Shown here: positions 1 to 40,860 of the stretch, one piece after another
Position numbering within the stretch: the stretch's first letter is position 1
How the letters are laid out: each line of letters starts with the position of its first letter
Origin: a virus
Virus record (IMG/VR): IMGVR_UViG_3300028840_000022
Span: 1 to 40,860 of that record
Strand: one strand, 5' to 3'
Length of the DNA stretch: 40,860 bases
Translations under genes and position numbers: made by a program
Notes under the pieces: generated by a model
What the model was told of the DNA's origin: nothing
Database searches by the model: none
What the model saw: only the letters and a program-made list of their open reading frames with translations

Positions 1-277
1 TTATGAATCTATCAGACCATCCTCTCTTCTGGTCTCAGCAGCGTGGGACTTTGCGGATACCTTTAGTTCTACACAACAAGCTTATAGACTAAAGTATCCT
101 GTTGTAGTTGACCCAACTAACTTATCTAACTTTGCGTACCCTGAGGATATTATAGTTACCAGACTAAAGATCAGAGGTCATGGCAGGTCTATGAGAATTA
201 AATACGAAAGTGAACAAGGCAAAGACTTTATCCTTTTAGGATGGGGTATGATCCAAGGAAGGAACACTAGGTTTTAA
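1..277 (+). CDS. Tail tubular protein B, C-terminal part (gene cut by window start)
   Basis: The open frame runs in from the window edge (first full codon at position 2) and ends with TAA at 275-277, giving 91 residues. It ends with KIRGHGRSMRIKYESEQGKD and then a GW(G/M)IxGRN-type tail, which I recognise as the C-terminus of T7 gp12-like tail tube (nozzle) proteins of marine podoviruses. The N-terminal part of the same gene lies at the other end of the window (from 38988), so the contig was opened inside this gene. The product would form the distal tail nozzle. The stop codon overlaps the next start (TAATG), as is usual in this operon. Confidence 0.85.
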   Translation, partial: YESIRPSSLLVSAAWDFADTFSSTQQAYRLKYPVVVDPTNLSNFAYPEDIIVTRLKIRGHGRSMRIKYESEQGKDFILLGWGMIQGRNTRF

Positions 278-738
278 TGTCAGAATATACAATACGTGAT
301 GCAACCGAACAGGACGTATTAGAAGTTGTAATAGCAGTCAAACAGTTCTGTAAGGAAATACCCCACCCAGCTTGGAAAAGTTTTGAAGCTAACAAAGTAA
401 GCGAGTTACTTATAAATCTAATCAGACACGAACTAGGTCTTGTTAAGATTGTAGAGTACGAAGGAGAAATCGTAGGTGCCTTGATTGGAGTAATCAGTAG
501 CCTACCTATTAATAATCTTACCTTCGCACAAGAGTTAATGTTCTGGATAGAACCTGAACATAGAAACGGGAAGACAGGACCAAAACTCATAGATCAATAC
601 GTAGTCTGGTCGAAAGAAAACGGATGTGAATTTGTTAGGTTGTCAACCTTAGATGAAGTCCTAGGAAGCAAGGCTGGTATTCTATTTAGGAGAAAAGGTT
701 TCAGACCTACAGAGACAGCCTATATAAAGGAAGTATAG
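277..738 (+). CDS. GNAT-family acetyltransferase-like protein (T7 gp13 position)
   Basis: A 153-residue protein with GNAT features: an N-terminal TIRDATEQDV strand-helix, a central strand EGEIVGALIG, the acetyl-CoA loop region PEHRNGKTGPKLID (residues about 93-106), and a C-terminal FRRKGFRPTE strand. It sits between tail tube B and a gp14-like internal virion protein. That is the slot of T7 gene 13, whose product is needed for virion assembly and also resembles GNAT proteins. It may be a structural or assembly factor, or may acetylate a small molecule or host protein; the substrate cannot be read from the sequence. The start overlaps the upstream stop (TAATG) and a 1-nt gap follows. Confidence 0.75.
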   Translation: MSEYTIRDATEQDVLEVVIAVKQFCKEIPHPAWKSFEANKVSELLINLIRHELGLVKIVEYEGEIVGALIGVISSLPINNLTFAQELMFWIEPEHRNGKTGPKLIDQYVVWSKENGCEFVRLSTLDEVLGSKAGILFRRKGFRPTETAYIKEV

Positions 739-739
739 T

Positions 740-1303
740 ATGGCAATATTTACAGCTATAGCAACGGGCCTAACTGCTATTGGTCTTACTGGTGTAACAG
801 CAGCAGGTGTTGCTGCAACAGCAGCAGTTGGGGCTACTGCTTATGGTGTCCAGCAGTCACAAAAGGCAGCAAGTGCAGCTAGAGAATCTGCCCAGATACA
901 GAGACAAGCGGCAGAAACTCAAGTTAGAATGCAAAGAGAAGAAGCCTCTAGAGCCAGACGCAGTGCTGTAAGACAAAGTATCATCGCTAGAAGTAGATCA
1001 AGGGCAGCAGCAGCAGCCCAAAGACAACTAGGTGCTTCTGGTTACTTAGGTGGTATGGCCTCCCTTACTTCCCAACTAGGAGCTAACCTAGGGTTTGGAA
1101 GCATGATGTCAAGTCTAGGCTCTCAGTACACAAGTCTAACAGGTCAAGCCTCTTATCTAGGTGGTCTATCTCAAATGTATTCCGCAAGGGGTAGTATAGG
1201 ATTTACCTTGGCTAGTGCTATTAGTGGTCTAAGTGGTCTTTCTAATGTACCTACAGCCTCTCCTCCGCAAGAAATACCTTACCCTAGGGGACAGCAATAC
1301 TAA
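740..1303 (+). CDS. Internal virion protein, T7 gp14-like
   Basis: A 187-residue protein with a hydrophobic Ala/Gly/Thr-rich N-terminus (residues 1-38), an alanine-, glutamine- and arginine-rich helical centre (about 40-100), a Gly/Ser/Leu-rich region and a short proline-rich tail. T7 gp14 has this kind of layout; it leaves the head during infection and forms a pore in the outer membrane. The position directly before the two very large internal-protein genes supports the call. No enzymatic motif is visible. The stop overlaps the next start (TAATG at 1301-1305). Confidence 0.65.
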   Translation: MAIFTAIATGLTAIGLTGVTAAGVAATAAVGATAYGVQQSQKAASAARESAQIQRQAAETQVRMQREEASRARRSAVRQSIIARSRSRAAAAAQRQLGASGYLGGMASLTSQLGANLGFGSMMSSLGSQYTSLTGQASYLGGLSQMYSARGSIGFTLASAISGLSGLSNVPTASPPQEIPYPRGQQY

Positions 1304-4300
1304 TGGTATCCCTTCTTACTCTCAATGATCAGATAATCAATGAGCAAATCCTCAAGGAATCTCTCATTGGTCCTCAGATCAGTAAACCTTACAACTCTAG
1401 GAGCCAAGTCGAAAGGACTAAGGCTCAAGAGATTTCTATCGCTACAGATTTACCTGTAGACCAGATAGAAGCTGAACGTGAGGTAGGTGACGATAGCTCA
1501 GAGGTTATAGCTAAGAACGAAAGTCTCAACTTTGACTATGCCTTAGCTATCAATCAAGCCTATCAGGATGGTCTACCACCTGAGACTATAGCAGCTATCA
1601 TTGAGGAACGTAAGGAAAAGGGTGAAGACATGTCTCTTAGTGAGTACATGTTGGTTCAACACCTTATGCTCTCCGATGGTGACATAAATCCCTATGCAGC
1701 TAGAACCCTGACTAACATGGAGACATGGAACAGGTTGATGCAAGAGGCCATCGAAGAGAATGACCAGAGTGGTATAGGTAAAGTACTTAGTTTCTTCGAT
1801 GTAAATATCCTCAGAGAGATTACTATCGGTGCATTTGAGAATGTAACCCTTAGGTCTAACCGTGAAGGTGATACTATCAGGGCTGCATTTAACCAAATGA
1901 AACCTGCTGAGTTCGAGAAGTGGGCTTTAGAGTACATAGAGGAACGTAAAGAGGAGGGTATCTTTAGTTCAGATAGTATCTGGAACTTGTACAAGACAGC
2001 TAATGATGCAACCTACCTAGGGGATGACCCTATGTCTGGTGTCTATGCGTTGTTTGGTGTTGCTGACATAGCTACGCTTGGGTCAACAAGACTCGTAACA
2101 GGACCAGCCTCTGCCTTGGCTAGACAAACAGGCAAGGTTTTAGGTATAACCAAAGCTAAAAGACCTGTTGATGTGATAGCTACACTAGGTGATGAGGTAC
2201 AGGCAGCAAGTGTATCAGCAAGGTTAGTGGATGATGTAGGCGCACAGACAGACGAGATCAATGCTGGACGTACACTGCCAGAAGAACTAGACCCTGTTTC
2301 TGGGCCAAATGCTCGTCCATCAAGTGCCACAGTAAGAGATCACACAGTAAAGACTAGGCTCACAGAAGAGTTAGAGTTAGCTAACCGAAGAGGTACCTTT
2401 GGTGAGTACGTACCTAGAGCCAGTATCGACGCCTTAGCCCTTAGAACAGCAGAGAGTATAGCTAAGAAAACAAACAACGTAGCTCTTACTCGTTCTGTCA
2501 AACCTATGTCTGTAATTGATGAAGGCTCAGATGACTACAAGATCGTAGTTCGTATGGGTAAAGACAAGACAGGTGGTTTTTTCAGACGTAAGATGGACGC
2601 AGAGGCCATAGCTAAGAACGATCCTACACTAAGAGTAGTCAAAAGGGAAGAGGGTCGTGGCTGGTACCTAGAGACAGAGAAGAGACTTGACATCTCTGAC
2701 CTACCTGAGGCTATGCAGATAGTACAGAAGTCTGACTTTATCAGAGATGCTATCAATAAAGTCTTTGGTGCAGCTACAGTTCGCCTAGGTGACAAGCTAG
2801 GTGCCAAGTTCTTACAGGCTGAGTCTGGTCAGGCTCTCATAGGTGACCTCGTAAAGCCATACCAAAAGAAAATAAACAAGGTTAAAGGCAAAGAACTAGA
2901 AAACCTGTCAGATTTCATGACGCAGCTACGTGATGGTGAGCTATCACATATGCGTCAGGCTCCTTCTGTAGCTAGCTTTGAGGCCATGTACAAAACTATG
3001 TACGGGTCTACCCCCAGCAAAGCTACTACGGAAGGATATGAGGCTCTTATTGACATCCTAGATACAACGTGGCAGATTAAATCTTCTGAGAGATTGAAGA
3101 GAGCCGTGGCTGCTGATGGTGTCTTCCTTGAGATGACCGATGAGTTTGGAAATGTAGCCTATAAGGTAGCCCAGAGCCAGATAGACGATGAGTTTATTCT
3201 TGATCTAGCTACACTAAGGCCAATCCGTAAGGATAAACTCAAGGGTGACCAGATAGTCTACAAGGTTCCTGAGACATTCATGGACCATCTATACTTTGTC
3301 AACCCTAAGAGTGTCAGAGTTTTAGAACGAGTAGACATTATGCCGTACAATATCGGTGGTCCTCGTACTAACTCTGAGTTCCGTTGGTTCTTGGGTACTG
3401 TTAAGGAGCAAAGGCTCGCTTCAGGTAAGTCTGTGTCTGTGGGTTTCAAGACTCTACTAGGTTCTTTCGGTAAAGACCAGATAGAACTGGCTGTATCTCA
3501 GCTAAATAACATAAGTCGTTCAGTTAAGAAACTCCTAGATCAGAACGGTATTGATGACATCGCATTACTTAGTCTAAGCAAAGCTGAGTATGATGAGCTA
3601 GGTAATGTTATCAGGGCCAACAATACATGGAATAAACACGTCACTGACCTAGAAGATTTGCAGAGGCTAGCCCAAACCCACAAGTTCAACTTTACAGAAC
3701 AATTCGTAGCTAAAGCTAGGGACGAAAAGATTTCTATAGGTGAAGCTGGTGGTGATCCTACTCGCTTTGGTTTGTCAGTAGGTGAAGACGTAAGTGTCAA
3801 GATGAATAACCTTGGCATGAAACGAGGTGACACACCTCTCATTGAGTTTGGCGGTAAGTCAGCTACGAATGCTAATCCAATATCAGCTATCGCTGACCAG
3901 TTTGGTACTGAAGCTTTTGGTTATGCTAATCGTGCAGCCTCACAGAGTGCTTTAGTTGGCTGGAATAAACTAGCAGAAGCTAACCAAGGACTAATCAGGA
4001 ATTGGGATAGAGTTAGTGCTCTCCCTAAGAATGACTTCTTGGGTAGACTTTTGGAAGCTGAAGTTACCAAGACAGGTAAGTTTAACGATGTAGCTGCACA
4101 ACTACGTGAGACACAGGATGTCATCAAGCGTAGGCTCAATCAACCTACTTGGCTGTCAGATAAATGGGAATCCTTCACAAGGTCAGCTACTGAATACGTC
4201 TTCGAAAAGACAGGGTTCAAGTGGGACTTAGCTGCTACTGACCCCTCATCTCAACTACTGAAAGTTGGCTTCTACTCTAAGTTTGGTTTCTTCAATCCAG

Positions 4301-5754
4301 ACCAATTTATGCTTCAGGGTTTGCATAGTCTTACCATCGTAGGTATCTCTCCTACCAGTGGTGTTAAAGCACTAGGTCTGACGACACCTATGATGGTCAT
4401 AGCAAACTCTAAAGGTGCCGCTAGACAGACAGCAATTAAACGTTTAGCTAAGATGTCAGGTCTATCTGAGGATGAGTTGAATACTCTTGTCAGATACATA
4501 GATGAAAGCGGGAGGAATATCATTGACAACCAAGTTATCGAACTCCAAGCTCCTCAAAAATTTGGTGCGGCTAGCACTCTTACGGGCAAAGCTCAAGCAT
4601 CAGTTGGAAAATTCTTAGACACCTCAACCGTTTTCTTCAGAGAGGGTGAACGTTTCTCTCGTATGACAGGGATTATTACAGCATTCCTTGAGCACAGAGC
4701 TAAACGTCCCGACATTGATCCTCTGTCTCCCTCAGGTAAGACTTGGATTACCAACAGAGAACAAGACCTCACCTTCCGTATGACCTCAGCATCTAGAAGT
4801 TTTGCTCAGTCAGGTCCGATGAGAGTACCTACTCAGTGGTTAACCTTCTCCCTCAGAGCTATGGAGAACATAGTTGTAGGCCGTAACTTTACTGTTGGCG
4901 AGAGAAGACGTATGGCTCTAGTTATGGGGCCAATGTGGGGCTTGACAGGACTTGGTATAGGCCGTACAGCAGGGTACGTCACAGAAAAATTAGGATACTC
5001 CTCAGATGATCCTCAGGCTGTAGAGAGGCACAACATGATCAAGTACGGATTATTTGATCAGCTTCTAGGTTGGGGTCTAGGTACTGAGACAGCATATGCA
5101 CAAAGGGCTGCACCTCTAGGTCAGGTCACAGACACCTATCGTAAGCTCTTCGATGAAAGCCTGATCACCACTCTATTCGGTCCATCAGGTGAAATCGCAG
5201 AAGACTTCTCCTCTGCTGGTGTCAACGCTATCAGGTCAATGTTTGGTGGACGTACTGAAATGGTACGAGAAGACTTGACGCAAGTGGTTCGCAACTTGTC
5301 TACTGTTGACAAGATCGTAAAGATCAGAGAACTTATAGAAACTGGTAACTATCGTAGCCGTACACGTAAGTTAGTAGTCGGTGGTCTGACAACCAGAGAT
5401 GCTGCTGCTGTACTTATGGGTGCTACCCCTGCACCTGTACAGAACTACTACGACTATCAAGAGATGGTCTTCAAGAAGAACGAGAAGTACCGTGAGATAA
5501 GAACCAGATTAAAGTCTAAGGCTGATAGAGCTATGTCTTTATTGACAGAAGGTGACCAAGAGGACTTCCTAAAAGGCTCTAAACTTTGGGAAGAAATTAA
5601 TGATGAACTATGGGCTATGCCTTTGTCTAATGAGCTAAAAATATCTCTTCAGAATAGTCTTGTGAACGCAGGTCAAATACCTGATATAATGAGAAATGCC
5701 CACAAACTGAACCTAGGCTACTCTGCTGGTCTTCTTCAGCAACAAATGTATTAA
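1303..5754 (+). CDS. Large internal virion (ejectosome) protein, gp16-sized
   Basis: At 1483 residues this is the largest gene in the window. It lies between the gp14-like gene and another internal protein, and the length is close to T7 gp16 (1318 aa), which forms the inner core and the channel that carries DNA across the cell wall. The sequence is mostly hydrophilic and helical; Gly-rich hydrophobic segments occur late, for example MALVMGPMWGLTGLGIGRTA near residue 1210. I see no lytic transglycosylase motif at the N-terminus, unlike T7 gp16. The assignment rests on size and order. The T7 order is 14-15-16, so if this is the gp16 equivalent the order here is inverted. Confidence 0.6.
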   Translation: MVSLLTLNDQIINEQILKESLIGPQISKPYNSRSQVERTKAQEISIATDLPVDQIEAEREVGDDSSEVIAKNESLNFDYALAINQAYQDGLPPETIAAIIEERKEKGEDMSLSEYMLVQHLMLSDGDINPYAARTLTNMETWNRLMQEAIEENDQSGIGKVLSFFDVNILREITIGAFENVTLRSNREGDTIRAAFNQMKPAEFEKWALEYIEERKEEGIFSSDSIWNLYKTANDATYLGDDPMSGVYALFGVADIATLGSTRLVTGPASALARQTGKVLGITKAKRPVDVIATLGDEVQAASVSARLVDDVGAQTDEINAGRTLPEELDPVSGPNARPSSATVRDHTVKTRLTEELELANRRGTFGEYVPRASIDALALRTAESIAKKTNNVALTRSVKPMSVIDEGSDDYKIVVRMGKDKTGGFFRRKMDAEAIAKNDPTLRVVKREEGRGWYLETEKRLDISDLPEAMQIVQKSDFIRDAINKVFGAATVRLGDKLGAKFLQAESGQALIGDLVKPYQKKINKVKGKELENLSDFMTQLRDGELSHMRQAPSVASFEAMYKTMYGSTPSKATTEGYEALIDILDTTWQIKSSERLKRAVAADGVFLEMTDEFGNVAYKVAQSQIDDEFILDLATLRPIRKDKLKGDQIVYKVPETFMDHLYFVNPKSVRVLERVDIMPYNIGGPRTNSEFRWFLGTVKEQRLASGKSVSVGFKTLLGSFGKDQIELAVSQLNNISRSVKKLLDQNGIDDIALLSLSKAEYDELGNVIRANNTWNKHVTDLEDLQRLAQTHKFNFTEQFVAKARDEKISIGEAGGDPTRFGLSVGEDVSVKMNNLGMKRGDTPLIEFGGKSATNANPISAIADQFGTEAFGYANRAASQSALVGWNKLAEANQGLIRNWDRVSALPKNDFLGRLLEAEVTKTGKFNDVAAQLRETQDVIKRRLNQPTWLSDKWESFTRSATEYVFEKTGFKWDLAATDPSSQLLKVGFYSKFGFFNPDQFMLQGLHSLTIVGISPTSGVKALGLTTPMMVIANSKGAARQTAIKRLAKMSGLSEDELNTLVRYIDESGRNIIDNQVIELQAPQKFGAASTLTGKAQASVGKFLDTSTVFFREGERFSRMTGIITAFLEHRAKRPDIDPLSPSGKTWITNREQDLTFRMTSASRSFAQSGPMRVPTQWLTFSLRAMENIVVGRNFTVGERRRMALVMGPMWGLTGLGIGRTAGYVTEKLGYSSDDPQAVERHNMIKYGLFDQLLGWGLGTETAYAQRAAPLGQVTDTYRKLFDESLITTLFGPSGEIAEDFSSAGVNAIRSMFGGRTEMVREDLTQVVRNLSTVDKIVKIRELIETGNYRSRTRKLVVGGLTTRDAAAVLMGATPAPVQNYYDYQEMVFKKNEKYREIRTRLKSKADRAMSLLTEGDQEDFLKGSKLWEEINDELWAMPLSNELKISLQNSLVNAGQIPDIMRNAHKLNLGYSAGLLQQQMY

Positions 5755-5763
5755 GGAAAAACT

Positions 5764-7695
5764 ATGGCTGGATATGCAATGGATTTAGGTGAGGCTGGCT
5801 CTGAGTATGCACAAGGTGTCACAATGCCTAGTGCAACTGAGCTAGGTGCATCTGCCCAAGCGATAGAGGGTATAGGTAGGGGTCTCTTCAGTGTCATGGA
5901 TAGCATGGTGTCCTCTGGTAAACAGAAGACACAAGCCTCTATTGACCGTGAGATGTACGGAAGCTTTGCTAAACGCCTACAAGAATTAAAAGGACAGGAA
6001 GGTCTTACTCTCAGGTCTTCTGTCAACTCTCTTATATCTGAGTACTCAGCCCAAGGTTTTGAAATTGATGCTAACGCATCTAAGCTTATCAAGATGCAGA
6101 CAGGTATTGATGTTGATTACCTTAATGTAAACCCTCAGCAAGAAGCTTTGAACTTAGTCAGTAAGAAGATAGCAGAGAACCCAGCTTATTTGATCCTTGC
6201 AGAACAAACTCTAGCTGCTACAGGCAAACCGCCCACAGATCAGGACATACTTGTAGAAGCTATCGGTCAAGTGCAGAGGAACGAAGCAGCAGCTTTGTAC
6301 CTGACTAATTCTAAGAACGTAGGGAGGGCTGAGTTCTACTCCTCTTATCTACCTCAAGCTACAATGGCTCTAGACAATGTAAGAAATCTTGCCTTGATGG
6401 GCTTGGATATAGAACTAGCAGGTGGGAACGTTAGCCCTGATAGCATTATGCAATTGAAAGCTAAGTTTGATGTAGTCAAAAGTCAATTCGTTAAACCACC
6501 TCTAATTCAAGACGACGACTGGCAAAATGTAAAAAGCCAGATTGATACCTTGGATCAACTTCTAGTCAGACTTGAGACATACGATGAGGAAAGACTAAAG
6601 AAAGTTAAAGCTGGTATCATTACTCCTCTGACAGAAGCCATAGCTATGCAAGCTAAGACTATGGAAGACCCAGCAGCAGCCTTTGCTATTCTTAGTAATT
6701 TAGATAAGGTGTCTGATATTTGGATGAATAAATATCTTCCAGAACAAATAAAATTATCTAACGAAATCTTACCTAATAACGTAGAGTTTACTTCTCTTCC
6801 TGTCTTCCCTGAGTTAGCTCAGCAGGTCAGCCAGAACGTAGAAGAAGCTACACTCACGCCAACAGAAGTTCTTCACACTCAGGAATCTATTGCAGCAGCA
6901 GAAAAGAGAAAACCTAAAGACCGTAAGGAAGCTATTGACTTTGCCTACCTCAATCAGGTATCTCTATTCACACCTGACACAATGGCTGAAGACTTTGCTA
7001 GAGAAAACTTTGTCAGAGGCTTAGAGATCATCTCTGTCAATATGATAACATCACCTAATATTATAGATGATGCAACTATAGCTAAGATATTCTCAGAGGA
7101 TACCTTTAATAAACTAAGGAAACTCAAGCAGTACGATAATGATGCCTACTTGGTAACTAAAGAACGTATAGCAAATGCGTTACGATTCCAGAAAACAGCG
7201 CAAGCTACAGCAGTTCAGGGTGCACTGAAAGACCCTGAAAATAGATTCCTGACTGTAGGTGACCAAGGTCAAGTTATGCTAAATGAAGAGGCTATTGCTA
7301 CTGCTTATCCAACAGGTGAGAAAGTCCTCTTCAAAGTAAAAGACTTGGCTAATACTTACTATAACAATGATCTCATGGAGATGTATAGAGATTTAGGCCG
7401 CAAGATTCCTATGGAAACAAGACGTGAGTTCAAAGGAACAAGTCTTGACTTTGCTCGAATAAATGAGGCAGTTAGAAAAGCTGACAAGCTTATGTCAGGT
7501 GTCACCAAATACGATGAACTCCTACGTAGACTAGGTGCTCCTACTGAGGTACCTACGGCTGGTGCAGACTATACAGAAGATAATCCTTATACTTTCTCAG
7601 GTCAAACAGACGAAGAACAACAGGTTGAGTTCGATCAACTACCTGCTGACAGTTGGTTTATTGATCCTGATACTGGTATTTTGGCACAGAAGTGA
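5764..7695 (+). CDS. Internal virion protein, gp15-sized
   Basis: A 643-residue, mostly alpha-helical, Gln/Ala/Lys-rich protein with no recognisable enzyme motif. It follows the giant internal protein after a 9-nt gap with an AAGGAAAA Shine-Dalgarno. T7 gp15 (747 aa) is a helical-repeat core protein that joins gp16 in the periplasmic ejection tube, and this gene is its likely counterpart by size and place. The start ATG at 5764 gives MAGYAMDLGEAGSEYAQGV, a start I associate with internal proteins of SIO1-type phages. Confidence 0.6.
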   Translation: MAGYAMDLGEAGSEYAQGVTMPSATELGASAQAIEGIGRGLFSVMDSMVSSGKQKTQASIDREMYGSFAKRLQELKGQEGLTLRSSVNSLISEYSAQGFEIDANASKLIKMQTGIDVDYLNVNPQQEALNLVSKKIAENPAYLILAEQTLAATGKPPTDQDILVEAIGQVQRNEAAALYLTNSKNVGRAEFYSSYLPQATMALDNVRNLALMGLDIELAGGNVSPDSIMQLKAKFDVVKSQFVKPPLIQDDDWQNVKSQIDTLDQLLVRLETYDEERLKKVKAGIITPLTEAIAMQAKTMEDPAAAFAILSNLDKVSDIWMNKYLPEQIKLSNEILPNNVEFTSLPVFPELAQQVSQNVEEATLTPTEVLHTQESIAAAEKRKPKDRKEAIDFAYLNQVSLFTPDTMAEDFARENFVRGLEIISVNMITSPNIIDDATIAKIFSEDTFNKLRKLKQYDNDAYLVTKERIANALRFQKTAQATAVQGALKDPENRFLTVGDQGQVMLNEEAIATAYPTGEKVLFKVKDLANTYYNNDLMEMYRDLGRKIPMETRREFKGTSLDFARINEAVRKADKLMSGVTKYDELLRRLGAPTEVPTAGADYTEDNPYTFSGQTDEEQQVEFDQLPADSWFIDPDTGILAQK

Positions 7696-7702
7696 GAATA
7701 TA

Positions 7703-9121
7703 ATGGCCTCTTTCATACAAAAAGCTAAGACACTAAAACCTCAAGGTATAGGTCTTGTTGTTCAACCACCTGAAGCTATGCAACAACCCACTGCGGATCA
7801 AGGTGTTATACCTAGTCCTGTTCCTTTGGCTAAAGTTAATAGAACACAGGAGTTACCTAAGGTAGCTGCACCACAAATGGCTCAACAGAGTGGGGATATT
7901 ATTCCTACACCCCCTTGGTCAAGCCAGCCATTACCTGCGGCGTCTCCTCAAGCCCCAGCTATATCTACTCAAGCACCACAAAGACAAGCAGATACCTCTC
8001 AGATTGACCTGAAAAATTTAATTAGAGCTACTCTAGCTGAAGTGATGGGAACCTCAGGCACACAGCCTATGCAGAACTCAGCACTTCTTCAACCACCAGT
8101 TCAGACTGAGGCTCTTGATCAGCTAACAGATGTAGCCAGAGAAGACCCTGACTTCCAATTCAAGCAATCCTTTACGCCAGCAGAGGAGAGACCTGCTGAA
8201 TTAACTCAAGAGGAAGTACTAAGACCTAGGACTAGACCTGAACCTGAAATCTCTAGTTTACGTCCTAGAGCTAGACCTGAGGGTATTCAGCCTATAACAA
8301 AACCAGAAGTTCAAAATGTTATTGATATTCTACCTACAGGATTAGATGAGTCCGTTCAAGATAAACTTGAAGATAGCCCCCCAAAAACAACAGGAGATGT
8401 TAACTTAGCTATTTTTGATTCTGCTACTTGGGATGGAACTATCCCAGAAATTAAAAAGGGTGAAAATTTCATAGAGTATTTTGCTAGAAGTGGGCTAATA
8501 GGGGCTGACGAAAAAGACCCAAGATTTATAGAAGCTTATAAAAACTTTGGTATGGGTCTTGACCCCAGTAAAACACCTTGGTGTGCTGATTTATTAGGGA
8601 GTCTGATACTTAAATCAGGAGGAAAATTAACTGAAGGGGCTGTACAATATAGAGCAGGTTCTCAAAACTATGAGTTCATTGGTGATGATGTCTATAACCA
8701 CAACCCAACTACAGGTGAAACATATTTCGGAAGCCCTTCTGATGTGAGGGCAGGGGATATTGTGGTGTTTAACAATAGACAAGATGGCACACGTCAAAAA
8801 AACGGAAACTTTAAGTATCCTAGTCAGGCCCTCAAGAAAGGGCTTGGATTGGGCCATGTCTCTGTTGTCTTAGATATAAAAGAAGATGGCACTATTATAG
8901 CCATAGGTGGTAATCAATCTGCTGGGGCTACGTCTTATGTAACAGGAACAAAATCTACAGGAGGTATAAGGGTTTCAGAGTATACTCCTGAAGTTATGAA
9001 AAACAATTATAAAGGTGGTTTTAAAATAAAAAGATTAACTGATACCTCCTTATCTCAGGCTGACCCAGAGCTAATAGCTTCTATAACAAAGAACGCTGGA
9101 ATAGCTGGTACTGGACAATGA
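7703..9121 (+). CDS. NlpC/P60- or CHAP-like cysteine peptidase/amidase with proline-rich N-terminus (endolysin candidate)
   Basis: A 472-residue protein from ATG 7703; an upstream in-frame extension would overlap the previous gene without support. Residues 1 to about 235 are Pro/Gln-rich and low complexity, with repeated RPR motifs (RPRTRPEPE, RPRARPEG). The C-terminal domain has the layout of TIGR02594-type or CHAP peptidoglycan hydrolases: TPWCA with Cys294, a D(V/I)RAGDIVVF strand, GLGHVSVVL with His385, and IGGNQS with an Asn near 402. Cys-His-Asn would be the catalytic set that cleaves murein peptides. A spanin-like gene overlaps its end and a holin-like gene follows 1.3 kb later, so lysis is likely. 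The N-terminus could instead tether it in the virion, downstream of the ejection proteins. Confidence 0.7.
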   Translation: MASFIQKAKTLKPQGIGLVVQPPEAMQQPTADQGVIPSPVPLAKVNRTQELPKVAAPQMAQQSGDIIPTPPWSSQPLPAASPQAPAISTQAPQRQADTSQIDLKNLIRATLAEVMGTSGTQPMQNSALLQPPVQTEALDQLTDVAREDPDFQFKQSFTPAEERPAELTQEEVLRPRTRPEPEISSLRPRARPEGIQPITKPEVQNVIDILPTGLDESVQDKLEDSPPKTTGDVNLAIFDSATWDGTIPEIKKGENFIEYFARSGLIGADEKDPRFIEAYKNFGMGLDPSKTPWCADLLGSLILKSGGKLTEGAVQYRAGSQNYEFIGDDVYNHNPTTGETYFGSPSDVRAGDIVVFNNRQDGTRQKNGNFKYPSQALKKGLGLGHVSVVLDIKEDGTIIAIGGNQSAGATSYVTGTKSTGGIRVSEYTPEVMKNNYKGGFKIKRLTDTSLSQADPELIASITKNAGIAGTGQ

Positions 9122-9474
9122 GGTTTCTTATAGCCATACTCCTATGCCTAACACTTAGTGCTTGCCTTAATCCCATGTCTCTCCTTGGGGGTGGCGGTGG
9201 TGGACCTACTGTTAACGCAAACACTCAGGTAGGTAAAGAGAATAACCAGTCAGCTATAGACCAAAGCAGAGACATCGAAGCTGAGAACGTACAGGTAGAC
9301 GAGTCCAAAGGTTCATTCAATCTGGCTGGTTCAGTAGATAGTGTCAAGGTCTTGAACCAAGACATACCCACATGGGTCATACTTATGATGATCCTAGGGT
9401 GGATGCTTCCATCCCCTATAGAGATATGGAGAGGGTTCCTTAAAACTATAACATTTGGAAGATACCGTGGCTAA
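9118..9474 (+). CDS. Lipoprotein with C-terminal membrane helix; unimolecular-spanin candidate
   Basis: A 118-residue protein that begins with a lipoprotein signal (hydrophobic 3-13, lipobox LSAC, acylated Cys16), followed by a Gly run, a polar Asn/Gln/Glu-rich stretch, and a C-terminal transmembrane helix (about 84-99) with a basic tail. An outer-membrane lipid anchor plus an inner-membrane helix in one chain is the layout of u-spanins such as phage T1 gp11, which fuse the two membranes at the end of lysis. It overlaps the endolysin-like gene by 4 nt (ATGA). Function is inferred from topology only; the ectodomain is shorter than in known examples. Confidence 0.55.
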   Translation: MRFLIAILLCLTLSACLNPMSLLGGGGGGPTVNANTQVGKENNQSAIDQSRDIEAENVQVDESKGSFNLAGSVDSVKVLNQDIPTWVILMMILGWMLPSPIEIWRGFLKTITFGRYRG

Positions 9475-9709
9475 GATAGACAAATCAAAGATGAAGTGTA
9501 ACAGCCCGAAGCGTCAGGTTTCAGGCGGTAAGAAGTTTGTTGTCAAAGCTTGTAAGGACGGCAAAGAGAAGATCATTCGCTTTGGGGATGCCAATATGAA
9601 GATCAAGAAGAACATACCAGCCAGACGCAAGAGCTTCAGGGCTAGACACAATTGTGACACAGCCACAGATAAGTTCACAGCTAGATACTGGTCATGTAAG
9701 AAATGGTAA
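9467..9709 (+). CDS. Small basic DUF6321-like phage protein
   Basis: I place the start at GTG 9467 (GGAAG six bases upstream) rather than at an upstream TTG, giving 80 residues. The sequence is Lys/Arg-rich with spaced Cys residues and the motifs KMKCNSPKR, KFVVKACKDGKEKIIRFG and RKSFRARHNCD, ending in YWSCKKW. I recognise this as the DUF6321 type, a small protein common in marine phages and of unknown function. The high charge would suit nucleic-acid binding, but that is inference. It overlaps the upstream lipoprotein gene by 8 nt and the next gene by 7 nt. Confidence 0.7.
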   Translation: MAKIDKSKMKCNSPKRQVSGGKKFVVKACKDGKEKIIRFGDANMKIKKNIPARRKSFRARHNCDTATDKFTARYWSCKKW

Positions 9710-9942
9710 ACACAGGTCTACTATCGTATCTACCTCTACCTAGGATGCCATTCGACACACATGAGACTGTTGTCTTCCAAGATACTACACCTAAGAATAG
9801 GGTAGTAGAGGAATCTAAGGCTGCTGTAGAAGCTAAGGCTCAGAAGTATAAGCACGAAGAAGCCTATACTTATCATCCTCACAACATGAACAAGGTACCA
9901 CAAAGAGTAGGTGAGAACGTAGACTTCATAGTGTGGGGATGA
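9703..9942 (+). CDS. Hypothetical phage protein (79 aa)
   Basis: ATG 9703 lies in the end of the DUF6321-like gene (ATGGTAA overlap) and the stop is 1 nt before the next gene. The product is hydrophilic, with an N-terminal VNTGLLSYLPLPRMPFDT segment, a Lys/Glu-rich helix in the middle and a C-terminal GENVDFIVWG. I do not recognise a family. Tight packing on both sides and an uninterrupted frame support it as a real gene in the late operon. Confidence 0.6.
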   Translation: MVNTGLLSYLPLPRMPFDTHETVVFQDTTPKNRVVEESKAAVEAKAQKYKHEEAYTYHPHNMNKVPQRVGENVDFIVWG

Positions 9943-9943
9943 T

Positions 9944-10384
9944 ATGGACCCGTTAACAATTTTTGCTGGCGTCAAGGCAGGGATAGCTGCTGGCAAAGAG
10001 ATAACCTCACTTGCCAAAGACTTGGGTGCTCTTTTCGATGCTATAGATGGTGCCAAGAAGGACCATGACAAGAAGAAGAACAGTCTCTTCTCGTCAGCTA
10101 ATGAAGAAGCCTTAGACACTTTCGTTAAACGTAAGCAAGCCGACGATATAGAAAATCAACTTAGAGAAATAGTCATAGCCACTAGAGGATTCTCAGCTTG
10201 GCAGGAGTTGATAGAGCTACGTAAAGAGATCAGGGTCAGACGTAAGAAAGAACAAGAAGAAAGAGAGAAGAGAAGAGAGAAACTCTGGGAGAATATACTC
10301 CTCTTTGGTCTGGTAACTCTCCTTGTTGTCTTCACAGGTGGTCTAGCCTTGATTGTTCTTCTAGCTTACTTAGGTAAAATATAA
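9944..10384 (+). CDS. Coiled-coil protein with C-terminal membrane helix
   Basis: A 146-residue protein. Residues 1-30 are Ala/Gly-rich, 30-115 are strongly charged and helical with a Lys/Arg/Glu run (about 95-112) typical of coiled coil, and 117-142 form one hydrophobic helix (ILLFGLVTLLVVFTGGLALI). It is probably a bitopic inner-membrane protein. It lies between the spanin-like gene and the holin-like gene (1-nt overlap, TAATG), so a role in lysis or its control is possible. I know no named family for it. Confidence 0.65.
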   Translation: MDPLTIFAGVKAGIAAGKEITSLAKDLGALFDAIDGAKKDHDKKKNSLFSSANEEALDTFVKRKQADDIENQLREIVIATRGFSAWQELIELRKEIRVRRKKEQEEREKRREKLWENILLFGLVTLLVVFTGGLALIVLLAYLGKI

Positions 10385-10581
10385 TGGCTCATACTGTATT
10401 AGATGACTGGAAGGTTCTGCCCCGCCTGATGATGCTAGTCTTCACTGTCATGAGTTGGAGAGTTGTTGAGTGGTTCATGCTTTTGCCTGACCCCACAACA
10501 CAACAGACTTCACTGGTGTCAGTGTGCATGGGTGCAGCCACGGGAGCCTTCGGCATCTGGATGTCAAAAGAGGTAAAGTAA
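10384..10581 (+). CDS. Holin-like small membrane protein
   Basis: A 65-residue protein with two predicted membrane helices (about 12-32 and 42-60) joined by a short polar PDPTTQQTS turn and ending in a charged SKEVK tail, the shape of a class II holin. The start VLDDWKVLPRLMMLVFT is familiar from holin-like proteins in marine phages. Holins make inner-membrane lesions that trigger lysis; here the endolysin-like and spanin-like genes lie just upstream in the same operon. Confidence 0.65.
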   Translation: MAHTVLDDWKVLPRLMMLVFTVMSWRVVEWFMLLPDPTTQQTSLVSVCMGAATGAFGIWMSKEVK

Positions 10582-10755
10582 ATGGCAAGTAGTCCTAAAC
10601 CAAACAACCCTAGTCTGTGGTCTAGAGCCAAAGCAGAGGCTAAGAAGAAGTTCAAGGTCTACCCCTCAGCTTATGCAAATGCTTGGGCTTCCAAGTGGTA
10701 CAAGTCTAAGGGTGGAACATGGTCAGGTAAAGACAACAGAGTAAGGAAGAAGTGA
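10582..10755 (+). CDS. Small basic protein (57 aa), conserved phage type
   Basis: The ORF begins directly after the holin-like gene's stop (TAAATG) and ends at TGA 10753-10755. The product is Lys-rich, with KPNNPSLWSRAKAEAKKKF, VYPSAYANAWASKWYKSKGG and TW. I recognise this YPSAYANAWASKWYKxKGG block from many marine phage and giant-virus small proteins, where it often occurs beside or fused to DUF5872; here a DUF5872-like gene follows two genes later. The function is unknown. It is too short for usual ORF cut-offs and easy to miss. Confidence 0.75.
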   Translation: MASSPKPNNPSLWSRAKAEAKKKFKVYPSAYANAWASKWYKSKGGTWSGKDNRVRKK

Positions 10756-10925
10756 TGGTGTACAAGAAGCAAAAGACACCTACTAGATTTGCACCTAGAA
10801 AACTTGGTGATGTTCCTGTAGAACAGAAGTACATCAAGAAAAAGAAACCTAAGCCTAGGGTCTACAAGGACAAGCAGGGCTACACTGTGATAGATATTCC
10901 AACGTCAATAACTAAGAAGTTGTAG
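10755..10925 (+). CDS. Very basic small protein (56 aa)
   Basis: ATG 10755 overlaps the upstream TGA (TGATG) and the frame runs to TAG 10923-10925. The product is rich in Lys, Pro and Tyr, with KYIKKKKPKPRVYKDKQGY followed by a TVIDIPTSI strand. No family is recognised. Translational coupling on the 5' side and the position among other basic micro-proteins support it. It could bind DNA or RNA or sit in the virion; that is speculation from charge. Confidence 0.6.
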   Translation: MVYKKQKTPTRFAPRKLGDVPVEQKYIKKKKPKPRVYKDKQGYTVIDIPTSITKKL

Positions 10926-10933
10926 AGATTAAG

Positions 10934-11155
10934 ATGGCTAAGGGTGGCTTAGGTAAATGGTTCGCTGAAGAGTGGACAGATGTCAAGACAGGTAAACCTT
11001 GTGGACGTAAGAGTGCCAAGGGAAGCAAACGTCCTTACCCTGCGTGTAGACCTAAGGCAGTAGCAGGTAAGATAACAAAAAAAGAGGCCAGCAAAAAGAC
11101 TGGCCCCAAGAGAGTGAAGTGGTCAACGACAGCTTCAGGGAAGAAACGAACTTAG
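10934..11155 (+). CDS. DUF5872-like small basic protein
   Basis: A 73-residue protein with KGGLGKWFAEEWTDVKTGKP, CGRKSAKGSKRPYPACRP and a basic tail. This is the DUF5872 pattern (W(F/I)..xWVDV...CGR..K....YPxC), found in many large DNA viruses and phages; the function is unknown. It is the last gene of the rightward arm. Its 3' end overlaps the stop codon of the convergent gene by 4 nt, and the DNA coding KKEASKKTGPK also forms the leftward terminator hairpin. Confidence 0.75.
   Translation: MAKGGLGKWFAEEWTDVKTGKPCGRKSAKGSKRPYPACRPKAVAGKITKKEASKKTGPKRVKWSTTASGKKRT
11077..11105 (-). terminator. Rho-independent terminator of the leftward arm, inside a rightward gene
   Basis: Read on the minus strand, GGCCAG (11105-11100), an 8-nt loop and CTGGCC (11091-11086) form a 6-bp GC-rich stem, followed after TC by seven T (11083-11077). 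It lies about 50 bp past the last leftward stop codon (11152-11154). It would end the long leftward transcript before that runs antisense into the lysis genes. Confidence 0.8.
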
Positions 11156-11382
11156 GTTTTATTTTTTCTAGGGTTTACCTTAACAGGAACACATTGGACA
11201 TCTGTTATGTAAGCACCAGCAGGGGGTGGCATGACAGCTACCATTAAGGCAGCATCCTTTATGCACTCCTCTTCAGTAGAAACTAAACGTCTCTGGAAGA
11301 TAATTCCACACCCTTGATTAAGTAATGGGTCACCTTCTATTAATCCACAGGCAACTGCCAGTGCTACAAACATAGTCTCCAT
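11152..11382 (-). CDS. Hypothetical protein with hydrophobic N-terminus (76 aa)
   Basis: The last gene of the leftward arm. Residues 1-16 (METMFVALAVACGLIEG) look like a weak signal or membrane segment. The rest has three more Cys (GCGI, EEECI, VQCVP), which could form disulphides if exported. No family is recognised. The ATG is 1 nt downstream of the DUF3310 stop codon, with GGAGG inside the end of that gene as its ribosome binding site. Confidence 0.6.
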   Translation of the reverse strand: METMFVALAVACGLIEGDPLLNQGCGIIFQRRLVSTEEECIKDAALMVAVMPPPAGAYITDVQCVPVKVNPRKNKT

Positions 11383-11383
11383 A

Positions 11384-11605
11384 TCATTTAGCCTCCATCT
11401 CTTCTACTAATCTGTTAAGGTACCATTGTGCTTTCTTCAAGTCCTCTAAAGGTTTTCCTTTATATCTGTATCGGTGAAGGTATTTCTTAGTGTTACCCTC
11501 TAGGTATCCCATGAACATCATAAAGTCCATGTTGTCTTTCATGTACTCTATACACTCAATAGACCCATCTCCATAGTGAGGTGGGTTATTTATTATGTCA
11601 GACAT
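11384..11605 (-). CDS. DUF3310 protein
   Basis: A 73-residue protein with the DUF3310 pattern: NNPPHYGDGSIECIEYM, then FMMFMGYLEGNTKKYLHRYR, YKGKPLEDLKKAQWYLNRL. This domain is widespread in phages and occurs in T7 gp1.7, a nucleotide kinase involved in dTMP metabolism. Here it stands alone, so a nucleotide-binding or accessory role in dNTP metabolism is plausible but not shown. It overlaps the upstream PD-(D/E)XK-like gene by 8 nt. Confidence 0.8.
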   Translation of the reverse strand: MSDIINNPPHYGDGSIECIEYMKDNMDFMMFMGYLEGNTKKYLHRYRYKGKPLEDLKKAQWYLNRLVEEMEAK

Positions 11606-12041
11606 TAATTAACTCCGCTTCTGTATAGGGTATATGAAAGAACTTCTCACCTGCGTGGATGTATCTACCCTTAGCTTCTCTCAAACCCTCTTCAGTTAAC
11701 TGTGTGTCCTTGATTCTCCATACTTGCTTCAGGTCTTTACTGAAGACATAGAAGTTTAAGACACCCTTCTCATCTTGATATTTAGCTAGCAGTCTTTTCT
11801 TTCTCTCTGGAATCCTGATCTCCTTCCAAGTGGTAGGCCAGCTATCAGTCCATGCTGTCTTTACCTCAGCCTCACTGTAGTATGTGTACCCATCCTTCTG
11901 TGATACTACGTCTACGAAGTAGTCTTCATCTGAAGAGATAATGGTGTGGCCCCTCTCAGAGAGAAGGGTCACCAGTTTATCCTTAGCTGTCTGATCGTAC
12001 AGATCATAAGCTTCTTTGCTAAACTTTCTTTTAGTCGGCAT
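11598..12041 (-). CDS. PD-(D/E)XK nuclease-like protein
   Basis: A 147-residue protein with GHTIISSDEDYFVDVV, then YYSEAEVKTAW: an Asp on one strand followed about 17 residues later by ExK on the next, the core layout of PD-(D/E)XK nucleases. A basic PERKKRL helix and a beta-rich tail follow. No named family is recognised; it may be a resolvase- or restriction-like nuclease or an inactive relative. It lies at the end of the nucleotide-metabolism operon, downstream of the RNR gene. Confidence 0.5.
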   Translation of the reverse strand: MPTKRKFSKEAYDLYDQTAKDKLVTLLSERGHTIISSDEDYFVDVVSQKDGYTYYSEAEVKTAWTDSWPTTWKEIRIPERKKRLLAKYQDEKGVLNFYVFSKDLKQVWRIKDTQLTEEGLREAKGRYIHAGEKFFHIPYTEAELINV

Positions 12042-12150
12042 TCACAACTTCCTGTACGGTCTCCCATGTTGTCTCAGCAACAGGTACGACTACATCCTCT
12101 ATCACACCAAGTGATACCAAAGTTACAACAAACATTTCTATTAGACCCAT
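12031..12150 (-). CDS. Small hydrophobic protein (39 aa)
   Basis: ATG at 12150, preceded by AAGGAAAG four bases upstream; TAA at 12033-12031. The product has a short hydrophobic N-terminus (MFVVTLVSLGVIEDVVVPVA) and a polar tail. It fills the gap between the RNR gene (11 nt upstream) and the PD-(D/E)XK-like gene, which it overlaps by 11 nt. No family known; the good ribosome binding site and tight packing are the main support. Confidence 0.5.
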   Translation of the reverse strand: MGLIEMFVVTLVSLGVIEDVVVPVAETTWETVQEVVNAD

Positions 12151-12161
12151 GATACTTTCCT

Positions 12162-14060
12162 TTATGTTAAGTCTACGATTTCACACACATCACCAGAGCA
12201 AGCCATCGTTTGCATAGCTACAGTGTTGTCTTCCTTCTCATACTCAGACAGCTTATTCCAATCAATCTTATCTGGCATGAGAGATAATAGCATATTATAG
12301 TCACTCTTGCCAATCTCTTGATAAGGTGCTTGCTGATAAGTATGTTCATTGTATGGCAAAAATGACACACCTGACATCTCATCGAAGTGTTTATGCACGA
12401 AGGCTCCTACCTCAAACCACTCATCAGGTCTGACATTGATAGTGACAGATGGTTTGTGTTCACACCAGTGTCTCTGATAGGTGAGCCAAGTCTCTAGTTG
12501 TTCTATCGCTGTCAGGTCAGAGGTAACAACGGCTCCATCTGGTGACTTGATAGGGAACGAGAAGACAGTAGTGTTAGTTGGCTTCATTACATCTGGTTCG
12601 TTAGGGATACCCATGTCCTTCATGAAGGAGGTAAGGGGGTCTTTGTTATCGGCTCTAACGGTTCTAATGTAATAATTCGAATACCGTGCGTGTATTCCTG
12701 AGGCACTGTCAACGAGTTGTGAGACTGTTCCTGATGGTTTAACACACGTAATAGCAACACTAGGGTTAACGTCAAGCTTACTGCTGACGTCAATATTAGT
12801 ATCAACTGCAACCTGTCTAAGGTGCGCAAGAGTTTTTGGTAGACCATGATTCTTACTCGTTAGTAGAGGGTTATCCATTATCCCTGTGAGTGACACACCC
12901 AACAGGCGTTCTTCTTCTGTATTTCGCTGCCACACCTTTCGCAAGTATGGGAAGTGGGTGTAGACAGATTGAATTGTTCCCAGAACTGTTGCAATACGTA
13001 CCTTTCGCTCAAGGTCTTCGATAGTATCTGTAGCCCTGACCACAACTTCAGTGAGATTACAGAACTGATATGGACGTAGGATAATCTCTGAGCAAGGATT
13101 AGTTCCGAAGTCATAGTCAGGATCACGTCTGCCATACTTCTCAGCTTGTTTCTTAGACGCTTCACGATTGAATACTCCTCGTTCTCCACTGCCTGATTCT
13201 ACTAAGGCCATCCATTCTCTCATGAATGAGACAGCATCTGGTTTGTCTGTATAGCTCACACTGTTGTTAGCCAAGGCTCTCTGTGGGTTGTTCTCCCACC
13301 AAGCACCTGACTTAGCGTGACGCATACGGTCATCTGATAGGTTAGACAAAGAGATCATTGCTGATCTGCGTACACCACCCACAACTACGATCTCACCTAC
13401 CTTACACATGATGTCATGACACTCAATGCTAGACAGCTTGCGTCCTTGAGCATCCTTGAATGTCTTGATAGTAAAGTTGAAGAGATCAACGAGAGGTGCA
13501 GGGCCACTGGCTCTACCCCCGAATGTCTTTAGTCTAGCACCAGCAGGTCTGACTTTAGATATATCCCACTGAGGGATTTCACCAGCCCAGAGGAGAGCCA
13601 ACAATTGTCTGAACGCCTTAGCCCATCCCTCCTTGCTGTCCTTCACAACGATAGTGGTATCGCTTTGGAAGAGAGTAGGGATTTCAGGGAGCTTACTGAC
13701 GTACTGCCTCTCGACACTAAAGCCAACACCAGTACCACAGAGAAGGATGAACATAGCCTCATCGAAGGACTTAGGGTCATCTACGGGTAGGTAGCTACAG
13801 TTGTACATACAGGTGTTGTCTCTCTTAGAGGCTGGACCTGCTGTCATCATTGACCGCATAGATGGCATGACCTCTAGGCTTAGGATAGCATCCCGTATTG
13901 ACTTTGTGTATGAGTCCTCCCCTAGTTTAGGGTAGACAATGTTCTCCATGTATCGTTCTACTGTGTCTTCCCATGACTCACGGCCCTTACCATCGAAGTA
14001 CTTTGCGTACCTTGATTTGTGTATGAACTCTTGGTAATCTGTTGGTAAATAGTTGTTCAT
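12162..14060 (-). CDS. nrdJ: Adenosylcobalamin-dependent (class II, monomeric) ribonucleoside-triphosphate reductase
   Basis: A 632-residue protein, slightly shorter than Lactobacillus leichmannii RTPR. All key residues can be placed: Cys88 in NCSYLP (reducible pair partner), the NPCSE motif with Asn321, Cys323 (radical) and Glu325, Cys334 in QFCNL (second pair Cys, 11 residues on as in RTPR), and the C-terminal CX4C pair Cys621/Cys626 that accepts electrons from thioredoxin. CGTGVGFSVE and PSGTVSQLVDSASGIH are also typical. It converts NTPs to dNTPs with B12 as cofactor, so it works without O2 limits but needs host cobalamin. It overlaps mazG by 4 nt (ATGA) and belongs to the dNTP supply block with ThyX. 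Confidence 0.95.
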   Translation of the reverse strand: MNNYLPTDYQEFIHKSRYAKYFDGKGRESWEDTVERYMENIVYPKLGEDSYTKSIRDAILSLEVMPSMRSMMTAGPASKRDNTCMYNCSYLPVDDPKSFDEAMFILLCGTGVGFSVERQYVSKLPEIPTLFQSDTTIVVKDSKEGWAKAFRQLLALLWAGEIPQWDISKVRPAGARLKTFGGRASGPAPLVDLFNFTIKTFKDAQGRKLSSIECHDIMCKVGEIVVVGGVRRSAMISLSNLSDDRMRHAKSGAWWENNPQRALANNSVSYTDKPDAVSFMREWMALVESGSGERGVFNREASKKQAEKYGRRDPDYDFGTNPCSEIILRPYQFCNLTEVVVRATDTIEDLERKVRIATVLGTIQSVYTHFPYLRKVWQRNTEEERLLGVSLTGIMDNPLLTSKNHGLPKTLAHLRQVAVDTNIDVSSKLDVNPSVAITCVKPSGTVSQLVDSASGIHARYSNYYIRTVRADNKDPLTSFMKDMGIPNEPDVMKPTNTTVFSFPIKSPDGAVVTSDLTAIEQLETWLTYQRHWCEHKPSVTINVRPDEWFEVGAFVHKHFDEMSGVSFLPYNEHTYQQAPYQEIGKSDYNMLLSLMPDKIDWNKLSEYEKEDNTVAMQTMACSGDVCEIVDLT

Positions 14061-14419
14061 CTTTTATCCCCTGAACCTCCTAGTGTGCCTCGTTTCTGTC
14101 TGTCTTCTAGTTTCTTTAAGTTATCATATGCTATGTCTGACAGATTGAAACCTAAGTCTTTAGCTAAGATAGCTAGATACCATAAGACATCACCTAGTTC
14201 TTTAGCTATGTCATCACGATCAAACTTATTGTCTCTTAGTATCTTCTTTACTTTGTTAGCTACCTCACCTGCCTCGCCTACCATACCTAAGGTAGGATAC
14301 AGTATAGCACAGCTAGCTGGATAGATAGCTGTACTCCTAGCTTTCCTTTGGTATTCATTAAGTGACATCTCATGGCTGTTATAGTATTCAAAGGCTTCTA
14401 TGTCTGTCTCGTTTATCAT
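14057..14419 (-). CDS. mazG: MazG-like nucleotide pyrophosphohydrolase
   Basis: I choose ATG 14419, which overlaps the upstream TGA (ATGA); a GTG six codons earlier is less likely. The 120-residue product has the MazG signature: YQRKARSTAIYP, then GEAGEVANKVKK (ExxE) and KELGDVLWYLAILAKDLG (ExxD), which bind Mg2+ and pyrophosphate. MazG proteins hydrolyse NTPs/dNTPs to monophosphates; phage copies are thought to tune nucleotide pools or host stringent signalling. It is coupled at both ends (RNR downstream, small gene upstream). Confidence 0.9.
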   Translation of the reverse strand: MINETDIEAFEYYNSHEMSLNEYQRKARSTAIYPASCAILYPTLGMVGEAGEVANKVKKILRDNKFDRDDIAKELGDVLWYLAILAKDLGFNLSDIAYDNLKKLEDRQKRGTLGGSGDKR

Positions 14420-14601
14420 TCTTCCAGTCTTCTCCACTCTTCTATTTCTGCGTCTAGATTAAAGTAATCTTCTAAGTCTATCAACCCTTCTTCTACTAGG
14501 TACTTGATGACAAAGGTATCCCTTATGTCGTTCTCTTCTAGAAGAAACTGTAGATCATAGTTCTCAGCAAGAGCAAGTATTTTACTCTCTTCGTCTAGCA
14601 T
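14416..14601 (-). CDS. Hypothetical acidic protein (61 aa)
   Basis: ATG 14601 follows the endonuclease stop by 2 nt, with AAAGG upstream; a longer form from a GTG at 14631 would overlap that gene by 28 nt. The product is rich in Glu, Asp and Leu (LDEESKILALAENYDLQFLL, VEEGLIDLEDYF, EEWRRLEE) and probably helical. No family is recognised. It lies between endonuclease I and MazG. Confidence 0.6.
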   Translation of the reverse strand: MLDEESKILALAENYDLQFLLEENDIRDTFVIKYLVEEGLIDLEDYFNLDAEIEEWRRLEE

Positions 14602-14603
14602 TG

Positions 14604-14990
14604 TCAAGTACCTTTCCTTTCTTTTATCCACTCAAGAGGTATTTCTTCTTTAGCCCATTTGAAACCATGCTTATCACACCAGCCAGCATATGTTGTCTTT
14701 GATCCTTTGTAAAGCTTAGAGTTAGGATTAGAGAAAACAAATCTAATGTCCAAGTCAGGGTGTTGCTCTTTTATCATCAAGTGTTTCTGTCTGTCAGATG
14801 TGATGAATCTTCCTTTAGTTTCTACTATGATTCCGTTAGCCAGTATAAAGTCAGGTGTGTAAGTTCTGTATCTCAGGTCTTGCCATCTTATTTTTAGTTT
14901 CTCGTATGTGAACTTTACCTTGAGTTTCTTTAGGTACTTGGCTGTGCGTTCCTCTAGCCCTGATCTGAATCGCATTTGGGTGGTTCCCAT
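14604..14990 (-). CDS. T7-like endonuclease I (Holliday junction resolvase)
   Basis: A 128-residue protein that aligns along its length with T7 gp3: FRSGLEERTAKYL (Glu13 = T7 Glu20), TYTPDF (Asp47 = Asp55), IVETKG (Glu57 and Lys59 = Glu65 and Lys67), then REQHP-like KEQHPDLDIRFVF and KLYKGSKTTY. All catalytic residues are present. The enzyme resolves branched DNA before packaging and helps break down host DNA. It lacks the basic C-terminal extension of T7 gp3. It overlaps the exonuclease gene by 37 nt. Confidence 0.95.
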   Translation of the reverse strand: MGTTQMRFRSGLEERTAKYLKKLKVKFTYEKLKIRWQDLRYRTYTPDFILANGIIVETKGRFITSDRQKHLMIKEQHPDLDIRFVFSNPNSKLYKGSKTTYAGWCDKHGFKWAKEEIPLEWIKERKGT

Positions 14991-15664
14991 ATCTGACCCT
15001 CGAACCTACGCAGCCAGAGAAGCTTACCGTTTTCTATTACTCTGTCTTCTTCTCCACCGTAACTACGCAGACAAGCCTCATACATATCAGCCTCCTCTTC
15101 GTAGTCCTCAAGTATCTTCTCAGCTTTCTTTGGGCCTATACCGTACAGACCTATGATGTTGTCAGCCCTATCACCTGTGAGTATCTGGGAGTAGAAGAAC
15201 CTGTTACCCTCTACCTCTGATACCTTAGAGAAAGACCTACGGTTAGGGTTGAAGTGTCTGCAAGGTAGCTGCATCATGTCTTTGTCCACTGAGATAACGA
15301 TACAGTCAGGCCCGTATTGAGTAGACCAGATTCCTATTAGATCGTCAGCCTCTTCACCGTCTGACACGATAGCATCCCACTGTTCTATCATGTGTTGACG
15401 TACACTTTGGAGATGCTTGGGTTTCTCTGCGTCTTTCCTGTTGCCCTTGTACTCATGGGTGGTGGCTATGTCGTACCTGAAGTTACCCTTGCCTGTAAGG
15501 AATACTTGGAAGTCCTCCTCACTTACTTCCCACATGACCTTGTTCAGGGAGTCCTCTAGGAGTTCATCTACTTTGTCAATTGCATCCTCTATGTCATTGT
15601 CTTCACAGGAGAATGCTGCACGATAAGCAAAGGTATCTCCGTCTATAAGAACTTGTTTACTCAT
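14954..15664 (-). CDS. 5'-3' exonuclease, T7 gp6-like / PIN-FEN family
   Basis: A 236-residue protein from ATG 15664, which has GAGGAG five bases upstream; an ATG four codons earlier lacks such a site. FEN-type acidic motifs are visible: VLIDGDTFAYR, EYKGNRK, SDGEEADDLIGIW, ISVDKDMMQLP and an H3TH-like LTGDRADNIIGLYGIGPKKA. T7 gp6 removes RNA primers and degrades host DNA. It overlaps both neighbours, linking it to endonuclease I downstream and ThyX upstream. Confidence 0.92.
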   Translation of the reverse strand: MSKQVLIDGDTFAYRAAFSCEDNDIEDAIDKVDELLEDSLNKVMWEVSEEDFQVFLTGKGNFRYDIATTHEYKGNRKDAEKPKHLQSVRQHMIEQWDAIVSDGEEADDLIGIWSTQYGPDCIVISVDKDMMQLPCRHFNPNRRSFSKVSEVEGNRFFYSQILTGDRADNIIGLYGIGPKKAEKILEDYEEEADMYEACLRSYGGEEDRVIENGKLLWLRRFEGQIWEPPKCDSDQG

Positions 15665-15884
15665 CTTGCTCCTCATCTTTATTGTATCTGATGTGATCCT
15701 CTATGAAGTCATACACTAACTGCATATCCATCTTAGCTGCTGCACAGTACATCACTAGCTTCAAGCCTTCCTCTGTGAGTAACCCACGGGCATGTGCATC
15801 CATGTGAAACTTAAATGTTGCACTACCATCTTCGTGTTCTTCTACGGTCTCGACACCAATGATACCTGCGTCTTTATTCATCAT
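15657..15884 (-). CDS. Conserved hypothetical protein (75 aa)
   Basis: ATG 15884 (with a second ATG directly after) follows GAGGAG by 4 nt; a longer form would need a TTG inside thyX. The product has ETVEEHEDGSATFKFHMD, then RGLLTEEGLKLVMYCAAA and YDFIEDHI. I have seen this pattern (GLLxxEGLKLVxYCAAxx) in other marine phage small proteins, without a known function. It overlaps thyX by 11 nt and the exonuclease by 8 nt. Confidence 0.65.
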   Translation of the reverse strand: MMNKDAGIIGVETVEEHEDGSATFKFHMDAHARGLLTEEGLKLVMYCAAAKMDMQLVYDFIEDHIRYNKDEEQDE

Positions 15885-16539
15885 TGTTCTCCTCGTACCC
15901 AAACTTATACTCTGTCAAGCCATCTGTCAATGCTGCCCATGATATAGGAAACAGCTTACGCATTCTGTCACTGATTTGTGTAGCAACTTCTCTTGTCTCC
16001 GCTTGTGTATCAGAAGCACAACGCAGGTTACACATATCAGCAAAGGCATCAAGGCTACCTGACCAGTACCACTCAGTCATCATCGACTGTGGTAGGACCA
16101 TACGTGCTTGCTCTGGGCAGACGCCTTCATCTAATAACTGACTATACATAAAGAGTGAATCAAGTTGAAGATTACAGGCGTTTGAGTTTGTCTTAACTTC
16201 ACCCTCACTTCCTTGCTTCTTATCTTTAGCACGTCCTCTCCATGTCTTTGGTTCGTAAAACTCAGGCTCTTCATCCACATACCTACGGCTGATCTCGTTC
16301 CAGCGTAGGAACTTATGTTTCACAAGTTGACGTGCCACAAAGATAGGAGCCTTAACGTGGAAGCTGGCAAAGCAATGACCAAAGGGAGACATGTGTTTGT
16401 GCTCTGCCAGATACCAGATTAGTTTCTCATCTTTGGCTGTTGTATATGTGTTACTGGACTTCTTGCCGAAGGACACTCTTGCAGCATTAACGACAGTAAT
16501 ATCACTGCCCATGTAATCCATCAGGGTTGCTTTAATCAT
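15874..16539 (-). CDS. thyX: FAD-dependent thymidylate synthase ThyX
   Basis: A 221-residue protein that makes dTMP from dUMP using FAD, NADPH and methylene-tetrahydrofolate. Family features: MSPFGHCFASFHVKAPIFVARQ split over 50-71, the ThyX motif in variant form (KHKX7S: Lys74, His75, Lys76, Ser84, then RRY to 87, instead of RHRX7S), and LPQSMMTEWYWSG for dUMP binding. KHx variants occur in other phage ThyX proteins. The start overlaps the upstream micro-gene (ATGA). It feeds the replication block together with RNR and MazG. Confidence 0.95.
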   Translation of the reverse strand: MIKATLMDYMGSDITVVNAARVSFGKKSSNTYTTAKDEKLIWYLAEHKHMSPFGHCFASFHVKAPIFVARQLVKHKFLRWNEISRRYVDEEPEFYEPKTWRGRAKDKKQGSEGEVKTNSNACNLQLDSLFMYSQLLDEGVCPEQARMVLPQSMMTEWYWSGSLDAFADMCNLRCASDTQAETREVATQISDRMRKLFPISWAALTDGLTEYKFGYEENNDE

Positions 16540-16667
16540 TCTATACTGTCTTTACCTTTGTGTTTTTCTTTACGTACTGGCTTAGGTTTCTTCTTGTCAG
16601 GCACAACCCTAGGCTTGTACTTGGGTTGCCTCAAGTCCCTAGCCATTGGGTTGCGCCTGTTGTTCAT
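16536..16667 (-). CDS. Basic micro-protein (43 aa), ArfA-like pattern
   Basis: ATG 16667 begins 1 nt after the SSB stop and TGA 16538-16536 overlaps the thyX start (ATGA). The product is NNRRNPMARDLRQPKYKPRV and then VPDKKKPKPVRKEKHKGKD. Small proteins of this kind (NPVARxLRxPKYxxRVVxDKKK) are common in phages. The spacing N-x2-A-x2-L-x2-P-x-(F/Y)-x2-R-V-x3-KK-x8-K-x-K-H resembles E. coli ArfA, the alternative ribosome-rescue factor. ArfA identity is a hypothesis; the coding call rests on coupling to both neighbours. Confidence 0.65.
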   Translation of the reverse strand: MNNRRNPMARDLRQPKYKPRVVPDKKKPKPVRKEKHKGKDSIE

Positions 16668-16668
16668 C

Positions 16669-17151
16669 TTACCAACGATCTTCCATCTCTAGTTCTTTGT
16701 AAGGTACGTGCTCAATGATACCTACCTTCTCAAGACGGACAGAGGCAGTTGACCCCTTGCCGTAGATAGAAATCTTGACCTTGGCTTTAGTGCCGTTGCC
16801 AAGTGCACCGTCTTCGATGTAGTCCCAAGGTGTATTTGTTGTACCCTTGGTGACAGATGGTGCTCCACCGAAGTCATCAATACCTGATGGGTGTACATTA
16901 GGACGCTTGAGTTTCATACCCTTACGTCCACCTGCTGCATCGAAGGGCTTGATCATCTTGTTACCCATTGACTCCTCAGGGAAACCTAGCTCAACCATCT
17001 TGTTAATCTCTTCGTCATCCTTAGGAACGAAGACAGTATTGAACTGGCCTGAGGTGCGTTCATGGTACTCAGAGTCATCCATGTTGTCTGTGTGCAGACG
17101 GGCATAGTAGAGTTCACCCTCGAATACACCGTACTTAGTTTTAGAAGCCAT
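16669..17151 (-). CDS. Single-stranded DNA-binding protein, T7 gp2.5-like
   Basis: A 160-residue beta-rich protein starting MASKTKYGVFEGELYYARLH, with HERTSGQFNTVFVPKDDEE, a central Lys/Arg/Gly-rich part and an acidic C-terminus ending in an aromatic residue (ELEMEDRW). An acidic aromatic tail is the mark of gp2.5-type SSBs, which use it to contact the polymerase and helicase. Its own promoter (17,184-17,212) and a strong AAAGGAGA site precede it, fitting a protein needed in large amounts. Confidence 0.8.
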   Translation of the reverse strand: MASKTKYGVFEGELYYARLHTDNMDDSEYHERTSGQFNTVFVPKDDEEINKMVELGFPEESMGNKMIKPFDAAGGRKGMKLKRPNVHPSGIDDFGGAPSVTKGTTNTPWDYIEDGALGNGTKAKVKISIYGKGSTASVRLEKVGIIEHVPYKELEMEDRW

Positions 17152-17183
17152 CAGAATCTCCTTTGCTGGCTGTTGATCGGTTC

Positions 17184-17212
17184 ATCATATACGTTATTAC
17201 CTGTATTGTCAA
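17184..17212 (-). promoter_or_regulatory. Sigma70-type promoter for SSB-thyX-nuclease-RNR block
   Basis: On the minus strand TTGACA (17212-17207), exactly 17 bp, then TATGAT (17189-17184): 11 of 12 consensus bases. It is followed by a leader with AGCAAAGGAGAT just before the SSB ATG; a very similar leader precedes the gene at 22200. It lies in a 105-bp gap between the polymerase and SSB genes and would boost the downstream replication and nucleotide genes. Confidence 0.85.
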
Positions 17213-17256
17213 GACAAAAATTACAGGTAACAGTGCAAAAATAAAGTTAAAGATTA

Positions 17257-18288
17257 TCAATGTGTATCTCTCCAAGATTTACCTATGTCAGTTGACCCAG
17301 CTAGAGGACAGACCATGTTGAAGTTCTTACCTGCATCAACGATAGCTTGACGTTGTATCTCACCTAGTAGTTCAGCATCCTTGTATGGTCCTGTCACTTC
17401 TGTCTGCCACTCATCGTGAGGCCAAGTGACTAGCTTGAAGTTAATCCATTGACGTTTAGCTTTGTATGTCCAGTCAAGTGCTGCGTGTTTCATGATCACA
17501 GCCTCACCATTCTGTAGCATACCTGCCAAGGTCTTGTGCTCAGATGGTACTGGCACCTTGCGTCCATCCAACCCAATGAAGTACCCTCGCTTTGCTATGT
17601 GAGGTATGATCTTCTTCTTGAGGTTAGCTAACCCTTGGATAGACTCCATGAAGTTATCGACTGCTTGTGTTGCCTCCTTGTTTGATACGTTAAGAATCTG
17701 ACTGATCTTGCCTGTACCTGCACCTAGCAGAAAGGCATAGATGAAAGTCTTAGCCATGTCTCTTGTTACATGTGACATACCTAGAGCCTTACGGTTGAGG
17801 TTGTGTATGTCAGTCTCGTCCTCCTTCTTACCTGACACGATAGCGTTAACATACTCCTCTGAGTTCATCAGGTGAGCTAGCACCCGTAGCTGTATGCCCT
17901 CAGCGTCTGTGCCTACCAGCCAGCTATCCTCAGGCACGGTCCATAGTGCTCTGAACTGACCGTCATACTTAGCCTTCACCTCCTCTACTGCTGACTTAGG
18001 TGTGCCATGAAACTCAGCAGGGATGTTAGCTTGGTTGGGTGCTCTGTGAGCCATGCGTCCTGTCCATGCACCAATGCCCATGAACTGCCCATGAATACGA
18101 GAATCGTCACCACAGTGGCCCAGCCACTCCACCAGTGAGGAACGTCTACCCTCAAGGGTCAACCACTCAGTTAAACGTTTGGCTCCTGTAGGGGCTGTCT
18201 CAGGCAGTGTGCTAAGGTTAGTCTCAGATAGAGTCCACCCGTACTTAGCAAACTTAGAGCCTCTATCTTCGGTTCTGTTCTCTGTCAT
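17257..18288 (-). CDS. DNA polymerase A, polymerase domain (second frame of a split or frameshifted gene)
   Basis: The polymerase domain of a T7 gp5-like family A enzyme, 343 residues from ATG 18288. Motif A is TDAEGIQLRVLAHL (Asp128), motif B is RDMAKTFIYAFLLGAG (Arg176, Lys180, Tyr184) and motif C is HDE (291-293). The residue equivalent to E. coli 762 is Tyr184, as in T7. The next conserved Tyr (E. coli 766, T7 530) is Leu188. The frame is +1 relative to the exonuclease part just upstream. ATG 18288 has AGGA ten bases upstream, so separate translation is possible. An ATG at 18333 would only add an out-of-frame reading of conserved exonuclease-part DNA. Confidence 0.9.
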   Translation of the reverse strand: MTENRTEDRGSKFAKYGWTLSETNLSTLPETAPTGAKRLTEWLTLEGRRSSLVEWLGHCGDDSRIHGQFMGIGAWTGRMAHRAPNQANIPAEFHGTPKSAVEEVKAKYDGQFRALWTVPEDSWLVGTDAEGIQLRVLAHLMNSEEYVNAIVSGKKEDETDIHNLNRKALGMSHVTRDMAKTFIYAFLLGAGTGKISQILNVSNKEATQAVDNFMESIQGLANLKKKIIPHIAKRGYFIGLDGRKVPVPSEHKTLAGMLQNGEAVIMKHAALDWTYKAKRQWINFKLVTWPHDEWQTEVTGPYKDAELLGEIQRQAIVDAGKNFNMVCPLAGSTDIGKSWRDTH

Positions 18289-19111
18289 ACTCAATGTGTC
18301 CTTTGGTTTTGTCCACTGGTTTCCAACCTGCATCCCATAGTCTTTCGATACGCATCTTAGGTGACGATGGTTTGAACTTGACCCAATCCATACAGATAAG
18401 CTGGGCTGGGAATGTATCGTAAACCTTTGTCAACTCCCCATCTGACTTTTTCCTGTACAAAATACGATTGACTTCTTCTAGTTGGGGTGGGAAGTCCTCT
18501 TGGAAACCATCCTCTAGTTCTGCCATACGCAGTTCAATCTCATCTAGCAGATGCTCTGCCTTCTCCTTGTCGAAGAAGAAACCATTGTTGTGCATCTCCT
18601 CACATAGAATCTGAATGTCGTGCTCCACCTTGATAGCTTCTTGTTGTGTCTGATCCTTGAGTACAGGTAGGAACCTCTGGTATAACTTGACAGTGACAGC
18701 TACGTCCTGATGACAGTAGTCCACCATCTCCTGAGAGAACTTAGAGAAGTCATTGAAGTCCATCTTGAAGTCAGACAGACGCTTACCCCAAGCCTTCAGT
18801 GAGTGCCCACCTTGCAGGTTGTAGTCAATGAAGCGAGATACAACAAGAGTATCCAGTACTTTACTAGGGTCAATCCTCTTGCCTAGCAGTCTGTTAATCA
18901 CAGGTACATCAAAAGCAATGCCATTGTGAAACACAAAGAGATCAACAGTATCACAGAAATTAGCAAAGTCTATACCCTCTTCTATTATTTTGTCTGGATT
19001 GTGAAACTCGTAGGTCTCACCTGTGTTGACATCCTGACCACAGATAACCCAGATGCGACTAGCATCTAGAGTGTCTGTCTCAATGTCCATAGCTACAACT
19101 TTAAGTGTCAT
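18263..19111 (-). CDS. DNA polymerase A, 3'-5' exonuclease domain (first frame of a split or frameshifted gene)
   Basis: A 282-residue protein with an intact DnaQ-like proofreading site: Exo I MDIETD (Asp9, Glu11), Exo II HNGIAFD (Asn63, Asp68), Exo III YCHQD (Tyr132, Asp136). It continues past the exonuclease into the start of the polymerase (PSSPKMRIERLWDAGWKP, matching the NPSS...L..AGW region of T7 gp5) and stops with TAG at 18263. The polymerase domain continues in the +1 frame, overlapping by 26 nt counted from ATG 18288. Joined, the two give about 620 residues, a normal size for SIO1-type polymerases. No thioredoxin-binding insert is evident. Confidence 0.9.
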   Translation of the reverse strand: MTLKVVAMDIETDTLDASRIWVICGQDVNTGETYEFHNPDKIIEEGIDFANFCDTVDLFVFHNGIAFDVPVINRLLGKRIDPSKVLDTLVVSRFIDYNLQGGHSLKAWGKRLSDFKMDFNDFSKFSQEMVDYCHQDVAVTVKLYQRFLPVLKDQTQQEAIKVEHDIQILCEEMHNNGFFFDKEKAEHLLDEIELRMAELEDGFQEDFPPQLEEVNRILYRKKSDGELTKVYDTFPAQLICMDWVKFKPSSPKMRIERLWDAGWKPVDKTKGHIEYDREQNRR

Positions 19112-19298
19112 CTTTAGAGAACCCTATTTGTATTACAGTCAAAGGCCACAGCAGTGACCAGAATAATTGTCTTCGTTTGTCTATCTGATCGTACTTATCC
19201 AGTAGATGAAAGACAGCACCCACATGCAGGTAGTGCAGAGCTACACCAAAGGCATAGATGACACCACACAGGGTAGGCCATAGGCTAAAGTAATCCAT
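19101..19298 (-). CDS. Small membrane protein (65 aa)
   Basis: Two hydrophobic segments (about 6-26 and 44-60) flank a polar DKYDQIDKRRQ loop, suggesting a hairpin inner-membrane protein. It lies between primase-helicase and the polymerase exonuclease gene and overlaps both (14 and 11 nt), so it is translationally coupled to the replication genes. No family is recognised. Confidence 0.6.
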   Translation of the reverse strand: MDYFSLWPTLCGVIYAFGVALHYLHVGAVFHLLDKYDQIDKRRQLFWSLLWPLTVIQIGFSKDDT

Positions 19299-20850
19299 AC
19301 TTCTCTTTCATTGTGAACGAAGCTGTGTCAAACGAAAGCTGACCTGCGTAGCCTGTCGGACCTACTGGTCTGTTCTTGGTGACCAGAAGCTTCGTTGTGT
19401 TACGTTCATCTGCATCCTCTGCCATCTTGTTTCGTTGCAGTTCGACAACAACGGATGCTCTCTGTTCTATCATGCGGCAGTACTTGACAGCCCCATCATC
19501 ATTGGTGTGACCAATAGTTATGATACCTACGTTCAACTCAGCAGCTAGCTTGGATAGCCTGACAGCTAGGTCAGCTAGGAATTGCTCTTTGCTTTCTTCT
19601 CCTGACATGTTGGCTGCTATGTCCTGTATAGGTTCAAAGAATATGTACTGCACACCACATGCCTGAGAAAGATACCTTATATGATTAAGGATTTCAAGAG
19701 GGTCATCCTCGTCATTGAGAAAGAATTGGTATAGCCTTTCATCTTTAGTCAGTTCAGTGATAGCCTCTTGTACTTGACGGTCCAGTCCTTTCTCTTGGAT
19801 CAAGTCCTTTCGTGTTACGTTCTCTCCTAGTTTGTATGACACCAGACCTAGGATGCTGCGTAGCTTTGTCTCTTCCATGTGCCAAGCTGCAATGCGTATC
19901 TCTGGGTACTTACTCAAGAGTCTGTACTCTAGGTAGCGCATGAACTCAGTCTTACCTATGCCTGTCTGTGCTTTGAACAGAGTGAAGTGTCCTTGCATCA
20001 GGCCCATGCACAGGTCATCGAAGTCTTGTACACCTGTCTCTACGTAGACGTGTTCCTCTGATGTACTGTACAGCTTTAGGAACTGGTCAGGTGTATTAAT
20101 GATATTCTCAGGTGTGTACTTCTGTGCGTTGAACCAAGCGTGGTAGTAGGAATCTCGTTCACCTGCCTGAAGAAACTCATTGGCATCCTTGTACTTGTCG
20201 TGCTTCATCCTGTATACTTTATTAGGGAAGAGGTTAGCTATCTTCTGAGCTACTGCATTCCCTGCGTCATCATGTTCTATTGACAGGACTATCTTCTCGA
20301 ATGACTTGAGCCATTCAGTTACGTTCTCCCATAGGCGTCTGCTAGGTGAGGCTGAAGGCAATGACACGAAGGCTGAGTTATATCTCTGGTGCTTGCACAT
20401 TTGGTATGCTGACATAGCATCTAGTTCACCCTCTGTGATCGTGACTATCTTACCTGACCCAGCATTCCATAGGTTCATACCAAATAGTTCATCTGACTTG
20501 AGACCCTTAGCTGAGAAATCCTTAGGGAAGTATCGTGTCTTGACACCACCTGAGGGGTAGACGTACTGCTGGTACTTCTCCTCACCGTCACTGTTGAGGT
20601 ATGTGTAGCACCCGTAGAACTCCATTGTCTCCTTGGATATGCCTCGCATACCTCTGTACACTGCTGTCATCTTCTCAAGGTGTACTACTTGAGGTGCTTG
20701 TAATTGCATTTCCTCTTCTCCACTCTCCCAATACTCACAACCAAAGCAGTAGCCGTGACCATCTGAGTACCTAGCTAGGTTATCTTTTGAGAGACACTTA
20801 GGGCATGGCTCATGTCCTATGAAGTGGCTGTCTGCTTTGTGGTCTTTCAT
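19285..20850 (-). CDS. DNA primase-helicase, T7 gp4-like
   Basis: A 521-residue bifunctional replisome protein. The N-terminal zinc ribbon is CPKC (16-19) and CFGC (35-38). The TOPRIM primase has EGELDA (from 140) and IEHDDAG (191-197), where the first acidic residue of the usual DxD is Glu. The RecA/DnaB-type helicase has Walker A AQTGIGKT (294-301) and a C-terminal IITIGHTNDDGAVKYC...VVELQRNK region with the sensor His and arginine-finger area. T7 gp4 has 566 residues. It unwinds DNA at the fork and makes RNA primers for the polymerase encoded downstream. Confidence 0.95.
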   Translation of the reverse strand: MKDHKADSHFIGHEPCPKCLSKDNLARYSDGHGYCFGCEYWESGEEEMQLQAPQVVHLEKMTAVYRGMRGISKETMEFYGCYTYLNSDGEEKYQQYVYPSGGVKTRYFPKDFSAKGLKSDELFGMNLWNAGSGKIVTITEGELDAMSAYQMCKHQRYNSAFVSLPSASPSRRLWENVTEWLKSFEKIVLSIEHDDAGNAVAQKIANLFPNKVYRMKHDKYKDANEFLQAGERDSYYHAWFNAQKYTPENIINTPDQFLKLYSTSEEHVYVETGVQDFDDLCMGLMQGHFTLFKAQTGIGKTEFMRYLEYRLLSKYPEIRIAAWHMEETKLRSILGLVSYKLGENVTRKDLIQEKGLDRQVQEAITELTKDERLYQFFLNDEDDPLEILNHIRYLSQACGVQYIFFEPIQDIAANMSGEESKEQFLADLAVRLSKLAAELNVGIITIGHTNDDGAVKYCRMIEQRASVVVELQRNKMAEDADERNTTKLLVTKNRPVGPTGYAGQLSFDTASFTMKEKYGLL

Positions 20851-21155
20851 TAGTGCATACTCTCTCTTCCGAATCCATTCTGAATACTAGTCTCGAACCA
20901 GTCTTCAACTAGCCTGTCCATAATAGACTTATATTGTTCATCTGTCAAGAGGTTAGGGCTGTACTCGTTGCCCTCCTCATCATAGAGATACTTGATTCTG
21001 AACTGTGGTTCAATCTCTAGGGTGATCTCAGGTGGCAAGTCTTTCCATGTCTCGTAGCATATGTAACCATCTGTCAGGATGTCAGCACATACTGTGAGCC
21101 ATGTGTTGTCTGTTACCTCTACTTCTAATTCAGCATCAAATGTTTCGTGCATCAT
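20850..21155 (-). CDS. Hypothetical protein (101 aa)
   Basis: ATG 21155 (second ATG 21152) follows the upstream TAA by 1 nt, with GAGGAA as ribosome binding site; a longer GTG form would overlap the zinc-ribbon gene. The product has MMHETFDAELEVEVTD, LPPEITLEIEPQF and a C-terminal helix, and looks like a small beta-sandwich. No family is recognised. The last base overlaps the primase-helicase start. Confidence 0.6.
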   Translation of the reverse strand: MMHETFDAELEVEVTDNTWLTVCADILTDGYICYETWKDLPPEITLEIEPQFRIKYLYDEEGNEYSPNLLTDEQYKSIMDRLVEDWFETSIQNGFGRESMH

Positions 21156-21156
21156 T

Positions 21157-21471
21157 TTATAATTCCTCTTGGCAAAACCCACAGAAGTCATTGTAAGCTG
21201 GACCTCCACAGGATACACACGTTCTCCATACTTGTTTCTTTCTTAACGGTTGACCGAATGAGTGACCCACTGGTGGGTTGTTCTCGCCGTAGTTACCGTA
21301 CTCATCGAAGCTGTGGTTAGCTTCGTACTTCTCCTTTGCTCTCTGTCTCTCCTCGTCTGACATTGGACGAATCATGAGTAGCTTGTCAAGTCTTTTCTTT
21401 AAATCCTCAAGTTTATTTTCGTGCTGCTTGATCTCGTACTCTAGGTTTTCTATCTCTCCTGATACACTCAT
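21157..21471 (-). CDS. Coiled-coil protein with C-terminal zinc ribbon
   Basis: A 104-residue protein. Residues 5-35 form a charged heptad-like helix (EIENLEYEIKQHENKLEDLK), and the C-terminus has CVSCGGPAYNDFCGFC, a CX2C-X8-CX2C zinc ribbon. It probably dimerises and binds nucleic acid or a protein partner; the specific role is unknown. It lies two genes upstream of the primase-helicase. Confidence 0.65.
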   Translation of the reverse strand: MSVSGEIENLEYEIKQHENKLEDLKKRLDKLLMIRPMSDEERQRAKEKYEANHSFDEYGNYGENNPPVGHSFGQPLRKKQVWRTCVSCGGPAYNDFCGFCQEEL

Positions 21472-21483
21472 GTCATTTTCTCC

Positions 21484-21512
21484 TTGACAACCTGATAAGA
21501 TGGGTGTATAAT
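21484..21512 (+). promoter_or_regulatory. Perfect sigma70 promoter pointing rightward (antisense to the operon)
   Basis: On the plus strand TTGACA (21484-21489), 17 bp, TATAAT (21507-21512): 12 of 12 with ideal spacing. It sits in a 66-bp gap between two leftward genes, and no plus-strand gene follows until 24,184, so any transcript would be antisense to leftward genes. A small hairpin (CTTGCC/GGCAAG, 21516-21531) begins at the expected transcription start. Confidence 0.6.
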
Positions 21513-21537
21513 AGTCTTGCCTTTGGGCAAGGGGCCA

Positions 21538-21696
21538 TTAGTCATATACCCTAGGTCCATCTCCATTCTTAATTCTATCTATTAGGTCTCTTTCTTCTTG
21601 AAGTAGAGACTCTAAGTCTTCCTCTAGGAACTCCTCACTCAGTATCTTGTCGGAGTAGTAGTTCTTTGGTGTCTTATTCTTTACTGGTCTTTTCAT
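21538..21696 (-). CDS. Small acidic protein (52 aa)
   Basis: ATG 21696 overlaps the upstream TAA (TAATG) and TAA is at 21540-21538. The product has a basic start (KRPVKNKTPKNYY) and an acidic helix (EEFLEEDLESLLQEERDLID), ending in GDGPRVYD. No family is recognised. Coupling to the gene upstream supports it. Confidence 0.55.
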   Translation of the reverse strand: MKRPVKNKTPKNYYSDKILSEEFLEEDLESLLQEERDLIDRIKNGDGPRVYD

Positions 21697-21797
21697 TAGA
21701 AGGGTACCTCCTCATCCTCTGTCTGTGGTATCCACACTATATCATACTTGTGCATGATAATCAAGTATTCTCTTAGGTTACTACCCCACAAATACAT
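21696..21797 (-). CDS. Micro-protein (33 aa)
   Basis: ATG 21797 with AAAGGA eight bases upstream; it overlaps the end of the membrane-protein gene by 17 nt and its own stop overlaps the next start (TAATG). The product starts MYLWGSNLREYLIIMHKYDI and ends in an acidic TEDEEVPF tail. No family is recognised; the call rests on the ribosome binding site and gene packing. Confidence 0.45.
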   Translation of the reverse strand: MYLWGSNLREYLIIMHKYDIVWIPQTEDEEVPF

Positions 21798-21969
21798 CTG
21801 TGTATCCTTTCAGTTTCTTTAGTGTGTACCCTGCTAGGATACCTTGTAGGTATACCAAGAAGATAGTCTGACCGTCAACCCCTCTCATGTCATAGCCTAC
21901 AGATGCTAGTATTCCAACGGTGACTATCATTGAGACCCATGACATAAGAGAGATTGTAAACAGTTTCAT
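21781..21969 (-). CDS. Small membrane protein (62 aa)
   Basis: Two hydrophobic segments (about 5-24 and 35-51) around a short polar loop GYDMRGVDGQ, then a basic KKLKG tail; a hairpin inner-membrane protein. It lies 3 nt after the stop of the gene at 21973. Unknown function; an early host-modifying membrane protein is one possibility. Confidence 0.6.
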   Translation of the reverse strand: MKLFTISLMSWVSMIVTVGILASVGYDMRGVDGQTIFLVYLQGILAGYTLKKLKGYTDVFVG

Positions 21970-21972
21970 TGA

Positions 21973-22200
21973 TTACCCTGCGAAGTTGTGAAGTCTACGT
22001 TCTGTCTTCTGGTTTGGTTTGTGCTCAATGTATACGCTACGCTTACCCATGTGAAGTGCTAGCATACATGTTGCCCTCTGTAGTTTGAAGCCACGGCTCA
22101 AAGTCTTGCGCTTGCGAGTCAAACCCTTGACGCCTACAAAGTTAAAGCGGAATCCTTGTGTGCCATCATTGAGAGGCTTGGTTGCGAATAGTACGAACAT
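21973..22200 (-). CDS. Basic hypothetical protein (75 aa)
   Basis: Preceded by a promoter (22,230-22,258) and a strong AGCAAAGGAGAT site close to the ATG. The product is Lys/Arg-rich (GLTRKRKTLSRGFKLQRATC, then HKPNQKTERRLHNFAG) after a beta-rich start. No family is recognised. The strong signals point to high early expression. Confidence 0.6.
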   Translation of the reverse strand: MFVLFATKPLNDGTQGFRFNFVGVKGLTRKRKTLSRGFKLQRATCMLALHMGKRSVYIEHKPNQKTERRLHNFAG

Positions 22201-22229
22201 GATGTGTATCTCCTTTGCTGTTCGATTAA

Positions 22230-22258
22230 GTTAGATCATAGTTTAGTTTGGTTGTCAA
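22230..22258 (-). promoter_or_regulatory. Sigma70-type promoter, leftward
   Basis: TTGACA (22258-22253), 17 bp, TCTAAC (22235-22230), with TGA just before the -10 (extended -10 TGn) and the spacer element AAACTATGA, which resembles AAAGTATGG of the main leftward promoter. It reads into the gene at 22,200. Confidence 0.65.
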
Positions 22259-22260
22259 GC

Positions 22261-22854
22261 TTAAATGTTGTGTTCACGTTTCCATGTTGTCCATGTGATA
22301 GCTTGAAGCTCATGAGGCTTGACGCCTACTCGTTTTGCTGCCTTGACATATGCCACCTGCATTGTACGATATAGTTTCTTACCCATGTTTGTCTTGTCAC
22401 TGGTCAGTCCTTGACGTATCCCAAGTGCTATGTTGTAGGCATGACCGTCAATGGTGACTTCATCGAGTCCTCTTATGTTAGAATAGAATGACCTGATTTT
22501 CTGCCCATTAAGTCTGGTCAGTATGTCTTCATCCTCTGTCAGGTCGTCTTCTAGGATAGACCAAGCCTTAGCCTTCATTGTGTTGTAGCATGAGACCTTG
22601 AAGTCAGTTAAGTCTTCCCCTTCTACCCATGCCTGTATCATACGTTCCGTATCCTTGACGTTTCTCTCCCACCTATTGTTAGGTGACAGTGCAGCCATGA
22701 CACCTATGACAGTGTGACGGTGAATGAGGTACTTGGTTGATATTACCTTGGCATATCTTGCGGCTCTATCGTACCACTCTAGACCATTGGCAACGTCATC
22801 TGCGGTTGCCCTACGGTATACTTTGAGTATGTTCCTTATGTGTTGTGTTGTCAT
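22261..22854 (-). CDS. DUF7178-like phage protein, possible HhH DNA-glycosylase relative
   Basis: A 197-residue protein with GVMAALSPNNRWERNVKD, then NTMKAKAWSIL, LNGQKIRSFYSNIRG, VTIDGHAYNIALG and a C-terminal HELQAITWTTWKREH. This order of blocks (AALSPNxxWxxN, KAxxIL, GxKxxSFYxNI, VTxDxHA, QAxxWxxWR) recurs in many phages and actinobacterial proteins that I associate with DUF7178. The region around VTIDGHAYNIA resembles the catalytic-Asp turn of HhH-GPD glycosylases (VDTHV.R), but without a clear GVG hairpin. Enzyme activity is inference. Confidence 0.6.
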   Translation of the reverse strand: MTTQHIRNILKVYRRATADDVANGLEWYDRAARYAKVISTKYLIHRHTVIGVMAALSPNNRWERNVKDTERMIQAWVEGEDLTDFKVSCYNTMKAKAWSILEDDLTEDEDILTRLNGQKIRSFYSNIRGLDEVTIDGHAYNIALGIRQGLTSDKTNMGKKLYRTMQVAYVKAAKRVGVKPHELQAITWTTWKREHNI

Positions 22855-22855
22855 G

Positions 22856-23095
22856 TTACCAGTCTCCTATTGCCATATCACGTATTGCAGCTAAGATACG
22901 TTCTGGAGTATATAGAGCCTTGTCTGGAGTTTCAAAGATATTGTCTCTCTTCAACTCTTCAAACATTACCTCTGCTGCAACAAAAGGCTTGAATAGTCTG
23001 ATATTCTCCTGTGCCATGTTATACAGGTTTTCATCATTGTTGATCCACAAGGCTACGTTCCACGTTTCCCAATCTTTCCATCCATTGTATGCCAT
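22856..23095 (-). CDS. DUF7249-like small protein (79 aa)
   Basis: The first gene of the leftward arm. It starts AYNGWKDWETWNVALWINND, a pattern (YNGWxNYETWNVALWI) I know from many phage and plasmid small proteins. The rest is helical (AEVMFEELKRDNIF, YTPERILAAIRDMAIG). The function is unknown; anti-restriction or host-takeover roles are often guessed for such genes but nothing here shows it. A promoter and AAGGAG site lie upstream. Confidence 0.7.
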   Translation of the reverse strand: MAYNGWKDWETWNVALWINNDENLYNMAQENIRLFKPFVAAEVMFEELKRDNIFETPDKALYTPERILAAIRDMAIGDW

Positions 23096-23121
23096 AGTTT
23101 TACTCCTTGAGTTGATTGACA

Positions 23122-23150
23122 GAGATACTCTAAGTAAGTACCTTTGTCAA
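23122..23150 (-). promoter_or_regulatory. Sigma70-type promoter, leftward, weak -10
   Basis: TTGACA (23150-23145), 17 bp, TATCTC (23127-23122). It lies 27 bp upstream of the first leftward gene (ATG 23095), which has AAGGAG. The -35 is perfect; the -10 matches only TAT. Confidence 0.5.
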
Positions 23151-23536
23151 GCAACTAGACACACTCACCCCAACTTTGACGGGTTGATTCAAGTCACCGT
23201 ACTACAGCCCCGATTTGGACTCTGTCCTTGGCAAGTCTTTTGTGCCTAAGTTATCTTTAGTCTTTCAGACAGTTTAGAGTGTGTCAAGCACTTTCTTTAG
23301 TTTTTTGTGTGGTCTTTTATATCTTGCCCGAATACGTAGACCACAGACGCTTCAGACAGTTGCCCTATTTCTAGTACCGTATAGGGACGGTATTCTGTAT
23401 TGTGCAAGTCTCTTTCAAGAGTGCTGATCGCTTAGGACTCTGAAACTCTGCTAGGTCTTACCTTGTGCGATTGTTTCTTGTCGCTGTCGATGAATACAGA
23501 TAAGCACAAGAAAAACAAAACCACAAGAGAAAAAAA

Positions 23537-23573
23537 GGATAGCTCCAGTTAATCCAAACGGATAGGTCCAGTT
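23537..23573. repeat. Direct repeat pair GGATAGSTCCAGTT
   Basis: GGATAGCTCCAGTT at 23537-23550 and GGATAGGTCCAGTT at 23560-23573: 13 of 14 identical, 23 bp start to start (about two helical turns). GGATAG recurs at 23631 and 23767 within the neighbouring array, so these may be sites for the same protein. Confidence 0.6.
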
Positions 23574-23619
23574 TATATTATAATGAGTAATAAAAACCAA
23601 TAAGATCAGAACCTAGAAA

Positions 23620-23835
23620 ATTATACCAAGGGATAGACAAGGATGATACCAAAGTATGTAATGTTATCAATGGGGTAGCATTGGTGAGACTAAGGTATGT
23701 GCATTTCCCATATGCAATACCTAAGCTATACCAAAGCTGTACCAAAGCCAGCCAAGCAACACCAAAGGATAGCCAAGGTAAGACTAAAGGGTAGGGTACC
23801 CAACTTTTTGCTGTATCCTTAGGGGTAGCCAAGGG
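23620..23835. repeat. Helically phased CCAAAG-like repeat array
   Basis: Copies of C(C/T)(A/T)A(A/G)G begin at 23720, 23731, 23742, 23752, 23762, 23773 and 23784, with intervals of 10 or 11 bp, one DNA turn each. More copies at 23626, 23637, 23649, 23690 and 23829 extend it. A longer unit, CCAAGGGATAGACAAGG (23626) and CCAAAGGATAGCCAAGG (23762), is repeated with 15 of 17 identity. Same-face spacing suggests cooperative protein binding or DNA bending, as in origins and control regions. Confidence 0.75.
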
Positions 23836-23897
23836 GGGCCACGGGGCATCCGCCTGTATGTACAATGCACCTACAAATTTTCTCACTAAAATTTTCC

Positions 23898-23943
23898 ACA
23901 TGCAAAAAACAAAAGCACACCAAGGTTTTACCCAAAGTGTGCT
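23898..23943 (-). terminator. Terminator-like hairpin in the leftward leader (attenuator candidate)
   Basis: On the minus strand AGCACAC (23943-23937) and GTGTGCT (23920-23914) form a 7-bp stem with a 16-nt loop that contains a 3-bp inner GGT/ACC pairing, followed by TTTTGTTTTTT. It lies about 90 nt after the expected start of the main leftward transcript and upstream of all leftward genes, so it could end a short RNA unless read through. Confidence 0.65.
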
Positions 23944-24034
23944 CTACAACCATACATAGGCTGATCTGTAGTTGTCCTTAGTTAGCTAATAAGAATAATA
24001 ATACTATAAGTAATATATACTCCCCGTAACTACC
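23902..24034 (-). ncRNA. Possible short leader RNA (about 130 nt)
   Basis: Bounded by the leftward consensus promoter (-10 at 24046-24041) and the terminator-like hairpin with T-run. It has no ORF of note. It may be a stable small RNA made early, or the terminated form of an attenuated leader. This rests only on promoter and terminator placement. Confidence 0.4.
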
Positions 24035-24040
24035 AAAGTT

Positions 24041-24069
24041 ATTATACCATACTTTGTCTAACTTGTCAA
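24041..24069 (-). promoter_or_regulatory. Main leftward sigma70 promoter
   Basis: TTGACA (24069-24064), 17 bp, TATAAT (24046-24041): 12 of 12, with TGG before the -10 (extended -10) and spacer AAAGTATGG. It faces away from the rightward promoter 50 bp upstream and drives the leader and early, replication-type genes. Confidence 0.9.
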
Positions 24070-24118
24070 GCTTTACCTTACGTAAACTAACTTTTTTTTA
24101 TTTTATTGAAATTAATGC

Positions 24119-24147
24119 TTGACATTTGTTTTAAAGTGTGGTATCAT
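24119..24147 (+). promoter_or_regulatory. Main rightward sigma70 promoter
   Basis: TTGACA (24119-24124), 17 bp, TATCAT (24142-24147), with TGG before the -10 and spacer AAAGTGTGG, nearly the same as in the leftward promoter. The expected start near 24154 leaves a 30-nt leader with GAAGAGG before the terminase small-subunit ATG. It drives the structural arm. Confidence 0.85.
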
Positions 24148-24183
24148 TCTATCTATGATTATTTTTATGAAGAGGCATGAACC

Positions 24184-24711
24184 ATGATGTTTTCTCCTAG
24201 ACAACTAAAGAATGCCAGTGGTAAGTTCTTCACTAAGAGTCTCTTCTATGAGTTATCTTACATACAACCTAAGCATTCAGTCTTTACCCTTAAAGACCAA
24301 GACATAGAGTTCGAAGGCAAACCTTTAGTTTCTTTTCCTAAACTTTATCTAGCTTTAGTGTCAGGTGATCCAACTGAGTACGAGTTCTCTCAAGTAGTCT
24401 TTGGGTCATGGGAGCACTGGCAAGCTATAGCTAAGTCACCTTTCGTTAAACCTTACATCACTAAACTCCGCAAGGAAGTAGAGGTAAAGGTGAGGTCAGA
24501 CGCTATCAAGGCTATAGCTGAGGAGATGAAGTCAAACGGAAGGAGTTCCTTTAGTGCAGCTAAGTTACTCTTAGAAAAGGGTTGGCTAGATAAAGAAACA
24601 GCATCTAAAGCTAAACAAAAACTAAAAGAAAAAGAAGAGGAAGAGATGAACAAGGAAGCTCTGTCTCTCCTCTCAGAGGATGCCAACAGACTAGGGATCA
24701 AGGTAAACTGA
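24184..24711 (+). CDS. Terminase small subunit
   Basis: A 175-residue protein and the first gene of the rightward arm. It has a VFTLKDQDIEFEGKPLVSFP segment, GDPTEYEFSQVVFGSWEHW, PFVKPYITKLRKEVEVKVRS and SSFSAAKLLLEKGW, followed by a Lys/Glu-rich helix. I recognise the DPTEYxFAxxxxxxWEHW ... ANKYLLEKxW pattern from small terminase subunits of marine podoviruses. It would recognise phage DNA and load TerL, which lies 6.8 kb downstream beyond the tail-fibre block, an unusually wide separation. Confidence 0.75.
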   Translation: MMFSPRQLKNASGKFFTKSLFYELSYIQPKHSVFTLKDQDIEFEGKPLVSFPKLYLALVSGDPTEYEFSQVVFGSWEHWQAIAKSPFVKPYITKLRKEVEVKVRSDAIKAIAEEMKSNGRSSFSAAKLLLEKGWLDKETASKAKQKLKEKEEEEMNKEALSLLSEDANRLGIKVN

Positions 24712-24712
24712 T

Positions 24713-25006
24713 ATGGCTAAGAGACCATCTATAACTAACATAGCATCTGGCTTTACATCGACGACAACACTTAATGCTAACTTTCAATCGTTGCAAGCTG
24801 GGTTCGATAATGTTATCTCTCTAGATGGTAGTACACCTAATGCTATGCAAGCTGACCTAGACTTGAATGGTAATGCTCTCCTGAACGTAAATGAAATATA
24901 CGTTAATGGAACGAACATCCTCAATATTCTAGATAATGTAACCGTAAGTACAGCTTCACCTTCAGGTGGCAACGATGGTGACATCTGGTTCAAAGTAAGC
25001 TCGTAA
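24713..25006 (+). CDS. Small tail-fibre-associated protein (97 aa)
   Basis: It starts AKRPSITNIASGFTSTTTLN, then NFQSLQAGFDNVISLDGSTP, QADLDLNGNALLNVNEIYVN. This N-terminal block is common in phage tail fibre and neck-fibre proteins, where it precedes beta-helical stalks. Here it is short and separate, so it may be an adaptor or trimeric stub. It is 1 nt after the TerS stop. Confidence 0.65.
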   Translation: MAKRPSITNIASGFTSTTTLNANFQSLQAGFDNVISLDGSTPNAMQADLDLNGNALLNVNEIYVNGTNILNILDNVTVSTASPSGGNDGDIWFKVSS

Positions 25007-25019
25007 AGGAAATACAATA

Positions 25020-25412
25020 ATGGCGGCTCTATCCGATCACGCAGAAAACTTAGTGCTTAACTGGTTGATGACTTCAGGGTCAGCAACTCGTCCTACAGCT
25101 TGGTATGTAGCTCTCTATACCTCTGCACCTAACGATGCAGGTGGTGGTACTGAATTGTCAGGCAGTGGCTACTCACGTCAATCTGTAGCGTTTACTACAG
25201 CCTCAGGTACAGGTGGTACAACATCTAACTCAGGTGCTGTGACATTTACAGCAGCAGGGGGAGACTGGGGTACAGTAACTCACATGGGTATTCACGATGC
25301 AGCATCAGCAGGTAATCTTATCTGGCATGGTTCTTTAGCTGCATCTAAAGATATATCAGACGGGGATACCCTTGAGTTTGCTATCGGTAATATCGACTTG
25401 ATTATAGCCTAA
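25020..25412 (+). CDS. Phage tail fibre/structural protein (130 aa)
   Basis: It has the pattern NLVLNWLMTSGSATRPTAWY, VALYTSAPNDAGGGTELSGS, GYSRQSVAF and a beta-rich end. I recognise the W(Y/F)VALxTxxPxDxxxGTExSGxGYARxxV family, annotated as phage tail fibre or structural protein in many phages. It sits in the fibre block with AAGGAAATACAAT as ribosome binding region. Confidence 0.7.
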   Translation: MAALSDHAENLVLNWLMTSGSATRPTAWYVALYTSAPNDAGGGTELSGSGYSRQSVAFTTASGTGGTTSNSGAVTFTAAGGDWGTVTHMGIHDAASAGNLIWHGSLAASKDISDGDTLEFAIGNIDLIIA

Positions 25413-25422
25413 GGTTTAAGTT

Positions 25423-26151
25423 GTGTCTCAGGGCTATCGTATCACAGAGGCTGGTGACCTCAGGGTATCTGAAGCCAGCGAAGACAGAATAACAGAACAG
25501 TTCGAAGTAGGGGAGGTTTCTCTATCTGCTTCTGGTTCTTTGTCTGGTGATGCAGACGCAAAGCGTCAAGCATCCTCTAGCTACACAGCAACTGGCTCAG
25601 TTAGTTTTACAGGTACACTAAAAGCTAAAGGTTCGACAAGCCTAACATCCACAGGCACACAAACAGCAGATGCCGATTTAAAAGCTAAGGGTGTAGTATC
25701 TCTAACAGCTACTGGTTCACAGGTCTCCCTAGGCATACGTAAGAGACCTGCCTCATCTAGTCTGTCAAGTACAGGTACTATAACTTCAGAAGCTGGCTTT
25801 AAGTTTATAGGAAACTTCTCAGGTTCTAGCACTGGTTCTCTAGCTAACTCAGTTGACTACACACTAAGTGGTGTCTTCGATACTAACTTAGAGGGTATCA
25901 GACTAACAGAGTCAGGTGACACTAGAATAACCGAAGACGGTGACACAAGAATTACTTTTGGTATTAACCCTAGCATTGTTTATGGAACTCTAGTAGCTCT
26001 AGGTACTGAGATTGAGTTCTCAGCTATAGCTTACATAAAAGAAAGAGGAGCTTGGAGAACATTTGATCCTTATGTTAAGTTTAATGATCTATGGGATGAA
26101 CCTCAAGCAATCTACAAAAAAATCGGTAATAACTGGAAGAGAGTCTACTAA
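25423..26151 (+). CDS. Repeat-rich virion surface protein, GTG start
   Basis: A 242-residue protein starting at GTG 25423 with AAGG upstream. The first ~150 residues are Ser/Thr/Gly-rich with an approximately 18-20-residue repeat (S-x-T-(A/S)-T-G-(S/T)-x); the ends carry RITEAGDLRVSE and RLTESGDTRITEDGDTRITF, an R(I/L)TExGDxR motif repeated as a beta-turn ladder. The C-terminus (AWRTFDPYVKFND, WDEPQAIYKKIGNNWKRVY) is like that of other marine phage fibre proteins. It is probably a fibre or decoration protein. Confidence 0.6.
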   Translation: MSQGYRITEAGDLRVSEASEDRITEQFEVGEVSLSASGSLSGDADAKRQASSSYTATGSVSFTGTLKAKGSTSLTSTGTQTADADLKAKGVVSLTATGSQVSLGIRKRPASSSLSSTGTITSEAGFKFIGNFSGSSTGSLANSVDYTLSGVFDTNLEGIRLTESGDTRITEDGDTRITFGINPSIVYGTLVALGTEIEFSAIAYIKERGAWRTFDPYVKFNDLWDEPQAIYKKIGNNWKRVY

Positions 26152-26393
26152 TGGCTAACATAAAAATATCTCAGTTGCCAGCAGCTAGTGCAGCTTCTGG
26201 TACACAAGAGTTCGAAGTAAATGACAGTGGTACATCTAAGAAAGTAACAGGTGCTCAACTTCTGTCTTACATTGATAACAACCACACCCACACACTATCT
26301 GAAATCACAGACGCAGGTACAGCAGCAGCATCAGCTAGCACTGACTTCGAACCTGCTGGCACAAGTGTTGCTTTAGCAATTGCGTTAGGATAA
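26151..26393 (+). CDS. Small fibre-associated protein (80 aa)
   Basis: It starts ANIKISQLPAASAASGTQEF, then EVNDSGTSKKVTGAQLLSYI. The KISxLPAAxxxxGxxxFEVNxSGTSxKVT block is common at the N-terminus of phage fibre proteins, where it may attach to the tail. The rest is Ala/Thr-rich. It overlaps the upstream stop (TAATG). Confidence 0.65.
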   Translation: MANIKISQLPAASAASGTQEFEVNDSGTSKKVTGAQLLSYIDNNHTHTLSEITDAGTAAASASTDFEPAGTSVALAIALG

Positions 26394-26397
26394 TCAA

Positions 26398-26742
26398 ATG
26401 GCAAATACATTCAAAGTTGTAACCAAGGCAGGGGTAACAACGCTTGACGACATCTATACTGTAGCTGCCTCTACAACCACAGTTGTTATTGGTCTGGTCT
26501 TAGGTAACACCACAGGCAGTCAGGTAACAGCTACCGTCACCCTGTCATCCGACACGGCAGGTCGTGCAGGTAACAACGATGAAGCAAACCAAGATGTAGA
26601 GATTGTGACTTCAGTACCTATTCCAGCTAATTCATCTCTGTCTGTGTTAGATGGTAAGATCGTCATGGAAGCAACAGACATCCTTAAAGTCTCAGCCTCT
26701 GGCGCAACTGATGTTATCCTGAGTATCTTGGAGCAAACCTAA
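26398..26742 (+). CDS. Virion structural protein (114 aa)
   Basis: A beta-rich, Thr/Val/Ala-rich protein: FKVVTKAGVTTLDDIYTVAA, VVIGLVLGNTTGSQVTATVT, then VPIPANSSLSVLDGKIVMEA, DILKVSASGATDVILSILE. I know this sequence type from tail-side structural proteins in marine phages, where it may form a small beta-sandwich trimer. No enzyme motif is seen. Its stop overlaps the next start (TAATG). Confidence 0.6.
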   Translation: MANTFKVVTKAGVTTLDDIYTVAASTTTVVIGLVLGNTTGSQVTATVTLSSDTAGRAGNNDEANQDVEIVTSVPIPANSSLSVLDGKIVMEATDILKVSASGATDVILSILEQT

Positions 26743-27668
26743 TGAGCGGTTACTTAGGCACAAAAGCTGTTCTCCTCAGCACAACCAGCGCAACCGTTGG
26801 TGGAGATAGCACAGTCGGCGGTGATCTGACCGTAGACACCAACACGCTTTACGTTGACAGTACGAACAATCGGGTTGGCGTGGGGACTGCAAGTCCAAGC
26901 AATCCCTTTCAAGTTGGCACATCTGATCTGATTGTCGACAGCAGCGGTAACTTGCTGGTGGGTAAGACGAGTGCAAACGGAACAATAGCTGGATGTGAAT
27001 TAAGAGAAACTGGTAATATAGTAGCTACTAGAAGTGGTGGTAATCCAATTCAATGTCGCAGATTGACTGACGATGGCAGTTTAATTGATTTCCTTAAGGA
27101 CACTACCGCTGTGGGGAGTATTGGGTCAGAAGGCGGGAACAGCCTGTATATTAACTCAGGCGACACGGGCTTGAGATTTTCGCCCGCTAGCGATGCTATT
27201 CTGCCAGCTTCAAACAACGGTGCTGCAAGAGATAATGCAATTGATCTTGGAACATCTGGCGCACGCTTCGATGACATCTACGCCACCAACGGCACCATCC
27301 AAACCTCTGACCAAAACGAAAAACAACAGATTGCATCACTGACAGATGCAGAGATGACAGCAGCCAAGGCAATCAGCAAGCTATTCAAAACCTTTAAGTG
27401 GAACGACAGTGTTGCTGAGAAGGGTGACGCAGCACGAACACACACAGGTGTTATTGCTCAGGAAGTAGAGCAAGCAATGACTGATGCAGGGTTGAATGCT
27501 GGCGATTATGCTTTCTTTATCTCATCTGATTGGACAGACGAAGAAACTGGTGAAGAACGCAACCGCAAGGGTATTCGTTATCCTCAGTTGATGTCATTCA
27601 TTGGTGCTGCAACAGAACAACGACTGACTTCTATTGAAGCAAGACTAGACGCACTGGAGGGTAACTAA
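26742..27668 (+). CDS. Tail fibre with C-terminal S74 intramolecular chaperone
   Basis: A 308-residue protein. The N-terminal part has beta-helix repeats (TVGGDLTVD, NNRVGVGTASPSNPFQV, DSSGNLLVGKTSA) typical of trimeric fibres. The C-terminal ~110 residues are a peptidase S74 chaperone: IQTSDQNEKQQI with the Ser-Lys dyad, AISKLFKTFKWND, HTGVIAQEVEQAM and a final coiled coil (EQRLTSIEARLDALEG). S74 domains help trimer folding and then cut themselves off. From about here the DNA looks richer in C/G-ending codons than the backbone genes. Confidence 0.85.
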   Translation: MSGYLGTKAVLLSTTSATVGGDSTVGGDLTVDTNTLYVDSTNNRVGVGTASPSNPFQVGTSDLIVDSSGNLLVGKTSANGTIAGCELRETGNIVATRSGGNPIQCRRLTDDGSLIDFLKDTTAVGSIGSEGGNSLYINSGDTGLRFSPASDAILPASNNGAARDNAIDLGTSGARFDDIYATNGTIQTSDQNEKQQIASLTDAEMTAAKAISKLFKTFKWNDSVAEKGDAARTHTGVIAQEVEQAMTDAGLNAGDYAFFISSDWTDEETGEERNRKGIRYPQLMSFIGAATEQRLTSIEARLDALEGN

Positions 27669-28129
27669 TGTCAAGCTATATCGGCACAATACCCACGCCA
27701 CAGGCTACCCAGACACGGCAGACGTTTACAGCCACGTCAGGTCAGACCACATTCACGACTGTAGGTTTTGTCGATAAGTTTCTCGACGTGTTCCTAAATG
27801 GCGTGAAGCTGGTCTATAACACAGACTTTACAACATCAGGCGGCAATCAAGTTGTCCTCACTTCTGGTGCTGCAACAGATGATGTCTTGGATGTTATCTT
27901 GTACACTGCCAACACTGACACGGTAAGTAACGGCGGCAGATACAAAGGTGAACGTGGGACTGTGGGGGCTTCGGCAGCGGCTGGAGACATTTTCAGAGTG
28001 CATGAACAGCAACTTGATACCAATGTCACAATAGACGCAACTGAGAATGCACTTGCGGCTGGTCCTCTTACGGTGGCCTCTGGCGTCACTCTCACCGTCA
28101 CAACAGGGGGGAACTTGAGCATTGTCTGA
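27668..28129 (+). CDS. Tail fibre protein (153 aa)
   Basis: It starts SSYIGTIPTPQATQTRQTFT with ATSGQTTFTTVGFVDKFLDV, FLNGVKLVYNTDF and an end TVASGVTLTVTTGGNLSIV. The RxxFTATxGQTxFxxxGYVDVFLNGxKLxxxDF block is widespread in marine phage tail fibres, and the final VxxGxTLTVxxGxxL strand is a common fibre tip repeat. It overlaps the next gene by 8 nt. Confidence 0.75.
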   Translation: MSSYIGTIPTPQATQTRQTFTATSGQTTFTTVGFVDKFLDVFLNGVKLVYNTDFTTSGGNQVVLTSGAATDDVLDVILYTANTDTVSNGGRYKGERGTVGASAAAGDIFRVHEQQLDTNVTIDATENALAAGPLTVASGVTLTVTTGGNLSIV

Positions 28130-28484
28130 TATACGAGTAGATACAATTAGTGCAGCCAACGGGACTGGCCCTGTTACGCTGACTAAGCAGAGTGCTCCAA
28201 AAGCACAAGTAAACTTTGACGGTAGCTCAATAGCTATTAACACAGGTAGTTTAAATATTTCTTCCGTCACCGACGATGCTACGGGTAAATACACACCTAA
28301 TTTTACAAACAGTTTTGATGCTGTTCCAAGCGCTACGGGTGGTATGACTGTTGCTAACTATCCAGGTTTAATGAGGGTCAATCCAGCTACAGGGAGCTGT
28401 CAGATTTTTTGTTCAACGTCTTACTCTAGCACTTACCTTGATAGCTCAGATACGTCCATTCAATGTTGTGGAGACCTAGCATGA
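28122..28484 (+). CDS. Tandem tail paralogue 1 (120 aa), TTG start
   Basis: The best start is TTG 28122, overlapping the previous stop, with GGGGG ten bases upstream; no ATG is near. The product starts SDIRVDTISAANGTGPVTLT, then KAQVNFDG, GSLNISSVTDDATGKYTPNF and ends CGDLA. It is the first of three tandem paralogues sharing xLN(I/V)SS(L/I/V)TDxxxG(K/R)xxxxF(S/T)N and a G(D/E)LA end. These are probably receptor-binding tip or decoration proteins. Confidence 0.6.
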   Translation: MSDIRVDTISAANGTGPVTLTKQSAPKAQVNFDGSSIAINTGSLNISSVTDDATGKYTPNFTNSFDAVPSATGGMTVANYPGLMRVNPATGSCQIFCSTSYSSTYLDSSDTSIQCCGDLA

Positions 28485-28852
28485 GTACACTAACGGTCAC
28501 TAACATCAAAGCCACAGGCGAAACAGCTAGTCGTGCAGTCTCAGGGGTTGCGGCGGCTTGGTGTAATTTAAACTATTCTACAGCATCTATAGCGGACAGC
28601 CATAACATTTCTAGCATCACTGATAATGAAGTTGGCAGGTTTTCAGCATCATTTTCTAACGCACTAGCAAATGCTTTATATGCTTCATCTGGGTCTAGTC
28701 GTTTTAATTTAACAGATGCGGATATATCTAACAGAAGTGTCAACTACCAACCTGCGTCTGGCAGCGTAAGTATTGTATCTTTTAGAACAGATACAGGTGC
28801 TTTAACAGACGATCAGGGTGTTGACAGTAAATTCCACGGAGACTTAGCATGA
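28481..28852 (+). CDS. Tandem tail paralogue 2 (123 aa)
   Basis: ATG 28481 overlaps the stop of paralogue 1 (ATGA). The product starts STLTVTNIKATGETASRAVS with AAWCNLNYSTASI, DSHNISSITDNEVGRFSASF and ends HGDLA. The central block matches both neighbours while the distal halves differ, as expected for duplicated binding proteins under diversification. Confidence 0.65.
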   Translation: MSTLTVTNIKATGETASRAVSGVAAAWCNLNYSTASIADSHNISSITDNEVGRFSASFSNALANALYASSGSSRFNLTDADISNRSVNYQPASGSVSIVSFRTDTGALTDDQGVDSKFHGDLA

Positions 28853-29214
28853 GTACACTAAACGTATCAAACATCTCCGATGGCACAACAACCGTAGGCA
28901 CTGGTTATGTCGTCAATGGGTCGGCTAAGGCTTGGGTGACACATGAAGCTGCTACAACTGTGCAAGACAGTCTTAACGTTAGCTCACTAACAGATACTGC
29001 GACAGGGAAAACAGCGGTTAATTTTAGTAATTCTTTTGGTGCTAAAAATTATGCTACAAGTATTTGTCAAATGAGGAGTAGCGGGTCTAATTCTGAGTAT
29101 GAAGACAATGGAATAGCCGGAAACGCTTCTAATGTGAACGTTGTTTTTACAAGCGGTACTTCCTTTGCGGATACCAACCACGCAAGCATTATTTCTATTG
29201 GAGAACTCGCATGA
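28849..29214 (+). CDS. Tandem tail paralogue 3 (121 aa)
   Basis: ATG 28849 overlaps the stop of paralogue 2 (ATGA); its 5' end (ATGAGTACACTAA) is the same as that of paralogue 2 at DNA level. The product starts STLNVSNISDGTTTVGTGYV, then AKAWVTHE, DSLNVSSLTDTATGKTAVNF and ends IGELA. It is the third copy of the same domain. Confidence 0.65.
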   Translation: MSTLNVSNISDGTTTVGTGYVVNGSAKAWVTHEAATTVQDSLNVSSLTDTATGKTAVNFSNSFGAKNYATSICQMRSSGSNSEYEDNGIAGNASNVNVVFTSGTSFADTNHASIISIGELA

Positions 29215-29618
29215 CGCATCTCTGGGAACGCCTACTAGAAGCCAAGTCACGCTTGAAGCCTGTGCAGTCTAAGTACCGTGTGCTGTTTGAAGACCCACGG
29301 GAACCAGACGCCCCTGCCAAGGTGCTTGTCCCTGATCCAAACTTTCTGGCAGCTGGTCTGGCTGGCGGTTACCTCAGTCCAATTGAGACATATCTACGTG
29401 ACCGTGACGTGCCTGACGGAGAGCCGAAAGAGCATCCATATGCAGAGCCTATTGGTCCCCAAGACGAAGAGACACTTATCGAATATCTCATTCAAAAGGA
29501 TATCTGTCCAAGCATATGGAGAGACTACCAAGGCAACCGCACGATCCTAAAGATTGTGCCTGTTGAAATGATCCCTTCGGATCGGTCATTTAGAAACGCA
29601 TGGAGAATTGCACAATGA
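29211..29618 (+). CDS. Hypothetical protein of tail-fibre block (135 aa)
   Basis: ATG 29211 overlaps the previous stop (ATGA). The product starts THLWERLLEAKSRLKPVQSK, contains PNFLAAGLAGGYLSPIETYL and ends IPSDRSFRNAWRIAQ. The PxDRxFRxAW ending recurs in the next gene. Proteins of this type follow fibre genes in many phages and may help fibre assembly; I cannot name the function. Confidence 0.55.
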   Translation: MTHLWERLLEAKSRLKPVQSKYRVLFEDPREPDAPAKVLVPDPNFLAAGLAGGYLSPIETYLRDRDVPDGEPKEHPYAEPIGPQDEETLIEYLIQKDICPSIWRDYQGNRTILKIVPVEMIPSDRSFRNAWRIAQ

Positions 29619-29962
29619 CGACCTATATTAACATCAACGGAGATGTTCGTGATGCAGCATCTCTTACCGTTCCAACAGACCGCACCTTCCGTGGGGCTTG
29701 GTCATTCAACGGCAATGCTGTTGAAGTAGACATGGCGGCTGCACGTGACATCCACAAGGACAACCTACGTGCAGAACGTAAGCCACGCCTAGAAGCCTTG
29801 GACGTTGCTTATATGAAAGCACTAGAAGCTGGCACAGGTGCGGCTGAGATTGCAACCCAAAAGCAAACACTGCGTAACATCACAAATGATGCACGTATTG
29901 CAGCGGCAGCGACACCTGATGCACTCAAGGCATTGGACTTGGCTACCCTGTTGGGAGAATAA
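29615..29962 (+). CDS. Hypothetical protein of tail-fibre block (115 aa)
   Basis: ATG 29615 overlaps the upstream TGA (ATGA) and is preferred over an ATG at 29600. The product starts TTYININGDVRDAASLTVPT, with DRTFRGAWSFNGNAVEVD, then helices rich in Ala, Lys and Arg (AARDIHKDNLRAERKPRLEA and following). It shares PxDRxFRxAW with the gene upstream. This is a familiar tail-assembly-type protein in marine phages, with no proven role. Confidence 0.6.
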   Translation: MTTYININGDVRDAASLTVPTDRTFRGAWSFNGNAVEVDMAAARDIHKDNLRAERKPRLEALDVAYMKALEAGTGAAEIATQKQTLRNITNDARIAAAATPDALKALDLATLLGE

Positions 29963-29965
29963 GCT

Positions 29966-31063
29966 ATGAGCAAGGCACGACAGTTAGCAGACTTAGGTAA
30001 CGTCTATGACGATGGTGCCTTGTCGAACAGGAACCGCATCATCAACGGTGCAATGGTCATTGATCAACGCAACGGCGGGTCGGCGGTGACGCCTACTGCT
30101 GACGGAACTTATACGCTTGACCGTTGGCAGTCTCAACTAAGCGCATCATCTAAGTTTTCAGTACAGAAAAGTTCAACGGCTCCCGATGGTTTTTCATCTT
30201 CAATGCTGATTACATCGCTTTCTGCGTTTTCTGTTGCTAGTGGCTCATATTTCCGCCAAGCACAGGTTATTGAGGGCTTTAATACTGCTGACTTGGGTTG
30301 GGGCACCGCAAGCGCACAAGACGTAACTCTGTCATTCTGGGTCCGTTCAAGCCTTACGGGAACTTTCGGCGGTGCGATTAACAACTCTGCTCAAAACCGA
30401 TCTTACCCTTTTACATACACGATCAGCACGGCAAATACTTGGGAGCAAAAGACCCTCACGATTGCGGGAGACACAAGCGGAACGTGGAACACTAACAACT
30501 TAGGCGGCGTTATTGTTTCACTTGGCCTTGGTGTTGGATCAACGTACAGCGGAACTGCTGGAGCATGGGCGGGTGCAACATACTTGTCAGCCACAGGAGC
30601 AACCTCAGTCGTCGGAACCAACGGAGCAACCTTCTACCTCACAGGCGTTCAATTGGAAGTTGGCGATTTAAGCACCGCCACCCCCTTTGAGCATCGGTCA
30701 TACGGGGATGAACTGGCGAGGTGCCAGAGGTATTTTAACCGATATAAAACGGCGGGGGGCTATACGCTTGTAATTCCCTCTATAAATGGTGGAACCGCAA
30801 ATGCACGTTGCGCAATTGCTTTGAGTACAAAACTTAGAACCACTCCAACAGTTACACCTTCCTCGTCGGACGCTATGGCGATTAGAAATAACGGTAGTTT
30901 TACGTTTTATACTTCAACTGCGGTAGGGCTTGGAAGTGAACAACAGGTAGAACCTAATTTTGTAGCTCTTAGCGTAACTGTTGCAAGTGGGCTTACGTCT
31001 GCGTCAATAAACCTTCCTTATATAAATACTGACGGTTACATAGACTGTGATGCGGAGCTTTAA
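29966..31063 (+). CDS. Tail fibre, carbohydrate-binding-like tip
   Basis: A 365-residue protein starting SKARQLADLGNVYDDGALSN, then NRIINGAMVIDQRNGGS and YTLDRWQSQL. A long beta-sandwich follows (SFWVRSSLTGTFGGAI, TWEQKTLTIAGDTSGTW, FYLTGVQLEVGD), then TPFEHRSYGDELARCQRYFN and a variable tip. This is the widespread NRIINGxMxxxQR...CQRYF fibre family, with a carbohydrate-binding-like fold that probably binds host surface glycans. The variable C-terminus would set host range. Confidence 0.8.
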   Translation: MSKARQLADLGNVYDDGALSNRNRIINGAMVIDQRNGGSAVTPTADGTYTLDRWQSQLSASSKFSVQKSSTAPDGFSSSMLITSLSAFSVASGSYFRQAQVIEGFNTADLGWGTASAQDVTLSFWVRSSLTGTFGGAINNSAQNRSYPFTYTISTANTWEQKTLTIAGDTSGTWNTNNLGGVIVSLGLGVGSTYSGTAGAWAGATYLSATGATSVVGTNGATFYLTGVQLEVGDLSTATPFEHRSYGDELARCQRYFNRYKTAGGYTLVIPSINGGTANARCAIALSTKLRTTPTVTPSSSDAMAIRNNGSFTFYTSTAVGLGSEQQVEPNFVALSVTVASGLTSASINLPYINTDGYIDCDAEL

Positions 31064-31065
31064 CT

Positions 31066-31254
31066 ATGAACATAACTAATGCAAAATATGTTAACGATTA
31101 TATGGGCAATGAGTTAGTTGCAGAAAACTATGCTATTACTGCAACGATAGATGGAGTTGTATGCTCTGTTCCAGTAAACCCCAGCAACCGCCACTACGCA
31201 GAGATCATGCGTCAGGTTGAGGCTGGGACGCTTGTGATACAAGAGGCTGACTGA
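31066..31254 (+). CDS. Small fibre-associated protein (62 aa)
   Basis: Product: NITNAKYVNDYMGNELVAEN, IDGVVCSVPVNPSNRHYAEI and a MRQVEAGTLVIQEAD end. The VPxxPxNRHYxEIxxxVxxGxLxIxxAD pattern is common after phage tail fibre genes. Function unknown; perhaps an assembly factor. Its stop overlaps the next start (TGATG). Confidence 0.65.
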   Translation: MNITNAKYVNDYMGNELVAENYAITATIDGVVCSVPVNPSNRHYAEIMRQVEAGTLVIQEAD

Positions 31255-31490
31255 TGGCTCCTGAAGAACTTGAAGCAATGTTAGACAGGGCAGCTAAAAA
31301 AGGTGCAGCAGAGGCATTGCGTTCTTTAGGATTACACGATGAAGATGCAGCAGGTGATATACGTGATATGCGTAGTTTACTTGACGCATGGAGAATGACC
31401 AAGAAAAGTATCTGGTCTACTACAGTTAAGATGGGTACAGTAGCTGTACTAAGCTTTATAGCTGCTGCAATGTGGATGTCTTTAAAGTAA
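31254..31490 (+). CDS. DUF6127-like membrane protein (78 aa)
   Basis: Product: APEELEAMLDRAAKKGAAEA, LRSLGLHDEDAAGDIRDMRS, LLDAWRMTKKS and a C-terminal membrane helix (about 58-75). The A...ALxxxGLxDEDAxxDIRDxRxLLxxWR pattern is the DUF6127 type, found next to terminase or portal genes in alphaproteobacterial phages and gene transfer agents. It may act as a holin-like protein or assembly factor. It lies directly before TerL. Confidence 0.65.
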   Translation: MAPEELEAMLDRAAKKGAAEALRSLGLHDEDAAGDIRDMRSLLDAWRMTKKSIWSTTVKMGTVAVLSFIAAAMWMSLK

Positions 31491-33026
31491 ATGTCAGCTT
31501 TAGATCAAATAAGAATAGCTGCTGAAGATGATCTGGTAACCTTTATTAAACTTATAGCACCAGAGCAAGTACTAGGGCAATGTCACGAAGATGTCTGCAA
31601 TTGGTGGACAAGAGAAGACAGTAAGTCACATCAGCTACTTCTATTCCCTAGGGATCACGGCAAGTCACGGCTTATAGCTTACAGGGTAGCATGGGAACTA
31701 ACCAAAGACCCAACACTTAGAATACTTTATATCTCAGCAACAGCTAACCTAGCAGAGAAACAACTAGGCTTTATCAAAGGCATACTTACATCTGAGATAT
31801 ACAGACGGTACTGGCCTGATCACGTAAACTTTGATGAAGGCAAACGTACACGATGGACCAACTCAGAGATTATGTTGGATCATCCTTTAAGGAAGAAAGA
31901 AAATGTTAGAGACCCTTCGATCTTTACTGGTGGACTTACGACTTCGCTTACAGGACTTCATTGCGACATCGCAGTCCTTGATGATTGTGTCGTTTACGAA
32001 AATGCTTACACAGGCGAGGGAAGGAATAAAGTCAAAAGTCAATACTCTCTTCTCTCCTCTATTGAAGGTGCTGAAGCGAAAGAGTGGGTCGTAGGCACTA
32101 GGTATCACCCTTCTGATCTGTACAATGATCTTCTTCAAATGATGGAAGACCAGTACAACGAGAACGGTGAGAAGACAGGTGAAGAGAATATCTACGAGGT
32201 ATTTGAGAGACCAGTGGAAGACCTAGGGGATGGCACAGGTGAGTTCCTCTGGCCTAGACAGCAACGTAAAGACGGTAAGTGGTTCGGGTTTGACATTAAA
32301 ATTCTCGCTAAGAAACGAGGTCAGTACTTAGACAAAGGCCAGTTCAGAGCACAGTACTACAACGACCCTTCTGATCCAGACAACGTTCCCGTAGGCAGCG
32401 AAAAGTTTCAGTACTTTGATCGTAAGCATTTAAAAGAAGAAAACGGATACTGGTTCTATAAAGACAACAAGTTAAACCTGTATGCAGCCGTTGACTTTGC
32501 ATTTAGTTTATCTAAGAAGGCTGACTCAACAGCTATCGTTGTCATAGGAATAGATGCTGACAACAATGTTTATGTTTTAGATATTGACAGGTTCAAGACT
32601 GATCGCATCTCAGTTTACTTTGATCACATCTTTCATCTGGTCAACAAGTGGTCATTCAGAAAAATGAGGGCCGAAACAACAGTAGCTCAGATGGCTATTG
32701 TCAGACAACTAAAAGAACTAATCAAACAACATGGGTTGTCTTTAAGTATCAACGAGTACAGACCCAATAAGAACCAAGGCAACAAACAGGAACGGATAGC
32801 TTCTATTTTGGAACCTCGTTATGATAACATGAGCATGTGGCACTACAGGGGTGGCAACATTCAAATACTAGAAGAAGAGTTGTCTTCTCGTAACCCTGCA
32901 CACGATGACGTTATAGATGCCTTAGCTTCAGCAGTTGACATGGCAGTTAAACCTTCTAGGAAAATCTTTAGAAGCAGAGACAACGTTGTACAGTTTAATA
33001 AAAGATTTGGTGGAGTTTCGTTCTAA
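31491..33026 (+). CDS. Terminase large subunit
   Basis: A 511-residue packaging motor. ATPase: Walker A FPRDHGKS (52-59) with Lys58; Walker B IAVLDD (about 160-165); a coupling motif near TATI-like YISATANLAE (80-89). The C-terminal RNase H-like nuclease has YAAVDFAFS with ADSTAIVVIG, and HDDVIDALA with conserved Asp residues. It docks on the portal encoded next (TAATG overlap) and cuts genome units from concatemers. It is of T7 gp19 type. Confidence 0.93.
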   Translation: MSALDQIRIAAEDDLVTFIKLIAPEQVLGQCHEDVCNWWTREDSKSHQLLLFPRDHGKSRLIAYRVAWELTKDPTLRILYISATANLAEKQLGFIKGILTSEIYRRYWPDHVNFDEGKRTRWTNSEIMLDHPLRKKENVRDPSIFTGGLTTSLTGLHCDIAVLDDCVVYENAYTGEGRNKVKSQYSLLSSIEGAEAKEWVVGTRYHPSDLYNDLLQMMEDQYNENGEKTGEENIYEVFERPVEDLGDGTGEFLWPRQQRKDGKWFGFDIKILAKKRGQYLDKGQFRAQYYNDPSDPDNVPVGSEKFQYFDRKHLKEENGYWFYKDNKLNLYAAVDFAFSLSKKADSTAIVVIGIDADNNVYVLDIDRFKTDRISVYFDHIFHLVNKWSFRKMRAETTVAQMAIVRQLKELIKQHGLSLSINEYRPNKNQGNKQERIASILEPRYDNMSMWHYRGGNIQILEEELSSRNPAHDDVIDALASAVDMAVKPSRKIFRSRDNVVQFNKRFGGVSF

Positions 33027-34771
33027 TGGCTGGAACAACTATTGATCTCTATTCTCTTATAGCTCCTCACGCATTAGCTACGGAGATTGCAGACAGATGG
33101 ACTATTTGGAATAACTCACGTCAGCAAAAGATCGAAGAGTGGAAAGAAATCCGTAACTATATCTACGCAACGGATACTCGTACTACCTCCAACAGTAAGC
33201 TGCCTTGGACTAACAGTACGACAACACCTAAGCTAACACAGATTGCTGACAATTTACATGCTAATTATTTCTCAGCTTTGTTTCCTCAGAAACGTTTCTT
33301 TAGGTTTGAAGCGAGTGATCAAGAAGCTAACACAAAGAATAAACGTGACGTTATCCAAGCCTACATGGAAAACAAAATACGTCAGTCAGACTTTGAGAAT
33401 ACTGTAAGCAAACTTATCAATGATTATATTCAGTACGGAAACTGTTTTGCTACTGTAGATTTTGTCAGAGACTACACTGAGTACGAGGATGGTGAGAGGG
33501 CCGTTAACTATGTTGGACCTAAGCTTGTTCGTGTTTCTCCTTTTGATATTTGTTTTAACCCCTTAGCCGCTTCCTTTATTGACTCACCTAAAATTGTCAG
33601 AACGCTTCTTACAAAGGGTGAAGTCAAAAGAAAAATTGACGAGACTGTAGACAACGCCTACATGAACGACATCTTTGAGAAGATGATGTATAACCGTTCA
33701 TATGCTACAGGTAATGACGTAGATGTACATAAGTCAGAGGGGTTCTTAGCTGATGGGTTTTCTGACATCAAGCAATACTTTGAGTCTGACTATATAGAAA
33801 TCCTTACGTTCTACGGTGACATGTACGATGCTGATACAAATCAGTTCATGAAGAACCGTGTGATCACAGTTGTTGACAGGTCTTATGTCTTGTCAAACGA
33901 ACAGAACCCTAGTTGGCTAGGCAAAGCTTCTGTCTTCCATGCAGGTTGGAGAGATCGTCCTGATAACCTCTATGCAATGGGACCACTGGATAACCTAGTA
34001 GGTATGCAGTATCGTATTGACCACTTAGAGAATCTCAAGGCTGATGTCTTTGATCAGATAGCCTATCCTATTCTCAAAATCAGAGGTGACGTAGAGGACT
34101 TTGACTTTGAGCCAGCAGCCCGTATATACATGGGTGAAGAAGGTGACGTAGGGTACCTAGCACCAGATGCAACTGCACTCAATGCTGACTTCCAGATTCA
34201 GAACCTAGAGAATAAAATGGAGATGATGGCAGGTGCACCAAGGGAAGCTATGGGTATCCGTAGTGCAGGTGAGAAGACAGCCTTCGAAGTAAACCAATTG
34301 ATGACAGCAGCAGGTCGTATCTTCCAGCATAAGACTGCACACTTCGAAAGAGTTTTCTTAGAGCCTATCCTCAATGCTATGCTAGAAGCAGCTAGACGTA
34401 ACATGGATTATGCTGACACTATCAGAGTCCTCAACGAAGATACTGGTGTCTTTTTCTTCGAAGAGATTACCAAGGAAGACATCAAAGCTAACGGTAAGAT
34501 AGTGCCTATGGGTGCTAGACACTTTGCTGAAAGAGCACAGAGAGTACAGAATATTACTCAGCTATACCAACTTAAACTAGCTGACCCAGCTATAGCTGTC
34601 CACATGTCAGGCAAAGAGTTTGCTCGTATCTTGGCTGATGAGTTAGGTGAGCCTACCTTGTTTGCGGAGAACGTAGCTATCCTTGAGCAAATGCAGACTG
34701 AGAAGATGTCGATAGAAGCTCAAGTTCAACTAGAGGAAGAACAAGAAATTGCTATTGAGAAAGGACTATAA
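33026..34771 (+). CDS. Portal (head-tail connector) protein, T7 gp8-like
   Basis: A 581-residue protein with RQQKIEEWKEIRNYIYATDT, LPWTNSTTTPKLTQIADNLH, ANYFSALFP, the central AGWRDRPDNLYAMGPLDNLV, GMQYRIDHLENLKADVFD and a C-terminal EKTAFEVNQLMTAAGRIFQH stem or crown. These are portal family blocks of SIO1/T7-type phages. Twelve copies form the ring through which DNA passes. Confidence 0.9.
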   Translation: MAGTTIDLYSLIAPHALATEIADRWTIWNNSRQQKIEEWKEIRNYIYATDTRTTSNSKLPWTNSTTTPKLTQIADNLHANYFSALFPQKRFFRFEASDQEANTKNKRDVIQAYMENKIRQSDFENTVSKLINDYIQYGNCFATVDFVRDYTEYEDGERAVNYVGPKLVRVSPFDICFNPLAASFIDSPKIVRTLLTKGEVKRKIDETVDNAYMNDIFEKMMYNRSYATGNDVDVHKSEGFLADGFSDIKQYFESDYIEILTFYGDMYDADTNQFMKNRVITVVDRSYVLSNEQNPSWLGKASVFHAGWRDRPDNLYAMGPLDNLVGMQYRIDHLENLKADVFDQIAYPILKIRGDVEDFDFEPAARIYMGEEGDVGYLAPDATALNADFQIQNLENKMEMMAGAPREAMGIRSAGEKTAFEVNQLMTAAGRIFQHKTAHFERVFLEPILNAMLEAARRNMDYADTIRVLNEDTGVFFFEEITKEDIKANGKIVPMGARHFAERAQRVQNITQLYQLKLADPAIAVHMSGKEFARILADELGEPTLFAENVAILEQMQTEKMSIEAQVQLEEEQEIAIEKGL

Positions 34772-34772
34772 G

Positions 34773-34841
34773 ATGCCATATAAAAAGGGCAAGGTCAAAC
34801 CTTACAAGAACACAACTAAGAAGCCAATGAAAAAGAAATAA
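34773..34841 (+). CDS. Very basic micro-protein (22 aa)
   Basis: ATG 34773 lies 1 nt after the portal stop; TAA 34839-34841 overlaps the next ATG (TAATG). The product, PYKKGKVKPYKNTTKKPMKK plus one Lys, is nearly all Lys, Tyr, Pro and Thr. Similar tiny MPYxKG...KK proteins are found in this place in related phages. It could be packaged with DNA. Evidence is mainly the coupling on both sides. Confidence 0.5.
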   Translation: MPYKKGKVKPYKNTTKKPMKKK

Positions 34842-35083
34842 TGAAGTCCTATTGGTTTTCTAAATGCAAAACACCTGAGGAAAAGTTTGAGCTACGACAA
34901 AAAATCTTGTCAAACCGTGAAAGCTTAGACCGCCTCAGAGAAATACTTGAGCCTATGCTCAAGGATACAGGACCAGAGGCTGACTATGACAGCCCCTCAT
35001 GGGCCTACAAGCAAGCTGATCGTATCGGCTACAACAGAGCACTAACCAAGGTGCTTGATATTATCAACCTAGACAAGGAATAA
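34841..35083 (+). CDS. Conserved hypothetical protein (80 aa)
   Basis: Product: KSYWFSKCKTPEEKFELRQK, ILSNRESLDRLREILEPMLK, DTGPEADYDSPSWAYKQADR and IGYNRALTKVLDIINL. The DSPSWAYKQAxxxGxxxAL block is familiar from podoviruses, where this small helical protein lies between portal and scaffold. It may be an assembly chaperone. Function not proven. Confidence 0.65.
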   Translation: MKSYWFSKCKTPEEKFELRQKILSNRESLDRLREILEPMLKDTGPEADYDSPSWAYKQADRIGYNRALTKVLDIINLDKE

Positions 35084-35087
35084 CATT

Positions 35088-35852
35088 ATGGTATTTTCTG
35101 AGCAGAGTCCAACCACAGACCAAACTCAGGCAGAGCAACAAGTACAAGAAGCCCCACCACAGGATTCGTACTTACAGAAGCTCGTAGAGACTAAGGGAGA
35201 AAACTGGAAAGACCCTGAGGTACTAGCCAAAGGCAAGTTAGAAGCTGATGGCTACATTAAAAACTTAGAGGCTCAACTTGAAGAAATGAGAGAAGACCTC
35301 AAGAAGTCACAGTACCAAAAGGAAGTTTTCGAACAACTTCAGAGTAAGGCCACTGACTCTACTACAGTAAACTCTGGGGTGTCTCAAGATAAAAGTAGCA
35401 TTAATAGCCAGAACACCACTGCACCTATTAATGAGGAAGACCTGAAGAGCCTAGTCGAACAGACACTTACTCAACGAGAACAAGAGAGTATTATTAAACG
35501 TAATCTTGCTCAAGTTGATGCAGAGCTAGAGAAAAGTTTTGGCACTGAAGCCAAGGCTGAGATCGAAAAGAAAGCATTTGAGTTAGGTATGTCATTGGAA
35601 CGTATGCGTGACATTGCTGCTGAATCTCCTTCTGCCTTCTTTGCTCTTATCGGTGAACCAAAGAAAACCTTTAGTCCTATAACTCAAGGTTCGGTTCGTA
35701 CCGAAGGTGTCGGTATGCAAACCTCTACGGAACGTAATTGGTCTTACTACCAAAAACTACGTAGGGAAAATCGTAACATGTACTATTCAGCCAAGACACA
35801 ACAGCAAATGTTTGAAGACAAAGCCCGTCTTGGTGACAAGTTTGGTGCATAA
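35088..35852 (+). CDS. Capsid scaffolding protein
   Basis: A 254-residue acidic, Gln/Glu-rich, mostly helical protein with a coiled-coil (KNLEAQLEEMREDLKKSQYQ), a Ser/Thr/Asn-rich linker, and a basic C-terminal end (YYQKLRRENRNMYYSAKTQQ) of the kind that contacts the capsid protein. Its place between portal and major capsid protein is that of T7 gene 9. It guides procapsid assembly and then leaves. Confidence 0.8.
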   Translation: MVFSEQSPTTDQTQAEQQVQEAPPQDSYLQKLVETKGENWKDPEVLAKGKLEADGYIKNLEAQLEEMREDLKKSQYQKEVFEQLQSKATDSTTVNSGVSQDKSSINSQNTTAPINEEDLKSLVEQTLTQREQESIIKRNLAQVDAELEKSFGTEAKAEIEKKAFELGMSLERMRDIAAESPSAFFALIGEPKKTFSPITQGSVRTEGVGMQTSTERNWSYYQKLRRENRNMYYSAKTQQQMFEDKARLGDKFGA

Positions 35853-35867
35853 GGAAGGAACTTAGAA

Positions 35868-36836
35868 ATGGCAATGACCACATCTAATACCTCGTTCCTG
35901 CAACGTGCTCAAGTCTACTCAACAGAACTCAAAGAGATTCTGCGTGATGAGATGATGGCACAGCGATATGTGCGTATGCTTGATGGTTTTCCTGATGGAA
36001 ACAATTTCAACATCCCCTCTATCGGTCAGGCACAGGTAGACAACTACTCTGAAGACAGTGCAGTTACTTATCGTCCACTCGACACAGGTAACTTCACATT
36101 CTCCGTTGACAAGTATCTGTCATCAGCTACTTACATGACGAAGAAAGCAGAACAAGACACATTCTATGCTAACGAATTGATGTCTCGTTTTGTCCCTGAA
36201 CAAGAACGTGCAATCATGGAGCACTTTGAGTCAACTACTCTTGCTGCCCCTGAAGCTGGTGTTTCTGCTAACTCAGAAGAAACACTTAATGGCATTAAGA
36301 TGCGTGTTGCAGCCTCTGGATCAGGTGAGGTAATCACCCTTAAAGAGTTTGCATATGCTCGTTATGCCCTTAAAAAGCAAAGCGTTCCAGATAACAACTT
36401 GGTTGCTATCGTTGATCCTTCAGTTGAATACGCATTGAACACTTTAGGTAACATCGTAAACGTGTCAAACAACCCACGTTTCGAAGGACTTGTTCGTGAT
36501 GGTATCGCAACTGGTATGCGTTTCGTAGCAAACGTATATGGCTTCGACGTGTACTGTTCAAACTTCTTGGCAGATGCAACTGACTCAGGTCTTGAGCAAG
36601 CGTTTAGCGCAACCACTGGTGACTTCTCAAGCACCAATGGTAAAGTTAACCTCTTCTTCTCAGCTTCACAAGAAGTAAACCCATTCGTGGGTGCCTTCCG
36701 TCAGATGCCTGAGGTTGACTATGAGTACAACAAAGACCATCAACGTCATGAGTTCGTAACAACGGCTCGTTATGGTGTCAAGTTGTATCGTCCTGAAAAC
36801 ATGGTTCGTGTTATCACGAAACCAACAGTAGCGTAA
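35868..36836 (+). CDS. Major capsid protein
   Basis: A 322-residue protein with QVYSTELKEILRDEMMAQRY, FNIPSIGQAQVDNYSED, a SVDKYLSSATYMTKKAEQ segment, PDNNLVAIVDPSVEYALN and a C-terminal EFVTTARYGVKLYRPENMV. This is the HK97-fold T7/SIO1-type capsid protein. The AAGGAAGGAA ribosome binding region and codon choice (many CGT, GGT, AAC) point to high expression. It follows the scaffold gene and is followed by a decoration-like gene with an ideal AAGGAGG site. Confidence 0.9.
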   Translation: MAMTTSNTSFLQRAQVYSTELKEILRDEMMAQRYVRMLDGFPDGNNFNIPSIGQAQVDNYSEDSAVTYRPLDTGNFTFSVDKYLSSATYMTKKAEQDTFYANELMSRFVPEQERAIMEHFESTTLAAPEAGVSANSEETLNGIKMRVAASGSGEVITLKEFAYARYALKKQSVPDNNLVAIVDPSVEYALNTLGNIVNVSNNPRFEGLVRDGIATGMRFVANVYGFDVYCSNFLADATDSGLEQAFSATTGDFSSTNGKVNLFFSASQEVNPFVGAFRQMPEVDYEYNKDHQRHEFVTTARYGVKLYRPENMVRVITKPTVA

Positions 36837-36849
36837 GGAGGACTAAATC

Positions 36850-37320
36850 ATGGCATATGTTAATGCAGACGGTCTGGAAATCCTTACGGCTGGTGAAGCA
36901 GGTGTTCCAGCAAAGCGTGGCACAGCAGTTTCTCCTAAGAAAGCTTTGGTAATGACGATCACAGGGACAGACCTTGCTTCTTCAGCAGCGACTCCCCAAG
37001 ATCACGATGCTTTCATTCCAGCAGGTTCGTACATCACTTCAGCGAGCCTTATTGTCACTTCAGCCTTCACCTCAGGTGGTGCAGCTACGTTGACAATTGG
37101 TGCTTACACACAAGCAGGTGCTACTGTAGATGCTGACGGTATCGACGCAACTGTTGCTCTTGCGGCTCTCGCAGCTAACAAGGGTGTAGCTTGTAACGGT
37201 GATCTAGTCGGTGGTACAGCCACTGTTGGTGCAGCGGATGTGTACATCGAAGCTAACTACGGCACAGCAGCCTTTACTGCTGGTGAAGCCAAGTTGGTTA
37301 TCGAATACATCGAACCATAA
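36850..37320 (+). CDS. Capsid decoration-like structural protein (156 aa)
   Basis: An Ala/Thr/Gly-rich, beta-rich protein: a short N-terminal arm, then ALVMTITGTDLASSAA, DHDAFIPAGSYITSASLIVT, ATLTIGAYTQAGATVDADGI and a final KLVIEYIEP strand. The AAGGAGG site upstream and the position after the capsid gene suggest an abundant head decoration or fibre protein. A strong terminator follows directly. No exact family can be named. Confidence 0.65.
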   Translation: MAYVNADGLEILTAGEAGVPAKRGTAVSPKKALVMTITGTDLASSAATPQDHDAFIPAGSYITSASLIVTSAFTSGGAATLTIGAYTQAGATVDADGIDATVALAALAANKGVACNGDLVGGTATVGAADVYIEANYGTAAFTAGEAKLVIEYIEP

Positions 37321-37326
37321 AATACT

Positions 37327-37366
37327 AGGGTGTCCCTAAGTTTTTTAGGGGCATCCTCATTTTTTT
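37327..37366 (+). terminator. Rho-independent terminator after the capsid genes
   Basis: A 13-bp stem of AGGGTGTCCCTAA (37327-37339) and TTAGGGGCATCCT (37345-37357) with two G-U wobbles, a 5-nt loop, then CA and seven T (37360-37366). It ends transcripts just after the abundant head genes; a new promoter starts 2 bp later. Confidence 0.88.
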
Positions 37367-37367
37367 C

Positions 37368-37396
37368 TTGACAAGATAGATAAAGTATGTTATCAT
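37368..37396 (+). promoter_or_regulatory. Sigma70-type promoter for the tail genes
   Basis: TTGACA (37368-37373), 17 bp, TATCAT (37391-37396), with TGT before the -10 and spacer AAAGTATGT, matching the divergent promoters at 24 kb. It restarts transcription after the terminator and serves tail tube, ejection and lysis genes. Confidence 0.85.
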
Positions 37397-37422
37397 ATCT
37401 TTAACTGATGCAGGGGCTATAT

Positions 37423-37989
37423 ATGGCTAACGTAAATCACAGTTCACTTACTGATCCTTACTTACATGAACCTAAAGGTGTAGCCTCTGCACTTAGTGGT
37501 GATGTTTATATAGCTAATGGTTCAGGTTCAGGAGCTTGGAGACAAGCACATGCCCATGTAGATGCTTACTTAGCATTTGATGCTACTACCCCAGCTTATG
37601 CACACTCAGCAACTACATCGTTTACAGCTATAAACCCAACATTAACTACTTCAAGTACTGATGATTTTACTGTAACCAACACCCCTAATGCTAGACTAAC
37701 ATACACAGGCACTCAAAACATTACAAGTAATATCCATATTTCAATATCTACAGCACAAGCAACTGGAACTAACAAAGATGTTCAATGGAAAATATATAAA
37801 AATGGTTCTCCTTTGGCTGGTTCACATGTAATTAGAACTATTAGTTCAGGTTCTTGGGGTTCAGTTTCTTTACTTGGAAATAGTACTTTAGCAACTGATG
37901 ATTACCTTGAGATATATTCAAGTATTGATTCAGCAAGTACAGTAAACTACGCATCTATTTTTTGGTCAGTTAAAGGTTTACCAGAATAA
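37423..37989 (+). CDS. Virion structural protein (188 aa)
   Basis: I choose ATG 37423 with AGGGG six bases upstream. An ATG at 37408 would lie only ~5 nt after the expected transcript start and lacks a ribosome binding site. The product starts ANVNHSSLTDPYLHEPKGVA with SALSGDVYIANGSGSGAWRQ, HAHVDAYLAFD, then a Thr/Ser-rich beta-sandwich ending SIFWSVKGLPE. The (L/I)HEPKGxxxAxxGxVYxxNGxGSGxW block is shared by head or tail fibre proteins of other marine phages. The DNA is more AT-rich than its neighbours. Confidence 0.65.
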   Translation: MANVNHSSLTDPYLHEPKGVASALSGDVYIANGSGSGAWRQAHAHVDAYLAFDATTPAYAHSATTSFTAINPTLTTSSTDDFTVTNTPNARLTYTGTQNITSNIHISISTAQATGTNKDVQWKIYKNGSPLAGSHVIRTISSGSWGSVSLLGNSTLATDDYLEIYSSIDSASTVNYASIFWSVKGLPE

Positions 37990-38720
37990 TGAAACGCACT
38001 CTTCTGGAAATGGTTCAGTCTATTCTGTCCGATATGGACTCAGAGGATGTGAACTCTATCAGCGACACTAACGAAGCTGAACAGATAGCTTCTGTCATCG
38101 AAGATACATACTATAATATCATATCAGCTAGGGATATACCAGAGCACCAACAGCTTCTCAAGCTAACCTCATTGTCTGAACTAGCAAGACCTACACACTT
38201 TAGGTATCCTGACAATGTAAAACAAATTGAGAGTTTGTCTTATAATATAGCTACCACAGGAAGTAATTACAAAAGTATTTACTATGTCCATCCTTTAGAG
38301 TTCCTAGAGAAGATGGATGATCAGTCTAGTGCTTCACTTAAAATAGCTGACAAGGTAGGCAACACAGACTTGTTTGTCTATAACAATGTTGACCCTAGCT
38401 ACTATACATCATTTGATGACTATCATATCGTTATGGATGCGTATGATGCTTCTAAAGGTACAACACTAGAGGCTAATAGAACAAGAGCATACGGTACTGT
38501 CTATCCAACCTTTACTATCTCAGATAGCTTTGAGCCAGACCTAGATGACAACATGTTGCCCTACCTTTTAGCTGAAGCTAAGTCAACTTGTTTTTCTTTG
38601 TTCAAGGCTGGGTCTGATCCTAAAGTAGAACAACAAGCTAGACGCTTAAAGTCATACGTACAGAACGATATGTACAGAACAAAACAGGCAAACAAAAGGC
38701 CATCCTACGGAAGAACATAA
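37989..38720 (+). CDS. Tail tubular protein A, T7 gp11-like
   Basis: A 243-residue protein starting KRTLLEMVQSILSDMDSEDV, NSISDTNEAEQIASVIEDTY, then LTSLSELARPTHFRYPDNVK and a C-terminal PYLLAEAKSTCFSLFKAGSD plus EQQARRLKSYVQND. These are gatekeeper (adaptor) features of T7-like tails: an N-terminal helical bundle, a beta domain and a C-terminal helix. It connects portal and nozzle. It overlaps both neighbours by 1 nt. Confidence 0.88.
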   Translation: MKRTLLEMVQSILSDMDSEDVNSISDTNEAEQIASVIEDTYYNIISARDIPEHQQLLKLTSLSELARPTHFRYPDNVKQIESLSYNIATTGSNYKSIYYVHPLEFLEKMDDQSSASLKIADKVGNTDLFVYNNVDPSYYTSFDDYHIVMDAYDASKGTTLEANRTRAYGTVYPTFTISDSFEPDLDDNMLPYLLAEAKSTCFSLFKAGSDPKVEQQARRLKSYVQNDMYRTKQANKRPSYGRT

Positions 38721-39019
38721 TGCTAGACTTTACAGAAGACACAGTAAACCAAACCTGTGTAGCTAAGTCAGAGAAGTTAGTTACAGAAGTTACAATATCA
38801 AAAGAGATCAGTCCTTTTTCTTTCTTTGTTATTAACTTCAAGAACGGTAAGGTACCTAAGGAACTCAGTGGACGTTACACAAGCATCAACGCAGCTAAGA
38901 AAGCCTTAGAGAGTTACCTAAGAAACAAGCCTAAGTCTCGTACAGTTCAAAGAAATGAGTACGCAGACATGAGAGAGAAAGAACGTAATGCCGCAAAGTC
39001 TAGGTCAGAAGGCAGTTAA
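38720..39019 (+). CDS. Hypothetical protein between tail tube genes (99 aa)
   Basis: Product: LDFTEDTVNQTCVAKSEKLV, TEVTISKEISPFSFFVINFK, then GRYTSINAAKKALESYLRNK and a Lys/Arg/Glu-rich end. The central part resembles a short beta domain plus helix (ISPFxFFVIxxxxGxxPxxLxGxYTSxxxAxxxLxxYL). I do not know a function. It overlaps tail tube B by 32 nt. Confidence 0.65.
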   Translation: MLDFTEDTVNQTCVAKSEKLVTEVTISKEISPFSFFVINFKNGKVPKELSGRYTSINAAKKALESYLRNKPKSRTVQRNEYADMREKERNAAKSRSEGS

Positions 39020-40860
39020 CAACTTTGTCAGGGGTTTGATCACTGAAGCTGGTGAGCTAACGTTTCCTGAAGGTGCCTCTGTAGATGAATCAAATTGTGA
39101 GCTACGTAGAGATGGCTCAAGGAGAAGAAGATTAGGAGTAGCTTTAGAAAGCAGCTACGTCCTGTCTTCTTTTACTGTTTCTGACAGTGAGATTGTTCAC
39201 ACTGGTGATTGGCTAAACGTAGGCGGTAACGCTGACCTTGAGTTTTTGGTTGTACAAAAGGGTTCTAATCTTTATTTCTATAATAAGTCAACACTACCTT
39301 ATTCTTCTCAAGGGTACACAGACTACGTAGATTTAACTGCCCATGAGTACTCAGGTTCTGCTGGGGCTGAATCAGCTAAGTGTCAGTTTGCTAGTATTAA
39401 CGGTAATCTGATTGTTTCGTCTGAAGCTATTGATACTATCTATGTAACGTTTGATAGTGCTAGTGTAGGCAATGAGTTTGCTAGTGTGGCTATCTCTTTT
39501 CAAGTTAGAGACTTCGATTGGCAGGGTAACACAGATACCTATAAGACAGCAGGTTCTACAAACGCAGCAAGAACGTATGACACAAAGAACGCAGGTTGGG
39601 TAGGAACTAAGGGTGAGGCAGCTAGAAGTACTTGGTCAGCAGCTAACTCAGGTAATTACCCACCGCTTACACACCCTTGGTACGCAGGTAAAGACTCTGA
39701 TAATAACTTTGATGCAGCCGAATGGGATAAGGTTTTTGCTGGTAACACACTAACCTCTAACGGTCACTACCTTGTTGACTTCTTCAATAAAGTTAGATCA
39801 GGTCTGTCTACTGAGACCATAGGCACAAGATTTAAATCTGTAGCCTCCTTTGGTGGTCGTGTGTTTTACTCAGGTGTTGCTGATGCTAAACATGCAGGTC
39901 ACGTTCTATTCTCTAAAGTTGTAGAAAGTGTAAACGATCTAGGTATTTGTCACCAAGTAAATGACCCAACTGCTGAATACTTAAATGATCTCTTAGCTAG
40001 TGATGGTGGTGTTCTTGTTATACCTGACGCAGTTAACATCCAGCTTCTTTATCCTTATCAATCAGCCTTGTTTGTCTTTGCTGAGAATGGTGTCTGGCAG
40101 ATCACAGGTGTAGACGGAGTATTCTCCGCTTCTCAGTACGGTATTAACCGTGTGTCTAAGGTAGGTCTTTTAAATCCTCAGACATTTGTAGCTGCTGAAG
40201 GTACACCTTTCTGGTGGTCAAGGTTTGGTATTCACACACTTACGACTGACTCAGTGTCAGGCCAAGGTCAAGAACAAAATATAAGCCTGACAACTATTCA
40301 AAGTTTTTGGGATAATATAAATACTTCAGTTAAAAATAAAGTAACTTCTGTTTACGATAGTATCAACAAGAAAATTTATTGGGCTTACCCTAATAATGGT
40401 GAGGGTGTAGTATCTAAGTTAAATAACTTTCTCATACTAGATTTAGCTCTTCAGGCTTTTATACCTTGGTCCGTACCTGATCAGACATCAAGTACAGACT
40501 GTATAGTAGGTCTAGCATTCTACTCAGGTTTTGGGGCTGCTGAACTTGAGCTTGACGTTACCTCTAACAGTGGGGCCGATGATGTTGTAACATCTGCTGG
40601 TGACGATGTTGTGTCAACTCAGGTTTCAAGTTTTGCTACTGGTGACCCAGCTTTGGTGCTTGTAGTAAGAGAAGGTAGCAGCAATAAGATAACTATGGCA
40701 TCCTTTAGTAGTGAAACTTTCTTGGATTGGGGTGACACAAACTACTCATCCTTTGCTGTCACAGGGTATGACTTTGTAGGAGACCTAGTGACAAAGAAGA
40801 ATGCACCCTACATTGCTGTCTACTCAAGATTGACTGAAGAGGGTTTCACAGGCAATGCTA
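38988..40860 (+). CDS. Tail tubular protein B, T7 gp12-like (gene runs off window end)
   Basis: ATG 38988 gives PQSLGQKAVNNFVRGLITEA, GELTFPEGASVDESNCELRR, a start I recognise as the tail nozzle protein of SIO1-type phages. The 624 codons present include SAAWDF-preceding beta-propeller-type repeats such as FVFAENGVWQITGVDGVFSA and SQYGINRVSKVGLLNPQTFV. The C-terminal 91 residues are at the window start. The two frames do not join directly; a gap of 1 nt (or 1+3n) would restore the frame. Total about 716 residues or slightly more (T7 gp12, 794). Confidence 0.88.
   Translation, partial: MPQSLGQKAVNNFVRGLITEAGELTFPEGASVDESNCELRRDGSRRRRLGVALESSYVLSSFTVSDSEIVHTGDWLNVGGNADLEFLVVQKGSNLYFYNKSTLPYSSQGYTDYVDLTAHEYSGSAGAESAKCQFASINGNLIVSSEAIDTIYVTFDSASVGNEFASVAISFQVRDFDWQGNTDTYKTAGSTNAARTYDTKNAGWVGTKGEAARSTWSAANSGNYPPLTHPWYAGKDSDNNFDAAEWDKVFAGNTLTSNGHYLVDFFNKVRSGLSTETIGTRFKSVASFGGRVFYSGVADAKHAGHVLFSKVVESVNDLGICHQVNDPTAEYLNDLLASDGGVLVIPDAVNIQLLYPYQSALFVFAENGVWQITGVDGVFSASQYGINRVSKVGLLNPQTFVAAEGTPFWWSRFGIHTLTTDSVSGQGQEQNISLTTIQSFWDNINTSVKNKVTSVYDSINKKIYWAYPNNGEGVVSKLNNFLILDLALQAFIPWSVPDQTSSTDCIVGLAFYSGFGAAELELDVTSNSGADDVVTSAGDDVVSTQVSSFATGDPALVLVVREGSSNKITMASFSSETFLDWGDTNYSSFAVTGYDFVGDLVTKKNAPYIAVYSRLTEEGFTGNA

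Follow-up and report, generated by a model that had tools for sequence, protein, structure and literature searches.

A T7-type DNA polymerase encoded by two overlapping genes in a clade of Veravirus-like phages

Two overlapping genes at the polymerase locus

The window analysed here is a viral DNA of 40,860 nt, taken over its full length (IMG/VR record IMGVR_UViG_3300028840_000022). Its DNA polymerase is distributed over two ORFs that overlap by 26 nt, and the features of the locus are as follows.

19285..20850 (-): primase-helicase gene (DnaB_C, Toprim), belonging to the same replication gene cluster and lying upstream
18263..19111 (-): exonuclease subunit gene, 282 aa, with PF01612, phrog_17 and phrog_403 matches
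19073-19087 (-): Exo I, in the exonuclease ORF
18908-18928 (-): Exo II, in the exonuclease ORF
18704-18718 (-): Exo III, in the exonuclease ORF
18299..18304 (-): AAAGGA, Shine-Dalgarno-like, ending 10 nt before ATG 18288
18286..18288 (-): ATG, putative start of the polymerase subunit; in insert-bearing relatives, the start codon of an endonuclease ORF
18263..18288 (-): gene overlap, 26 nt; in relatives, the insertion site of endonuclease genes
17257..18288 (-): polymerase subunit gene, 343 aa from ATG 18288, beginning MTENRTEDRGSKFAKYGW..., with a PF00476 match
17884-17907 (-): motif A, in the polymerase ORF
17716-17763 (-): motif B, in the polymerase ORF
17407-17418 (-): motif C, in the polymerase ORF

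The exonuclease ORF comprises a 3'-5' exonuclease domain (DNA_pol_A_exo1 in a Pfam scan, E 1e-7) and an N-terminal thumb-side region, up to ...KPVDKTKGHIEYDREQNRR. The polymerase ORF lies in the +1 frame relative to it, matches DNA_pol_A (E 7e-34) and contains the remainder of the thumb, the palm and the fingers. It is open upstream of 18288 to an ATG at 18333, giving a longest form of 17257-18333 (-), 358 aa. These positions and frames bear out a preliminary description of the sequence, which had placed the Exo motifs in one ORF and motifs A-C in a +1-frame ORF, and had pointed to ATG 18288, overlapping the first ORF, with an AGGA-type sequence ten bases upstream. The same description had the break falling in a conserved stretch; it actually lies on the palm's thumb side, in a linker of variable length that directly follows a conserved AGWxPxxKTKGH.

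Motifs A, B and C, together with a 3'-5' exonuclease domain carrying Exo I-III, place the pair in family A (T7-type). A single polypeptide, usual for family A and not strictly defining, is not what this group encodes: 138 of 139 split-clade haplotypes have two ORFs. We modelled the protein as a read-through single chain of 617 aa, with a four-letter word at the stop, together with 84 relatives, fused and split. The model (pLDDT 88.9, pTM 0.84) has the T7 gp5 fold, its nearest solved structure being T7 DNA polymerase (2ajq_A; Z 33.3, 2.6 A over 540 residues). The break, at residue 282/283, falls in the model between one helix that ends at 278 and another that starts at 281; the AGWxPxxKTKGH stretch precedes it, and the last thumb-side helix and the palm follow. 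We take the region around the break to be thumb from general knowledge of family A polymerases. On this model, subunit 1 would carry some of the thumb along with the exonuclease, and subunit 2 everything else.

Two further observations concern the window itself. At about 18414-18436 (-), its exonuclease ORF is 42 nt shorter, in frame and between GTT repeats, than in the compared close relatives L006-L010, L012, L013 and L014, which have 14 residues more; this is either a private deletion or an assembly artefact. At 12162-14060 (-) lies a B12-dependent ribonucleotide reductase of 632 aa, typical of cobaviruses.

Inheritance of the split

The nearest cultured relatives found by distant blastn are CRP-5 (MK613347) and ICBM2 (MF431616), Veravirus phages of the Zobellviridae/Cobavirinae. 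In GenBank, both have the same two overlapping genes as the window, in the same place, and in ICBM2 these are named 'DNA polymerase, 3'-5' exonuclease domain' and 'DNA polymerase A, polymerase domain'. Their polymerase subunits are 79% (CRP-5) and 73% (ICBM2) identical to that of the window. The genome of the window is Veravirus-like, its capsid protein being 67% identical to that of CRP-5 and ICBM2. CRP-4, CRP-9 and CRP-13 have a one-gene polymerase.

Relatives were gathered by scans of IMG/VR and classified by script, the clade being defined as the distinct haplotypes with at least 70% identity to the window's polymerase. This clade consists of ocean phages of Roseobacter-group bacteria. Its 139 haplotypes divide into 97 with overlapping genes, 41 with an insertion between the genes and one fused (L031); 65 fused haplotypes fall outside the split clade. 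In a maximum-likelihood tree of 141 polymerases, the fused or split state requires two changes, a single split and the re-fusion of L031, with a support for the split clade of 89 (SH-aLRT), not above 95. The split thus occurred once, in the ancestor of the Veravirus-like clade. The preliminary description had proposed looking for the same frame break in related contigs and had allowed that all relatives might be unbroken; the outcome was the opposite, since the close relatives are split.

Because the same arrangement is present in cultured phages and in every split-type relative, we conclude that the split is real and inherited, and not a sequencing error. A one-base sequencing or assembly error in this contig had been one of the original readings, as removal of one base would fuse the frames. 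It has a negligible probability in our estimation: the same +1 split is found in two independent cultured genomes and in many distinct haplotypes, several with an identical junction, and about 138 split haplotypes have either the +1 shift or an insert at the joint.

Both halves are under strong purifying selection. The median dN/dS across relatives is about 0.10 for the exonuclease and about 0.06 for the polymerase, with no difference between insert-bearing and insert-free phages. Motifs A-C are intact in 138 of 138 split relatives. Exo I is found in all 125 relatives, and the patterns used detect Exo II in 113 and Exo III in 118 of the 125; among the loci that the patterns miss, five were read, and in these Exo II and III are present as variants. 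A recently broken, decaying pseudogene, with a host enzyme taking over the role, could draw on the private 14-aa in-frame deletion in the window's exonuclease ORF. However, the clade-wide persistence of the genes, their low dN/dS and their intact catalytic motifs make such decay most improbable.

A single contig departs from this pattern. L031 (750-2684) encodes a fused 645-aa polymerase nested among the split ones, and has HHRLYFRYGRPLPFTSPKI in place of the joint. It is an apparent natural re-fusion, by which the fused form would also be viable, or else an assembly artefact.

The junction and the genes inserted there

We examined 86 distinct overlapping junctions. In all 86, an in-frame ATG lies 26-53 nt ahead of the stop codon of the exonuclease and is preceded by an SD-like sequence, which is AAGGA at 10 nt in 63 and AGG at 11-12 nt in 23. 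The last codon and stop (TAA or TAG) of the exonuclease differ by clade (AGATAG, GGCTAA, CGTTAA, TACTAA, AAGTAA and others), and no conserved slippery site at the 0-frame stop is common to the 86 junctions. In nearly all relatives, the N-terminus of the polymerase is M and a short linker of variable length, followed by RGxKFA(K/R)YGW. Among fused outgroups, the KTKGH stretch is kept in some, and 26 of 39 have a +1-frame ATG within 110 nt; a start codon was therefore readily available before the split. No EYDRE-type ATG was seen in the fused outgroups whose joints were inspected.

In 41 haplotypes, an insert of 0.3-1 kb separates the two genes and mostly encodes a free-standing endonuclease; the window itself has no insert. 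Of the insert ORFs, 39 begin within the exonuclease gene and use that same +1 frame, usually starting at the ATG otherwise used by the polymerase. In most of the insert loci checked, a fresh polymerase start follows at ATGGATGAACGAGG or at a close variant of it, with an 8-nt overlap with the insert stop. At least five unrelated nuclease groups occur at this one site.

HNH_3/phrog_99: L010
HNH PF01844: L055, L096
Endonuclease VII-like PF02945/phrog_1035/phrog_2633: L051, L066, L122, L128, L137
T5orf172/MUG113, GIY-YIG-like: L038
HNH-like phrog_36777 protein: L068

The insert of L012 (two ORFs, L012:3231-3569 and 3574-3804) has no Pfam or PHROG family match and no recognisable nuclease; it clusters with that of L010 only via a common N-terminal segment, which is the part lying over the exonuclease gene.

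Insert-bearing haplotypes occur in scattered places on the tree, a distribution that needs about 9 changes. The closest relatives of the window include both insert-free (L008, L014) and insert-bearing (L010-L012) loci, and L008 and L012 are near-identical genomes without and with the insert: on either side of it, 47-50 positions agree in each 50-base block. This pattern is as expected of free-standing homing endonucleases, and the joint is best read as a putative homing-endonuclease hotspot whose inserted genes would cleave there and be mobile. The first split may have been either a one-base indel or an endonuclease insertion that was later lost. A separate observation is that L128 (2996-3995) has tandem endonuclease-like ORFs at the joint, the first endonuclease VII-like and the second matching HNH and recombinase domains, which looks as though this joint had been invaded twice.

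Two polypeptides, competing explanations and known systems

Two polypeptides, not FRAMESHIFTING, are better supported than frameshifting or error, because the ATG and SD sequence are kept while the stop context varies and because the inserts separate the halves. We rate the inserts as the strongest evidence, since no frameshift can join such halves.

One alternative, which we consider quite unlikely, is that a programmed +1 frameshift where the exonuclease ORF ends gives a fused polymerase of roughly 617 aa. The +1 frame is found in 97 of 97 overlapping haplotypes, and read-through gives a good T7-like model of 617 aa. However, a constant frame is also expected from common descent and from selection on both reading frames; the junctions share no slippery site and instead keep the ATG and SD; and in the 41 haplotypes where a foreign gene of 0.3-1 kb comes between the halves, no shift of frame can connect them. 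Frameshifting, which the preliminary description had offered as one option, thus fails as a general mechanism; a minor or low-level frameshift product may arise in the overlapping forms.

A group I intron or split intein that joins the halves in insert-bearing phages would likewise yield a single-chain enzyme. Phage polymerase genes often carry such introns. The authors of MEP401 proposed this for a similar split (PMC10580990). Nevertheless, no Rfam match was found in 15 sources, and no Hint/intein domain is among the matches of the Pfam scans. The insert ORFs take up the space between the end of the exonuclease gene and the ATG of the polymerase and leave little room for an intron, and most relatives, as well as the window, are without any insert. 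We give this explanation a very small probability. On the evidence above, sequencing error, programmed frameshifting as a general mechanism, group I intron, intein and pseudogene were all rejected.

We propose instead that the replicative T7-type (family A) DNA polymerase would be made as two polypeptides, one with the proofreading exonuclease plus the initial portion of the thumb, the other with the remaining thumb, the palm and the fingers. This agrees with the option of a true split into two subunits in the preliminary description, which the cultured phages and 138 of 139 haplotypes support. The second subunit would be translated from its own ATG (18288), served by a separate Shine-Dalgarno sequence that lies in the 3'-terminal part of the exonuclease gene, probably with translational coupling to that gene. 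The two chains would then join without a covalent link into an active enzyme resembling T7 gp5. We infer this non-covalent assembly because of the single-chain model and because of the precedent of phage 25 gp43A/43B. After the one split in the ancestor of the Veravirus-like clade, the joint would have received free-standing homing endonuclease genes, which would take over the ATG so that the polymerase restarts at a second one. We know of no overlapping genes at Aeromonas gene 43 in which a start codon is exchanged between endonuclease and polymerase. Taken as a whole, the explanation of a two-polypeptide, non-covalent T7-type polymerase, split once and with a joint that serves as a docking site for homing endonucleases, is in our judgement highly probable.

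A broader interpretation is more speculative, and we regard it as rather doubtful. A T7-type replicative polymerase may have become fixed as a clade-wide heterodimer whose proofreading subunit, being separately translated, could be dosed or detached, and the split may be kept as a harmless landing site in an essential gene for exchangeable homing endonucleases.

If the proposed two-polypeptide polymerase is true, it would be, to our knowledge, the first clade-wide two-subunit T7-type DNA polymerase. The system offers natural fused relatives, an apparent re-fusion and many alleles with and without an endonuclease at one joint, and CRP-5 and ICBM2 are available in culture with their hosts. It is thus a ready system for studying how a polymerase tolerates a break, the separate dosing of proofreading, and whether endonucleases create split genes or settle there. 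For annotation practice, such a gene should not be mended or discarded as a frameshift.

The initial suggestion that a two-subunit T7-type polymerase would be new was too strong, as two polymerase genes are already annotated in the ICBM2 GenBank record and phages with a split polymerase are known. A literature search of incomplete coverage found no paper discussing the Veravirus split, nor did term searches in PMC6918029 and PMC6775973 find such a discussion. T7 DNA polymerase (gp5), the closest solved fold, has the same exonuclease, thumb, palm and fingers and differs in being a single chain. Split phage polymerases with endonucleases are already known from gene 43 of Aeromonas phages 25 and 44RR (43A/43B), a replicative phage polymerase split as here, with the seg43 endonuclease at the joint in phage 25 (PMC2988022). 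In phage 25, gp43A and gp43B purify together and have activity (PMC2988022). The enzyme is, however, family B and T4-like, and few phages are described. In phage Aeh1, a free-standing HNH endonuclease splits a gene (nrdA-a/mobE/nrdA-b) and the split enzyme is fully functional (PMC2988022); that case differs in concerning a ribonucleotide reductase, not a polymerase, and a single insertion.

A split family A polymerase is also already known, from the Methylophilales (OM43) phages MEP401 and MEP402, marine Zobellviridae with two ORFs and a small ORF between (PMC10580990). Their polymerase is interrupted about 85 residues later than here, immediately ahead of motif A, and therefore by an independent event; no recognisable endonuclease is reported there. 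In MEP401 (L368, OP830906; 6111-8221), the ORF between the halves is 77 aa long and the downstream gene begins with motif A.

Follow-up and report, generated by a model that had tools for sequence, protein, structure and literature searches.

A helically phased CCAAAG-like array in the predicted direct terminal repeat of a Veravirus-like cobavirus genome

Introduction

Why should a phage carry seven copies of a short word, spaced one turn of the helix apart, in the region from which its genes diverge? The words lie in IMG/VR virus record IMGVR_UViG_3300028840_000022, which was analysed over its full length of 40,860 bases (the window). An earlier note, made from the letters alone, had suggested a cooperative binding platform or bent DNA, such as an iteron-type replication origin or a packaging site. 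Here we ask whether the array is real, where it lies relative to the ends of the virion genome, and which of these readings fits best.

Results

Genome context

The window is a complete or near-complete genome of a Veravirus-like cobavirus (Zobellviridae), a marine virus of bacteria. Its relatives include Roseobacter phage CRP-5 and Lentibacter phage ICBM2 (Veravirus, Cobavirinae, Zobellviridae). It encodes a T7-type primase/helicase, PolA, thymidylate synthase, ribonucleotide reductase, terminase, portal and internal virion proteins. From the divergent region, early genes run leftward and late genes rightward. As a separate observation, the DNA polymerase is encoded in two overlapping ORFs, polymerase and 3'-5' exonuclease (17257-18333 and 18263-19111, minus strand); this split was also seen in CRP-5 and ICBM2, and a single ORF in CRP-4 and Siovirus.

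The phased array is not a chance pattern

23720-23789, plus strand: seven-word CCAAAG-like array, one word per 10-11 bp, within the predicted direct terminal repeat (DTR)
23626-23695, plus strand: outlying CCAAGG/ACAAGG/CCAAAG/CTAAGG copies left of the DTR, given by word position and of marginal periodicity

All eleven words listed in the earlier note were found at their positions. The array proper reads CCTAAG (23720), CCAAAG (23731), CCAAAG (23742), CCAAGC (23752), CCAAAG (23762), CCAAGG (23773) and CTAAAG (23784). These seven words fit the pattern CYWARS, and their starts (23720-23784) are 11, 11, 10, 10, 11 and 11 bp apart. The outlying words are CCAAGG (23626), ACAAGG (23637), CCAAAG (23649) and CTAAGG (23690). 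Their positions hold, but the near-integer turns claimed for them do not stand out: the periodicity of these copies alone is marginal (left flank, lag 10+11, p=0.063), and the gaps of 41 bp (23649 to 23690) and 30 bp (23690 to 23720) are whole 10.5-bp turns only roughly. The repeated unit of about 17 bp was recovered, with copies at 23625-23642 and 23761-23778 that lie 136 bp apart and are identical at 16 of 18 positions.

Over the 40.9-kb genome, the longest chain of CYWARS words at 10-11-bp steps comprises seven words on the plus strand and two on the minus strand. In whole-genome dinucleotide shuffles (n=200), the longest chain was three, reached in two of them, and otherwise one or two. 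CYWARS is a descriptive pattern that was picked after the array had been seen, and a word-free test was therefore added, in which 4-mer identities at lags 10 and 11 were scored in segments of 100 bp. In the whole genome, the top-ranked segment (at 23709) is the array, which is the strongest 10/11-bp self-similarity in the 40.9 kb. The DTR has a self-similarity score of 18 compared to a shuffled mean of 1.8 (p=0.001), and a test on the maximum over lags gave p=0.003. Shuffled sequences do not equal the periodicity of the array. The words are also biased in strand, with ratios of 12:4, 14:2 and 9:1 in the intergenic region of array phages. The phased array is real and not due to chance.

The array lies inside a predicted terminal repeat

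~23703-23866, no strand assigned: predicted DTR of the linear virion genome, 164 bp, both ends matching the mapped 159-bp DTR of ICBM2 (ATTTCCC...TGTATGTACAAT)
23703-23709, plus strand: conserved left DTR boundary motif ATTTCCC, matching ICBM2 and relatives
23817-23866, plus strand: conserved G+C-rich right DTR end, finishing TGTATGTACAAT, matching ICBM2 and relatives

Homology identifies the divergent region as the genome-end (concatemer) junction. According to excerpts of the ICBM phage report (PMC6775973), the DTRs of ICBM1 (172 bp) and ICBM2 (159 bp) were determined with PacBio reads, and the G+C-rich conserved part is the 5' end of cobaviral DTRs. In the orientation of the window, the ICBM2 DTR starts ATTTCCCC and ends TGTATGTACAAT. 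Both end marks are present in the window (23703 and 23866), which places the seven-word array inside the predicted DTR. By the same homology it fills the left half of the repeat; it starts 17 bp from the left end, and the outlying copies are just outside. Predicted DTRs in relatives measure 136-194 bp. The ICBM1-3 DTRs share the junction, the conserved right end and a similar length with the window, and ICBM2 has a phased CCWAWG array. The excerpts describe the DTRs and their G+C-rich conserved end and, as far as they go, mention neither a phased array nor a core outside the DTR nor a leftward RNA.

The record holds one DTR copy, and no overlap between the record ends was found. Among the contigs compared, L009 alone ends at the predicted right terminus (AATGCACC...). 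Because the ends of all others scatter, contig ends are weak evidence of the terminus. The deposited ICBM3 record (L049) carries two near-identical DTR copies at its end/start junction, as expected for a linear genome deposited in rotated form.

Two other candidate features of this segment were rejected. An ORF across the DTR (23578-23901, minus strand) was considered as coding, and its frame is broken by DTRs that are 1 and 22 bp longer in close relatives. Hits of a terminator scan within the DTR (23789-23801) are weak palindromes near the shuffled expectation.

A conserved core adjoins the repeat

23867-23905, plus strand: family-wide conserved core just outside the DTR, containing an imperfect direct repeat (AAATTTTCTCAC at 23875-23886, AAAATTTTCCAC at 23888-23899)

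Immediately right of the DTR, the sequence begins GCACCTnnAAATTTTCTCAC... and reads more fully GCACCTACAAATTTTCTCACTAAAATTTTCCAC. Klebsiella phage VR7901 and Vibrio phage VPMCC5 have this core in their matching divergent region, and a similar sequence directly adjoins the annotated end of the VpV262 DTR. It is non-coding and kept across Zobellviridae that infect Klebsiella, Vibrio and Roseobacter. It seems likely that the core, rather than the array, is the terminase cut or recognition signal.

The array is lineage-specific

Both DTR ends and the core are conserved, and the sequence between the ends changes quickly. The CCAAAG array is kept in the nearest relatives (L004-L008 and L017). Other lineages carry replacement words, namely CCWAWG in ICBM2, CCAAGG in CRP-5, L011 and L012, and GCATACG in L043, and each of these is significantly self-similar at roughly one or two turns of the helix. 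Signs of an array were weak or absent in most Siovirus DTRs, in L015, L020, L024 and L025, and in the L018-L042 group. An array is missing from at least two lineages that have the same DTR ends and the same core (the L015/L028 type and the L018-L042 type), and none was found in VpV262, VR7901 or VPMCC5 either. Comparison of the locus among related phages thus gives a divided answer: the one-turn phasing is kept in several, whereas at least two lineages with the same ends do without it. With such phages lacking it, the array is not essential for packaging in this family. A tree of the neighbouring protein, which leaves some deep branches unresolved, requires three changes to account for the array, such as a single gain with two losses. 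Sequence comparison indicates that the array is lineage-specific and that its 10-11-bp phasing outlasts changes of word in related lineages.

Two further motifs were noted in these regions. Palindromic TTTGTGATCACAAA words in the DTR regions of L015, L026, L031 and, in part, L008 replace or accompany the CCAAAG array. A near-palindrome, GTTATAnTATAAC, is found in or left of the DTR in ICBM2, CRP-4, ICBM1, SIO1, L020 and L025; it is possibly an operator or early promoter element of cobaviruses.

A small-terminase candidate is encoded beside the junction

24184-24711, plus strand: small-terminase candidate, 175 aa, phrog_8035 (unknown function), from synteny in homologues
31491-33026, plus strand: large terminase subunit (phrog_38, E=1.8e-88)

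In ICP2, GP100 and VR7901, the phrog_8035 homologues lie directly upstream of the large-terminase gene and overlap or abut it. This position is the usual place of the small-terminase gene. In the window, the two genes are 6.8 kb apart. The 24184-24711 product had no useful match in Pfam, NCBIfam or PDB sequences. A structure model of moderate confidence (pLDDT 72) was used in a fold search, which gave no useful match and no solved small terminase (TerS). We infer from homologue synteny, the model having matched nothing useful, that this gene is a candidate for TerS. The packaging site suggested by the earlier note is right in its location: the array is inside the predicted DTR at the concatemer junction and adjoins the small-terminase candidate gene.

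A predicted leftward unit points at the genome end

23643-23670, minus strand: candidate leftward promoter TTGATA-16-TATCAT, overlapping outlying copies, only in the closest relatives
23904-23943, minus strand: hairpin and T-run, intrinsic terminator of the leftward transcript, 40 bp before the DTR, from sequence and Veravirus-like relatives
23904-24034, minus strand: putative non-coding RNA of ~130 nt pointing at the genome end, from promoter, terminator and folding
24041-24069, minus strand: perfect leftward sigma-70 promoter TTGACA-17-TATAAT with TG, from promoter scan
24119-24147, plus strand: late-operon promoter TTGACA-17-TATCAT, rightward, from promoter scan

The promoter-RNA-terminator unit (23904-24069, minus strand) is found in Veravirus-like relatives and absent in Siovirus. 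In the Veravirus-like relatives scanned, its sigma-70 promoter agrees with the consensus at 11-12 of 12 positions; it was not found in Siovirus. The terminator, which is absent from the list of the consensus scanner, occurs in nearly all Veravirus-like relatives whose sequence reaches that far. The predicted leftward RNA is ~130-266 nt long, and that of the window folds better than shuffles (z=-2.7). Covariation supports the terminator hairpin alone, within groups; a 5' hairpin varies from group to group and cannot be made out clearly in the group of the window. No conserved ORF was found in the predicted RNA, and an Rfam search with the window RNA and those of five relatives returned no family. 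A sub-threshold hit to mir-2788 (20 bits, cutoff 62) was set aside as chance. The AT-rich segment described in the earlier note (23976-24030) is present and lies inside the predicted RNA. The unit putatively encodes a small RNA aimed at the genome terminus. In T7, promoter A0, annotated as leftward near the left end, likewise points at the genome end, as the transcript of the window would in virion DNA. Upstream of the terS-like gene, L010 departs from the near-identical L009 right past the terminator; this is either a rearranged phage or a chimeric contig.

Discussion

The array probably helps the virus to recognise and cut its own DNA in packaging. Our preferred explanation combines cutting guided by the core with an array that serves as an accessory one-turn platform for a packaging protein, likeliest TerS; we consider this joint account about equally apt to hold or to fail. 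The terminase would cut at both conserved ends of the DTR, with the core at 23867-23905 as its main guide. The array would be accessory: a phage DNA-binding protein would occupy it in several copies, one per turn and all on one face of the helix, and would mark the junction or hold it while concatemers mature. The best candidate for this protein is the small terminase encoded at 24184. On this view, co-evolution with the protein would explain why the word changes fast under constant phasing, possibly as for the CCTAAAG arrays of T7.

A cooperative binding platform for a candidate packaging protein is plausible. The closest likeness is to the T7 SRL/SRR arrays, which have nearly the same word (CCTAAAG compared to CCAAAG/CCTAAG) on one strand, in and beside the ~160-bp DTR of a T7-type podovirus. 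In T7, CCTAAAG occurs at 17, 41 and 60 inside the 160-bp DTR and at 175, 188, 213, 226, 239, 293, 306 and 332 beside it, with a self-similarity score of 55 at lag 12-13 (p=0.003). However, the T7 spacing is ~13 bp and that of the window 10-11 bp, and the densest part lies outside the DTR in T7 but inside it in the window. No sequence homology was shown between the two junctions. The T7 arrays were reportedly noted when that genome was sequenced, and to our knowledge no function has been established for them since.

The pac sites of SPP1 and SF6 offer a second comparison. Here, too, repeats at a packaging site lie beside the small-terminase gene and differ between close relatives, the direct repeats of SPP1 and SF6 being different, and neighbouring helix-turn-helix (HTH) motifs of SF6-type TerS rings are about one DNA turn apart (PMC4737164). 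On the other hand, these are headful phages without DTRs and have no run of seven one-turn repeats, and single SF6 binding domains show little sequence preference on pac DNA, which counts against our model (PMC4737164). Reviews call TerS-DNA recognition unresolved and the wrapping model disputed (PMC9611059, PMC7672466). According to a study on another podovirus (PMC10386132), the small terminase may be subject to diversity selection for recognising its own DNA, and a changing word with fixed phasing would fit such selection.

The strongest alternative, unlikely on present evidence yet a serious contender, is that another phage protein binds the array, as a transcription or replication regulator of the divergent promoters or of leftward early transcription, and that the array falls in the DTR simply because this repeat is part of the control region. 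The region has three promoter-like sites, and ICBM1 and ICBM2 encode a small early HTH protein. However, no homologue of that protein was detectable in the window. The candidate promoter at 23643-23670 does overlap the outlying copies, but it is found only in the closest relatives, and the dense array lies inside the DTR, ~50 bp from the nearest promoter-like site.

Somewhat less probable is an origin by replication slippage or tandem duplication in a weakly selected part of the DTR, with no binding protein involved. Such a by-product would suit the 11-bp tandem repeat detectable at 23717-23748, the quick change of words and DTR length, and the loss of the array in some lineages. Against it, lineages with different words have one-turn spacing in common, the strand bias of the words extends outside the DTR, and the linkers between units are not identical.

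An iteron-type origin with an AT-rich unwinding element is very improbable. Helically phased short direct repeats near AT-rich DNA resemble iterons, and the cumulative GC skew has its minimum near 23-24 kb, but divergent transcription equally predicts a skew switch and the AT-rich stretch belongs to the leftward transcription unit. The array is in a DTR and is lost in related lineages. Replication genes are of the T7 type (primase/helicase with a PolA-type polymerase), and no iteron initiator was recognised among the genes searched, many small ORFs being unannotated; this proposal of the earlier note found no support.

We give least credence to intrinsically bent DNA selected by shape (nucleosome-like wrapping), although AAA steps recur every 10-11 bp, wedge models rank the array in the 96th-99th percentile genome-wide, and conformational selection has been proposed for SF6/SPP1 pac DNA (PMC4737164): predicted curvature is not above dinucleotide shuffles (p=0.12, 0.29), no array phage clearly exceeds them under both wedge models, and G+C/A+T power at 10-11 bp is below shuffles (Fourier, p=0.95), with a dominant period of 5.7 bp, so that both helix faces alternate.

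Returning to the packaging platform, a bolder version, which we offer as doubtful speculation, is a packaging barcode. The TerS ring would set the one-turn spacing and the word would be specific to the lineage, so that each phage would mature its own concatemers and leave those of co-infecting relatives alone, with the core constant across the family; the adjacent small RNA could join in end processing.

For the family, the core provides a sequence marker for Zobellviridae genome ends in metagenomes. The array group and T7 have a near-identical word in the same place, and relatives have other words with constant phasing, which together make a natural experiment on array function. The array also offers a test of how a small terminase finds phage DNA, the question that remains under debate (PMC9611059).
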